Shown: positions 1 to 38,242 of the stretch, piece after piece
Layout of the letters: each line of letters opens with the position of its first letter
How positions within the stretch are numbered: position 1 is the first letter of the stretch
Program-made: the position numbers and the translations under genes
The notes under the pieces: model-generated
The model's database searches: none
Told to the model about the DNA's origin: nothing
What the model saw: only the letters and a program-made list of their open reading frames with translations
DNA from: Deltaproteobacteria bacterium
Lineage (GTDB): Bacteria; Desulfobacterota; BSN033; UBA1163
Assembly: GCA_016874935.1 (NCBI GenBank)
Contig: VGSS01000014.1
Coordinates: forward strand, 1 to 38,242
Direction: 5' to 3'
DNA: 38,242 nucleotides

Positions 1-253
1 TGACCCCTATTAGCTGTTATTTTTGATTCACAATGGAGAGGAAAACTTCTTATCCCCATGATATCCCTCATATGCTCATACCCACCCATCAATCCACTCA
101 CGCAAACACCTCTCCACAAGGATGAATTTACCTTGAGAATAATCATACTCCTTGTATCTCGCCATATCCCTCCCCTTTCTGATAAGCGGTCTCTTGGAAT
201 CTTACGAATAAAGATATGGCGATATTATCACGTTTTAAGGACTTTTTCTACAG
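1..253. other. no gene recognised; window edge
   Basis: No open frame here has a credible ribosome binding site or a recognisable product. One plus-strand frame is open from 58 but reads like non-coding sequence. A short inverted repeat (CGCCATATC near 163 and GATATGGCG near 213) is visible, with no T-tract to make it a terminator. Confidence 0.5.
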
Positions 254-317
254 ATTCAACGATTGAGGTCAGCGGTGGCTGCAAGCCATCCGCTGGAGTG
301 ATTTGATTGTGTTAGAT
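254..317. other. attC-like recombination site (degenerate)
   Basis: The site is bounded by ATTCAAC (254-260, fits RYYYAAC) and GTTAGAT (311-317, fits GTTRRRY). Between them lies a strong hairpin (270-295; CAGCGG and CCGCTG arms, TGGCT/AGCCA above, with one unpaired base). It abuts the stop codon of the minus-strand gene at 317-502, which is exactly where an integron cassette carries its attC site. One arm is about 6 nt longer than the usual 18 nt, so it is either degenerate or a chance resemblance. No integrase gene is in the window. Confidence 0.42.
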
Positions 318-502
318 CAACAGCGAATATTTAGCCCCAGAGATTCCACGCCAATGTATTTCATGACCTCATCATGGTTCTTTATTTCTTTCATAAGCCT
401 ATCATAAGTTTGTTGGGTTTCAGGTGGATTCTGACCTTGGATTTGGTTATTGATTGCTTCAAACACAGCTTCTCCTGCAAAATTCAAATCTTTTGAAGAC
501 AT
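317..502 (-). CDS. small hypothetical protein, possible integron cassette gene
   Basis: A 61-residue soluble, acidic protein with no signal peptide or membrane segment. The start is well supported: GGAGGT sits 3 nt before the ATG on the minus strand. The middle contains NPPETQQTYDRLMKE, which resembles to me the NPPET-x3-Y-x-RL pattern of small C-terminal domains of the DUF1841 type. Those domains normally continue about 30 residues further, so this copy may be truncated. It lies 43 bp after yraN on the same strand, and its stop codon touches an attC-like site. The function is unknown; the gene is probably real because of the strong ribosome binding site. Confidence 0.55.
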   Translation of the reverse strand: MSSKDLNFAGEAVFEAINNQIQGQNPPETQQTYDRLMKEIKNHDEVMKYIGVESLGLNIRC

Positions 503-545
503 TTTACCTCCGGACTAATTACTCCGAACTCCTAACTTCTTTTTT

Positions 546-911
546 TTATCCCCAACTCAAATCAAAGGCATCCCTGATTAGTTCGATCTCTTCTTCTTTT
601 TGCCTGAGGAGAATGGCTACGACATCAAACCTTGCCTTCACATCCTTGAGTCGCTTCTCATTTAAATAGTTCAGGGCAACTCTTGAAAGCTGCTTTTGTT
701 TCCGAGAGTTGACAGCCAGCTGAGGGGGGCCAAATTCTGTCGAGGTTCGAGTTTTCACTTCGATAAAGACCAGAGTATCTTTTTCTTTGCCAATAATGTC
801 CATCTCCCCCATTTTACAGATATAATTTTTTTCAAGGATGCGATAACCGTTCTTTTTTAAAAAACGGAGGGCTATCTCTTCACCCTTCTTGCCCAGCTCT
901 TTTTTCTGCAT
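546..911 (-). CDS. yraN: YraN/UPF0102 family endonuclease-like protein
   Basis: A 121-residue member of the UPF0102 family, which has a restriction-endonuclease-like fold and whose cellular role is still unclear (linked to DNA processing or repair). Visible motifs are GKKGEEIALRFLKKNGY at the N-terminus, the GEMDIIG segment and FIEVKTRT, which carry the conserved E, D and ExK residues of the PD-(D/E)xK-like core. I place the start at the ATG of MQKKELGKKGEE; a TTG five codons upstream is possible. It is the usual last member of the trmD-rplS-rnhB operon in many bacteria, and the same order is kept here. Confidence 0.9.
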   Translation of the reverse strand: MQKKELGKKGEEIALRFLKKNGYRILEKNYICKMGEMDIIGKEKDTLVFIEVKTRTSTEFGPPQLAVNSRKQKQLSRVALNYLNEKRLKDVKARFDVVAILLRQKEEEIELIRDAFDLSWG

Positions 912-1072
912 TGCTTTGTAACCCAATGCGGGACAGGAATGTCCCGCCTATCAAACTGGTTCTTTTTTCTTAAAGATTTCTTCCCTCCATCTCCCTATCT
1001 CTTTGTCCGTGTTTTCATTCCGCATTCCGTAATCCGAAATCCGCAATTGGTTCTTCTACCCCCATTTTCCCA

Positions 1073-1699
1073 TCATAAATATTCCTTTACGCCTCGGAAG
1101 GTCTTCCGGTGGAGTTCGCAGATGCCGAATGTCTCAATGGCCTTCCGGTGCTCCTTTGTTCCATAACCCTTATGTTTCGCAAAATTATACTGCGGGTATT
1201 TTTGATGGCACTCCAGCATCATACGGTCCCGGGTTACCTTGGCCACAATGGATGCCGCCGCAATGGAGTTGCAAATCTGGTCTCCTTTGCGGATAGGCTT
1301 CTGGGGTACGGGAAAATGGAGGGGCTGATTTCCATCGATCAGAATAAAATCGGGGGATAAGGGAAGACTCTCAACAGCCAGGACCATCGCTTTCAAAGTG
1401 GCCTGGAGGATATTGAGGAGATCGATCTCTTCCTGACGGACTGTTCCGATGCCCACTGATAGAGCTTTTGCAAGGATAACTTTGCATAGTTCCTCTCTTT
1501 TTCTGGAAGGAATCTGTTTGGAGTCGAAGAGCTTCTGACCGATACCTTCTTCCGGAAGGATGACAGCCGCGGCCACGACAGGCCCGGCGAGAGGACCTCT
1601 TCCCACCTCATCCACACCGGCAATCCGCTGGTAGCCCTGCCCACGGTACATCTTTTCGAAGTAGTCCATCGGCTGAGCGGGAAGAGAAGGAAAAAGCAT
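1073..1699 (-). CDS. rnhB: ribonuclease HII
   Basis: Removes RNA from RNA-DNA hybrids and starts repair of single misincorporated ribonucleotides by cutting 5' of the ribonucleotide. Recognised from the type II motif GVDEVGRGPLAGPVVAAAV (catalytic Asp-Glu pair), the ILIDGN segment (third acidic residue), and SIAAASIVAKVTRDRMM with the fourth Asp, followed by the KGYGTKEHRKAI block. The length of 208 residues is normal. The frame stays open upstream to 1744, but that extension falls inside an intergenic repeat. I therefore start at the ATG at 1699; the ATG of MDYFEK at 1669 is an alternative. It lies between rplS and yraN in the operon. Confidence 0.95.
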   Translation of the reverse strand: MLFPSLPAQPMDYFEKMYRGQGYQRIAGVDEVGRGPLAGPVVAAAVILPEEGIGQKLFDSKQIPSRKREELCKVILAKALSVGIGTVRQEEIDLLNILQATLKAMVLAVESLPLSPDFILIDGNQPLHFPVPQKPIRKGDQICNSIAAASIVAKVTRDRMMLECHQKYPQYNFAKHKGYGTKEHRKAIETFGICELHRKTFRGVKEYL

Positions 1700-1790
1700 C
1701 AGAATTCCATCTGGAATGATGCGTTGCTGGAATAATGGACCCAATATTCCATTCTTCCAGCATTCCAGTATTCCAATATTTTACTGGGTG
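1700..1790. repeat. intergenic TTCCAATATTCCA-type repeat
   Basis: The rplS-rnhB gap contains short, imperfect units built on ATTCCA and TTCCAG (for example CCAATATTCCATTCTTCCAG). The same unit type recurs at 33300-33470 between the polyamine genes. This looks like a genome-specific low-complexity spacer repeat, not a coding sequence. Confidence 0.6.
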
Positions 1791-2137
1791 GCTTGTTTTT
1801 TTTCGCCTTTGATCCTGGCCGCCTTGCCTTTCAGGCCTCTCAGATAGAAGAGCTTGGCCCGTCTCACCTTCCCTCGGCTCATCACATCGATCCGATCAAT
1901 TCTGGGAGAATGCATGGCAAAGATTCTCTCCACCCCTATCCCATAGGAGATCTTCCTGACGGTGAAGGTCGACCGGATTCCTCCGGCCCTTTTGCGAATG
2001 ACCACTCCTTCAAAGGGCTGTATTCTCTCTTTTTCTCCCTCGATGATTTTCACGTGGACCCGGATCGTATCACCCACCTTGAATGGGGTGAGGTCCGTTC
2101 GTAACTGTTCCCTTTCAATTATCTCTAACGGATTCAT
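1781..2137 (-). CDS. rplS: 50S ribosomal protein L19
   Basis: The large-subunit protein at the 30S-50S interface. Its 118 residues are normal for the family. Diagnostic segments are [29 protein letters not shown] and SFTVRKIS-like [17 protein letters not shown], ending with the basic [23 protein letters not shown] tail region. The start ATG is preceded by GGGAGAG. It sits between the RNA methyltransferase gene and rnhB in the conserved trmD operon. Confidence 0.98.
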
Positions 2138-2159
2138 CTTACTCTCCCTTCTGTTCGAT

Positions 2160-2245
2160 TGCGGAATGTGGAATGCGGAGTGCAGAATAGAAGATCTTAA
2201 AACCAGGTTATTAAAAATTCCGCATTCCGAATTCCGAATTCCGAA
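2160..2245. repeat. intergenic GGAATGCGGAAT-type repeat
   Basis: A cluster of direct and inverted copies of CGGAAT/ATTCCG units (GCGGAATGTGGAATGCGG, then CGCATTCCGAATTCCG). Close relatives occur at about 1015-1050, 4885-5045, 20425-20620 and 23306-23380. No coding potential is apparent. Confidence 0.6.
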
Positions 2246-2246
2246 A

Positions 2247-2813
2247 TTATTCGATGCGTTCCCCTAACAGCCGATCCAGGATGATGGCAACGGCTGAACG
2301 AACTGAGAGGTGATTATAACCTTTTCCTTCGATCGGTGCCAATACATAATCTGAACTCCCTTTAACCTCCTGGGTCAAACCCCACCCGGTCCCGAACAGG
2401 AGGAAAAACGGAGTTTCCCGATCTTTTAGAAGTCTCCGCAAGTCTCCATAACCGATGCAATCAGGGTGAGGAGAGGCTCCTGTCGCCACTCTCTTGGCTT
2501 TCTTCTGATGGAGGCGTGAAATTTCCTGATCCGCCTCATCAATGCTCCGGGACATCCGGACGAGGGAGAGGGATTCCTTTCTCGTGGGATTATACACTGA
2601 GCCTGCCCCCTGACTCCAGTGGCTGATGATCCTCTCAACCAACTCCACCTGGCTTTCAAGGGGAGTGATGATGAAAAAACCTCCCAGCCCGAATGTCCGC
2701 GCACAGCGGGAAATATCGTGAATATCGAAGTTGGTCACAGCGGTCGTGACCACCTCTCTTCTCCTGTCATAGACAGGATGGTGAACCAATCCGATGTAGA
2801 GGTTAGAGGCCAT
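2247..2813 (-). CDS. SAM-dependent RNA methyltransferase, Methyltrn_RNA_4 type
   Basis: A 188-residue SPOUT-like protein. The N-terminus [15 protein letters not shown], the segment [21 protein letters not shown], the [11 protein letters not shown] loop and the final [18 protein letters not shown] match the trefoil-knot methyltransferase family found between trmD and rplS in many Desulfobacterota and thermophiles. The predicted reaction is methylation of tRNA or rRNA with S-adenosylmethionine; the target base cannot be read from sequence. It lies 206 bp after trmD and 109 bp before rplS, in the same direction. The family call is fairly safe, the exact substrate unknown. Confidence 0.85.
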
Positions 2814-2867
2814 ATCCTACAAAAAAATTCAAACGGTAAGGGTTACGAGGTCCGCCCTGCACCATAT

Positions 2868-3019
2868 TAGGTTCAGGGCCCGTATTGTTAATAAGAGGTA
2901 ACGTTTATCGTCTCTTAATTCTTTCCACGTAATCGTAACCCCCCTTCATCCCCCCTTAACTTAAGGGGGGAATATAGGGGGGGTATCAATTTTCATGTTT
3001 CGATGGTGCTCCGCTGTCA
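2868..3019. other. intergenic gap with G/C-tract hairpins
   Basis: Between trmD and the methyltransferase gene is a palindrome with CCCCCCTTAA and TTAAGGGGGG arms (about 2952-2972), followed by another G-run. Similar CCTCCCTTT/AAAGGGAGG hairpins occur at about 15464-15515. They lack a following T-tract on the minus strand, so I read them as dispersed repeats and not as terminators. Confidence 0.45.
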
Positions 3020-3754
3020 CTAAACACTCTTCTTTGATATCTCCTCCAAAATCCTTTTATCTTCCTCAGAAAGAGAAGCTTTACTTAACAGGTCCGGCCT
3101 CCTCATCTGCGTTCTCCTCAGAGCCTCCCTCCTTCTCCAGAGAGAGATCGCCTGATGGTTTCCCGAAAGGAGGGCTTCGGGAACCCCATGCCCTCTGAAA
3201 CTTGCAGGCCGGGTATACTGGGGATATTCCAGCAAAGAGTCAAAGAAGGAATCTTCCTCCGCCGACCGGTCCGATCCTAAGACTCCGGGCAGAAACCTTG
3301 AGACCGCATCGATCAGAACCATGGCGGCCAGTTCTCCTCCGGTCAGAACATAATCCCCTATCGATATCTCCTCATCGACGAAGAGTTCCCTCACCCTCTC
3401 ATCCACTCCTTCATACCTGCCGCAGAGAAGGATCAGATGGGATCGGGAAGAGAGTTGCCTGGCCATCTCCTGATTCAACGGTTTTCCTTCGGGGGTTAGA
3501 TAGATTGTCCTGACCGATGGATCTTCTGATTTCACTTGTTCAATAGCCCGGGCAATGGGTTCCACTTTCATCACCATCCCCTGCCCTCCGCCATAGGGAG
3601 CATCATCGACGATCCGGTGCTTATCAAGGGTAAAGTCCCGGATGTTGATCGTTCTCACCTCAATCAGTTTTTTTTCAATCGCTTTGGCCAGAATGCTCTC
3701 CTGAAATGGAGAAGAAAACATCTCCGGGAAAAGGGTGAGGATGTCAAATCTCAT
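3020..3754 (-). CDS. trmD: tRNA (guanine-N1-)-methyltransferase TrmD
   Basis: Methylates G37 next to the anticodon of a subset of tRNAs, preventing +1 frameshifting. The N-terminus [13 protein letters not shown] is typical. The knot region includes [15 protein letters not shown], followed by [26 protein letters not shown] and the [16 protein letters not shown] block that precedes the C-terminal domain. Its 244 residues are normal. The start overlaps the end of rimM by 11 nt, so the two are probably translationally coupled. Confidence 0.97.
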
Positions 3755-4271
3755 CTTCCTCCTCCCACAATCCTTCCATCCGGACCACCCTCATCACCCT
3801 TCTTTGACGGTCAATGTTCTGGATCACCCCTTCGGTTGCCGGCAGAAAGATCTCCCCTCTCTTTCCCTCGACGACATAGACATCATGGGATCCCGTTGGA
3901 AAGATCTTCTTCACCGTCCCGATCCTTCTGCCTTTCTCTGTCTCCACCACCATCCCCAGGATCTCGAACCAGTAATACTCTCCTTCTTCCGGCTCCGGGA
4001 GATCTTCTCTGCGGACAAGGATCTCCTTACCGATGAGACCCTCCGTCTCTTCGATCCTTTCGATCCCTTTTAATCTTAGGATGAGGCGTGGTGGTTGAGG
4101 GGTGACTTCCAGGACTTCAAAGGATTCCGGTTTCCCTAAGTTGTCCTTGATGAAAATCTTCTGATAAAGGAGAAAACGATCGATATCCTCCCCGAAATAA
4201 TCTACCTTAATCTTCCCCCTGACCCCATGGGGCTTCACCACCCTCCCGATTGGGCAAAAAGCTTGCTCCAT
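3744..4271 (-). CDS. rimM: ribosome maturation factor RimM
   Basis: Assists maturation of the 30S head through binding to S19. The N-terminal barrel begins with [19 protein letters not shown] and the PRC-barrel half carries [29 protein letters not shown] and [15 protein letters not shown]. Its 175 residues are in the normal range. Only 6 nt separate it from khpA upstream, and it overlaps trmD downstream. Confidence 0.96.
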
Positions 4272-4277
4272 GGGTCG

Positions 4278-4517
4278 CTATTCGATGATTTCCAGGACAG
4301 AGCGTTTACCCAGATTGGCAGAAGCCGCCCCAAGAATCACACGGATGGCCCTTGCCGTTCTGCCCTGTTTTCCGATCACCTTCCCCAGATCATCCTTTGC
4401 TACGGAGAGTTCGATGACCGAGGTCCTCTCCCCTTCGACTTCAGAAACCCTGACCTGCTCCGGATGGTCGACCAATGCCTTGGCGATAAACTCAATCAAC
4501 TCCTTCGTCGTCATCAT
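4278..4517 (-). CDS. khpA: KH-domain RNA-binding protein KhpA
   Basis: A 79-residue single KH domain with the GxxG loop visible in [16 protein letters not shown]. The family (KhpA, formerly YlqC) binds RNA and often works with KhpB. It occurs between rpsP and rimM in many genomes, as here. The start follows GGAGGTGGG on the minus strand. Confidence 0.94.
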
Positions 4518-4585
4518 CCCACCTCCAATACGAGCAACCGCTCTCGGAGAGATCCTTGGAAATCAATCCTGGGAGAAAAGGCAAT

Positions 4586-4855
4586 CTACCCTTTTTTACT
4601 CTCCGCCAACTTCTTCGTCACACCCGATCGAATAAGAAGCTGACGGACGGTCGGGGTGGGCTGGGCTCCCTTTTTCAGCCAGCCTATCGCCTTCTCTTCC
4701 TTAATTCGGACTTCTGCCGGATCTTTCCCGGGATCGTAAATCCCTACCTGTTCGATAAACCTTCCATCTCTCGGAGAACGGCGGTCTGCAACCACAATTC
4801 GATAAAAAGGCTTCTTCTTCCCACCAAATCTCATCAATCTCATTGATGCAGCCAT
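4586..4855 (-). CDS. rpsP: 30S ribosomal protein S16
   Basis: An 89-residue small-subunit protein with the family pattern [20 protein letters not shown], then [14 protein letters not shown]. The frame is open further upstream, but the start at 4855 is fixed by GGAGGTGAT 7 nt before the ATG of MAASMRL. It is the second gene of the ffh-rpsP-khpA-rimM-trmD operon. Confidence 0.97.
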
Positions 4856-4869
4856 ATTGCTTTGATCAC

Positions 4870-5066
4870 CTCCTTCTTTTAAACATAAAATACGAATTTC
4901 GAATATCGAAATCCGAAACAAACCCAAAATAAAAATTTCAAAGCCTAAAACTTTTTTATTTATTTAGGTCATTTGTGATTTGAAAATTCGTGCTTGTTTT
5001 GAATTAGTCCTGCTGGACGCTCCGCCCGGATTTCGTATTCCGAATTTTAACAGAAACATTACCTCA
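4870..5066. other. ffh-rpsP intergenic spacer with degenerate repeats
   Basis: AT-rich spacer with units such as ATTTCGAATATCGAAATCCG and CGTATTCCGAATT that belong to the same family as the CGGAAT repeats elsewhere in the window. No gene or clear terminator is seen, so ffh and rpsP may still be co-transcribed. Confidence 0.4.
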
Positions 5067-6407
5067 TCAAGAAAAGAACGGAACCTGTCCTCTTCCCAGT
5101 CCTTTGCCGCCCATCTTTGAAAACTGTTTCATCATCTTTCGGGCCTGGGCATACTGTTTTAAGAGCCGGTTGACTTCCTGAACGCTTGTCCCGCTTCCCG
5201 CTGCAATCCTCAATCGCCGGCTCCCGTTGATGATCGTGAAATTGGCCCTCTCCTTGAACGTCATCGAGTTGATGATGGCCTCCACTCTCCCCAGCTCCCT
5301 ATCATCCACCTGGAGGCCTCCCATCCCTTTCATCTTCTTCGGAAGCCCGGGGATCATATTCAGAATCGATTCGAGCGATCCCATCTTTCGGACTTGCTGG
5401 AGCTGGTCCCGGAAATCCTCTAGCGTGAAAGAATCCTTTCGGATCTTCTTCTCTAATTCTCTGACCTTCTTCTCATCAAAGGTGGCCTCTGCCTTCTCGA
5501 TCAGGGTCAGGACATCGCCCATGCCCAGAATTCTTGAAACCATCCGTTCGGGATGGAAGACTTCGAGGGCATCCAACTTCTCCCCTACGCCGATGAATTT
5601 AATGGGCCTCTGCGTCACCGCTTTGATCGAAAGGGCCGCTCCTCCCCGAGCGTCCCCGTCCATTTTGGTCAGGATGATTCCATCGATGCCCAGCCGCTCA
5701 TTAAAACTCTTTGCGACATTGACCGCATCCTGCCCGGTCATAGCGTCAGCGACAAAAAGAACCTCTCTCGGTTTGATCTGTGTTTTGATTTCTCTAAGTT
5801 CAAGCATCAACGCCTCATCGATATGAAGCCTTCCAGCCGTATCGATGAGCATCAGATCGTATCCCCCTTTCAGGGCCGTATCACTTGCTTTTAGGCAGAT
5901 ATCGAGCGGCACCTGCGAGGGCCCGGGCCGGTAGAAATCGACCTTCAGATCTTCCCCTAACTTTTGCAACTGCTCGATGGCGGCCGGCCGGTAGACATCC
6001 GCTGGAACGAGGTAGGGTCGCTTCTTCATTCCCTGGAAGTGGCGGGCCAGTTTGGCCGCAGTGGTCGTTTTTCCACATCCGTGCAGGCCGACCAGCATGA
6101 TCGGAACCGGAGGGCTCCCCGAAAGCTGAACCCTCTGCTCCTGGCCGCCCATCAGTGAAGTCATCTCCTCCTTCACGATCTTGATCAGTTGCTGTGCAGG
6201 GGTAAGGCTTGCCATCACTTCCTGGCCGATGGCTCTCCCCTGGACGGACTGGATAAAATCCTTCACCACCTTGAAATTGACATCGGCTTCGAGGAGGGCC
6301 ACCCTCACCTCTTTGAGGGCCTCCTGAATGTTCTGCTCCGTTAACTTCCCATGACCTCGGAGTTTCTTAAAAACACCCTCTAATTTGGATGAAAGATTGT
6401 CAAACAT
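5067..6407 (-). CDS. ffh: signal recognition particle protein Ffh
   Basis: The SRP54 GTPase that binds signal sequences with 4.5S RNA and delivers ribosomes to FtsY. At 446 residues it has the N domain (1-90), the G domain with P-loop GLHGCGKTTTAAKLA at about 107, DTAGRLHID, TKMDGDARGGAAL, and the C-terminal M domain from about 300 with MIPGLPKKMKGMG and the RNA-binding SGTSVQEVNRLLKQYAQA segment. It is the first gene of the ribosomal operon here. No 4.5S RNA gene was recognised nearby. Confidence 0.98.
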   Translation of the reverse strand: MFDNLSSKLEGVFKKLRGHGKLTEQNIQEALKEVRVALLEADVNFKVVKDFIQSVQGRAIGQEVMASLTPAQQLIKIVKEEMTSLMGGQEQRVQLSGSPPVPIMLVGLHGCGKTTTAAKLARHFQGMKKRPYLVPADVYRPAAIEQLQKLGEDLKVDFYRPGPSQVPLDICLKASDTALKGGYDLMLIDTAGRLHIDEALMLELREIKTQIKPREVLFVADAMTGQDAVNVAKSFNERLGIDGIILTKMDGDARGGAALSIKAVTQRPIKFIGVGEKLDALEVFHPERMVSRILGMGDVLTLIEKAEATFDEKKVRELEKKIRKDSFTLEDFRDQLQQVRKMGSLESILNMIPGLPKKMKGMGGLQVDDRELGRVEAIINSMTFKERANFTIINGSRRLRIAAGSGTSVQEVNRLLKQYAQARKMMKQFSKMGGKGLGRGQVPFFS

Positions 6408-6437
6408 GACCCATGCCCAAAGCTTGGTAAACGGCTT

Positions 6438-6760
6438 ATTCTAATAATTTTTTCCCCGAATTGTCAAATTTCCCATTCGGAATATAAGCATCTCTTTTCC
6501 CGTGATAGAAATCCATGGGCATGCCAAATCCAGAGGGGCAGGCGGGCCAGCGGAGAAAGATTTAGGGCGGCACCGCTTAAGGATTGACTCCAGACGTTCC
6601 AAGACCAATAAAAACCTCATTTTCATTGACGACGAAAGTTTCCCATAAATGTCTAATGATCCGCAATCCTAAAGATTTCGGAGTCTGGTCCGCCTGCCCC
6701 TCTGGAGTCCATTTTGTCGTCACGGAATTGAAGATGCTTCCATTCGGGATTTTAGAATGG
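6438..6760. repeat. long imperfect palindrome, MITE-like or hairpin element
   Basis: The innermost clear arms are perfect 17-mers: TCCAGAGGGGCAGGCGG at 6529-6545 and its reverse complement at 6690-6706, followed by CCAG matches. Outward, AAGCATCT...CCGTGA...ATGG on the left pairs with the same string read from the right. An outermost ATTCTAA...CCCGAAT pair can also be drawn. The whole gap between ffh and the bamD-lptA gene thus folds into an approximately 300-bp imperfect inverted repeat. No transposase is encoded. The exact ends and a target duplication could not be fixed by eye. Confidence 0.55.
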
Positions 6761-6844
6761 AATCTTTAATCTTATATCAGAAGAGGTCTGGCAGGCTTCA
6801 ATGATTAAAAGGAGAAAGATCAGACCGAGGAGCCATCTTATCAT
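6752..6844 (-). pseudogene. short lipoprotein N-terminus, probably truncated gene
   Basis: The ATG overlaps the stop codon of the upstream bamD-lptA gene (ATGA arrangement), implying translational coupling. The 30-residue product begins MIRWLLGLIFLLLIIEACQT, a basic start, a hydrophobic core and a Cys in a lipobox-like position (Ile-Glu-Ala-Cys). It is followed by only about a dozen residues before a stop that lies in the outer arm of the long palindrome. I read this as the stub of an outer-membrane lipoprotein gene that was interrupted or eroded; a genuine mini-lipoprotein is the alternative. Confidence 0.5.
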
Positions 6845-8556
6845 TTCAGCTTTTCAAATTCCCCACCGGGAAGAACCCTCACCTTCCCTCTTCCTCCCGG
6901 CCCTCCTTTTACCTCTATACGATTCTTCGCAATATCGAAAATGATCTCATCTCCGGAGACCAAATTGTCGCCTTCCAACACTTTTGGGTTGCCGGTCAAA
7001 ACCACCCTTTGATCCCGATTATAAAAGACCGCCTTCTGACAATTGGCGACACGAAGTCCTTGCTGAATCTTCACATTCCCTCCGGCCACCACCTTCTCAA
7101 TCCCCTTGCCATCTTCAAAAACCAAGGCCTCGAGAGAATCGGAATAGATGACCATATCCTTCTGCCTAGCCATCACATTCCCCCTGAAGACGATCAGATT
7201 CTCTTTGGAAAAAGTCTCCACCCTGTCCGAAGTGATGTCTATCGGCTCGCCTGTGTCCCCCAATTTGATCTCCTTTGGCTCCGCAGGGGTCTCCTTTTTC
7301 AAAACCTCCCCCTCCTTCGTTGCCGGGGGCGGTAATGCTGCAATCTTTTTCTCCTTCTCTTTTGCTTTTTCCACCTCTTTCTTCTGAGGTTTTTCCTCCC
7401 TCACCTTTTCCTTTTCCTTCGGTGCCTCCCTGATCTCAGGTGCTGCAGGAAGAGGCGGCAGCCCCGCCATCCGCTTTTCATCCTCTCGTTTCGCCTCGAC
7501 CTTTAATTCTTCCTTTGGAGGAGGCAAGGGGAAGGGGGGCGGAGTTACTTTCCTGGTCTCTTCTTTTGGAACCGCCGGCTCGTCCGGCTTTTCAGCGGGA
7601 GGAGGGACAACCTTTTTCTCTTCCCTCCTAAACTCGATCTTATCATCTTTCTTATCATCTTTCAGTAAAACCGGGCGTCTTCTCTCTTCATCGAATTTGG
7701 CCAGAGCAACTGTTTCAGCCTCTCCCTCTTTCGCATCTGCTTTCTTCTTTGGTTCTTTGGCTTTTGCCTTGCGAATGACGGTTTTTTCCTTTATGCCCTG
7801 ATCCAGGATCGATTTGGCTTCCCTGTAATGGGAACTCTTCGGATATTCGTTGACAATCCTCGCAAAGGCCTCTCTGGCCTTCTCCCATTGATCGAGCTCG
7901 AGGCAGCTCTTCCCTAAAAGATAAAGCGCCTTATCCTCTTCAGCCCTCTTCGGGAACTTCTCCAGTAATCCTTCGAACCTGGAGGCGGCCGCCAGATATT
8001 TTCCCTTTTTGTAATAAAAATTTCCGATATAGAACTCATGGTCAGCCAACTGCTTCTTGCAAATCTCAATCTTTTCTTTAGCCTTGTCGGTAAAGAAGCT
8101 CTGAGGAGTGCTACTCACCAGGTATTCAAAATTGGAGAGGGCCTTTTGGGTGGAGGTCTGGTCCCGGTCGTGGGTGCGCATCTGGCTGAAATGGGCCATT
8201 CCGATCTGATATTGAACATAAGGGATTTCTTCATGGGTGGGACGGGTCTTCTTGAACTCCTCATAGGCTGCAATGGCTTCCACATAATCCTTCTTAAAAA
8301 AGTGACAATCTCCAACCTTCACCTCTGCCCACTGGGTATGAGGCGGGCTATCCGGAAAGTTGGACTTGATCTGTTCAAAAATCTTTAAGGCTTCGGAATA
8401 GTCCCTCTTATTGAACCGCTCCAATCCCTGCCGGTAGAGGACCTCCGGATCTCCCTTGATCGTTTTGATATCCTTTCCTTTCCCGGCGCATCCGTTCAAA
8501 AGGGAGAAGAGAACGAAAAGGAGAAGGAATGTTTGAATAACAGGATTCTTTTTCAT
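6841..8556 (-). CDS. BamD-LptA fusion lipoprotein
   Basis: A 571-residue lipoprotein: signal peptide with lipobox Leu-Asn-Gly-Cys (Cys at about 23), then a BamD/YfiO-type TPR domain (about 35-260; repeated patterns such as LERFNKRDYSEALKIFEQI and YPKSSHYREAKSILDQ). A low-complexity linker rich in Pro, Lys and Glu follows (about 260-435), then an LptA/OstA beta-jellyroll domain (about 436-565; PIDITSDRVETF, VFRGNVMARQKDMVIYSDSL, GGNVKIQQ, VVLTGNPKV). BamD acts in outer-membrane protein assembly; LptA forms the periplasmic bridge for LPS. Having both in one chain is unusual and suggests a tethered LptA-like module at the outer membrane. It has its own promoter and is followed by a coupled lipoprotein stub. 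Confidence 0.88.
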   Translation of the reverse strand: MKKNPVIQTFLLLFVLFSLLNGCAGKGKDIKTIKGDPEVLYRQGLERFNKRDYSEALKIFEQIKSNFPDSPPHTQWAEVKVGDCHFFKKDYVEAIAAYEEFKKTRPTHEEIPYVQYQIGMAHFSQMRTHDRDQTSTQKALSNFEYLVSSTPQSFFTDKAKEKIEICKKQLADHEFYIGNFYYKKGKYLAAASRFEGLLEKFPKRAEEDKALYLLGKSCLELDQWEKAREAFARIVNEYPKSSHYREAKSILDQGIKEKTVIRKAKAKEPKKKADAKEGEAETVALAKFDEERRRPVLLKDDKKDDKIEFRREEKKVVPPPAEKPDEPAVPKEETRKVTPPPFPLPPPKEELKVEAKREDEKRMAGLPPLPAAPEIREAPKEKEKVREEKPQKKEVEKAKEKEKKIAALPPPATKEGEVLKKETPAEPKEIKLGDTGEPIDITSDRVETFSKENLIVFRGNVMARQKDMVIYSDSLEALVFEDGKGIEKVVAGGNVKIQQGLRVANCQKAVFYNRDQRVVLTGNPKVLEGDNLVSGDEIIFDIAKNRIEVKGGPGGRGKVRVLPGGEFEKLK

Positions 8557-8584
8557 CGGACCTGCTTTTTAAAAAGTGCCTATA

Positions 8585-8613
8585 ATTATGATAGGAAGGG
8601 GGGGTGATGTCAA
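8585..8613 (-). promoter_or_regulatory. sigma70-type promoter for the BamD-LptA gene
   Basis: On the minus strand TTGACA (8608-8613) and CATAAT (8585-8590) are separated by 17 nt and lie about 30 bp before the start codon at 8556. The match is close to consensus. Confidence 0.65.
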
Positions 8614-8728
8614 TAAGAGGAAACCTATTTTTCTTTCAAGTCTGCGAAGGCTTAAAAGCCGAAGAGATTAAGAATGTATTGCCCTCTTTCAAGATCCATT
8701 TTCAGTTTCCACTTCCTTTAAAAAACTT

Positions 8729-9185
8729 TCAATCTGGGTTTTGAGTTTTGGCATCTTGTCTTTTATAATAGACCATACGATTTCCCACTTCACGCCAAAT
8801 AAATGTGAAGCCTCCGATGATAGGCATTAGCAGGCATGGGTTCGTTTGAAAAACTAACTCGATAAGAGTCGAAGTGGCAGGGCCGAGTCCTTGGATGCTA
8901 ATAGCGTTGGAGGCAGAAGAGAAGAACTTATTGCTGCCAGGGAGTTTGTATTGAAGAAGATCCCAAAGCTCCCCCGGCCCTAATGGGTCCGGGCCGGGTG
9001 CTTTGACCTTCACCGAAACCTGAGTAATTGTCCCATCGGGAGCTGGGTTGAGCAAGGCAAAACGGTCTGTCGATTCAAAAGGATCTGGTAGGATTATAAG
9101 GCAATGAGAAGGAGTAATGAGACATAAAAGCAAAAATAAAAATACCCCAAATGGAATGTTTTTTTACTATGTTGAAAAAATCCAT
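8729..9185 (-). pseudogene. exported hypothetical protein with a probable frameshift
   Basis: A good start exists at 9185 (GGGGGGTAA then ATG). It encodes a signal-peptide-like N-terminus, MDFFNIVKKHSIWGIFIFAF followed by MSHYSFSLP, but ends at a TGA at 9075-9077. The sequence that looks like a mature domain (ESTDRFALLNPAPDGTI...QVSVKVKAPGPDPLGPGELW) lies in another frame, open from 9133 to 8729. A one-base change in the run of four T at about 9078 would join them into one protein of about 150 residues. Near its C-terminus is a hydrophobic stretch followed by basic residues. I do not recognise the family. It may be a true pseudogene or an assembly/sequencing error. Confidence 0.5.
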
Positions 9186-9227
9186 GATACTTACCCCCCA
9201 TAATGGCTCAATTTAGATGAAAAACGA

Positions 9228-11216
9228 TTACCCATCCAGAATCTCGCGGACCTTTCTCGCAAGTTCCATGGGCGAGAAGGGTTTCTGTAAAAAAGGTGTT
9301 CCGGGTTTGAGGGAGGCCTGATAGATCATGATCCCATCGGTGTATCCAGAGATAAAAAGGATTCTGGTATCAGGATGAAGGAGTTTGAACTGTTCAACCA
9401 GTTCTTTTCCTCCCATTTGTGGCATCACCAGATCGGTGAGCACGAGGTGTATCTTCTTATGGGTGGGCTCACGGGCCAATCTCATTGCTTCATCCCCATT
9501 GGCCGCCTCCAATACCGTGTAACCCTGATCACGCAAAACTCTGGCTGCGAGGCTCCGTAACGATTCATCATCTTCCACCAAAAGGATGGTTTCGTCTCCT
9601 TGCGGGAAATCGCCTGTCTCCTCCTGGCGGGAGAGGTCATCTGCTTCTTCATCCACACATGGCAAATAGATTTTAAATGTCGTCCCCTGCTTGGGTTCAC
9701 TGTAGACCCAGACATAACCTCCGCTCTGCTTCACAATGCCATAAACCATAGAAAGCCCAAGCCCTGTCCCCCGCCCCTTTCCCTTGGTCGTAAAGAATGG
9801 ATCAAAGATCCTCTCTTTGACTTCCGGCGACATACCGCATCCCGTATCGGTCACGGAGAGCAGGATATAACGGCCCAGTATCACATTGAAATGAGATTGA
9901 GCATAGGTTTCATCCAGTTCAACATTGTGAGTTTCAATGATGAGTTTCCCGCCATTGGGCATAGCATCTCTCGCATTGACGACCAGATTGAGGATGGCCT
10001 GTTCGATCTGGCCTGGGTCGGTCTTCACCCTTCCCAGATCTTCAGCCGGGCGGGTAATCAGTTCAATATCCTCTCCAATGATCCGGCCCAACATCTTTCC
10101 CAGACCCTTCAGGAGTTGGTTCAGGTCGAGCACTTTCATATCCATCACCTGGCGCCGGCTGAAGGCCAGGAGTCGTTGGGTTAGCTCCGCTGCCCGATCC
10201 GTCGTTCTCCTGATTTCTTCTAAATTCCTTCTTAATGGATGATCTTCGCTGATTTCAAGCAGGGAGAGCTGGCTATAACCACTGAGGATGGTGAAGAGGT
10301 TATTTAAATCATGAGCGATGCCGCCTGCGAGCTGGCCCACCGTCTCCATTTTCTGGGATTGAAGAAACTGCGTTTCCAGTTGCTTCCATGCGGTGGTATC
10401 CTCGATCATGTGGATGGTGTATGGAGGGACCTCTCTCAACCCGGTCGCGAGAGAGACATTCAGGCGAGCCCAGACGACTTCTCCATCTTTCCGAATGTAA
10501 CGTTTCTCTATTTGATAATGTTCTTTTTCGCCCGCAATAAGTTTTTTGAGAAGATCCAGATCCTGGGAGGCATCCTCCGGGTGAGCGAATTCATTCAAAA
10601 CTTTGCCGTAAAGTTCTTCCACCCTGTAGCCTAACATTTTTTGAAGGGCCTGATTGCTCTCCATGACCCGCCCATCTGTATTGACGAGAGCGATGCCGAT
10701 GGCCATCCCTTCAAAAATGGTTTGAAATTTCGCCTCGCTCTTCTGAATCGCTTCTTTGATCCGCATAAGTTCTGAGATATCAAACATGAAACCCCTGATG
10801 AAACAGGGATGGCCGGATTCATCCCTCACCACTGTCCCTTCATCGCGCACCCAGACGATATGACCATCACGGGCGATCAAGCGATATTCGGATCGAAACG
10901 GTTGGCCATTATTATGGCTCTTGTAAAATTCCATTAAAATACGCTTTCTGTCATCAGGATAGATCTGCCTGAACCAGAGCTGGGGATCGGTTAACCATTC
11001 AGAGGACGGAAAACCCAGCATGGTCTCTATCTGGGGACTGATGTAGAGTCGACCTCCCGTCTCATCAAGGGGGGTGATGTAAGTGACTGCTGGAATCTGT
11101 TCCAACAGAGTCCGGTAATCGATTCCAGAATTTGGAGGAAGTCCTTTCTCCTCTTCCAATTCTTCTTTCTTCTTTACAAAACGATCCCTTTTCCCTGCGC
11201 CCTGTTGTAGCTTCAT
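9228..11216 (-). CDS. PAS-PAS hybrid sensor histidine kinase with receiver domain
   Basis: A 662-residue cytoplasmic protein with no membrane segment. Order: PAS (about 30-155, ending in the PAC-like [10 protein letters not shown]), second PAS (160-280), HisKA with His at about 302 in [20 protein letters not shown], HATPase with LNLVNARDAM and the [13 protein letters not shown] box, then a C-terminal receiver domain with phospho-acceptor Asp at about 595 in [15 protein letters not shown]. It lies 24 bp after a single-domain response regulator and is probably co-transcribed from a sigma54-type promoter. The usual role is a phosphorelay that passes phosphate from its own receiver domain to another protein. 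Its signal is unknown. Confidence 0.93.
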
Positions 11217-11240
11217 CCCAACCTTCCCCTTCCTCAGCCA

Positions 11241-11606
11241 TTAAGAGAGGATCTGTGAGGCAATCCTCTCCACCTCAACGATATTGAGAGGCTTCGTCAG
11301 GAAATCAATGGCTCCCAGGGATTTCGCTTCTCTCTCTATCTCATCCCGTTGTGTGGCCGTGATGATGACGACCTCCACTTGCTTCTGATCTTTCCGAAGC
11401 TTTTTCAGCACATCCATTCCGTCCAGGCCGGGCATTTTGATATCTAAAAACACCAGACGAGGCGGTTTAGTTTCGATAATCCTCAGGGCCTCATAACCGT
11501 TATCTGTCATGACGAGATTGTAGCGGTCGCCCAGCAGGACTTCGAAGGAGTCCAAAATCCCCTGATCATCATCCACCACTAAAATTCGTTTTGAAAGGTG
11601 TTCCAT
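11241..11606 (-). CDS. single-domain response regulator (CheY-like receiver)
   Basis: A 121-residue receiver domain with no output domain. The acidic pocket is VVDDDQ, the phospho-acceptor Asp55 lies in LVFLDIKMPGLDG, and the conserved Thr and Lys are in VVIITAT and FLTKPLN. The start at 11606 (MEHLSKRILVV) is set by GAGGAGGGG just upstream; a TTG five codons earlier is less likely. It precedes the hybrid kinase by 24 bp. A -24/-12 promoter sequence and a palindrome lie upstream, so it is likely a target of the NtrC-type activator at 16003-17385. Confidence 0.92.
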   Translation of the reverse strand: MEHLSKRILVVDDDQGILDSFEVLLGDRYNLVMTDNGYEALRIIETKPPRLVFLDIKMPGLDGMDVLKKLRKDQKQVEVVIITATQRDEIEREAKSLGAIDFLTKPLNIVEVERIASQILS

Positions 11607-11704
11607 TTTTCCCCTCCTCAATTAAAAACATCTTACTTTTCCCCTTTCCCTAACCTGGTTCGGGTTGAGGATAGGAAGATTCATTTCTCCCTATCAAGGC
11701 ATTT

Positions 11705-11720
11705 AGCAAATAGAATGCCA
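11705..11720 (-). promoter_or_regulatory. sigma54 (-24/-12) promoter for the response regulator-hybrid kinase operon
   Basis: The minus strand reads TGGCATTCTATTTGCT, which fits the sigma54 consensus TGGCACG-N4-TTGCW with exact spacing. It lies about 100 nt before the response-regulator start and about 97 bp downstream of the 18-bp palindrome at 11817-11834. Seven of the first seven bases and the TTGCT half are identical to the second such site at 15749-15764. Confidence 0.72.
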
Positions 11721-11816
11721 AAGGACTTTCAAACTCACCAAAAATAAATCACCTTAAATTTTAATGGGTTATAAGCAGGTAAGAAAATGAAGATACTAAG
11801 GGAAGGGCGTCTGGAC

Positions 11817-11834
11817 TGCCAACGATTGTTGGCA
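11817..11834. promoter_or_regulatory. palindromic activator-site candidate (copy A)
   Basis: TGCCAAC-GATT-GTTGGCA, a perfect 7-bp dyad with a 4-bp spacer. It begins 4 bp from the end of the histidine kinase gene and sits upstream of the sigma54-like promoter at 11705-11720. It has no T-tract, so it is not an intrinsic terminator. The same dyad occurs at 15873-15890 and, with one mismatch, at 15951-15974. Confidence 0.62.
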
Positions 11835-11837
11835 ATC

Positions 11838-13670
11838 TTAACTTTTGATTACAGGTAACATCAACACAAAAGTGGTCCCCGCTCCTTTTTCACTCATCAC
11901 CTCAATCGTCCCCCGATGGTCTTCAATAATCTTATGGGTGAGGGCCATTCCGAGGCCAACGCCACGGTCCTTGGTTGTAAAGAAGGGGTTAAAGAGGTTC
12001 TTCGATGTCTCCTCATCCATTCCGACTCCTGTATCCCTGAAGATGATTTGGAGCCCGGAGGAAGGTGAATCATGCTTGGAAGAGATGATCAGTGATCCGC
12101 CCTCCGGCATCGCCTGGATCGCATTGATGGCCAGGTTGGAGAAGGCGCGATAAAGCGTCTCTGAGTTTCCTTCGACAGGAGGAATGGTTCTGTCCAGATG
12201 ATCTTCGAAACGGATCTGTTTCTTTTCCATCTCTTCACCATGAAGATCAATCACCTGAAGGATGAGATAGTTCACATCCAGGGCCACGAAGGGGTGCACT
12301 CTTCTCCTGGTCAATTCCAGTAGATCCTCTACCAATTGATTGATCCGGTCGATTTCTCTTGGAACCGTAGAATTAAATTTCTCCATAAAGGAGGGATTTT
12401 CAAGCTTTCTGGGAAGGAGCTGGACAAAGGTCTTGATTGCGGAGAGAGGGTTCTTCACCTCATGGGCTAACCCTGCCGAGAGGGTCCCGAGGGCGGCCAG
12501 CCGGTCTGCCTGTCGGAGTTTCTCCTCGAGGGCCTTGATCCCGGTGATATCCTGAAAGAGCACCAGGGCGCCGAGCTTCTTTCCTTTTCCATCGGTAAGC
12601 AAGGAAGTGCCGACAGTCAACCAGAGGCTTCCCTCATCTTTTTTCAACTCCATTTCCGAACGAAATACTCCTTCTTCACGGGATAGTGTCTCGATCATCA
12701 TTCGATAAAGAGGATGATCTTCACTCAAAACTCGTTCCAACGGAAGGCCCACAATTTTCCCGCTTCTCTTTCCCAGGATGCGCTCAGCCATTTCATTGAG
12801 AGTAACGATCTTTTCTTCAAGATCGATGGTAATCAGCCCGTTGGTCATCGAGGACAGCACATTATCGGTATACGCCTTCAGGGATGTAATCTCACGAAGG
12901 CGGTTCTCCAGTTCGGTTTGATGGAGGCGGATTTGCTGGATCATATGGTTGAAGTTTTTCCCCAGTTCTTCGATTTCATCTCCGGTATGAATGTCTATGA
13001 CCTGGTCGAGATCTCCTTTTGCAGCGGCGATGGTTGTTCCCACCAGATTGGAGATGGGTTGGGTGATTCGCCTGGCGAAGAAAATCGATCCAAGAATACC
13101 AAGGGCAATGGCGAAACCACCCAGAAAGAGGAGATTGAGACGTGTCTTTAAAATCTGACTGGACATCCCCTCCAACGAGAGACCAATCCGGATGGTTCCC
13201 CATTTTTCCTGTGACTCTTTGATGTAAACCGGGATGGAGATATCCAGGACCCTGACTTCTTTTTCTCCATAGAGAATCGGTTGAATCAATGGGGCCCTGG
13301 CTCGGGTCGCTTTCTGACTCACTTCGTCCGTGAGGATCATCCCCTGTTTCTCATCATGCTGACTGTAGGCGGCCACCTTGTCCTCTTTATCGTGGATGAT
13401 GACATAGAGGACATCCTTCTCAAGGACAACTCTCTCCGCATTCTGCTTGAGGACAATATAGTTATAAGTGAGAAGAGCATTCGTGCTCACCGCGGCTAAA
13501 TGCCCGGCGATGGTGATGCCCCGTTTCCGGGCTTCCTCATGAATCGTTTCAGACTGACGTTTTTCGACCAGAATGATGACCAGGGCCATGACGAGCAGGA
13601 GGATAATGGTGGAGTAAAAGATGAGTCTTGTCCGGAGACGAATGGATCGGGAATCTTTTCTGAAATCCAT
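11838..13670 (-). CDS. membrane sensor histidine kinase (TM-HAMP-PAS-HisKA-HATPase)
   Basis: About 610 residues. TM1 at about 16-36, a periplasmic sensor region at about 40-178, TM2 at about 179-199, HAMP at about 200-255, PAS at about 260-385, HisKA with the phospho-acceptor His at about 403 in LGTLSAGLAHEVKNPLSAI, and an HATPase ending in NPFFTTKDRGVGLGMALTHK. This architecture is typical of kinases that partner NtrC-type sigma54 activators (AtoS/ZraS-like). The ATG shares one base with the stop codon of the solute-binding protein upstream (TGATG), so the two are translationally coupled. It most likely phosphorylates the activator at 16003-17385. Confidence 0.94.
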   Translation of the reverse strand: MDFRKDSRSIRLRTRLIFYSTIILLLVMALVIILVEKRQSETIHEEARKRGITIAGHLAAVSTNALLTYNYIVLKQNAERVVLEKDVLYVIIHDKEDKVAAYSQHDEKQGMILTDEVSQKATRARAPLIQPILYGEKEVRVLDISIPVYIKESQEKWGTIRIGLSLEGMSSQILKTRLNLLFLGGFAIALGILGSIFFARRITQPISNLVGTTIAAAKGDLDQVIDIHTGDEIEELGKNFNHMIQQIRLHQTELENRLREITSLKAYTDNVLSSMTNGLITIDLEEKIVTLNEMAERILGKRSGKIVGLPLERVLSEDHPLYRMMIETLSREEGVFRSEMELKKDEGSLWLTVGTSLLTDGKGKKLGALVLFQDITGIKALEEKLRQADRLAALGTLSAGLAHEVKNPLSAIKTFVQLLPRKLENPSFMEKFNSTVPREIDRINQLVEDLLELTRRRVHPFVALDVNYLILQVIDLHGEEMEKKQIRFEDHLDRTIPPVEGNSETLYRAFSNLAINAIQAMPEGGSLIISSKHDSPSSGLQIIFRDTGVGMDEETSKNLFNPFFTTKDRGVGLGMALTHKIIEDHRGTIEVMSEKGAGTTFVLMLPVIKS

Positions 13671-15292
13671 CACTTCTTCAGCCAGATCTTCTTCATCGGG
13701 ATATAAGGACCGCCAAGGGCGCTCACCTCAACGCCCCTGACATAGGGCTGATAGACCATCTGGAAGAGATGGTTCACCATCGGCACAATGGGTGCATCAT
13801 CGAGAATCATCTCCTCGATCTTTCGATACATCTCCATCCGCTTCAGATAATCCCTCTCTGCCCGTGCTCGATCCAGCAGCCGATCCACCTCCGGATTATG
13901 GTAATTTGTGTAGTTATATCTTGACTTTGAATGAAAGAGGGTCCAAAGAAAATTATCTGGGTCCGGAAAATCAGCATACCAGGCATACATGAACATTGGT
14001 GCCCTTTTTGACGAAAGGATTTCCTGAAACTTTGGCCATTGGGTTTCATACTTAATATTTAATTTGATTCCGGTCTCAGAGAGATAGGTTTTCACCATCT
14101 CCAGTTCCTTCACCGCCAATTCAGCTTTAGCAGCCGACCAGAATTCAATTGGAGGTAACCCTTTCCCTTCTGGATAGCCCGCTTCCCTTAAGAGTTGTTT
14201 TGCCTTTTGGGGTTGATATCCAAAACTTCCTTTGATCGGAGTATAGCCTGGCATTCCTAATGGAATAATACGATCTGTAAGATGGGCCATCCTTTTTAGA
14301 ATATCCCGGCCAATCAATTCTTTTGGAACAGAAGAATTGATTGCCTTCCTAATTTTTTCTATTTTTAGGGGCCCAATCTGCGTATTAAGACCGTAAAAGC
14401 GAAGGGACAGGATGGGTTTTTGGAGAAAGATATATTGTTTGGATTTTGAAATTTCCTCAACATCTCTGAAAGGAATGAACGAATCTTCTAATTCTCCATT
14501 TTTAAAAAGAATGAGTATTTCTTCACGGGGGCCACCATGGAAGATCTTAAAAATGACTTTATCGAGATAGGGCCTTCCTTCAAAATAGTCGGGATTGGCC
14601 TCAAGGACGATTTCCTCTCCTTCTTTCATCGAAACGAATTTAAATGGCCCTGTCCCCACCGGTGATTGCCCAAAAGTGGGTTCTAATTTCTCAACCTCTT
14701 CCTTGGGAACCACTTTGGCTCCTTTCATTGCGAGGATACTAATGAACGGAGCATAAGGTTCTGAAAGAGTAATCTTAAGGGTTAATTTATCCTGGGCGAT
14801 TAAACCTTTTACTTCCTTAGCTTTTCTTTCCATGAACTCCTTAGCCCCAAGGATTCTGGTGAAAAAATCAGAAGAGCTCGATTTAATGTCAGGATCGAGT
14901 ATACGAGTGAATGAATAAACAAAATCTGTGGAAGTAACTTCTCTTCCATTGTGGAATTTGACCCCTTCTTTTAAATAAAAGGTATAGGTGAGACCATCAG
15001 GAGAAACTTTCCAGGACCTGGCTACGGCGGGAATGACATTCAAATCTTTATCGAACTGAACCAGGCCATCAAAGAGCTGTTGGATCACCGTAACAGCATG
15101 GATGTCTACAGATAATGCTGGATCAAGGGTTTTGGGGTTAAACTCGAGAGGTCTGCGGTAAGTTCCTCTCGACTTCTCAATTCCTGGTTTATCTTCCGTA
15201 GAAAAACCACCTCGCTCAAAGAGCAGGGTAAAACAAAATAGGAACGCAAATACAAATATGAAAACTTTAAATGTCATTGGTAAGGGATTCAT
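13670..15292 (-). CDS. oligopeptide/dipeptide-type extracellular solute-binding protein (SBP_bac_5)
   Basis: 540 residues with an N-terminal export signal (MTFKVFIFVFAFLFCFTLLF) and no lipobox Cys after it, so probably a free or N-terminally anchored periplasmic protein. The family 5 signature region FNPKTLDPALSVDIHAVTVIQQLFDGLVQFD and the WKVSPDGLTYTFYLKEGVKF block are clear, with MYAWYADFPDPDNFLWTLFHS near the C-terminus. Family members bind peptides or other ligands for ABC importers. Here no permease or ATPase is adjacent; instead the gene is fused by a stop/start overlap to a histidine kinase. That suggests a sensing role, presenting a bound ligand to the kinase. It is transcribed from its own sigma70-type promoter. 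Confidence 0.93.
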   Translation of the reverse strand: MNPLPMTFKVFIFVFAFLFCFTLLFERGGFSTEDKPGIEKSRGTYRRPLEFNPKTLDPALSVDIHAVTVIQQLFDGLVQFDKDLNVIPAVARSWKVSPDGLTYTFYLKEGVKFHNGREVTSTDFVYSFTRILDPDIKSSSSDFFTRILGAKEFMERKAKEVKGLIAQDKLTLKITLSEPYAPFISILAMKGAKVVPKEEVEKLEPTFGQSPVGTGPFKFVSMKEGEEIVLEANPDYFEGRPYLDKVIFKIFHGGPREEILILFKNGELEDSFIPFRDVEEISKSKQYIFLQKPILSLRFYGLNTQIGPLKIEKIRKAINSSVPKELIGRDILKRMAHLTDRIIPLGMPGYTPIKGSFGYQPQKAKQLLREAGYPEGKGLPPIEFWSAAKAELAVKELEMVKTYLSETGIKLNIKYETQWPKFQEILSSKRAPMFMYAWYADFPDPDNFLWTLFHSKSRYNYTNYHNPEVDRLLDRARAERDYLKRMEMYRKIEEMILDDAPIVPMVNHLFQMVYQPYVRGVEVSALGGPYIPMKKIWLKK

Positions 15293-15318
15293 AAATTTAA
15301 AACGGGATTTTAAATATA

Positions 15319-15347
15319 TATATAGGAAGAAATAGGAAGGATGTCAA
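15319..15347 (-). promoter_or_regulatory. sigma70-type promoter of the binding protein-kinase operon
   Basis: Minus strand: TTGACA (15342-15347), a 17-nt spacer, TATATA (15319-15324). It lies 27 bp before the start codon at 15292. Nearly consensus, so the sensor pair is probably made constitutively. Confidence 0.7.
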
Positions 15348-15357
15348 AGGTTATTAA

Positions 15358-15394
15358 AAAAAGAAAGCACAACCTATGGTTGTGCTTTCTTTTT
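15358..15394. terminator. intrinsic terminator (bidirectional)
   Basis: A perfect stem with AAGAAAGCACAACC and GGTTGTGCTTTCTT arms and a 3-nt loop, flanked by A-runs on one side and T-runs on the other. On the minus strand it lies 200 bp downstream of the small peptide gene and just before the promoter of the solute-binding protein, isolating the two transcripts. Confidence 0.8.
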
Positions 15395-15593
15395 GATCCT
15401 TAAAATAAGAAGAGGTGTAACACTTTAGCGGTTTGAAAAGGGTTTCATAAAATCCCTCCCTTGCCTCCCTTTGCCAAAGGGAGGAGAAATACTTCCCCCT
15501 TTGTAAAAGGGGGATTGAGGGGGATTTGGGTTATTTCGATTTCTTGATCAGACCTCTTTTTCAAAGAACTAAAGTATTAAGAAGAAGTTAAAA
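15395..15593. other. intergenic spacer with G/C-tract hairpin repeats
   Basis: Contains two small hairpins (CCTCCCTTT/AAAGGGAGG near 15464-15484 and CCCCCTTT/AAAGGGGG near 15494-15512). They resemble the hairpin near 2952 and are common dispersed spacer repeats. No gene is seen. Confidence 0.4.
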
Positions 15594-15683
15594 TTAGTAC
15601 CCGCTGCCATCTGCCAGAACAGGCAGCACATAGGCCATCACTGACAATGCAATGATGACCAACTCGATTGCGATCTTCTTCAT
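15594..15683 (-). CDS. 29-residue exported peptide, candidate signal peptide pheromone
   Basis: The start is decided by a strong GGAGGTGAT 5 nt before the ATG. The 29-residue product has a basic N-terminus (MKKIAIE), a hydrophobic core to about residue 21 and a possible signal-peptidase site after VLA at about residue 24, leaving the pentapeptide DGSGY. The transcript appears self-contained: a -24/-12 promoter 66 nt upstream and an intrinsic terminator downstream. It lies between the NtrC-type activator gene and the peptide-type solute-binding protein gene. I infer an autoinduced signal peptide sensed by the binding protein-kinase pair. An uncleaved small membrane protein is the main alternative. 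Confidence 0.62.
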   Translation of the reverse strand: MKKIAIELVIIALSVMAYVLPVLADGSGY

Positions 15684-15748
15684 GTTATCACCTCCTTTTT
15701 TATGGTTTTAGGTTGAGAGGAATGAAACGAGTTAACACAGATGATAAG

Positions 15749-15764
15749 AGCAATCCGAATGCCA
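15749..15764 (-). promoter_or_regulatory. sigma54 (-24/-12) promoter for the 29-residue peptide
   Basis: The minus strand reads TGGCATTCGGATTGCT, matching TGGCACG-N4-TTGCW with exact spacing. The predicted transcription start is near 15737, giving a leader of about 54 nt before the strong ribosome binding site. Two palindromes (15864-15899 and 15951-15974) lie 100-210 bp upstream, the usual range for a bacterial enhancer. Confidence 0.75.
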
Positions 15765-15863
15765 GAACGAAAAGAGAACCCTCCCCTTTGCGGTGGACGA
15801 TTAAGTGTGTGTTCTCAAAGAGATTTTTAGAAGGTCCATTTTTCGAAAGGAAAAAGCGCCCTT

Positions 15864-15899
15864 CCATTTCACTGCCAACAGTTGTTGGCAGTGAAATGG
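15864..15899. promoter_or_regulatory. palindromic activator-site candidate (copy B)
   Basis: A perfect 16-bp inverted repeat (CCATTTCACTGCCAAC, 4-nt centre, then its complement) containing the core TGCCAAC-AGTT-GTTGGCA at 15873-15890. It starts about 100 bp upstream of the sigma54-like promoter of the peptide gene. There is no T-tract on either side. Confidence 0.62.
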
Positions 15900-15950
15900 G
15901 AAATGGATGGAGAAATAGATAGAACCCTTTGATTTAATAAGGAGAGTTTA

Positions 15951-15974
15951 AATTGCAAACGATTGTTGGCAATT
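15951..15974. promoter_or_regulatory. palindromic activator-site candidate (copy C)
   Basis: AATTGCAAAC-GATT-GTTGGCAATT, the same dyad as copies A and B with one mismatch in the left arm. It lies 28 bp past the stop codon of the NtrC-type gene and upstream of copy B. A weak T-run follows on the plus side, so a terminator function cannot be excluded for this copy. Confidence 0.5.
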
Positions 15975-16002
15975 TTAAAAAAACATTACAGTCAATCGGG
16001 CA

Positions 16003-17385
16003 TCAGCCTGCCTGTTTCATCCGGATGCCGAACTGTCTTGCTTTTTGCATGAGGTAGTTTCGGCTAATTTTCAGAATCTTAGCGGCCTCTGTCTGGTTCC
16101 ATCGGGTGGCTTCAAGGACATTGAGGATCAACCTTTTTTCAAACTCTTCTCTCGTATTGATCAGCCCTGCCTTTGAGAGCTTATCATCTTTTGTGCTTCT
16201 GCCTGATGACATCAAAATCTCAAGGGGGATGTCCTCCAGTTCGATCGGATCGTTGCCTTTGGACAGAACGATGATCCTTTCGATAAGATTTTCTAATTCC
16301 CGGATGTTGCCCGGCCAAGGATACCGGGAAAGGGCATCCAATGTCTTTTCAGAGAATCCCGGAATCTTCTTATTAAAGGCAATGTCAAATTTGTTGAGAA
16401 AGTGTTTTGCAAGAATGGGAATATCTTCCCTCCTCTCCCGAAGGGGAGGGATCGAGATGGGGACCACATTGAGCCGGAAGTAGAGGTCCTGCCGAAATTT
16501 CTCCTTAAAAACAGCGTCTTCCAGATTAATATTGGTCGCCGAGATGACCCGGATATCGACCTTGATGGGTTTGTTCGATCCGATCCGTTCGATCTCCCTC
16601 TCCTGAAGGACCCGGAGGAGTTTCGCCTGGAGATCAGATCTTAACGCTGAGATTTCGTCAAGAAAGAGGGTTCCCCCATTGGCATATTCAAATTTCCCGA
16701 TGGCTCGTGTATGAGCCCCCGTAAAGGCCCCCCTTTCGTGGCCGAACATCTCGCTTTCCATCAGTTCAGGGGGAATGGCGGCACAGTTGATGGCCACAAA
16801 AGGTCCGTTCTTTCTACTCCCCTGGCGATGGATGGCACGGGCAATCAGTTCCTTACCTGTCCCGCTCTCGCCGATGATTAAAATGTTGGTGGAGGTATAA
16901 GCCACCTTTTTGATGAGGTCAAAGATCTCTAACATCTTCTTATTCTGGCTGATGATCTGGTCGAATCCCCTAACCGTTTCGACCTCCCTCCGGAGAAAAT
17001 CCAATTCTCTGTGGAGCTTTTGTTTGCTGATGGCCCGATGGACAGTCGAGAGGATATCCTCAGGTTCATAAGGCTTGGTGATATAGTCGTAGGCGCCTGA
17101 TCGGATGGCATCCACTGCCTTTCGAGCCAGATTGAGCGCAGAGACCATAATGACGTCCAACGCTTCGTCCTGCTCTCTGATCCTGCGAAGGACCTCCAGT
17201 CCATCCATATCGGGCATGTTCACATCCAAGAGGATGAGATCAACGGACTCTCTCTGAAGAACCTTCAGGGCCTCTGGACCGCTTTCTGCATTGAGAACGC
17301 GGTAGTCATCTTCAAGGATGACTTCGAGAGACTGCCTGGCTCCTAATTCATCGTCCACAACTAAAATCGTCGGTTTTATCTCCAT
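16003..17385 (-). CDS. NtrC-type sigma54-dependent response regulator
   Basis: 460 residues: receiver domain (1-120) with phospho-acceptor Asp54 in LILLDVNMPDMDG, AAA+ domain with Walker A GESGTGKELIARAIH, the sigma54-contacting loop GAFTGA in HERGAFTGAHTRAIG and GGTLFLDEIS, then a Fis-type helix-turn-helix (EATRWNQTEAAKILKISRNY). It activates transcription from -24/-12 promoters after binding enhancer dyads. Both such promoters and matching dyads are found just downstream in this locus. The kinase at 11838-13670 is the likely partner. No promoter was fixed for the gene itself. Confidence 0.96.
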   Translation of the reverse strand: MEIKPTILVVDDELGARQSLEVILEDDYRVLNAESGPEALKVLQRESVDLILLDVNMPDMDGLEVLRRIREQDEALDVIMVSALNLARKAVDAIRSGAYDYITKPYEPEDILSTVHRAISKQKLHRELDFLRREVETVRGFDQIISQNKKMLEIFDLIKKVAYTSTNILIIGESGTGKELIARAIHRQGSRKNGPFVAINCAAIPPELMESEMFGHERGAFTGAHTRAIGKFEYANGGTLFLDEISALRSDLQAKLLRVLQEREIERIGSNKPIKVDIRVISATNINLEDAVFKEKFRQDLYFRLNVVPISIPPLRERREDIPILAKHFLNKFDIAFNKKIPGFSEKTLDALSRYPWPGNIRELENLIERIIVLSKGNDPIELEDIPLEILMSSGRSTKDDKLSKAGLINTREEFEKRLILNVLEATRWNQTEAAKILKISRNYLMQKARQFGIRMKQAG

Positions 17386-17440
17386 AGATGATTACTATAA
17401 AAAAAATGGTTCCCCTCGTCAAGGAGAGACAACCATCCAT

Positions 17441-17585
17441 TGACAGGCTGTTGCCCAAACCAACCATTTGCCCTTCGGCTTTCCGTTCGCCCTGAGGCTC
17501 TCGAAGGGTGAATCTCGCGAAACGCGGGACTCAGGACAGGCTTGTCGAAGCATGAAATCGACTGGGACAACAGCCTGTTGACATT
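17441..17585. repeat. inverted-repeat element with TTCGACAAGCC-type unit
   Basis: CAGGCTGTTG (17444-17453) and CAACAGCCTG (17568-17577) bound a 135-bp stretch with internal hairpins (TCTCGCG/CGCGGGA) and GGACAGGCTTGTCGAAG. A related unit, CCTTCGACAAGCTCAGGAC, is at about 20536 in the korA-korB gap. It is a small non-coding mobile or dispersed repeat. Confidence 0.55.
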
Positions 17586-17659
17586 TGATTTGTGGAGTGT
17601 TAGTGGGAATTCAACCCCTCTGCACTCATGATAAGCTTCGAGAGGAAAAGGAGGAAGGA

Positions 17660-18367
17660 ATGCTTTTTTCAATCCAGAAGGAACTTTTCGATCTCCTGCC
17701 TGATCTCACGATCGGAATGGTCGTGGCAACGGGCCTGGACAATACCCATTCTTCCAGCGAAATAGACCAACTCCTCCAGCGGGCCATCGAGGCGTTGAAG
17801 AAAAACTTCGTCGGGGATAAGGCCCAGGATCATCTGAGGATCAAACCCTGGAGAACCGCCTTTGCCAAACTCGGCATTTCGGGAAGCAAGTTCCCAAGTT
17901 CTGTGGAATCGATGGCAAGGAGAATCCTCAAAGGGGACCCCTTCCCAAAGATCAATCCCCTGGTCGATCTCTATAACAGCATCTCTCTGAGGTATCTCGT
18001 CCCCATGGGAGGTCACGATCTGGATACGCTTCAGGGAAATATCTATCTCCGATTCACCGAGGGATGGGAACCTTTCACTCCCATGGGAGGAGAGGAAAGG
18101 GTGACGGTTCCGAAAGGGGAGCTGGTCTACCGGGATGAGCAGGAGGTATTGACCCGAAATTGGGTCTGCCGTCAATGCGAAAAGGACAAGGCCACCGAAA
18201 AGACGAAAAATATCTTCATTCCCATCGATGTGTTAGGCGAGGTGGGAAGTGGGCTGGCCGACGAAATTGTGCGCGAACTCTCCGAATCGATCCCGAAGCA
18301 TTTAGGGGGAACGATCTACTCAGCCATTCTGAACAGAGAAAATCCATCCGTGGAATTCTCTTTCTGA
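17660..18367 (+). CDS. B3/B4 (tRNA-binding-like) domain protein
   Basis: A 235-residue soluble protein of the family with a stand-alone B3/B4 domain, as found in the editing region of phenylalanyl-tRNA synthetase beta. The typical core is visible: WRTAFAKLGISGSKFPSSVES, then INPLVDLYNSISLRYLVPMGGHDLDTL and VYRDEQEVLTRNWVCRQCEKD. The start at 17660 is chosen for AAGGAGGAAGG directly before the ATG; an upstream open frame extends into the repeat element. The physiological role is unknown, and the usual suggestion is trans-editing or tRNA binding. It is a single gene ending at a terminator. Confidence 0.85.
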   Translation: MLFSIQKELFDLLPDLTIGMVVATGLDNTHSSSEIDQLLQRAIEALKKNFVGDKAQDHLRIKPWRTAFAKLGISGSKFPSSVESMARRILKGDPFPKINPLVDLYNSISLRYLVPMGGHDLDTLQGNIYLRFTEGWEPFTPMGGEERVTVPKGELVYRDEQEVLTRNWVCRQCEKDKATEKTKNIFIPIDVLGEVGSGLADEIVRELSESIPKHLGGTIYSAILNRENPSVEFSF

Positions 18368-18489
18368 AAACAGAAGTGTGAAGAAATACCATAGGGCAAG
18401 GCCCTGCCGCAGGAGCCTTGCTCAAAACAACGCAACCCTGAAGGGTTGCCCTACATTCATTGTGATTAGAATCGCTCAATTTAGTTAAA

Positions 18490-18521
18490 AAAAAGGGAAG
18501 AGCATGATCTCTTCCCTTTTT
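18490..18521. terminator. intrinsic terminator (bidirectional)
   Basis: A perfect 13-bp stem AAAAAGGGAAGAG/CTCTTCCCTTTTT with a 6-nt loop. It serves the B3/B4 gene on the plus strand and the small lipoprotein gene (ending at 18572) on the minus strand. Confidence 0.85.
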
Positions 18522-18571
18522 AAATTTCCTCTTTCCTCGACAGAATGTTGAAGCTCGTTGAAGAGGGAGAA

Positions 18572-18730
18572 TTAGAAGCCTTTCTTCTGGATTTCGGCTA
18601 AGCCCTCATCCACTGTGAACACGGCGCCGCATTTCGGACATTTGATCTTCACGTCTCCTGCGGTCCCGCAACCGAAAGAAAAGATTGCCAACATCGCCAA
18701 TGCCAAAAAGATACACACCATTCTCCTCAT
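18572..18730 (-). CDS. small zinc-ribbon-like lipoprotein
   Basis: 52 residues. The start is set by AAAGGAGGTGAAGGTA before the ATG. The N-terminus MRRMVCIFLALAMLAIFSFG is a signal peptide ending in a lipobox-like SFGC; a short linker and a CPKCGAVFTVDEG segment follow, with one CxxC pair (half of a zinc ribbon, so it may dimerise or bind metal or thiols). A sigma70-like promoter and a terminator give it its own transcript. The family is not recognised. Confidence 0.7.
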   Translation of the reverse strand: MRRMVCIFLALAMLAIFSFGCGTAGDVKIKCPKCGAVFTVDEGLAEIQKKGF

Positions 18731-18801
18731 TACCTTCACCTCCTTTCATTCATTGTTCTTTCTCTAAAGACTTCTCAAGTCCGTAATAAATATAGGTCAA
18801 T

Positions 18802-18830
18802 CGAATAACAGAATTCCTCTATGTTGTCAA
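18802..18830 (-). promoter_or_regulatory. possible sigma70 promoter of the zinc-ribbon lipoprotein
   Basis: Minus strand TTGACA (18825-18830), 17 nt, then TATTCG (18802-18807). The -35 is perfect, the -10 weak. Confidence 0.4.
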
Positions 18831-18940
18831 GAAAAAAATGGGTGATTTCTGAAAAAGTCCTGAAATCACTGTAATCGAGAGAGCGCGGTGTGGTTTTTCA
18901 GAGCTCTCAATGGGTTTTCAGTTTGACTCCATTTTTCAAA

Positions 18941-19012
18941 TCATTTCTTCTTCGGCTTCGGTTTCTTGACGGTTTTCTTCGTCTTCCCACAACTCTTTGC
19001 TCCGCAAGACAT
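18941..19012 (-). CDS. 23-residue Cys/Lys-rich peptide
   Basis: The start is strongly marked by GGAGGAGGTGAT upstream of the ATG. The product starts MSCGAKSCGKTKK and continues as a Lys/Pro tail ending KPKPKKK. Two Cys in SCGAKSCGK could bind a metal, and the tail could bind nucleic acid or membrane. A TTGACA-17-GATAAA promoter lies upstream. The function is unknown. It is too short for most gene finders, but the ribosome binding site and promoter argue that it is real. Confidence 0.55.
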   Translation of the reverse strand: MSCGAKSCGKTKKTVKKPKPKKK

Positions 19013-19047
19013 GATCCAATCACCTCCTCCGCCCGTCTATTGATTTA

Positions 19048-19076
19048 TTTATCCCTTTTAATTTAATATTTGTCAA
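19048..19076 (-). promoter_or_regulatory. sigma70-type promoter of the 23-residue peptide
   Basis: Minus strand TTGACA (19071-19076), 17-nt spacer, GATAAA (19048-19053), in an AT-rich region 36 bp before the start codon. Confidence 0.5.
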
Positions 19077-19279
19077 GAATTTTCTTTTGAGATTTTTCAA
19101 AAAGCACAGAAATCGCTGATAACATGCTTGCCTGCCCCGCCCTCGGTCGGGACCGGGGCCGGGAAGCAGGGATTATGAAACGATTACAACGATTAGAAAT
19201 GTATTGAAAATAAATGTAATCTCGTGTAAACGTTGTGTGATCGAGGGACCAGTATTTGGAACCGATTTAAGGATAAAAC

Positions 19280-20419
19280 ATGCCATTCAGATGGGTCAAA
19301 TCCCCTTTTCCAAAAGGGACGTATTACTTTTCCGGCAATGAAGCCGCGGCAGAAGGGGCGATCGCAGCAGGATGCCGGTTCTATGCGGGTTACCCGATCA
19401 CCCCGTCAAGCGAGTTGATGGAGCGCATGGCCGTCCGACTGAAGGAGGTCGGAGGAGTCTTCATTCAGATGGAGGACGAGATTGCTTCCATCTCTGCTGT
19501 GATCGGCGCATCCTGGGCAGGAGCCAAAGCGATGACCGCCACCTCCGGACCTGGATTCAGCCTGATGCAGGAGTCGATCGGATATGCCGCTTTTACCGAG
19601 ACCCCCGGTGTCATCGTCGATGTTCAGAGGGCAGGGCCCTGCACCGGACAGGCCACCAAGGTCGGAAGCGGGGATATCATGCAGGCCAAATGGGGTTCTC
19701 ACGGCGATTATCAGGTGATTGCCCTCTCCCCCTGGTCTTCTCAGGAGATGTATGACCTCACGCTTCGGGCTTTCAACCTCAGCGAACAATACCGCGTTCC
19801 GGCTATGGTGATGGCGGATGAAGCCATCGGCCATCTCAGGGAGACGATACGGGTGGCCCCAAAGGTGGAGGTGTGGGACAGAAAGAAAAAGAGAGGAACC
19901 GCTTCCTTTGATATCAAGGAGGAAGATGGTGTGCCTCCCATGGCCGCCTTCGGAGAGGGAGAACGCCTCTCGGTGACCGGGTCCACCCACGATGCTTATG
20001 GATTCCGGAAAACCGATGATCCGGAGGTCCACGCCAGACTCGTCGGGCGGATCAATAAAAAGATTTTGAATCATAAGAGATCGATCATCGAAACGGAGGA
20101 CTATCTTCTGGAGGATGCGGAGATTGCTGTCATCGCCTATGGGTTTACTGCCCGCACCAGCCTCTATGCGGTCAAGCGGTTGAGAAAAGAAGGGAAAAAT
20201 ATCGGGATGTTGAGGCTAAAGACTCTATGGCCCTTTCCGGATGAGAGAGTGGCAGAGGTGGGGAAAAAGGTGAATAGGATCATGGTCCCGGAGATGAATC
20301 TCGGACAGGTGGCAGGGGAAATAAAAAAATGTGTCCCCTGCGATGTGATCTCCCTCACCCAGACCAACGGAGAGGTGATTGAACCGGAATTTCTCATAGA
20401 AACATTAAAGAAGATTTGA
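19280..20419 (+). CDS. korA: 2-oxoacid:ferredoxin oxidoreductase, alpha subunit
   Basis: 379 residues. The N-terminal pyrimidine-binding fold has GNEAAAEGAIAAGC and YAGYPITPSSELMERMA; the ETPGVIVDVQRAGPCTGQAT segment and the C-terminal transketolase-C-like domain (EIAVIAYGFTARTS, LKTLWPFPDERV) are typical of KorA/VorB. With KorB, KorC and KorD it forms an enzyme that oxidatively decarboxylates a 2-oxoacid plus CoA to acyl-CoA, reducing ferredoxin, or runs in reverse. Whether the substrate is 2-oxoglutarate or a branched-chain oxoacid cannot be read here. It is the first gene of the operon, followed after 217 bp of repeat-rich spacer by korB. Confidence 0.93.
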   Translation: MPFRWVKSPFPKGTYYFSGNEAAAEGAIAAGCRFYAGYPITPSSELMERMAVRLKEVGGVFIQMEDEIASISAVIGASWAGAKAMTATSGPGFSLMQESIGYAAFTETPGVIVDVQRAGPCTGQATKVGSGDIMQAKWGSHGDYQVIALSPWSSQEMYDLTLRAFNLSEQYRVPAMVMADEAIGHLRETIRVAPKVEVWDRKKKRGTASFDIKEEDGVPPMAAFGEGERLSVTGSTHDAYGFRKTDDPEVHARLVGRINKKILNHKRSIIETEDYLLEDAEIAVIAYGFTARTSLYAVKRLRKEGKNIGMLRLKTLWPFPDERVAEVGKKVNRIMVPEMNLGQVAGEIKKCVPCDVISLTQTNGEVIEPEFLIETLKKI

Positions 20420-20424
20420 TGGAA

Positions 20425-20620
20425 TAAATTCGAAGCACGAAATCCGAAGTTCGAAACAATTTCAAATGACCAAAAATTCAAATGTTCCAAACAAAAGAGT
20501 TTAGAGATTTCGAATTTTGAACATTTGGATTTGTCCTTCGACAAGCTCAGGACGGTGAGCAAAGTCGAACCATTTCGGATTGGTCCTAAGAGGACGCTTC
20601 GCCCGATATTCGAATTTCGG
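20425..20620. repeat. repeat-rich spacer between korA and korB
   Basis: Contains ATTCGAAGCACGAAATCCG-like and AATTTCGGATT units plus CCTTCGACAAGCTCAGGAC. These match the dispersed spacer repeat families seen elsewhere in the window. No gene is seen. Confidence 0.55.
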
Positions 20621-20636
20621 ATTTAATGGGGTAACA

Positions 20637-21395
20637 ATGGCAAGGGCACTCGAAAAATATATCCGGCCGGGCGTAAAAGCCACCCCGTTCTGCCCGGGAT
20701 GCGGCCACGGCATTCTCATGGGTCTCATTCTGAGGGCCATCGATGATCTGAAGATGGATATGAAGAAGATGCTCTTCGTTTCGGGCATCGGCTGTGCCGC
20801 ATGGATACCGAGCCCCCACTACAATGGAGACACTCTCCACACCCTTCACGGAAGGGCGCTGGCCTTTGCCACAGGCGCCAAACTCTACAATCCTGATCTC
20901 TGTGTGATGGTGGTGAGTGGCGACGGAGACCTCTCGTCCATCGGCGGAAACCACCTCATCCATGCGGCAAGGCGGAATATCGACCTGAAGGTGATCTGTG
21001 CCAACAATATGATCTATGGCATGACCGGAGGACAGGTGGCATCGACCACTCCCAGAGGTTCAAAAACCTCCACCACAGGGGAGGGGAATCCTTATCGCCC
21101 CTTTGATCTATGCAAATTAGTGGAGGGAGCAGGAGCCACCTATGTGGCGCGCTTCTCCGTCACCCAGCCTGTTTCGCTCATCGACTCCATCAAGAAAGCA
21201 ATTCTTCATACCGGATTTTCCTTCATCGAAGTCCTCTCTCCCTGCCCCACACAATTTGGAAGGCGAAATCGCCTCGACCGGCCGGACGAGATGATGAAGG
21301 ATCTGATCCGGCGCTGCATCCTCGAGCAAGAAGCAGAGGGCTTGACCGAAGAGGAACGGGCTGAAAAAATCATCACAGGAGAATTTTTGTCATGA
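20637..21395 (+). CDS. korB: 2-oxoacid:ferredoxin oxidoreductase, beta subunit
   Basis: 252 residues, the thiamine-diphosphate-binding subunit. PFCPGCGHGI holds two of the iron-sulfur or structural Cys, and the ThDP site GDGDLSSIGGNHLIHAARRN continues into the ANNMIYGMTGGQ motif. SPCPTQFGRRN near the C-terminus is typical of KorB. The start ATG of MARALEKYIRPGVK follows GGGGTAAC; the frame is open further upstream but that lies in the repeat. It overlaps korC by 4 nt. Confidence 0.95.
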   Translation: MARALEKYIRPGVKATPFCPGCGHGILMGLILRAIDDLKMDMKKMLFVSGIGCAAWIPSPHYNGDTLHTLHGRALAFATGAKLYNPDLCVMVVSGDGDLSSIGGNHLIHAARRNIDLKVICANNMIYGMTGGQVASTTPRGSKTSTTGEGNPYRPFDLCKLVEGAGATYVARFSVTQPVSLIDSIKKAILHTGFSFIEVLSPCPTQFGRRNRLDRPDEMMKDLIRRCILEQEAEGLTEEERAEKIITGEFLS

Positions 21396-21940
21396 CCGAG
21401 ATCAAACAGGTGCGTCTGAGTGGTTTCGGCGGTCAGGGCGTGGTCCTTGCAGGCCTTCTTCTGGGCCAGGCAGGCGTGTTCGATGGAAAGGATATCTCCG
21501 GATCCAATTCTTATGGGGCTCAGGCAAGGGGGTCGGGCTGTAAATCGGAAATTGTCTTCTCCGATGGCCCGGTCGATTTCCCCCATCTGACCATTGCCGA
21601 CATTCTCATTGCCATGTCACAGGGAGCATACAATACCTACTGCACGGATGTGAGAGAGGAATCGGGGCTCATTCTTTATGACCAGGGCTTTGTGACGCCG
21701 AAGGATAATCTTAAAGTGAAGCACCTCGGTATCCCTGCGACCGAAGTCTCCGTCAAGAGATTGAAGAACAGGCAGGTGTCCAACATCGTCTTCGTGGGAG
21801 CCCTGATTGAGGCGACCCGGATTGTCTCGCCCGGAGCCATACGCAAAGCGATCTCCATGCATGTTAGCGAACGCTTCCGCCCGCTCAACCTGAAGGCCCT
21901 TCGAGTCGGTATGGAGCTGGGGAGGGAGTTCAATGGTTGA
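21392..21940 (+). CDS. korC: 2-oxoacid:ferredoxin oxidoreductase, gamma subunit
   Basis: 182 residues with the gamma-domain signature VRLSGFGGQGVVLAGLLLGQA, then SYGAQARGSGCKSEIVFSD and the IADILIAMSQGAYNTY segment. It completes the catalytic complex with KorA and KorB. It overlaps korB (4 nt) and the following flavoprotein gene (8 nt), so the operon is tightly coupled. Confidence 0.94.
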   Translation: MTEIKQVRLSGFGGQGVVLAGLLLGQAGVFDGKDISGSNSYGAQARGSGCKSEIVFSDGPVDFPHLTIADILIAMSQGAYNTYCTDVREESGLILYDQGFVTPKDNLKVKHLGIPATEVSVKRLKNRQVSNIVFVGALIEATRIVSPGAIRKAISMHVSERFRPLNLKALRVGMELGREFNG

Positions 21941-23309
21941 AGGAAGAACCCATCGCCCGCTCATCCAATCCACGAGATGTCATAGTTGCGATGTCTGTAT
22001 CAGGGGATGTCCTGCTGAATTGATCCCGGAGTATCGGAAGGAAGAAGAGAGTCTCAGGGGAGCCCTTTATCAGGGAAAGATCCATGAAATGCCCCCGAAG
22101 GGAAGTGTTCTGCTCCCTCCCTGTCAGGTGGCCTGCCCGATCCATCAGGATGCAAGAGGCTATGTGGCCCTGATTGCCAAGGGGAAGTTTAAAGAGGCTC
22201 TCGAATTGATCCGCGAGGTCAACCCCCTGCCTGCGGTCTGCGGATTCATCTGCCACCATCCCTGCGAAGAGGCCTGTTTGAGAGAAGAGGTGGATCAACC
22301 CGTTCCCATCCGGTTGTTGAAACGGTTTATTGCAGAGCATGACCGAAAAAGAGAGAGGCCCAAGAAAGGGTTAAAGAAGAGACGTGAAAAAATTCTGGTG
22401 GTGGGTTCAGGGCCTGCCGGCCTTGCCTGCGCCAATGACCTGAGCCTTCTGGGCTTCAGGGTGACGATATTCGAGTCCCTGCCCGTGCTTGGAGGAATGC
22501 TCACCGTTGGAATACCTGAGTTTCGACTGCCCAGAGAGATTATCAAGATGGAGATCGACGGGATCAGAGAGCTGGGTGTTGAGATGGAGATCAATCACCC
22601 CTTCCGTTTCGACGGGAACGGCAGAACTCTTAAAAGATCCGGGTTCGATGCCATCTTTCTTTCGATGGGAGCCCACCGGAGTTTAAAGTTAGATATTCCG
22701 GGCGAGTCTCTCCGCGGAGTCTTTCCGGGCGTCGAGTTTCTAAGAGATATCAATCTTGGGAAAAAGGTAGAGTTGGGAAAGAAAGTGGCCGTCTTTGGCG
22801 GTGGAAATGTGGCGATTGACGTGGCCCGCTCAGCCCTTCGTCTCGGCTCAAAGAGGGTTGATCTCTATTACCGGAGATCGAGGAAAGAGATGCCGGCCAT
22901 CCCTGAAGAAGTGGGGGAGGCCATCCGGGAAGGAATCCATATCCATCTCCTTACCGGTCCGGTCAGGATGATCGGAAAGGGTGAAAAAGCGGTCGGGATG
23001 GAGTGCATCCGGATGCGTCTGGGTGAACCCGATGAAAAGGGCAGAAGAAAACCCATCCCGGTTCAAGGCTCCAATTTTAAAGTCATTGCGGAGACGATCA
23101 TCTCAGCCATTGGCCAGAGAGTGGATCAAAACCATTTAAAGGGACTGGAGAAGAATCCGGACGGAACGATTCGTGTCGATGATACAGGCCAAACGAACGT
23201 GAAAGGCGTCTTTGCGGGTGGAGATATGGTCACCGGACCAGGCTGGGCCATTGATGCCATCGCCGCAGGAAAGAGAGGAGCTGAAACCATCGCTCGGTAT
23301 CTCTCCTGA
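21933..23309 (+). CDS. GltD-like FAD/NAD(P)-dependent oxidoreductase with N-terminal FeS motif
   Basis: 458 residues. An N-terminal CHSCDVCIRGCP motif (Cys16, 19, 22 and 26) would bind a [4Fe-4S] cluster. Next comes the Fer4_20 helical domain with ACPIHQDARGYVALIAKGK and CHHPCEEACLRE, then an FAD site VVGSGPAGLACANDLSLLG and an NAD(P) site FGGGNVAIDVARSALRLGSK. It belongs with GltD/NfnB small-subunit flavoproteins that pass electrons between NAD(P)H and FeS partners. Its position inside the kor operon, overlapping korC and followed by a ferredoxin, suggests that it couples the oxidoreductase to the NAD(P) pool. No GltB partner is nearby. Confidence 0.9.
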   Translation: MVEGRTHRPLIQSTRCHSCDVCIRGCPAELIPEYRKEEESLRGALYQGKIHEMPPKGSVLLPPCQVACPIHQDARGYVALIAKGKFKEALELIREVNPLPAVCGFICHHPCEEACLREEVDQPVPIRLLKRFIAEHDRKRERPKKGLKKRREKILVVGSGPAGLACANDLSLLGFRVTIFESLPVLGGMLTVGIPEFRLPREIIKMEIDGIRELGVEMEINHPFRFDGNGRTLKRSGFDAIFLSMGAHRSLKLDIPGESLRGVFPGVEFLRDINLGKKVELGKKVAVFGGGNVAIDVARSALRLGSKRVDLYYRRSRKEMPAIPEEVGEAIREGIHIHLLTGPVRMIGKGEKAVGMECIRMRLGEPDEKGRRKPIPVQGSNFKVIAETIISAIGQRVDQNHLKGLEKNPDGTIRVDDTGQTNVKGVFAGGDMVTGPGWAIDAIAAGKRGAETIARYLS

Positions 23310-23380
23310 ACCGAATGCGGAATTCGGAATGTGGATTTCGGAATATCCCGCACTCCGCATTCCGCAATCCGAAATCATAG
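23306..23380. repeat. intergenic GGAATGCGGAAT-type repeat
   Basis: Units such as GAATGCGGAATTCGGAATGT and, in inverted orientation, CACTCCGCATTCCGCAATCC form an imperfect palindrome between two genes of the operon. Same family as at 2160-2245. Confidence 0.6.
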
Positions 23381-23383
23381 AAA

Positions 23384-23707
23384 ATGATGACCAAAGAATG
23401 TAAAAAAGAGACCGCAAAAAAAATGAAGCGAAAGGCCCTTTCGTTCAAAGCGAGAAGGAAGAGTTTTGCTCCTGTTGAATATGGCCTTCTGAGGCAAGAG
23501 GCCATCAAAGAGGCGGAGCGCTGTCTGGGCCTGAGGGAGTGTCAGTATTGTGAGATCTGCGGTCTCCTCTGCCCGGATCTATGCATCACCCGGGGCGAGA
23601 AGACCGGAGAGGTCCTGATCGATCTGGATTTTTGTAAAGGCTGCGGCATCTGTGCATCCGTCTGCCCGAAGGGAGCGATTGAGATGGTGCTTGAGGAAGC
23701 GAAATGA
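23384..23707 (+). CDS. korD: 2x[4Fe-4S] ferredoxin-type subunit
   Basis: 107 residues with a basic N-terminus and two cluster-binding motifs: CQYCEICGLLCPDLC, in which an extra Cys follows the canonical pattern, and CKGCGICASVCPKGAI. This is the delta or ferredoxin-like subunit of KorABCD enzymes. It overlaps pxpA by 4 nt. Confidence 0.88.
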   Translation: MMTKECKKETAKKMKRKALSFKARRKSFAPVEYGLLRQEAIKEAERCLGLRECQYCEICGLLCPDLCITRGEKTGEVLIDLDFCKGCGICASVCPKGAIEMVLEEAK

Positions 23708-24489
23708 GCAGTAAGATACAGATTGACCTGAACTCCGATGTGGGAGAGAGTTTCGGCGCCTACAAACTCGGACTGGATGAGGAGGTTATCCCTCATCTCA
23801 CTTCTGCAAACATCGCCTGCGGGTTTCACGCAGGCGATCCGGCTGTGATGCGAAAGACGGTCTCCCTGGCCAAGCGGTATGGCGTGGAGGTCGGAGCTCA
23901 TCCTGGTTTCCCGGATCTCATCGGGTTCGGAAGAAGGAACATGGACGCCACCCTCGAAGAGATCCAGGACTATGTCATCTACCAGACAGGAGCCCTTCAA
24001 GCCTTCGCGGTCTCCCAGGGGATCAAGCTTCAACATATAAAAGCCCATGGAGCGCTCTATAATATGGCCGTGGCCAACCCGAAAATCTGGGAGGCAATGG
24101 CAGAGGGCATCTGTAGGGTGGATAAAGAAATCATTCTGGTCGTCCTCGCATCTTCTAACAATGAGCCCCTTCTCGAAATGGGAAAACGATACGGCATCCG
24201 TATTGCGTTCGAGGCCTTTCCGGACAGGGCCTATCGGAACGATGGTTCACTCGTTCCCCGCAGAGAGAAAGGAGGAGTCATTGAGGATCATGATCTCGTC
24301 GCAAAAAGGGCGTTAAAGATGGCCATTGAGGGAAAGGTGATCGCCATCGATGGAACAGAGATCGAGCTTTGGGCGGATACGCTCTGTGTCCACGGAGATA
24401 ACCCCGCCGCGGTTCAGATGGTTAAAAAGATCCGGGAAGAACTGAAAACCTCCGGCGTCAATGTGATCTCCATGAAATGGTTCGTTTAA
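23704..24489 (+). CDS. pxpA: 5-oxoprolinase subunit A (LamB/YcsF family)
   Basis: 261 residues with the family signatures IQIDLNSDVGESFGAYKLG, ANIACGFHAGDPAVM and GAHPGFPDLIGFGRRNM, ending in LCVHGDNPAAVQMVKKIREEL. PxpA works with PxpB and PxpC to hydrolyse 5-oxoproline to glutamate using ATP. Here neither partner is present in the window. The 4-nt overlap with korD makes it a member of the oxoacid oxidoreductase operon. A link from 5-oxoproline to glutamate to 2-oxoglutarate would make biochemical sense, but is only inferred from position. Confidence 0.93.
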   Translation: MSSKIQIDLNSDVGESFGAYKLGLDEEVIPHLTSANIACGFHAGDPAVMRKTVSLAKRYGVEVGAHPGFPDLIGFGRRNMDATLEEIQDYVIYQTGALQAFAVSQGIKLQHIKAHGALYNMAVANPKIWEAMAEGICRVDKEIILVVLASSNNEPLLEMGKRYGIRIAFEAFPDRAYRNDGSLVPRREKGGVIEDHDLVAKRALKMAIEGKVIAIDGTEIELWADTLCVHGDNPAAVQMVKKIREELKTSGVNVISMKWFV

Positions 24490-24527
24490 TCGAAACGCCC
24501 AATACCACGGTCATCAAACTTTCAACT

Positions 24528-25007
24528 TCACTTCTTTTTTCTCTTGCCGTGGCGGAGGCTTCTGAACAGATGGCGGTTCTCCTTCAGTTTGAAGCCGTGC
24601 CGCAAGTAGAATGCGAATGCCCTCTTGTTTGATGGTGTCGTCTCGACCTGAATTCCCTTGAGATCAATCCTTTTTACATGGGCGATATATTCAAGACATA
24701 GCGAACCTATGCCTCTGTTCCTCCAGGCCGGTTTAACATAGAACTCGTCAATGTGGGCGATATCGCCGCCATATTCATTGCTCCAATAGTAGATGACAAT
24801 GACATATCCGACAATGGCATCGCCAACATGGATCATCGTGATGGCCCCTTTGTCTGGATGTGAAGACAATTTCAGAACCGTGCGACGAACCTTCTGAAGC
24901 GACACCTTCTGTCCCGGGGGATCCTCATGATAGAGCGCGAGGATCATCCTCTGGAGGTCGGGTAGATCATCGTCAAGGAACGGCCTGAACTGTGGGATCG
25001 CTCTCAT
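24528..25007 (-). CDS. GNAT family N-acetyltransferase
   Basis: 159 residues with the GNAT fold: PFLDDDLPDLQRMILALYHE at the N-terminus, the beta4 region IAHIDEFYVKPAWRNRGIGS with the acetyl-CoA pyrophosphate loop (R-x-x-G-I-G), and TTPSNKRAFAFYLRHGFK at the end. The acceptor is unknown. I start at the ATG of MRAIPQFRPF; a GTG seven codons upstream is possible. It runs opposite to the kor operon and lies just past an attC-like site, so it may have arrived as a cassette. Confidence 0.85.
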   Translation of the reverse strand: MRAIPQFRPFLDDDLPDLQRMILALYHEDPPGQKVSLQKVRRTVLKLSSHPDKGAITMIHVGDAIVGYVIVIYYWSNEYGGDIAHIDEFYVKPAWRNRGIGSLCLEYIAHVKRIDLKGIQVETTPSNKRAFAFYLRHGFKLKENRHLFRSLRHGKRKKK

Positions 25008-25043
25008 GCGTCCATGGTGTCGGGTCACTCTTCACATCCTTAA

Positions 25044-25098
25044 AGCGAACGTTTGCGATCAGTGTGGCGTGTAACGCATCCGCTGGACCGCGTTGGCA
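25044..25098. other. attC-like site (weak)
   Basis: AACGTTTGCGATCAGTGTG on one side pairs imperfectly, with G-U type pairs and one unpaired base, with the reverse complement of the GCATCCGCTGGACCGCGTT arm on the other. The AAC and GTT triplets sit at the two ends, 47 nt apart. The flanking core heptamers do not fully fit RYYYAAC/GTTRRRY. It lies between the XRE and GNAT genes. Confidence 0.28.
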
Positions 25099-25106
25099 TC
25101 CCTTCT

Positions 25107-25310
25107 CTACGCCGCCTTTCTCAAGACAACATGCATTCCGGCTCTGGTTGTAAGGGTGATAAGCATTTCGAGGCTAAATCTTTCCCATTTGCCTCTAATC
25201 AAATCTGAAACCCTGGATTGACTAACGCCAAGGATTTCCGCAGCCCTGGCCTGCGTTAGCCTCTTGGCTTTGATGAACTTTCGGAGGTCGGCCATAAGGT
25301 CGGCACGCAT
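25107..25310 (-). CDS. XRE/HTH regulator, antitoxin-like
   Basis: 67 residues dominated by a helix-turn-helix (KAKRLTQARAAEILGVSQSR then VSDLIRGKWERFSLEML). It resembles the HigA/HTH_37 class of antitoxin regulators, which usually have about 25 more residues in front. The frame indeed continues upstream without a start codon (DLGYSPGEAAILQ reads like that missing part) until a stop at about 25357. The gene is therefore probably N-terminally damaged, or starts at a non-standard codon. No toxin gene was recognised next to it. Confidence 0.6.
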   Translation of the reverse strand: MRADLMADLRKFIKAKRLTQARAAEILGVSQSRVSDLIRGKWERFSLEMLITLTTRAGMHVVLRKAA

Positions 25311-25354
25311 CTGAAGAATTGCGGCTTCCCCTGGAGAATACCCGAGATCAATGG

Positions 25355-25480
25355 CTAATTACCGTTGCCCGGCACCAAATCTTCTTTCAGTTCTTTGCCG
25401 AATGCAAATCCCTTTCCCTTGAATCTTTCATCCCATCTTTTCTGGTCTAATTTCAGTTTTTTTCCCTCTTCAATCCACAT
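25355..25480 (-). pseudogene. small ORF, possible upstream remnant of the XRE gene
   Basis: A 41-residue frame starting MWIEEGKKLKLDQKRWDERF and ending LVPGNGN. It has no clear ribosome binding site. Its end meets the point where the open frame leading into the XRE gene begins in another frame, so a single indel could have split one gene. The WDERF-x-GKGF-x-FG stretch also resembles the start of class I methyltransferases. I cannot decide between these. Confidence 0.25.
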
Positions 25481-25528
25481 TATCATTTGAATTTTGATCA
25501 GTCAAATCTAACCACAATTTAACTATAT

Positions 25529-25755
25529 CCTAAATTGAGCGATTTTTTCACCCCTCACAAGGGAGGCGGGGAGGCCGAAAAGCCTTTTAGAGCGATTACC
25601 TTTAATAGGTTGAATTAACCAGGCGGCCTGTTCAATCATCACCTGTTTGGTGAATCATTATGGCCAATTGCCCTTTCTTTCAATGTATCGCATTCTAAAA
25701 GGGTTTGAGGCATCTCGGCCTCCCTTGTGAGATAGGGTGAATCGCTCAATTTAGG
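25529..25755. mobile_element. MITE-like element with long terminal inverted repeats
   Basis: The ends are CCTAAATTGAGCGATT (from 25529) and AATCGCTCAATTTAGG (to 25755). The homology between the arms continues for about 65 bp: CTCACAAGGGAGGC, GGCCGA and CCTTTTAGA occur in order in both arms. The element is flanked on both sides by TATAT (25524-25528 and 25756-25760), a plausible 5-bp target duplication. It is 227 bp long and encodes nothing. An AATCGCTCAATTTAG end-like sequence also occurs alone near 18470, and a weaker one near 9199. Confidence 0.78.
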
Positions 25756-25760
25756 TATAT

Positions 25761-26139
25761 GTTATTCCACATTCTAAAAAAATTTTAATTTGAGGTCAGC
25801 CACAACTTTTAACTTGAATTTCAGCAGGGAAGCCCTTAAGATAAAAAAGCCTTTAGGTTAAGGTTAACTTAGATGTTGCAATATTGAACCCGAGCAGAGG
25901 TACTTCCAAATCCTTGCAATTGCGGATTTTTAGAAAATCAAGGGTAACAGAGGATCTCACTCACTTTACGTGAAGTCCTGGTTTTGGCTGGAAACACATG
26001 TAGCAGACTCCCAAAGGTGCCGCTGCAAGGCTTTTACAGTATCCCCGCCCGGTTTCGATATTGTTTTTTTTGCACTGGCGGGTTAAGAAAAGATCCTCAA
26101 TATTCAAAGACTCACAAAATATTAAAAAGGGAGAGACCC
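25761..26139. other. dapL upstream region, no gene recognised
   Basis: The dapL frame stays open upstream to 25984, but the translation there (Cys- and Arg-rich, no family match) and the lack of a ribosome binding site argue against coding. I see no clear promoter beyond AT-rich stretches. Confidence 0.4.
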
Positions 26140-27306
26140 ATGCGGATCGAAAAGGCGAAACGGATTGATCAAATTCCTCCGTACCTTTTTGCACAGATCG
26201 ACAAGAAGAAAGAGGAGATGAGGAAGAGGGGGATGGATCTCATCGACCTGGGGATCGGAGACCCTGATCTTCCCACCCCTCAGCCGATTATTGAACGATT
26301 AAAAAAAGCCTCCGAAGACCCCCGGAATCACCATTATCCCTCCTATGAAGGCATGATCGAATTCAGGACTGCGGCGGCTCAATGGTTTGAGAGGAGATTT
26401 GGCGTCGCGTTTGATCCAAAAACAGAGGTGCTTACCCTCATCGGCTCAAAAGAAGGCATTGCCCATATCCCCCTGGCCTTTGTAAATCCAAAAGATTATG
26501 TGCTGGTGCCCAGTCCGGGATATCCGGTCTACCGTGTGGCAACCCTCTTCGCCGGAGGAACTCCATACTTCATGCCCCTTCTCAAGGAGAATGGCTTTTT
26601 ACCAAAACTTTCTGAAATCCCAAAAGAGGTAGCAGAAAGGTCGAAACTGCTCTTCATCAATTATCCCAACAATCCGACTTCAGCCATTGCCGAAAGGCCT
26701 TTCTTCGAGGAAGTGGTCGCCTTTGTGCGGCGTTACGGGATAATCGTCTGCCATGATGCGGCTTACTCTGAACTGGCCTTCGACGGCTACCGACCGCTCA
26801 GCTTCTTTGAAGTTGAAGGGGCGAAAGATGTGGGAATCGAATTCCACAGCCTTTCAAAAACCTTTAACATGACAGGCTGGAGAATCGGTTTTGCAGTGGG
26901 CAACCCTGAAATTGTCTCAGGATTGGGAAGGGTCAAGACCAATATCGACTCGGGCCTCTTTCAGGCAATCCAGGAAGCAGGCATTGAAGCCCTCCATCAC
27001 TTTGACACGCCCATTCCCAACATCATCCGCATCTATGAGGGCCGGAGGGATGTGATGGTGAAGGGCCTCCGGGAGATGGGCCTGGAAGTGGACTTGCCGA
27101 GGGCCACCTTCTATCTCTGGATCCGAGTTCCACGAGGATATACCTCCGCCCAATTCGCCACCCTTTTGATTGAACAGGCTGGGATTGTGGCAACGCCGGG
27201 CAATGGTTTCGGAGAAGCAGGAGAGGGTTATATCCGGATGACCCTCACGGTGGATGAGTCGAGGTTGCAAGAGGCAATCGAACGACTCAAGAAGATCAAT
27301 TTTTAA
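26140..27306 (+). CDS. dapL: LL-diaminopimelate aminotransferase
   Basis: 388 residues, PLP-dependent fold type I. DLGIGDPDLPTPQPIIE, HHYPSYEGMIEFR, FINYPNNPTSAIA and the PLP lysine (about Lys240) in FHSLSKTFNMTGWRIGF identify the DapL-like class. It converts tetrahydrodipicolinate and glutamate to LL-diaminopimelate in one step, bypassing the acylated dap pathway. The start at 26140 is preceded by AAGGGAGAG. Related class I aminotransferases (alanine or methionine type) share the motifs, so substrate identity is probable, not certain. It is a lone gene with no other lysine genes in the window. Confidence 0.82.
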   Translation: MRIEKAKRIDQIPPYLFAQIDKKKEEMRKRGMDLIDLGIGDPDLPTPQPIIERLKKASEDPRNHHYPSYEGMIEFRTAAAQWFERRFGVAFDPKTEVLTLIGSKEGIAHIPLAFVNPKDYVLVPSPGYPVYRVATLFAGGTPYFMPLLKENGFLPKLSEIPKEVAERSKLLFINYPNNPTSAIAERPFFEEVVAFVRRYGIIVCHDAAYSELAFDGYRPLSFFEVEGAKDVGIEFHSLSKTFNMTGWRIGFAVGNPEIVSGLGRVKTNIDSGLFQAIQEAGIEALHHFDTPIPNIIRIYEGRRDVMVKGLREMGLEVDLPRATFYLWIRVPRGYTSAQFATLLIEQAGIVATPGNGFGEAGEGYIRMTLTVDESRLQEAIERLKKINF

Positions 27307-27327
27307 AAATCTCTTCCTTCGATAAAC

Positions 27328-27566
27328 TGTAACTGTTTGGCCAAATCAAGCGCAAAATAGTATCATGGAGCTGGGCATGCTGTCCGGAAAGGCTTCGTGG
27401 CGCACCTTTCGGATTCATTGGCACAGGCCTTTATCCTGTTCGATGAGGCTTGCTCAGATGAGATCGTCCGTTTCCCATTCAATCCAAAGATCACCATTCG
27501 AAGCCTTGGAGAGCGGCTTGCCCAGCTCCGACTCCGTGGTAACTTCTATTTGGCTAAACAGTTACA
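27328..27566. repeat. long imperfect palindrome, MITE-like
   Basis: The outer arms GTAACTGTTTGGCCAAAT (27329-27346) and ATTTGGCTAAACAGTTAC (27548-27565) are inverted repeats with one mismatch. Further in, GGAGCTGGGCA, AAGGCTTCG and GGATT-ATTGG segments occur in the same order in both arms at similar spacing, so the entire 239 bp folds back on itself. Short open frames inside it have no homology that I recognise. No clear target duplication was found. Confidence 0.6.
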
Positions 27567-27651
27567 AAAAACGGTTGAATGAAACTCAACAATTTTCTTC
27601 TGCCATTTTTAAACTTCTTCGATACACTAATCAAAAGGTAGGGAGGCCGAA

Positions 27652-28968
27652 ATGCAGGAACTTTTTGGAGAGGTATTTTTTATTGCCATCCTTATTCTCT
27701 GGAATGGTTATCTTGCCGGCACAGAGATCGCCGTGGTCACGGCCAGGAAGAGCCTGGTCCAGCAGATGGCTGAAAGCGGTAAAAGAAATGCAAAAATCTT
27801 GCTAAAGCTGAAAGAAAATCCTGACCGGTTTTTAGCAACCATCCAAATCGGAATTACCGGAGTGAGTGTCCTTGCCTCTGCGGTTGGAGGAGCCACCGCT
27901 ATCGAGGTGATCAAACCGGCCTTTCAGATGGCCCCGATCAAAGCCGTCTCTATTGCCGCAGAGCCCCTTGCCATCGGAATGGTGGTCGTCTTGATTACTT
28001 ACTTTTCCGTGATCTTCGGTGAACTCGTGCCGAAGTCCATTGCGTTGATGCATCCCGAAAAAGTGGGGCTCTGGACGGCAAGGACCATTGATGCCTTTTC
28101 AAAGGTTGCTTCCATTTTTGTCAAGTTTCTCACCTTCAGCACCTCCCTCTTGCTCAGTCCCTTCGGGAGAAAACCCTTTAGCGAACGGGCCTATATCACC
28201 GAGGAAGAGGTAAGGATGCTCATCAGGGAAGGCGGAAAACACGGCGTTTTTGAACCCGCGGAAGAAAAGATTCTGCAAAGCATTTTTGAATTCACGGACA
28301 TGTCGGCAAAAGAGGTGATGGTGCCGGATATTCAGATCGTCGCCATCCCGATCGGTAAATCACCCATGGAGGTCCGATCCCTTATTGAAGAAGAGCAATT
28401 TTCTCGTTATCCGGTATACGGGAAAGACCTCAATGACATCCGGGGGATCCTCTATGCGAAAGATTTTCTGACCCTCCTGACAAAAACAGGACAGGTCGAT
28501 ATCCGAAAGATCATTAAGTCTCCTTTCTTCATCCCCGAAACGATGAAGATCAGCCTCCTTTTAAGGGAAATGCAAAAGAGGCGAACCCATATGGCCTTGG
28601 TGGTGGATGAATATGGAGGGATCTCCGGTTTGGTGACGATTGAAGATTTACTCGAAGAGATCGTGGGGGAGATAAGAGACGAGCACGATATCGAAAGCCC
28701 GGTGATCTTGCTGAAAGACGGGACCCTTCTGATCGATGCCTCGATCAGTCTGAAGGATTTAAAAGAAGACCACTCGATTCCACTCCCTGAGTCACCGGAA
28801 TATGAAACCCTCGGTGGATTTCTGATGACAACCTTACAGAAGATTCCCATCATGGGCGATAAGGTGGAAGTGGAAGGAAAACGGTTTAGCATTATCGAAA
28901 TGGCCGGTCAGAGGATCTCAAAAGTCAAATTGGAAAAACTGCCCGAACCCGTTCAGGAAGAAGCATAG
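27652..28968 (+). CDS. CNNM/CorC-type transporter (DUF21-CBS-CorC_HlyC)
   Basis: 438 residues. The N-terminal DUF21/CNNM membrane domain (about 1-180) has a starting helix EVFFIAILILWNGYLAGTEIA and FLATIQIGITGVSVLASAVG. A CBS pair (about 205-325) contains VMVPDIQIVAIPI and RYPVYGKDLNDIRGILYAKDF, followed by MALVVDEYGGISGLVTIEDL. The CorC_HlyC domain closes the protein. The family exports magnesium or cobalt or regulates their flux; older names call it hemolysin. The start is preceded by AGGGAGGCC. It is a single gene with no metal-responsive element visible. Confidence 0.92.
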   Translation: MQELFGEVFFIAILILWNGYLAGTEIAVVTARKSLVQQMAESGKRNAKILLKLKENPDRFLATIQIGITGVSVLASAVGGATAIEVIKPAFQMAPIKAVSIAAEPLAIGMVVVLITYFSVIFGELVPKSIALMHPEKVGLWTARTIDAFSKVASIFVKFLTFSTSLLLSPFGRKPFSERAYITEEEVRMLIREGGKHGVFEPAEEKILQSIFEFTDMSAKEVMVPDIQIVAIPIGKSPMEVRSLIEEEQFSRYPVYGKDLNDIRGILYAKDFLTLLTKTGQVDIRKIIKSPFFIPETMKISLLLREMQKRRTHMALVVDEYGGISGLVTIEDLLEEIVGEIRDEHDIESPVILLKDGTLLIDASISLKDLKEDHSIPLPESPEYETLGGFLMTTLQKIPIMGDKVEVEGKRFSIIEMAGQRISKVKLEKLPEPVQEEA

Positions 28969-29589
28969 TGCCTGCCTGCGGCAGGCCTATAGCAGAGCGC
29001 ATAGCGTCAATAAGAAAAATTCTTGCTCATCCTTTTTTTATGCCACTCTGCACTCTTCAATCCAAAATCCCCGTTCAGTTATCCTTCTATTACTCCACTT
29101 GCAGAGCTTTAAGGGTTTCGACCGTTGCCAATGACAATCCTTCTGGTAATCGGCATGATTGTGGTGTTCTATATGATTGTGGCAGAAGTAGCAAAAGGTC
29201 CTTTTACAAAAGGGGGAATTTTAAAAGTTAAGGGGACGTATGGTCTAAAACGGCCTTGGGTTCGCCTATTCCATCTGCCGGTGGAAGGAAAGCTGGTACG
29301 AGAATTTGAAGGTCTTGATGTTGGAGTGACCCCCTTGAACATCATCCTCTCTCGGCTCTCCCAGCTTCTGCACTCCAAACGTTTCTCAATTTTCCTCTTG
29401 CGCTTCCCCAGTATTTTGTGGTTTAATTTTTCACTCGAAATACTCCTTTCTGATTGGCTTTTGTTTTTTGACAAAACTATAATAGCCTTATCTGGAGGGC
29501 ATTTCGAGTACTTTTTCACTTTTTCCCAAAATAATTACACTTGTTTAGGGTCTAATTGATAACGTTCACGACATCGTGGACAAACGTTC
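28969..29589. other. gene-poor remnant region
   Basis: It holds a GCCTGCCTGCGGCAGGC hairpin right after the transporter gene, and an open plus-strand frame (29125-29559) that crosses a CCTTTTACAAAAGGGGG spacer repeat and has no recognisable product. I see no supported gene. Confidence 0.4.
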
Positions 29590-29700
29590 TTTGACCGGCA
29601 AGTGCCCCGTCCCGCCAATGGCGGGATAGGCGAGGTCAAGGGGCACAATATAAATGATATTTCATCTCCGGGAAGCCCCGTCCTGTGGACGGGGAGCTTC
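29590..29700. mobile_element. orphan IS200/IS605-like end with nested hairpins
   Basis: Two strong hairpins in a row: GTGCCCC (29602-29608) with GGGGCAC (29640-29646), enclosing TCCCGCC-AAT-GGCGGGA, and then GAAGCCCCGTCC-TGT-GGACGGGGAGCTTC at 29672-29700. The second, preceded by TCTCCGG and followed by AC, looks like the right end found after tnpB genes, where it doubles as the 3' part of the omega RNA. No tnpA or tnpB is present, so this is probably a relic. Confidence 0.45.
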
Positions 29701-29761
29701 ACAATGGAATAGCCACATTTTTGCATTTTCATGAACACCAAACTAAAAAGGGGAGGTGTTC

Positions 29762-29974
29762 ATGAAAAAGGAGAGCAAACAAGAAAAACTAAAAGCTATA
29801 CAACGGTTCTTCGATGGAGAAGCTCCAAGGGACATTTGTGCATCTCTTGGTCATTCTCGATCATGGCCGTACAAATGGGTGACGCGGTACACCCCTAATA
29901 ACTCGCAATGGGTTGAAGATCGATCTCGGCGACCTCTTTCCAGCCCCTCCCGCACCCCTGGAATAGATATTTGA
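29762..29974 (+). pseudogene. transposase N-terminal HTH fragment
   Basis: About 70 residues. KLKAIQRFFDGEAPRDICAS, then LGHSRSWPYKWVTRY and DRSRRPLSSPSRTP give the helix-turn-helix plus linker found at the N-terminus of IS481/IS630-like transposases; the DDE catalytic domain is missing. The start has AGGGGAGGTGTTC before the ATG, inside a TCATGAACACC/GGTGTTCATGA inverted repeat (29729-29765). It is most likely a decayed insertion sequence. Confidence 0.6.
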
Positions 29975-30078
29975 GGCTTGAGAAATTGAGATTTGGTATC
30001 ATTCATAAAAAGTTGGCGGTTTGAGATTCGCGCAGGGCGAATGATGCGAAGCGCAAAGCGAGAGAAGGAGGAAGATGG

Positions 30079-31512
30079 ATGGCGAAAATGGATGAATTTA
30101 TTTCCTTTGATGCGACTGGACTCGCCGCGTTAGTGCGGCAGAAGCAGGTCAAGGCGATTGAACTTGTAGAGGCTTCGATTGAGCGGATTGAGCGGTTGAA
30201 CCCAGCTCTCAATGCGGTGGTGGCACCGATGTACGAACAGGCTCGCAAAGCCGCAACCGGCGAGTTTCCCGATGGCCCTTTTTCCGGTGTCCCTTTTTTG
30301 CTGAAGGACCTGGGAGCCCCTTGTGTGGGAGTAGCCATGACGATGGGTTCGGCCTTTATGCGTAACTTTGTGCCGGATCATGACAATGAACTGGTGGCCA
30401 GGCTGAAACGGGCCGGACTAATCATCGTCGGTAAGACCAACACACCCGAGTTAGGCATCCTTCCTACTACCGAACCCCGATTGTTTGGCCCCACCCGAAA
30501 CCCCTGGGACATCCATCGGACTCCCGGCGGTTCAAGCGGAGGGTCAGCGGCTGCCGTAGCCGCTGGCTTCGTTCCGATGGCTCACGGCAATGATGGCGGA
30601 GGGTCCATCCGGATACCGGCCTCGTGCTGCGGACTCTTCGGTCTCAAGCCTACGCGAGCGCGTAATCCCCTTGGGCCTGATTTTGGGGACATTTTTGGAG
30701 GATTGGTGATCGATCATGCCATCACCCGTTCTGTTCGTGATAGCGCCGGCCTTCTCGATGCCACGGCAGGTCCCGACATAGGCGATCCTTATTGGGCGCC
30801 CCCTCCGGCGCGCCCGTTCCTTCAAGAAGTGGGAGCCGATCCGGGCAGGCTTCAAATTGCTTTTACCACTCAAACTCCAACAGGTCTTAAGGTGCACGAA
30901 GACTGCGTCAGCGCAGTGCGGAATGCGGCTAACCTATGTGCGGACCTCGGGCACGAATTGGTGGAAGCTTCTCCGGAGATAAACGGAGAGTTGGTGGCCC
31001 AGGCATTTATGGTGCTGTGGTCGGCCGGGTGTGCCTGGACAATAGACGGAATGGGACTGGCAACTGGACGTATTCCCAAACAGGATCAGTTTGAACCGCT
31101 CACCTGGGCGCTTTATGAGATGGGGCGACAGCAGAGCGCTTCGTCCTATCTACTTTCTCTGACTTTTCTTCAGCGTATAGCCAGGAATATTGCCAGATTT
31201 TTCCTCAAGCATGATGTCTGGCTAACCCCCACTCTTGGGGAGCCGCCGGTATCTCTGGGGGCTTTCGATTCGTCTCCGGAGAACCCTCTGCAGGGCCTCC
31301 GTCGTGCGGAGGGTTTTGTTCCCTTCACACCCATCTGTAATGCCACCGGCCAGCCGGCCATGTCGGTTCCTCTTTACTGGAATGGCGAAGGGCTTCCCGT
31401 GGGGGTCCATTTTGTCGGACGATTTGGGGACGAAGCCACGCTTTTTCGACTGGCAGCGCAGCTTGAGTCGGCCCGGCCATGGGCTGGCCGCCGTCCAACC
31501 GTATTAGCTTGA
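30079..31512 (+). CDS. amidase (amidase signature family)
   Basis: 477 residues. The Ser-cisSer-Lys triad is visible: Lys76 in [12 protein letters not shown], cis-Ser152 in [16 protein letters not shown], and the nucleophile Ser176 in [21 protein letters not shown]. It hydrolyses an amide to acid and ammonia. The substrate is unknown, and the lack of gatB and gatC neighbours argues against GatA. The start follows AAGGAGGAAG. Its more GC-rich codon use compared with neighbours, and the flanking IS and cassette remnants, suggest that it arrived horizontally. Confidence 0.92.
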
Positions 31513-31820
31513 GACGGCTGTCAGGTCAAGCCGCGGAGGAAGGCCAGGTGTCATCCATAAATATATTGGTGTATTCCATTAAAATGAAGATGGGGAGATA
31601 AGGGGATAAGGAGAGTGGGGGACAAAGTCATTAAGAGTAAAAAAGAGAAAAGAGGGGACGTTGGTTCTAAAACAAATTGACATAGGTTGGTCATTTTTGA
31701 AGAAGGGACAATGTTGAGAAAAACCCTAATGCGTTTTAGAAAAAACGTTTACAACAGTTCTTGGGTTCATTGCGTCTGTGGAAAGTCATTCGTCATGAAA
31801 AGTGTCAATTTTCAACTACG
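31513..31820. other. gene-poor spacer after the amidase
   Basis: Purine-rich sequence with no recognisable coding, promoter or hairpin. GGGACGTTGGTTCT and TTGACATAGGTTGGTC look like relics of an insertion element, but this is only a visual impression. Confidence 0.35.
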
Positions 31821-31871
31821 TCCCGTAGATCCGCGTCCCGTAGATCCGTAGATCCAGCTTGCGTAGATCCA
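31821..31871. repeat. short tandem GTAGATCC repeat
   Basis: Four copies of GTAGATCC occur within 51 bp (CCCGTAGATCCGCGTC, then CCCGTAGATCC, GTAGATCCAG and GTAGATCCAG). They lie exactly where the conserved part of the DUF3795-like fragment begins, so they may mark a slippage or recombination scar. Confidence 0.6.
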
Positions 31872-32030
31872 GAACATGTATGCGAAATCAGAAAATGCAA
31901 TATTGAAAAGAACACTCCACATTGTTCAGCTTGCAACATGTATAAATGTGAAAAAATAGAGAAATTTATTCAGTTGGCCCCTCAAATAGGTATGGCCTTA
32001 GAGTCGTTGCGGGGAAAGACAAAAAACTAA
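31872..32030 (+). pseudogene. DUF3795-like protein, C-terminal fragment
   Basis: The frame encodes CEIRKCNIEKNTPHCSACNM followed by YKCEKIEKFIQLAPQIGMAL, which is the Cys-rich C-terminal half of DUF3795 proteins (small putative zinc proteins). The expected N-terminal half with its CG-x2-C-x2-C motif is absent; in its place is the tandem repeat and unrelated sequence, although the frame stays open from 31761. The stop codon is followed within about 12 nt by an attC-like site. Confidence 0.6.
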
Positions 32031-32042
32031 AATCAAAAAATG

Positions 32043-32132
32043 CGCTAACAACCGGCTCAACCTGAACGCGAGAAGCTCGACGGCGCTATGCGAAAAAGTC
32101 ATTGGCGTCCCAGGTTAGCCGGAGCGATCCCT
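32043..32132. other. attC-like recombination site (degenerate)
   Basis: The left arm CTAACAACCGGCTCAACCTG pairs with the right arm CAGGTTAGCCGGAGCGAT at matching spacing (an 18-nt arm each, with one bulge), the geometry of an integron attC. The right-hand GTT triplet is GAT here (32126-32128), which would impair recombination. The variable central part lies between (32063-32110). It follows the DUF3795-like reading frame, as expected for a gene cassette. Confidence 0.42.
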
Positions 32133-32150
32133 TTACTCTGAAACAGATAA

Positions 32151-33284
32151 TCAAGACAACCTATCTTTATAATCCTGGTAATTAAATTCTCTGATTAACC
32201 GAAATCCTGACGTTTCATTCCATATTCCAATGCAGGGGTGATTGACGCCATTGAACATGGTGGTTTTTACAGTCGTGTAATGGATCATATCATCAAAGAT
32301 GATTTGATCGCCGGGTTTAAGTTCTCTATCAAATGACCAATTCCCCATGTAATCACCCGCCAAACAACTGATCCCTCCCATTCTGTAGGTTGGTTTTTCT
32401 GCCATTTCATCGGTCCCGTTCAAAATAACAGGCTTATAAGGCATTTCTAAACAGTCGGGCATATGGCAGGTGAAGGAAACATCGAGAACCGCCGTTTTTA
32501 TCCCGTTATTTTCAACGATATCCAATATCGTCGATACCAGGTAACCGGTTTGATAAGTGAAAGCGCTCCCGGGCTCTAAAATGATTTCAACACCATATTT
32601 GTTCTTAAAACCGGTGAGGGTTCGAATCAGATGGTCTGTACCGTAACCCTTTTGGGTGATCAGATGACCGCCGCCCATGTTCACCCATTTTAGCTTGGGT
32701 AAATACTTGCCGAATTTGTTTAAAAAGACGGCCAACAGCCTTTCTAACGCAAAGGAATCTGCCTCGAATAATGCGTGGAAATGAAAACCTTCAACCCCCG
32801 GTGGAATCTGATCGCCAAGTTGTTCGGCCGTCACTCCGAATCGAGAGCCGGGTTTACAAGGATTATAAATGTCATATGCAGAATCTGAAAACTCAGGATT
32901 AATGCGCAAGCCCATCGAGACACGATGATCGTAGGCGGCCTTGGAATACTTTCGCAATTGGTTGATGGAATTGAAGGAAATATGGCTGCTGTATTTTAAA
33001 ATGTCTGCAATTGTTCTCTCTTCATAAGCGGGCGAATACGTATGCGCTTTTCGTCCGAGCTCCTCAAAGGCTAACCGCGCTTCATTGATTGAACTTGCTG
33101 AAGCGCCCAAACCATATTCTTTAAAGATCGGGAATACCCTCCAGATCGAGAAAGCTTTAAACGAAACGAGAATTTCAATTTGGGAAGCCTCTTTGACTTT
33201 TTTTATTAATTCGAGGTTATTTCGAAGCAGACCTTCATCAATCACATAACACGGGGTTGGAATTTTGTTGAAGTCGACGGACAT
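32151..33284 (-). CDS. nspC: carboxynorspermidine/carboxyspermidine decarboxylase
   Basis: 377 residues, PLP-dependent alanine-racemase-fold decarboxylase. The PLP lysine is Lys43 in EILVSFKAFSIWRVFPIF. Other markers are FGVTAEQLG, GFHFHALFEAD, LKWVNMGGGHLITQKGY and the catalytic Cys region FTCHMPDCLEMPYKP. It removes CO2 from carboxyspermidine or carboxynorspermidine to give the triamine. It is paired with the dehydrogenase gene just upstream, from which it is separated by 178 bp of spacer repeat. Either triamine product is possible. Confidence 0.93.
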   Translation of the reverse strand: MSVDFNKIPTPCYVIDEGLLRNNLELIKKVKEASQIEILVSFKAFSIWRVFPIFKEYGLGASASSINEARLAFEELGRKAHTYSPAYEERTIADILKYSSHISFNSINQLRKYSKAAYDHRVSMGLRINPEFSDSAYDIYNPCKPGSRFGVTAEQLGDQIPPGVEGFHFHALFEADSFALERLLAVFLNKFGKYLPKLKWVNMGGGHLITQKGYGTDHLIRTLTGFKNKYGVEIILEPGSAFTYQTGYLVSTILDIVENNGIKTAVLDVSFTCHMPDCLEMPYKPVILNGTDEMAEKPTYRMGGISCLAGDYMGNWSFDRELKPGDQIIFDDMIHYTTVKTTMFNGVNHPCIGIWNETSGFRLIREFNYQDYKDRLS

Positions 33285-33462
33285 TGTTCTCAGGATAAAT
33301 TGGAATGTTGGAATAATGGAAGAAACAACACCGGAATACTGAAATAGTGGAATACTGGAATAATGGGTAAAAAATTTTTAACCCAACCATCCGCTGGTTT
33401 CTTTAATTTTCTTCTTGGTTTTTCCCAATATTCCATTTTTCCAATATTCCATTCTTCCAGAC
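33285..33462. repeat. intergenic TTCCAATATTCCA-type repeat
   Basis: Units such as TGGAATGTTGGAATAATGG and GGAATACTGGAATAATGGG on one side and TTCCCAATATTCC on the other form a loose palindrome in the gap between the two polyamine genes. Same family as at 1700-1790. Confidence 0.6.
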
Positions 33463-34656
33463 TTACACTTCCAGATCAACATCATGTAATTCGTGCCAGG
33501 GAAGTCCATGGAGTTTCAATTGTTCCATGAACGGATCCGGATCAAATTCTTCGGTGTTGAACACGCCTGCCTTTTTCCATTTACCGGTAATGAACATCAT
33601 TGCGCCAATCATGGCAGGCACTCCAGTCGTATAACTCACCCCCTGCGCCCCCGTTTCCTTATAGGCGTCCTGGTGTTTACAATTATTATAGATATAATAG
33701 GTTTTCTCCTTGCCGTTCTTAACCCCTCTAATCCGGCAACCAATAGAGGTCTCCCCTGTATAATTTTCACCGAGTTCGCCCGGGTTGGGCAATACTGCCT
33801 TGAGGAATTGAAGGGGCACGATCTCCTTGCCTTCATACAGAACAGGTTTAATACCGGCCATTCCGATATTTTGAATCACGCGTAAATGGGTTAAATACTC
33901 CTGCCCAAACGTCATCCAAAATCGAGCCCTTTTTAGAGCGGGAAAGTTTTTAACCAAGGATTCTAATTCCTCATGGTAAATCAGATAAGATTCGCGGGGT
34001 CCGATATTTGGATAATTTAACGGTTTATGAATTTCATGAGGTTCTGTTTCAATCCATTTTCCATCTTCCCAGTATTTACCTCTTTGAGTCACTTCACGAA
34101 TATTGATTTCCGGATTAAAATTGGTCGCAAATGGTTTTCCATGGTCGCCTGCATTACAGTCAACAATGTCGAGATAATGAATTTCGTCAAAATGATGTCT
34201 CAAAGCATAGGCGGTGAAAACTCCTGTAACTCCCGGATCAAAACCACAACCTAAGATGGCTGTTAACCCTGCCTTTTTAAACCTGTCATGGTATGCCCAT
34301 TGCAATTTATATTCGAACTTGGCGACATCGGGTGGTTCATAACTTGCCGTATCCAAATAATTCACACCTGTTTCAAGACAGGCATCCATGATGGTTAAAT
34401 CTTGATAAGGCAGTGCCACGTTGATGACGATATTTGGGTTAAAACTTTTAAATAATGCAATTAATTGACCCACATCATCAGCATCCACCTGGGCCGTCTT
34501 GATTTTATTCGGGCCGACTGCTTTCGCAATGATATCGCACTTTGATTTTGTGCGGCTGGCCAGCATGATCTCCGTAAAGACCTGTGGAACGCCGGCAACC
34601 TTATGAGCCACGACGGTTCCTACTCCCCCTGCCCCTATGATCAAAACTTTCGCCAT
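33463..34656 (-). CDS. carboxy(nor)spermidine dehydrogenase (saccharopine dehydrogenase family)
   Basis: 397 residues. The NAD(P) site is VLIIGAGGVGTVVAHKVAGV at the N-terminus, followed by DADDVGQLIALFKSFNPNIV, CLETGVNYLDTASYEPPD and ILGCGFDPGVTGVFTAYAL, the pattern of CASDH enzymes that condense aspartate semialdehyde with putrescine or diaminopropane and reduce the Schiff base. Coupling with nspC supports this role over true saccharopine metabolism. It has its own near-consensus promoter at 34738-34765. Confidence 0.92.
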   Translation of the reverse strand: MAKVLIIGAGGVGTVVAHKVAGVPQVFTEIMLASRTKSKCDIIAKAVGPNKIKTAQVDADDVGQLIALFKSFNPNIVINVALPYQDLTIMDACLETGVNYLDTASYEPPDVAKFEYKLQWAYHDRFKKAGLTAILGCGFDPGVTGVFTAYALRHHFDEIHYLDIVDCNAGDHGKPFATNFNPEINIREVTQRGKYWEDGKWIETEPHEIHKPLNYPNIGPRESYLIYHEELESLVKNFPALKRARFWMTFGQEYLTHLRVIQNIGMAGIKPVLYEGKEIVPLQFLKAVLPNPGELGENYTGETSIGCRIRGVKNGKEKTYYIYNNCKHQDAYKETGAQGVSYTTGVPAMIGAMMFITGKWKKAGVFNTEEFDPDPFMEQLKLHGLPWHELHDVDLEV

Positions 34657-34711
34657 GATCAGTTTAATAAGAAAATTGTTTAGTAATTTGTAGACCAGTT
34701 TAAGAAGAATA

Positions 34712-34731
34712 AAGTTTAATAAACTAAACTT
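34712..34731. promoter_or_regulatory. AT-rich dyad, operator candidate
   Basis: AAGTTTA and TAAACTT separated by 6 nt. The dyad sits at the predicted transcription start of the polyamine operon, where a repressor could block it. Nearby TTTAGT/TTTAAT strings are similar. This is suggestive only. Confidence 0.35.
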
Positions 34732-34737
34732 CCAAAA

Positions 34738-34765
34738 ATTATAACTTCGTTTTTTGGTTTGTCAA
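34738..34765 (-). promoter_or_regulatory. sigma70-type promoter of the polyamine operon
   Basis: Minus strand TTGACA (34760-34765), 16 nt, TATAAT (34738-34743): consensus hexamers. About 80 bp before the dehydrogenase start codon. Confidence 0.75.
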
Positions 34766-34903
34766 GAAAATATTTTTAATGGTACCTAAACGGACCTATG
34801 GAGTTTAAAAGTTAAAGGTTTCGCTTGAAGGTTTTTCCAGAAGGACCTCCCGACCTTTTTCTATCTCTGTAACTGAGGGGTTACCATACACACTTTTTTT
34901 TAC

Positions 34904-34932
34904 TTGACAAATTTAATGGGGTGTTCTATTAA
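34904..34932 (+). promoter_or_regulatory. sigma70-type promoter of the formate dehydrogenase gene
   Basis: TTGACA (34904-34909), 17-nt spacer, TATTAA (34927-34932). It lies about 90 bp before the fdhA start, which has AGGAGG upstream. Confidence 0.65.
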
Positions 34933-35024
34933 ATTGTGGGCAAATTAAATATTTCACAAAGTTTTTGGTATTCACATTCATATCAATAGGTATAGACGTT
35001 GAGTTTCAGGAGGAAAAGATCGCT

Positions 35025-37691
35025 ATGCGTATAACCATTAACGGCAGAGCTATTGAGACAGAAGAAGGCGCAACCATTCTGAAAGTTGCCCACCAAAATG
35101 GATTCCGGATACCAACGCTGTGCCACATGGAGAGCCTCATCCCGACGGGCTCATGCAGGATGTGCGTGGTTGAGGTTCAGGGTCTTGAGAACCCCGTCAC
35201 CGCCTGCAACACACAGGCCCTTGATGGCATGGTGATCGAAACCGATACACCGAAGATTCGGGAGATAAGAAAGGAAGTCCTTCAGTTTATGTTGGTGAAA
35301 CATCCCCTCGATTGTCCGGTCTGTGACAAGGGAGGAGAATGTGATCTTCAGGATTATGTCTATGAATACGGGATTCAAAAAGCAGAGTATCAGATTGATG
35401 CCCCAATCAAGGAGTATAAGACCTATTCCACGCCTGCCATCAAATACCATCCGAACCGCTGTATTCTCTGCAGTCGATGCATCCGGGCTTGCAGGGAGAT
35501 CGCTAGCAGGGAGGTCCTCGATCTTCAGGAGACCGGTTTTGATACGCGAGTCGAGGCCGTAAAGCCTGACAGATGCATCTCCTGCGGTGAATGCCTGGCC
35601 GCATGCCCGGTCGGAGCGCTTACGGAGAATGTGAGTTCCATCAAGGGAAGAAAATGGCAGGCGAAGCGGGTTACGACCGTATGCGGATATTGCGGCGTAG
35701 GCTGTTCTCTCGATGTCAATGTCGTTGGCAACAGGTTGATCAAAGTCACCACTAAAGAAGGCGTGGGGACAAACAATGGAGTTCTCTGCGTCAAGGGAAG
35801 ATTTGGTTTTGAATTTGTAAACAGCCCGGAAAGGCTCCGTGCCCCTTTGATCAGAGAGAATGGCGCGTTGAGAGAGGCGAGCTGGGATGAGGCCCTGACC
35901 TATATTTCGACGAAGTTAAAGGAGATCAAAGAGAAGAATGGCCCTGACAGCATTGCCGGTCTTGCTTCTGCAAGAGCCACCTGCGAGGAGAACTATCTTT
36001 TCCAGAAATTCATCAGGGCGGCGATCGGAACGAACAATGTTGACCATTGCGCCCGTCTCTGACACTCCAGCACGGTGGTCGGTCTGGCCACCACTCTGGG
36101 CTCCGGAGCCATGACCAACTCCATCGCCGATTTCAAGGAAGCGGATGTCCTTCTGGTGACCGGAAGCAACACCACAGAAACCCACCCTGTGATCGGAATG
36201 CTGCTCAGAAATCGCGCCCGCTTCAATGGCGCAAAGATCATCGTCGTCGATCCGAGAAAGATCGATCTAACGGAAGAAGCTGATCTCTGGCTACAACCCA
36301 AGCCCGGGGACGACATCGCCTGGTTAAATGGATTGGCCCACATCATCATCAAAGAGAACCTCTACAATAAACCTTTTATCGACCAGCATACGGAGAGTTT
36401 TGAAGCCGTAAAAGAGAAGGTCTCCGGCTACACCCCCGAGTTTGTGGAGAAGATCACCGGGATTCCAAAAGACCGGTTGATCAAGGCGGCGCGGATGTAC
36501 GCCTCGGCCAAAAATGCGGCCATCCTTTACTGCATGGGGATCACGCAGCACTCCAAAGGGACGGATGGGGTGAAGGCGATCTCAAACCTTGCTCTTCTCT
36601 GCGGCCAATTAGGAAAACCGGGAAGCGGCGTCAACCCTCTGAGAGGCCAGAATAATGTGCAGGGCGCCTGTGATATGGGCTGCCTGCCAAACGTCTATCC
36701 GGGATACCAGGGAGTGGCGGTAAAAGAATTAAGAGATAAATTTGAAAGCCACTGGGGAGCCGCGCTCTCAGAGAAGCCAGGATTGACCGTGATCGAGATG
36801 AGCGAAGCGGCTTATGAGGGAAAGATCAAAGCCCTTTACATCATGGGTGAAAATCCTCTGGTTACGGATCCTGACCTTTCTCATCTGAAAAAGGCCTATG
36901 CCAAGCTGGACCTGCTTGTGGTGCAGGATATCTTTCTCACGGAATCGGCCCAGGTTGCCCATGTCGTTCTTCCTTCTCTGAGTTTCCTTGAAAAGGACGG
37001 CACTTTTGTCAACACCGAAAGAAGGGTTCAGAAGGTAAGAAAGGCGATCAATGGACAGGAGGGACCCAGGGCGGACTGGGAGATCATTTCTGACCTCTCC
37101 TCAAGATTCGGATATCCGATGAATTACGGAAACCCGGAGGAGATCTTCGAGGAGATCAGGAAGGTGACTCCACAATATGCAGGCATTACCTATGCACGAT
37201 TGGAATCCGGGGGCATCCAGTGGCCCTGCCCGGATGCGAATCATCCGGGAACGCCAGTCCTCCATAAGGGCAGGATCGTAAGAGGAAAAGGGCTCTTTGT
37301 CCCGGTCGATTATACTCCTCCGCCTGAAGCCCCTGACAGGGATTATCCGTTTATTCTGAGCACAGGGAGGGATTATTATCATTATCATGCGGGAAGCATG
37401 ACCAGAAAGGTCAGGCTCCTCAATGAGATGTGCCCCGAGAGCCTTGTGGAGATAAACCCGACTGATGCGGAGAAGCTTGGAATCAGCGAGGGAGACCGGG
37501 TGAAAGTTGTAGGCAGAAGGGGTGATTTTGTTTCAAAGGTGAAGATTACGGATAAGGTATCAAGTGGAGTGGCCTTTGCCAAATTCCACTTTGCCGAGGC
37601 CCCGGTAAATGTTCTCACCAATACAGTGCTCGACCCTGAATCGAAGATTACGGATCTGAAGGTCTCTGCAGTTCGAATTGAGAAATGTTGA
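35025..37691 (+). CDS. fdhA: selenocysteine formate dehydrogenase, catalytic subunit (NuoG-like N-terminus)
   Basis: 888 residues when the in-frame UGA at 36060-36062 is read as selenocysteine (Sec346) in the context DHCARL-Sec-HSSTVVGL, where the active-site Sec/Cys-His pair of formate dehydrogenases lies. Order: [2Fe-2S] domain (Cys33, 44, 47 and 61), NuoG-type His-Cys cluster (HPLDCPVCDKGGECDLQDY), two [4Fe-4S] motifs (CILCSRCIRAC and CISCGECLAACPVG), [4Fe-4S] at the molybdopterin domain (Cys220, 223, 227 and 255), then the molybdopterin and dinucleotide-binding domains. It oxidises formate to CO2 or works in reverse. The start is chosen for CAGGAGG before the ATG; 20 extra upstream codons are unlikely. 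No other Fdh subunit is adjacent; nuoA follows. Confidence 0.96.
36063..36099 (+). promoter_or_regulatory. bacterial SECIS hairpin
   Basis: Right after the UGA, a stem GGTGGTC (36074-36080) and GGCCACC (36086-36092) closes the loop GGTCT. Eleven nucleotides separate the UGA from the stem and CCAG/CTGG extends it below. Loop and spacing match the E. coli fdhF element bound by SelB. Confidence 0.85.
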
Positions 37692-37938
37692 GGATAAGAA
37701 GTATATTGAAAATTCATAAATCTCTACTATTGAAATGAATGCGAGAAGATGTTAATTTTTTCACGAATTGTTTTTCTCCCTCAGGTATTTCTAAAGGAAG
37801 GAGATTGAAATATCAAATAATAACGGTATGTTATTTAAGTATGAGCTGGGTTTACTATTCTCGATATTTATCTTGACAAAAAAAGGACAATCTTGTAAGT
37901 TGTGCTGATCGAATGAAGAAACTTTTCACAAGGGGGGC
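37692..37938. other. fdhA-nuoA intergenic region
   Basis: AT-rich, with no gene seen. A promoter candidate for the nuo operon is at its end; no clear terminator follows fdhA. Confidence 0.5.
37873..37901 (+). promoter_or_regulatory. possible promoter of the nuo operon
   Basis: TTGACA (37873-37878), 17 nt, TAAGTT (37896-37901). The -35 is perfect, the -10 moderate. About 40 bp before nuoA. Confidence 0.45.
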
Positions 37939-37941
37939 ATG

Positions 37942-38242
37942 ATGCTGATAGATTATCTTCCCATCCTTTTTTATTTCGCCATTGCCGTCATCTTTGCCTG
38001 TTTTGCCATTACCGCCTCCTATCTGTTAGGCCAGAGAAAACCTTCAGCCCTGAAAGAGGCGCCCTTCGAGTGCGGCATGACCACTTACGGTTCCTCTTTC
38101 CGCAGGATCTCGATTAAGTACTACATCATCGCCATGCTTTTCCTGATTTTTGATATCGAAATCGTTTTCCTCTATCCGTGGGCAGTGGTCTTTAAGGAAT
38201 TAAAGATCTTCGGCTTTATTTCAATGTCTATATTCGTCGGGA
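37942..38242 (+). CDS. nuoA: NADH-quinone oxidoreductase subunit A (partial, runs off the window)
   Basis: About 100 residues to the window edge, with no stop reached. The first hydrophobic helix (DYLPILFYFAIAVIFACFAI) is followed by the conserved SALKEAPFECGMTTYGSSFR loop, then RISIKYYIIAMLFLIFDIEI and FLYPWAVVF, which are diagnostic of NuoA/NdhC. It is a membrane subunit of proton-pumping complex I and normally the first gene of the nuo operon. A tandem ATGATG follows AGGGGGGC; the second ATG has the better spacing, so the start may be 37939 or 37942. Confidence 0.94.
   Translation, partial: MLIDYLPILFYFAIAVIFACFAITASYLLGQRKPSALKEAPFECGMTTYGSSFRRISIKYYIIAMLFLIFDIEIVFLYPWAVVFKELKIFGFISMSIFVG

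Follow-up and report, generated by a model that had tools for sequence, protein, structure and literature searches.

A conserved tiny gene beside a family 5 solute-binding protein and a histidine kinase suggests peptide-based communication in bacteria with two membranes

Introduction

What does a family 5 (oligopeptide) solute-binding protein (SBP) do when no transporter stands beside it and its gene is joined to that of a membrane histidine kinase? This question is raised by a 38,242-nucleotide stretch of a Deltaproteobacteria genome (contig VGSS01000014.1), referred to as the window in its entirety. An earlier note on this DNA had proposed a peptide-signalling system, in which a tiny exported peptide is the ligand, the SBP presents it to the kinase, and an NtrC-type activator drives the peptide gene. 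Excerpts of two reviews name homoserine lactones, AI-2, and further small molecules as the signals of diderm bacteria; peptides are placed mainly in Gram-positive bacteria, an exception being the Escherichia coli death factor (PMC8895600, PMC5388746). A literature search over titles and the starts of abstracts, with most subscription journals and all preprints outside its scope, returned no description of such a system.

Results

Gene content of the locus

The gene set listed in the earlier note was found in full on the minus strand. Two -24/-12 sites that match exactly and three palindromic operators also lie at the expected places. The features are as follows.

16003-17385, minus: NtrC/AtoC-like sigma-54-dependent response regulator (Pfam Response_reg, Sigma54_activat, AAA_lid_14, HTH_8)
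15954-15971, unstranded: operator palindrome 1 (TGCAAACGATTGTTGGCA), where the activator presumably binds (palindrome search)
15864-15899, unstranded: operator palindrome 2, with 17-nt perfect arms around TGCCAACAGTTGTTGGCA (palindrome search)
15749-15764, minus: sigma-54 -24/-12 site of the tiny gene, TGGCATTCGGATTGCT (exact pattern match; conserved before the tiny gene in other loci)
15594-15683, minus: tiny gene (PEP), 29 aa, MKKIAIELVIIALSVMAYVLPVLADGSGY (homologues; pN/pS)
15597-15611, minus: codons for DGSGY, the pentapeptide predicted to be the signal, placed behind VLA in the protein (pattern shared by the tails of 66 loci; presumed cleavage)
15358-15394, unstranded: terminator-like hairpin with 17-nt perfect arms, between the tiny gene and the SBP gene (hairpin search)
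15319-15347, minus: sigma-70-like site, TTGACA-17-TATA, before the SBP-kinase operon (conserved in the family)
13670-15292, minus: family 5 (oligopeptide) SBP (SBP_bac_5, 306.9 bits against a cut-off of 32.4; AlphaFold2 model, pLDDT 82.3)
13988-14521, minus: SBP residues 258-435, the segment matching the tail's last residue (22 fixed differences between Tyr and Trp types)
11838-13673, minus: membrane histidine kinase (sCache_3_2, HAMP, PAS, HisKA, HATPase_c)
11817-11834, unstranded: operator palindrome 3 (TGCCAACGATTGTTGGCA) (palindrome search)
11705-11720, minus: second sigma-54 -24/-12 site, TGGCATTCTATTTGCT (exact pattern match)
11241-11621, minus: receiver-only response regulator (Pfam scan)
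9228-11216, minus: hybrid kinase with PAS, PAS, HK, and REC domains (Pfam scan)

The Pfam profile scan resolved the activator into a receiver, an AAA+ sigma-54 interaction domain, and a Fis-type HTH, and the GAFTGA motif is visible in its translation. The 29-aa ORF is preceded by AAGGAGGTGATAAC, and the kinase gene overlaps the SBP stop by 4 nt. As had been claimed, no permease adjoins the SBP; translations and profile scans showed no permease or ATPase gene among the neighbouring ORFs. One other family 5 SBP is encoded in the genome assembly (90.9% complete), on contig C84, where it is followed by two ORFs judged from their translations to be permease-like. No AgrB-like processing protease was found beside the precursor gene, whose neighbours are the activator and the SBP.

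Structure comparison placed peptide-binding SBPs nearest to the window SBP in fold. Its D441 aligns with D436 of DppA and is invariant in 14 of 14 aligned sequences; an excerpt of a study of DppA assigns binding of the ligand's amino group to D436 (PMC12136057). The carboxylate-binding Arg of DppA, R383, falls inside a four-residue DppA stretch that has no counterpart in the window SBP.

The tiny gene and its tail

The tiny gene is real. It is under purifying selection (pN/pS 0.22, eight homologues), and a search of related genomes, as proposed in the earlier note, found the small ORF kept in all eight family genomes whose SBP is at least 60% identical; in a ninth, G001, the contig end falls inside the tiny gene. 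Loci keeping the kinase and SBP but never the small ORF, which the note had named as evidence against its proposal, were not the pattern found: 55 of 55 examined loci with an activator no more than 3.5 kb upstream of the SBP carry the tiny gene, 54 recognized by a small-ORF filter with a background of three hits per 1.59 million base-strand positions and one (L207) found separately. Two SBP-kinase pairs (L070 and L087) have neither an upstream activator nor the tiny gene. The gene occurs in 67 genomes; Deltaproteobacteria/Thermodesulfobacteriota, NC10, and one Nitrospinota MAG are among the named records. Searches of Pfam and NCBIfam with the tiny genes of the window, L117, L114, and three NC10 types gave no convincing family (best E 0.026 and above). 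The alternative of a structured RNA found no support: the window had no Rfam match at the gathering threshold, and the frame of the tiny gene is under purifying selection. A link to radical SAM peptide chemistry through a paralogue in L028 was also set aside, since it concerned one 6-kb contig of one MAG with no SBP or kinase match.

The C-terminus does not drift freely, another outcome that would have spoken against a signal. In all 66 scored loci (one copy per locus; L045 and L027 left out), an Ala precedes a tail of 4-7 residues that is Gly-rich inside, variable at its first and last residue, and 358-582 Da in mass. DGSGY, suggested as the ligand in the earlier note, is the version of the window genome only. 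Conservation is stronger in the hydrophobic part of the protein (pN 0.065, against 0.265 in the tail), and this part may have an action of its own. In NC10, the tail lies approximately 17-20 residues behind the hydrophobic stretch; by textbook rules this is too far for one signal-peptidase I cut, so that another protease would be needed. The tail starts with Cys in six loci, which makes a lipid-anchored form possible. Tandem copies of the tiny gene occur in L117 (three, identical) and L119 (two of three identical).

Matching of tail and binding protein

Tail and SBP seem to vary in step within the window's family. In eight of eight loci, whether the tail ends in Tyr or in Trp agrees with the allele at SBP residues 258-435. 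All 22 fixed differences between the two types fall in this segment, whose borders were set from the differences themselves, and none in residues 1-257 or 436-540. The partition is missing from the neighbouring genes and from most intervening DNA: in the tiny-gene region, no fixed difference occurs upstream through codon 20, and one occurs in the 260 bases after the gene. The activator tree requires three changes of the Tyr/Trp label, with none of 200 bootstrap trees having one change, and the unresolved kinase tree lacks the split, which 10% of its bootstrap trees keep together. In the flanking parts of the SBP, AU tests did not reject the split (p = 0.315 and 0.25). The whole case comprises these eight loci, with about three label changes on the activator tree.

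Covariation of tail and SBP is also present in the alignments of other clades, where it is weaker. With the borders 258-435 reused unchanged and L161 left out, 120 of 5040 permutations reached the observed contrast in f65 (seven loci) and 292 of 5040 in f92 (eight loci). The NC10 tests, for which L161, L181, L254, and L255 were left out (SBP extracts shorter than 450 residues), were not significant for the whole segment, with 830 of 10000 permutations, or for close pairs, with 1222 of 10000. Of 213 sites at 45-257, 7 had z >3, as did 12 of the 178 sites in 258-435 and none of the 105 in 436-540; three of the positions that covary in NC10 are also Tyr/Trp sites (p = 0.06). The strongest NC10 site by mutual information is position 318 (z 10), not 390; Leu318 goes with acidic tails (Fisher 1.3e-6), and this position is Ile in eight of eight loci of the window's family. 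At position 390, a hydrophobic residue accompanies F/Y/W/M tails in 8 of 10 loci, against 3 of 28 for other residues, although only four independent pairs stand behind these counts (2.8 concordant and 0.1 opposite; median p 0.25). Taken alone, the pairing of Arg390 with acidic tails gives p = 0.087. Emphasis on position 390 was a post hoc choice, prompted by where it falls in the DppA alignment and made after the ranked list had been viewed.

Promoters and operators

The two predicted sigma-54 promoters were recovered as the sole exact matches to TGGCAY-N5-TTGCW in the window. With one mismatch allowed, three matches were found against 2.2 expected; the pattern alone is therefore weak, and the case rests on position and conservation. 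All 64 scored loci have a sigma-54-like site of at least 8/11 before the tiny gene (L045 and loci with fewer than 60 bases upstream left out). A score of at least 9/11 within 180 bases before the gene was reached in 63 of the 64, compared with approximately 3% of shuffles. No strict second promoter was found before the response regulator in the six f92 loci having this gene.

A palindrome, TGCCAAC-NN-TTGTTGGCA, occurs in three copies upstream of the two -24/-12 sites (11817, 15873, and 15954). The earlier note names neither this element nor its fourth copy, the hairpin, or the sigma-70-like site described below. Its 20-base form, with up to three mismatches, gave six strand matches against 0.01 expected. 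Other clades have TGCACA-N5/6-TGTGCA, with 22 copies in 19 of 67 loci, no more than 450 bases upstream of the tiny gene, and zero copies in the remaining 663 kb of these loci. From these conserved sites we infer that the activator acts on the palindromes and promoters, the pairing itself being a prediction. A fourth copy elsewhere in the genome (L029, 5528-5545) stands near a one-mismatch -24/-12 site (5397-5412). The stretch shows 85% identity over 350 bases in G009 and had no Rfam match at the gathering threshold, and the similarity continues downstream far past the promoter. Followed up as a possible third target, it was left out of the model, as no target could be named.

Hairpins of the same kind as that after the tiny gene, with T runs, were seen by eye in other family loci. 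The sigma-70-like site before the SBP-kinase operon is present in all eight family loci, its second hexamer having one or two mismatches.

Discussion

The presence of the tiny gene in 55/55 activator-SBP loci and the matching of tail and SBP alleles in 8/8 support the reading of the earlier note, and we consider it probable that these genes form a two-component system through which diderm bacteria respond to a peptide autoinducer. The tiny gene would encode an exported precursor, from which proteolysis after the conserved Ala would free the Gly-rich tail of 4-7 residues (DGSGY in the window), small enough at 358-582 Da to pass outer-membrane porins without an exporter and so to diffuse between cells. 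The SBP, made from its own constitutive-looking promoter, would capture the tail in the periplasm, where Asp441 would hold the free N-terminus and the last residue would be read by residues within 258-435. The loaded SBP would then act on the sCache sensor kinase, which would control the NtrC-type activator. From the palindromic operators, the activator would drive the tiny gene's sigma-54 promoter, yielding a short, terminator-ended transcript, and also the second operon with the receiver and hybrid kinase. The sign of the loop is presumably positive.

The tiny protein could alternatively remain uncut in the inner membrane and, as a product of the regulon, bind the kinase or SBP of its own cell as a brake or an amplifier, with no signal passing between cells. 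The strong conservation of its hydrophobic part and the distance of the NC10 tail from that part would suit such a role. MgrB offers a precedent: this membrane peptide of 47 aa belongs to the PhoP regulon and inhibits PhoQ (PMC2789325). Here too, a tiny protein may touch the kinase whose regulon it is part of. Self-contained feedback, however, requires no family 5 SBP, and the tandem copies in L117 and L119 fit the dosage of a shed product. Moreover, the family tail's last residue follows the SBP alleles, whereas the kinase tree, itself unresolved, has no such split; we regard this explanation as unlikely. Quite unlikely, in our judgement, is a peptide released to the periplasm and read by the same cell's SBP, which would report export or protease capacity and not cell density. 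The SBP and kinase do look constitutive by their promoter and detection is periplasmic in any case, but a tail and a receptor that vary like alleles are what one expects of signals that need to be distinguished from those of neighbours, less of an internal reporter. Ordinary nutrient sensing, with environmental peptides or other metabolites sensed by the SBP-kinase pair and the tiny gene an unrelated regulon effector, would accord with the many ligands of family 5 SBPs named in structure titles and with the related loci without the tiny gene (L070 and L087). The presence of the tiny gene in every examined activator-SBP locus and the matched alleles of the window's family make it very improbable.

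A self-encoded peptide autoinducer, the reading we prefer, shares parts with several known systems. Peptide and receptor alleles are matched in agr. Both agr and ComD/ComE, Gram-positive pheromone systems outlined in a review, pair a ribosomal peptide with a histidine kinase and a response regulator driving the peptide genes (PMC8895600). The window system differs in its diderm host, a periplasmic SBP as likely peptide receptor, a sigma-54/NtrC output, and a locus in which no exporter or processing gene was seen. LuxP belongs to a different SBP family, and the ligand of LuxP-LuxQ is AI-2, not a gene-encoded peptide, whereas the window SBP belongs to SBP_bac_5. As in the window, a periplasmic binding protein presents the autoinducer to a membrane histidine kinase in LuxP-LuxQ, according to an excerpt of PMC13220807. 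LuxO, downstream of this pair, is a sigma-54 regulator by its profile-model name, like the window activator. PrgZ and Bacillus OppA serve importers; the window SBP, by contrast, has no adjacent permease and a coupled kinase gene. These two are pheromone-binding family 5 SBPs sharing its fold, and by its entry 8are holds a PhrE-derived pentapeptide (4faj, 8are). The best-scoring curated models for kinase and regulator are AtoS and AtoC (NCBIfam PRK11360 and PRK11361), but the window proteins reach 365 of 646 and 469.6 of 714, under the curated cut-offs, and are therefore not members. We know of no SBP or variable tail in MgrB-PhoQ. The E. coli extracellular death factor is not known to come from a precursor gene of its own next to genes for an SBP and a kinase. 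It is, as here, a short linear peptide proposed as a diderm signal, and acts via mazEF in the account excerpted from PMC5388746.

We lean somewhat towards a wider view, namely a widespread, previously undescribed form of diderm peptide quorum sensing, with self-encoded X-Gly(n)-Z tails under 600 Da passing through porins, family 5 SBPs coupled to sCache kinases, and matched pherotypes exchanged by recombination between leader and tail and within the SBP gene. Our results suggest peptide-based communication in two-membrane bacteria, a group not generally credited with peptide signals. If this is true, it would give a reason for a family 5 SBP standing without a transporter, and synthetic peptides of 4-7 residues could be used directly on enrichments. 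Because the alleles are matched, receptor specificity can be tested by swapping one SBP segment. The conserved peptide-receptor pair would give uncultured anaerobes and NC10 a testable language, with a signal that can be read from the genome.

Organization of the locus

The locus lies on one strand, and its features, in transcription order, were as follows.

16003-17385 (-): NtrC/AtoC-like response regulator (activator), first
15749-15764 (-): exact -24/-12 site in front of PEP
15594-15683 (-): PEP, the tiny gene of 29 codons, second
15358-15394: perfect 17-nt hairpin between PEP and SBP
13670-15292 (-): SBP, family 5 solute-binding protein, third
11838-13673 (-): HK, membrane histidine kinase with an sCache domain, overlapping the SBP stop by 4 nt
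11705-11720 (-): exact -24/-12 site in front of RR
11241-11621 (-): RR, receiver-only protein, after HK
9228-11216 (-): HYB, PAS hybrid kinase, last

The palindrome TGCCAAC-NN-TTGTTGGCA was found twice before the PEP -24/-12 site and once before the RR site. Given the hairpin and a TTGACA-17-TATA site between PEP and SBP (the TTGACA-17-TATA site occurs in all eight family loci), PEP seems to be transcribed separately as a short sigma-54 message, and SBP-HK expression looks constitutive. A repeat-like insert (CCCTCCCTTTGGCAAAGGGAGG / CCCCCTTTTACAAAGGGGG type; 15445-15564) between PEP and the terminator was missing by eye in L020 and L021. The other family 5 SBP of the assembly (contig C84) has permease-like neighbours, as read from translations. 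Elsewhere in the window, one protein (6841-8556, -) combines YfiO/TPR repeats with an LptA/LptD_N-like domain.

Distribution and conservation of the tiny gene

Among 148 relatives, PEP matches at E ≤ 1e-3 occurred in nine genomes, all from the window's family (f1); three more (E 0.5 to 1.1) were taken as noise. Of the 17 family genomes, nine have PEP and eight have an SBP at ≥60% identity; the one with PEP alone (G001) has a contig ending inside PEP, and the remaining eight have neither, including one (G015) with a 31% SBP. A phylum-wide sample of 395 genomes gave PEP (profile A3) in 13 and a match to the SBP profile (E ≤ 1e-110) in 14, with both in 12, PEP alone in G001, and SBP alone in G047 and G178. 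The class of G378 has PEP in 17/55 genomes. In candidate division NC10, the phylum to which its record title assigns the L047 genome, 54 places in 50/95 genomes matched the SBP profile, and PEP was present at 40 of the 52 examined (51 fetched plus L047). Of the 12 places lacking it, nine have SBPs at 36-38% identity for which no kinase and no activator were found (L251, among these, has 77 bases of upstream sequence); the other three, L214 (410 bases of upstream sequence), L221, and L241, sit close to the start of a contig. Together with single occurrences in a Deltaproteobacteria MAG (S146_80; L181) and a Nitrospinota MAG (J063; L045), PEP was found in 67 genomes: the family accounts for nine (truncated in G001), the class of G378 for 17, NC10 for 39 (40 loci, as G534 has two), and the two MAGs for the rest. 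The Nitrospinota genome (G439) encodes seven SBPs of the subfamily, with the tiny gene at L045 only; one (L183) has permease-like sequence in front, by eye.

Of 89 loci entered in a joint count, 87 had an SBP (L027 and L150 did not). PEP was present in all 55 loci with an activator within 3.5 kb upstream (54 by the small-ORF filter, and L207 on separate examination), 11 of the 16 loci with a kinase but no activator upstream (lacking in L070, L087, L214, L221, and L241), and one of the 16 with neither (L234, whose activator lies just past the 3.5-kb limit). The filter match printed for L045 was a chance ORF, its true PEP being identified separately; in the rest of the same loci, the filter gave a background of 3 matches per 1.59 million base-strand positions. 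Thirteen loci had been found via PEP itself, a selection effect in this count; among those found via SBP or family membership, PEP was present in 8/8 of the window's family and in 35/35 NC10 loci with an activator (34 by filter plus L207). The small ORF that the earlier note placed between activator and SBP gene is conserved there, and PEP is a genuine gene. Two related SBPs without the tiny gene (L115, 1-330, from translation; L116, by eye) are preceded by sequence whose motif resembles the end of an HD-GYP protein; this type of receptor may serve a different output there.

Features of the peptide

The pN/pS of PEP was 0.22, indicating purifying selection, and codons 1-24 (pN 0.065) were more tightly constrained than those of the tail (pN 0.265). 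The tail, following the last conserved Ala, was 4-7 residues long in all 66 loci scored (one copy each; L045 and L027 omitted), with variable first and last residues and an interior built solely from Gly plus some Ser, Ala, and Asp. This shared length range and Gly-rich interior argue that the C-terminus does not drift freely. Family tails have five residues ending in Tyr or Trp, those in the class of G378 have six (X-GGGG-Z), and those of NC10 have Asp or Glu as their first residue. The 53 distinct tails have masses of 358-582 Da; the usual porin limit is 600 Da, so the predicted peptides could pass into and out of the periplasm with no need for a transporter. Tandem PEP copies were found in L117 (three identical), L119 (two of three identical), L118, L120, and L152 (two differing each), and L150 (three); one stretch of L119 reads N. 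A paralogous 57-aa precursor (MKKIAIELLIIAATVVASVAPVLACYGDW...) directly precedes a radical SAM/SPASM protein in L028 (G005:C232; 711-1868), where a PEP-like leader may feed a modified-peptide pathway.

Predicted promoters and operators

With GG and GC cores required, the best -24/-12 match within 180 bases before PEP scored at least 9 of 11 in 63/64 loci; about 3% of shuffled stretches reached this score. Most NC10 sites had the form TGGC-N7-TTGCT. In front of RR, the second promoter was present in all six family loci reaching that far (exact in the window, L020, L021, L023, and L025; one mismatch in L024) and in 6/6 f65 loci reaching RR (L114, L156, L157, L158, L160, and L162), and was found in 0/6 loci of f92 (L117, L118, L151, L153, L154, and L159). 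In other clades, the presumed operator is TGCACA-N5/6-TGTGCA, with 22 copies in the 450 bases preceding PEP across 19/67 loci and no copy in the remaining 663 kb of the loci.

Elsewhere in the window's own genome, the region L029 5397-5545 (G000:C7:41396-41544) contains a fourth operator palindrome and, some 116 bases from it, a weak -24/-12-like site. The long stretch that comes next is conserved in G009 and has no clear ORF. The region is possibly a third regulatory target, perhaps an RNA. Nearby (L029, 2455-4360), a caspase-domain (Peptidase_C14) protein lies beside an endonuclease/exonuclease/phosphatase-like protein (weak score).

Proposed receptor and its matching to the tail

The AlphaFold2 model of SBP (pLDDT 82.3) had peptide-binding SBPs as nearest folds, including PrgZ (4faj) and OppA in complex with a pentapeptide derived from PhrE (8are). 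In profile alignment, D441, invariant in 14/14 aligned SBPs, corresponds to DppA D436. A passage of PMC12136057 describes D436 as binding the ligand amino group and R383 the carboxylate; a passage of PMC3295651 names Asp408, taken to be D436 in mature numbering, among residues contacting the ligand ends. R383 sits in a stretch missing from the window SBP, its site lying at about residues 386-392, beside Tyr/Trp sites 388, 392, and 394 and site 390.

Family tails end in Tyr in four loci and Trp in four, and the SBP tree separates the two sets (support 100/100). In the activator tree, L022 (Trp) groups with L023 (Tyr) (100/99), three label changes are required, and 0% of bootstrap trees keep the split; the kinase tree lacks clear resolution (10%). 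All 22 fixed Tyr/Trp differences in SBP fall within residues 258-435, borders set from these differences themselves, with none at 1-257 or 436-540. In the family loci, no fixed difference was found upstream of PEP through codon 20, and one in the 260 bases after it. L021 and L026 are 93% identical upstream of PEP versus 54% downstream, where L026 has an apparent insert; these comparisons suggest a break within the peptide leader or directly behind it. The roughly 1 kb separating the tail from the SBP segment is then nearly free of any Tyr/Trp pattern, which linkage alone explains poorly and selection for matching explains well.

Permuted tail labels reached the observed contrast in 120 (f65), 292 (f92), and 129 (f1, where the segment was defined) of 5040 permutations. 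L114 and L156, both with QGGGGA tails, are 94% identical in the segment versus 83% before it. In regression form, the counts per 10000 were 245 (f1), 252 (f65), 413 (f92), and 830 (NC10; 1222 restricted to close pairs), and 0 when pooled with kinship ignored. In the 38 NC10 loci, Arg390 accompanied Asp, Ser, or Glu tails in 12/12, and Leu, Phe, or Ala at 390 accompanied Phe, Tyr, Trp, or Met tails in 8/10, versus 3/28 for other residues (Fisher 1.3e-4); site 390 was picked after viewing a ranked list topped by 318. Kinship may underlie this association, since the flanking-column tree gave just four independent pairs (2.8 concordant, 0.1 opposite). Overall, tail and SBP match strongly in the window's family; in the other groups the matching is suggestive.

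Relationship to known systems

The PEP-SBP-HK system is intermediate between Gram-positive peptide two-component systems and LuxP-LuxQ, falling outside the full definition of either. Its architecture and conservation are firm at the sequence level and, with the tail-SBP matching, support the earlier proposal that the tiny gene encodes the ligand of the SBP-kinase pair.
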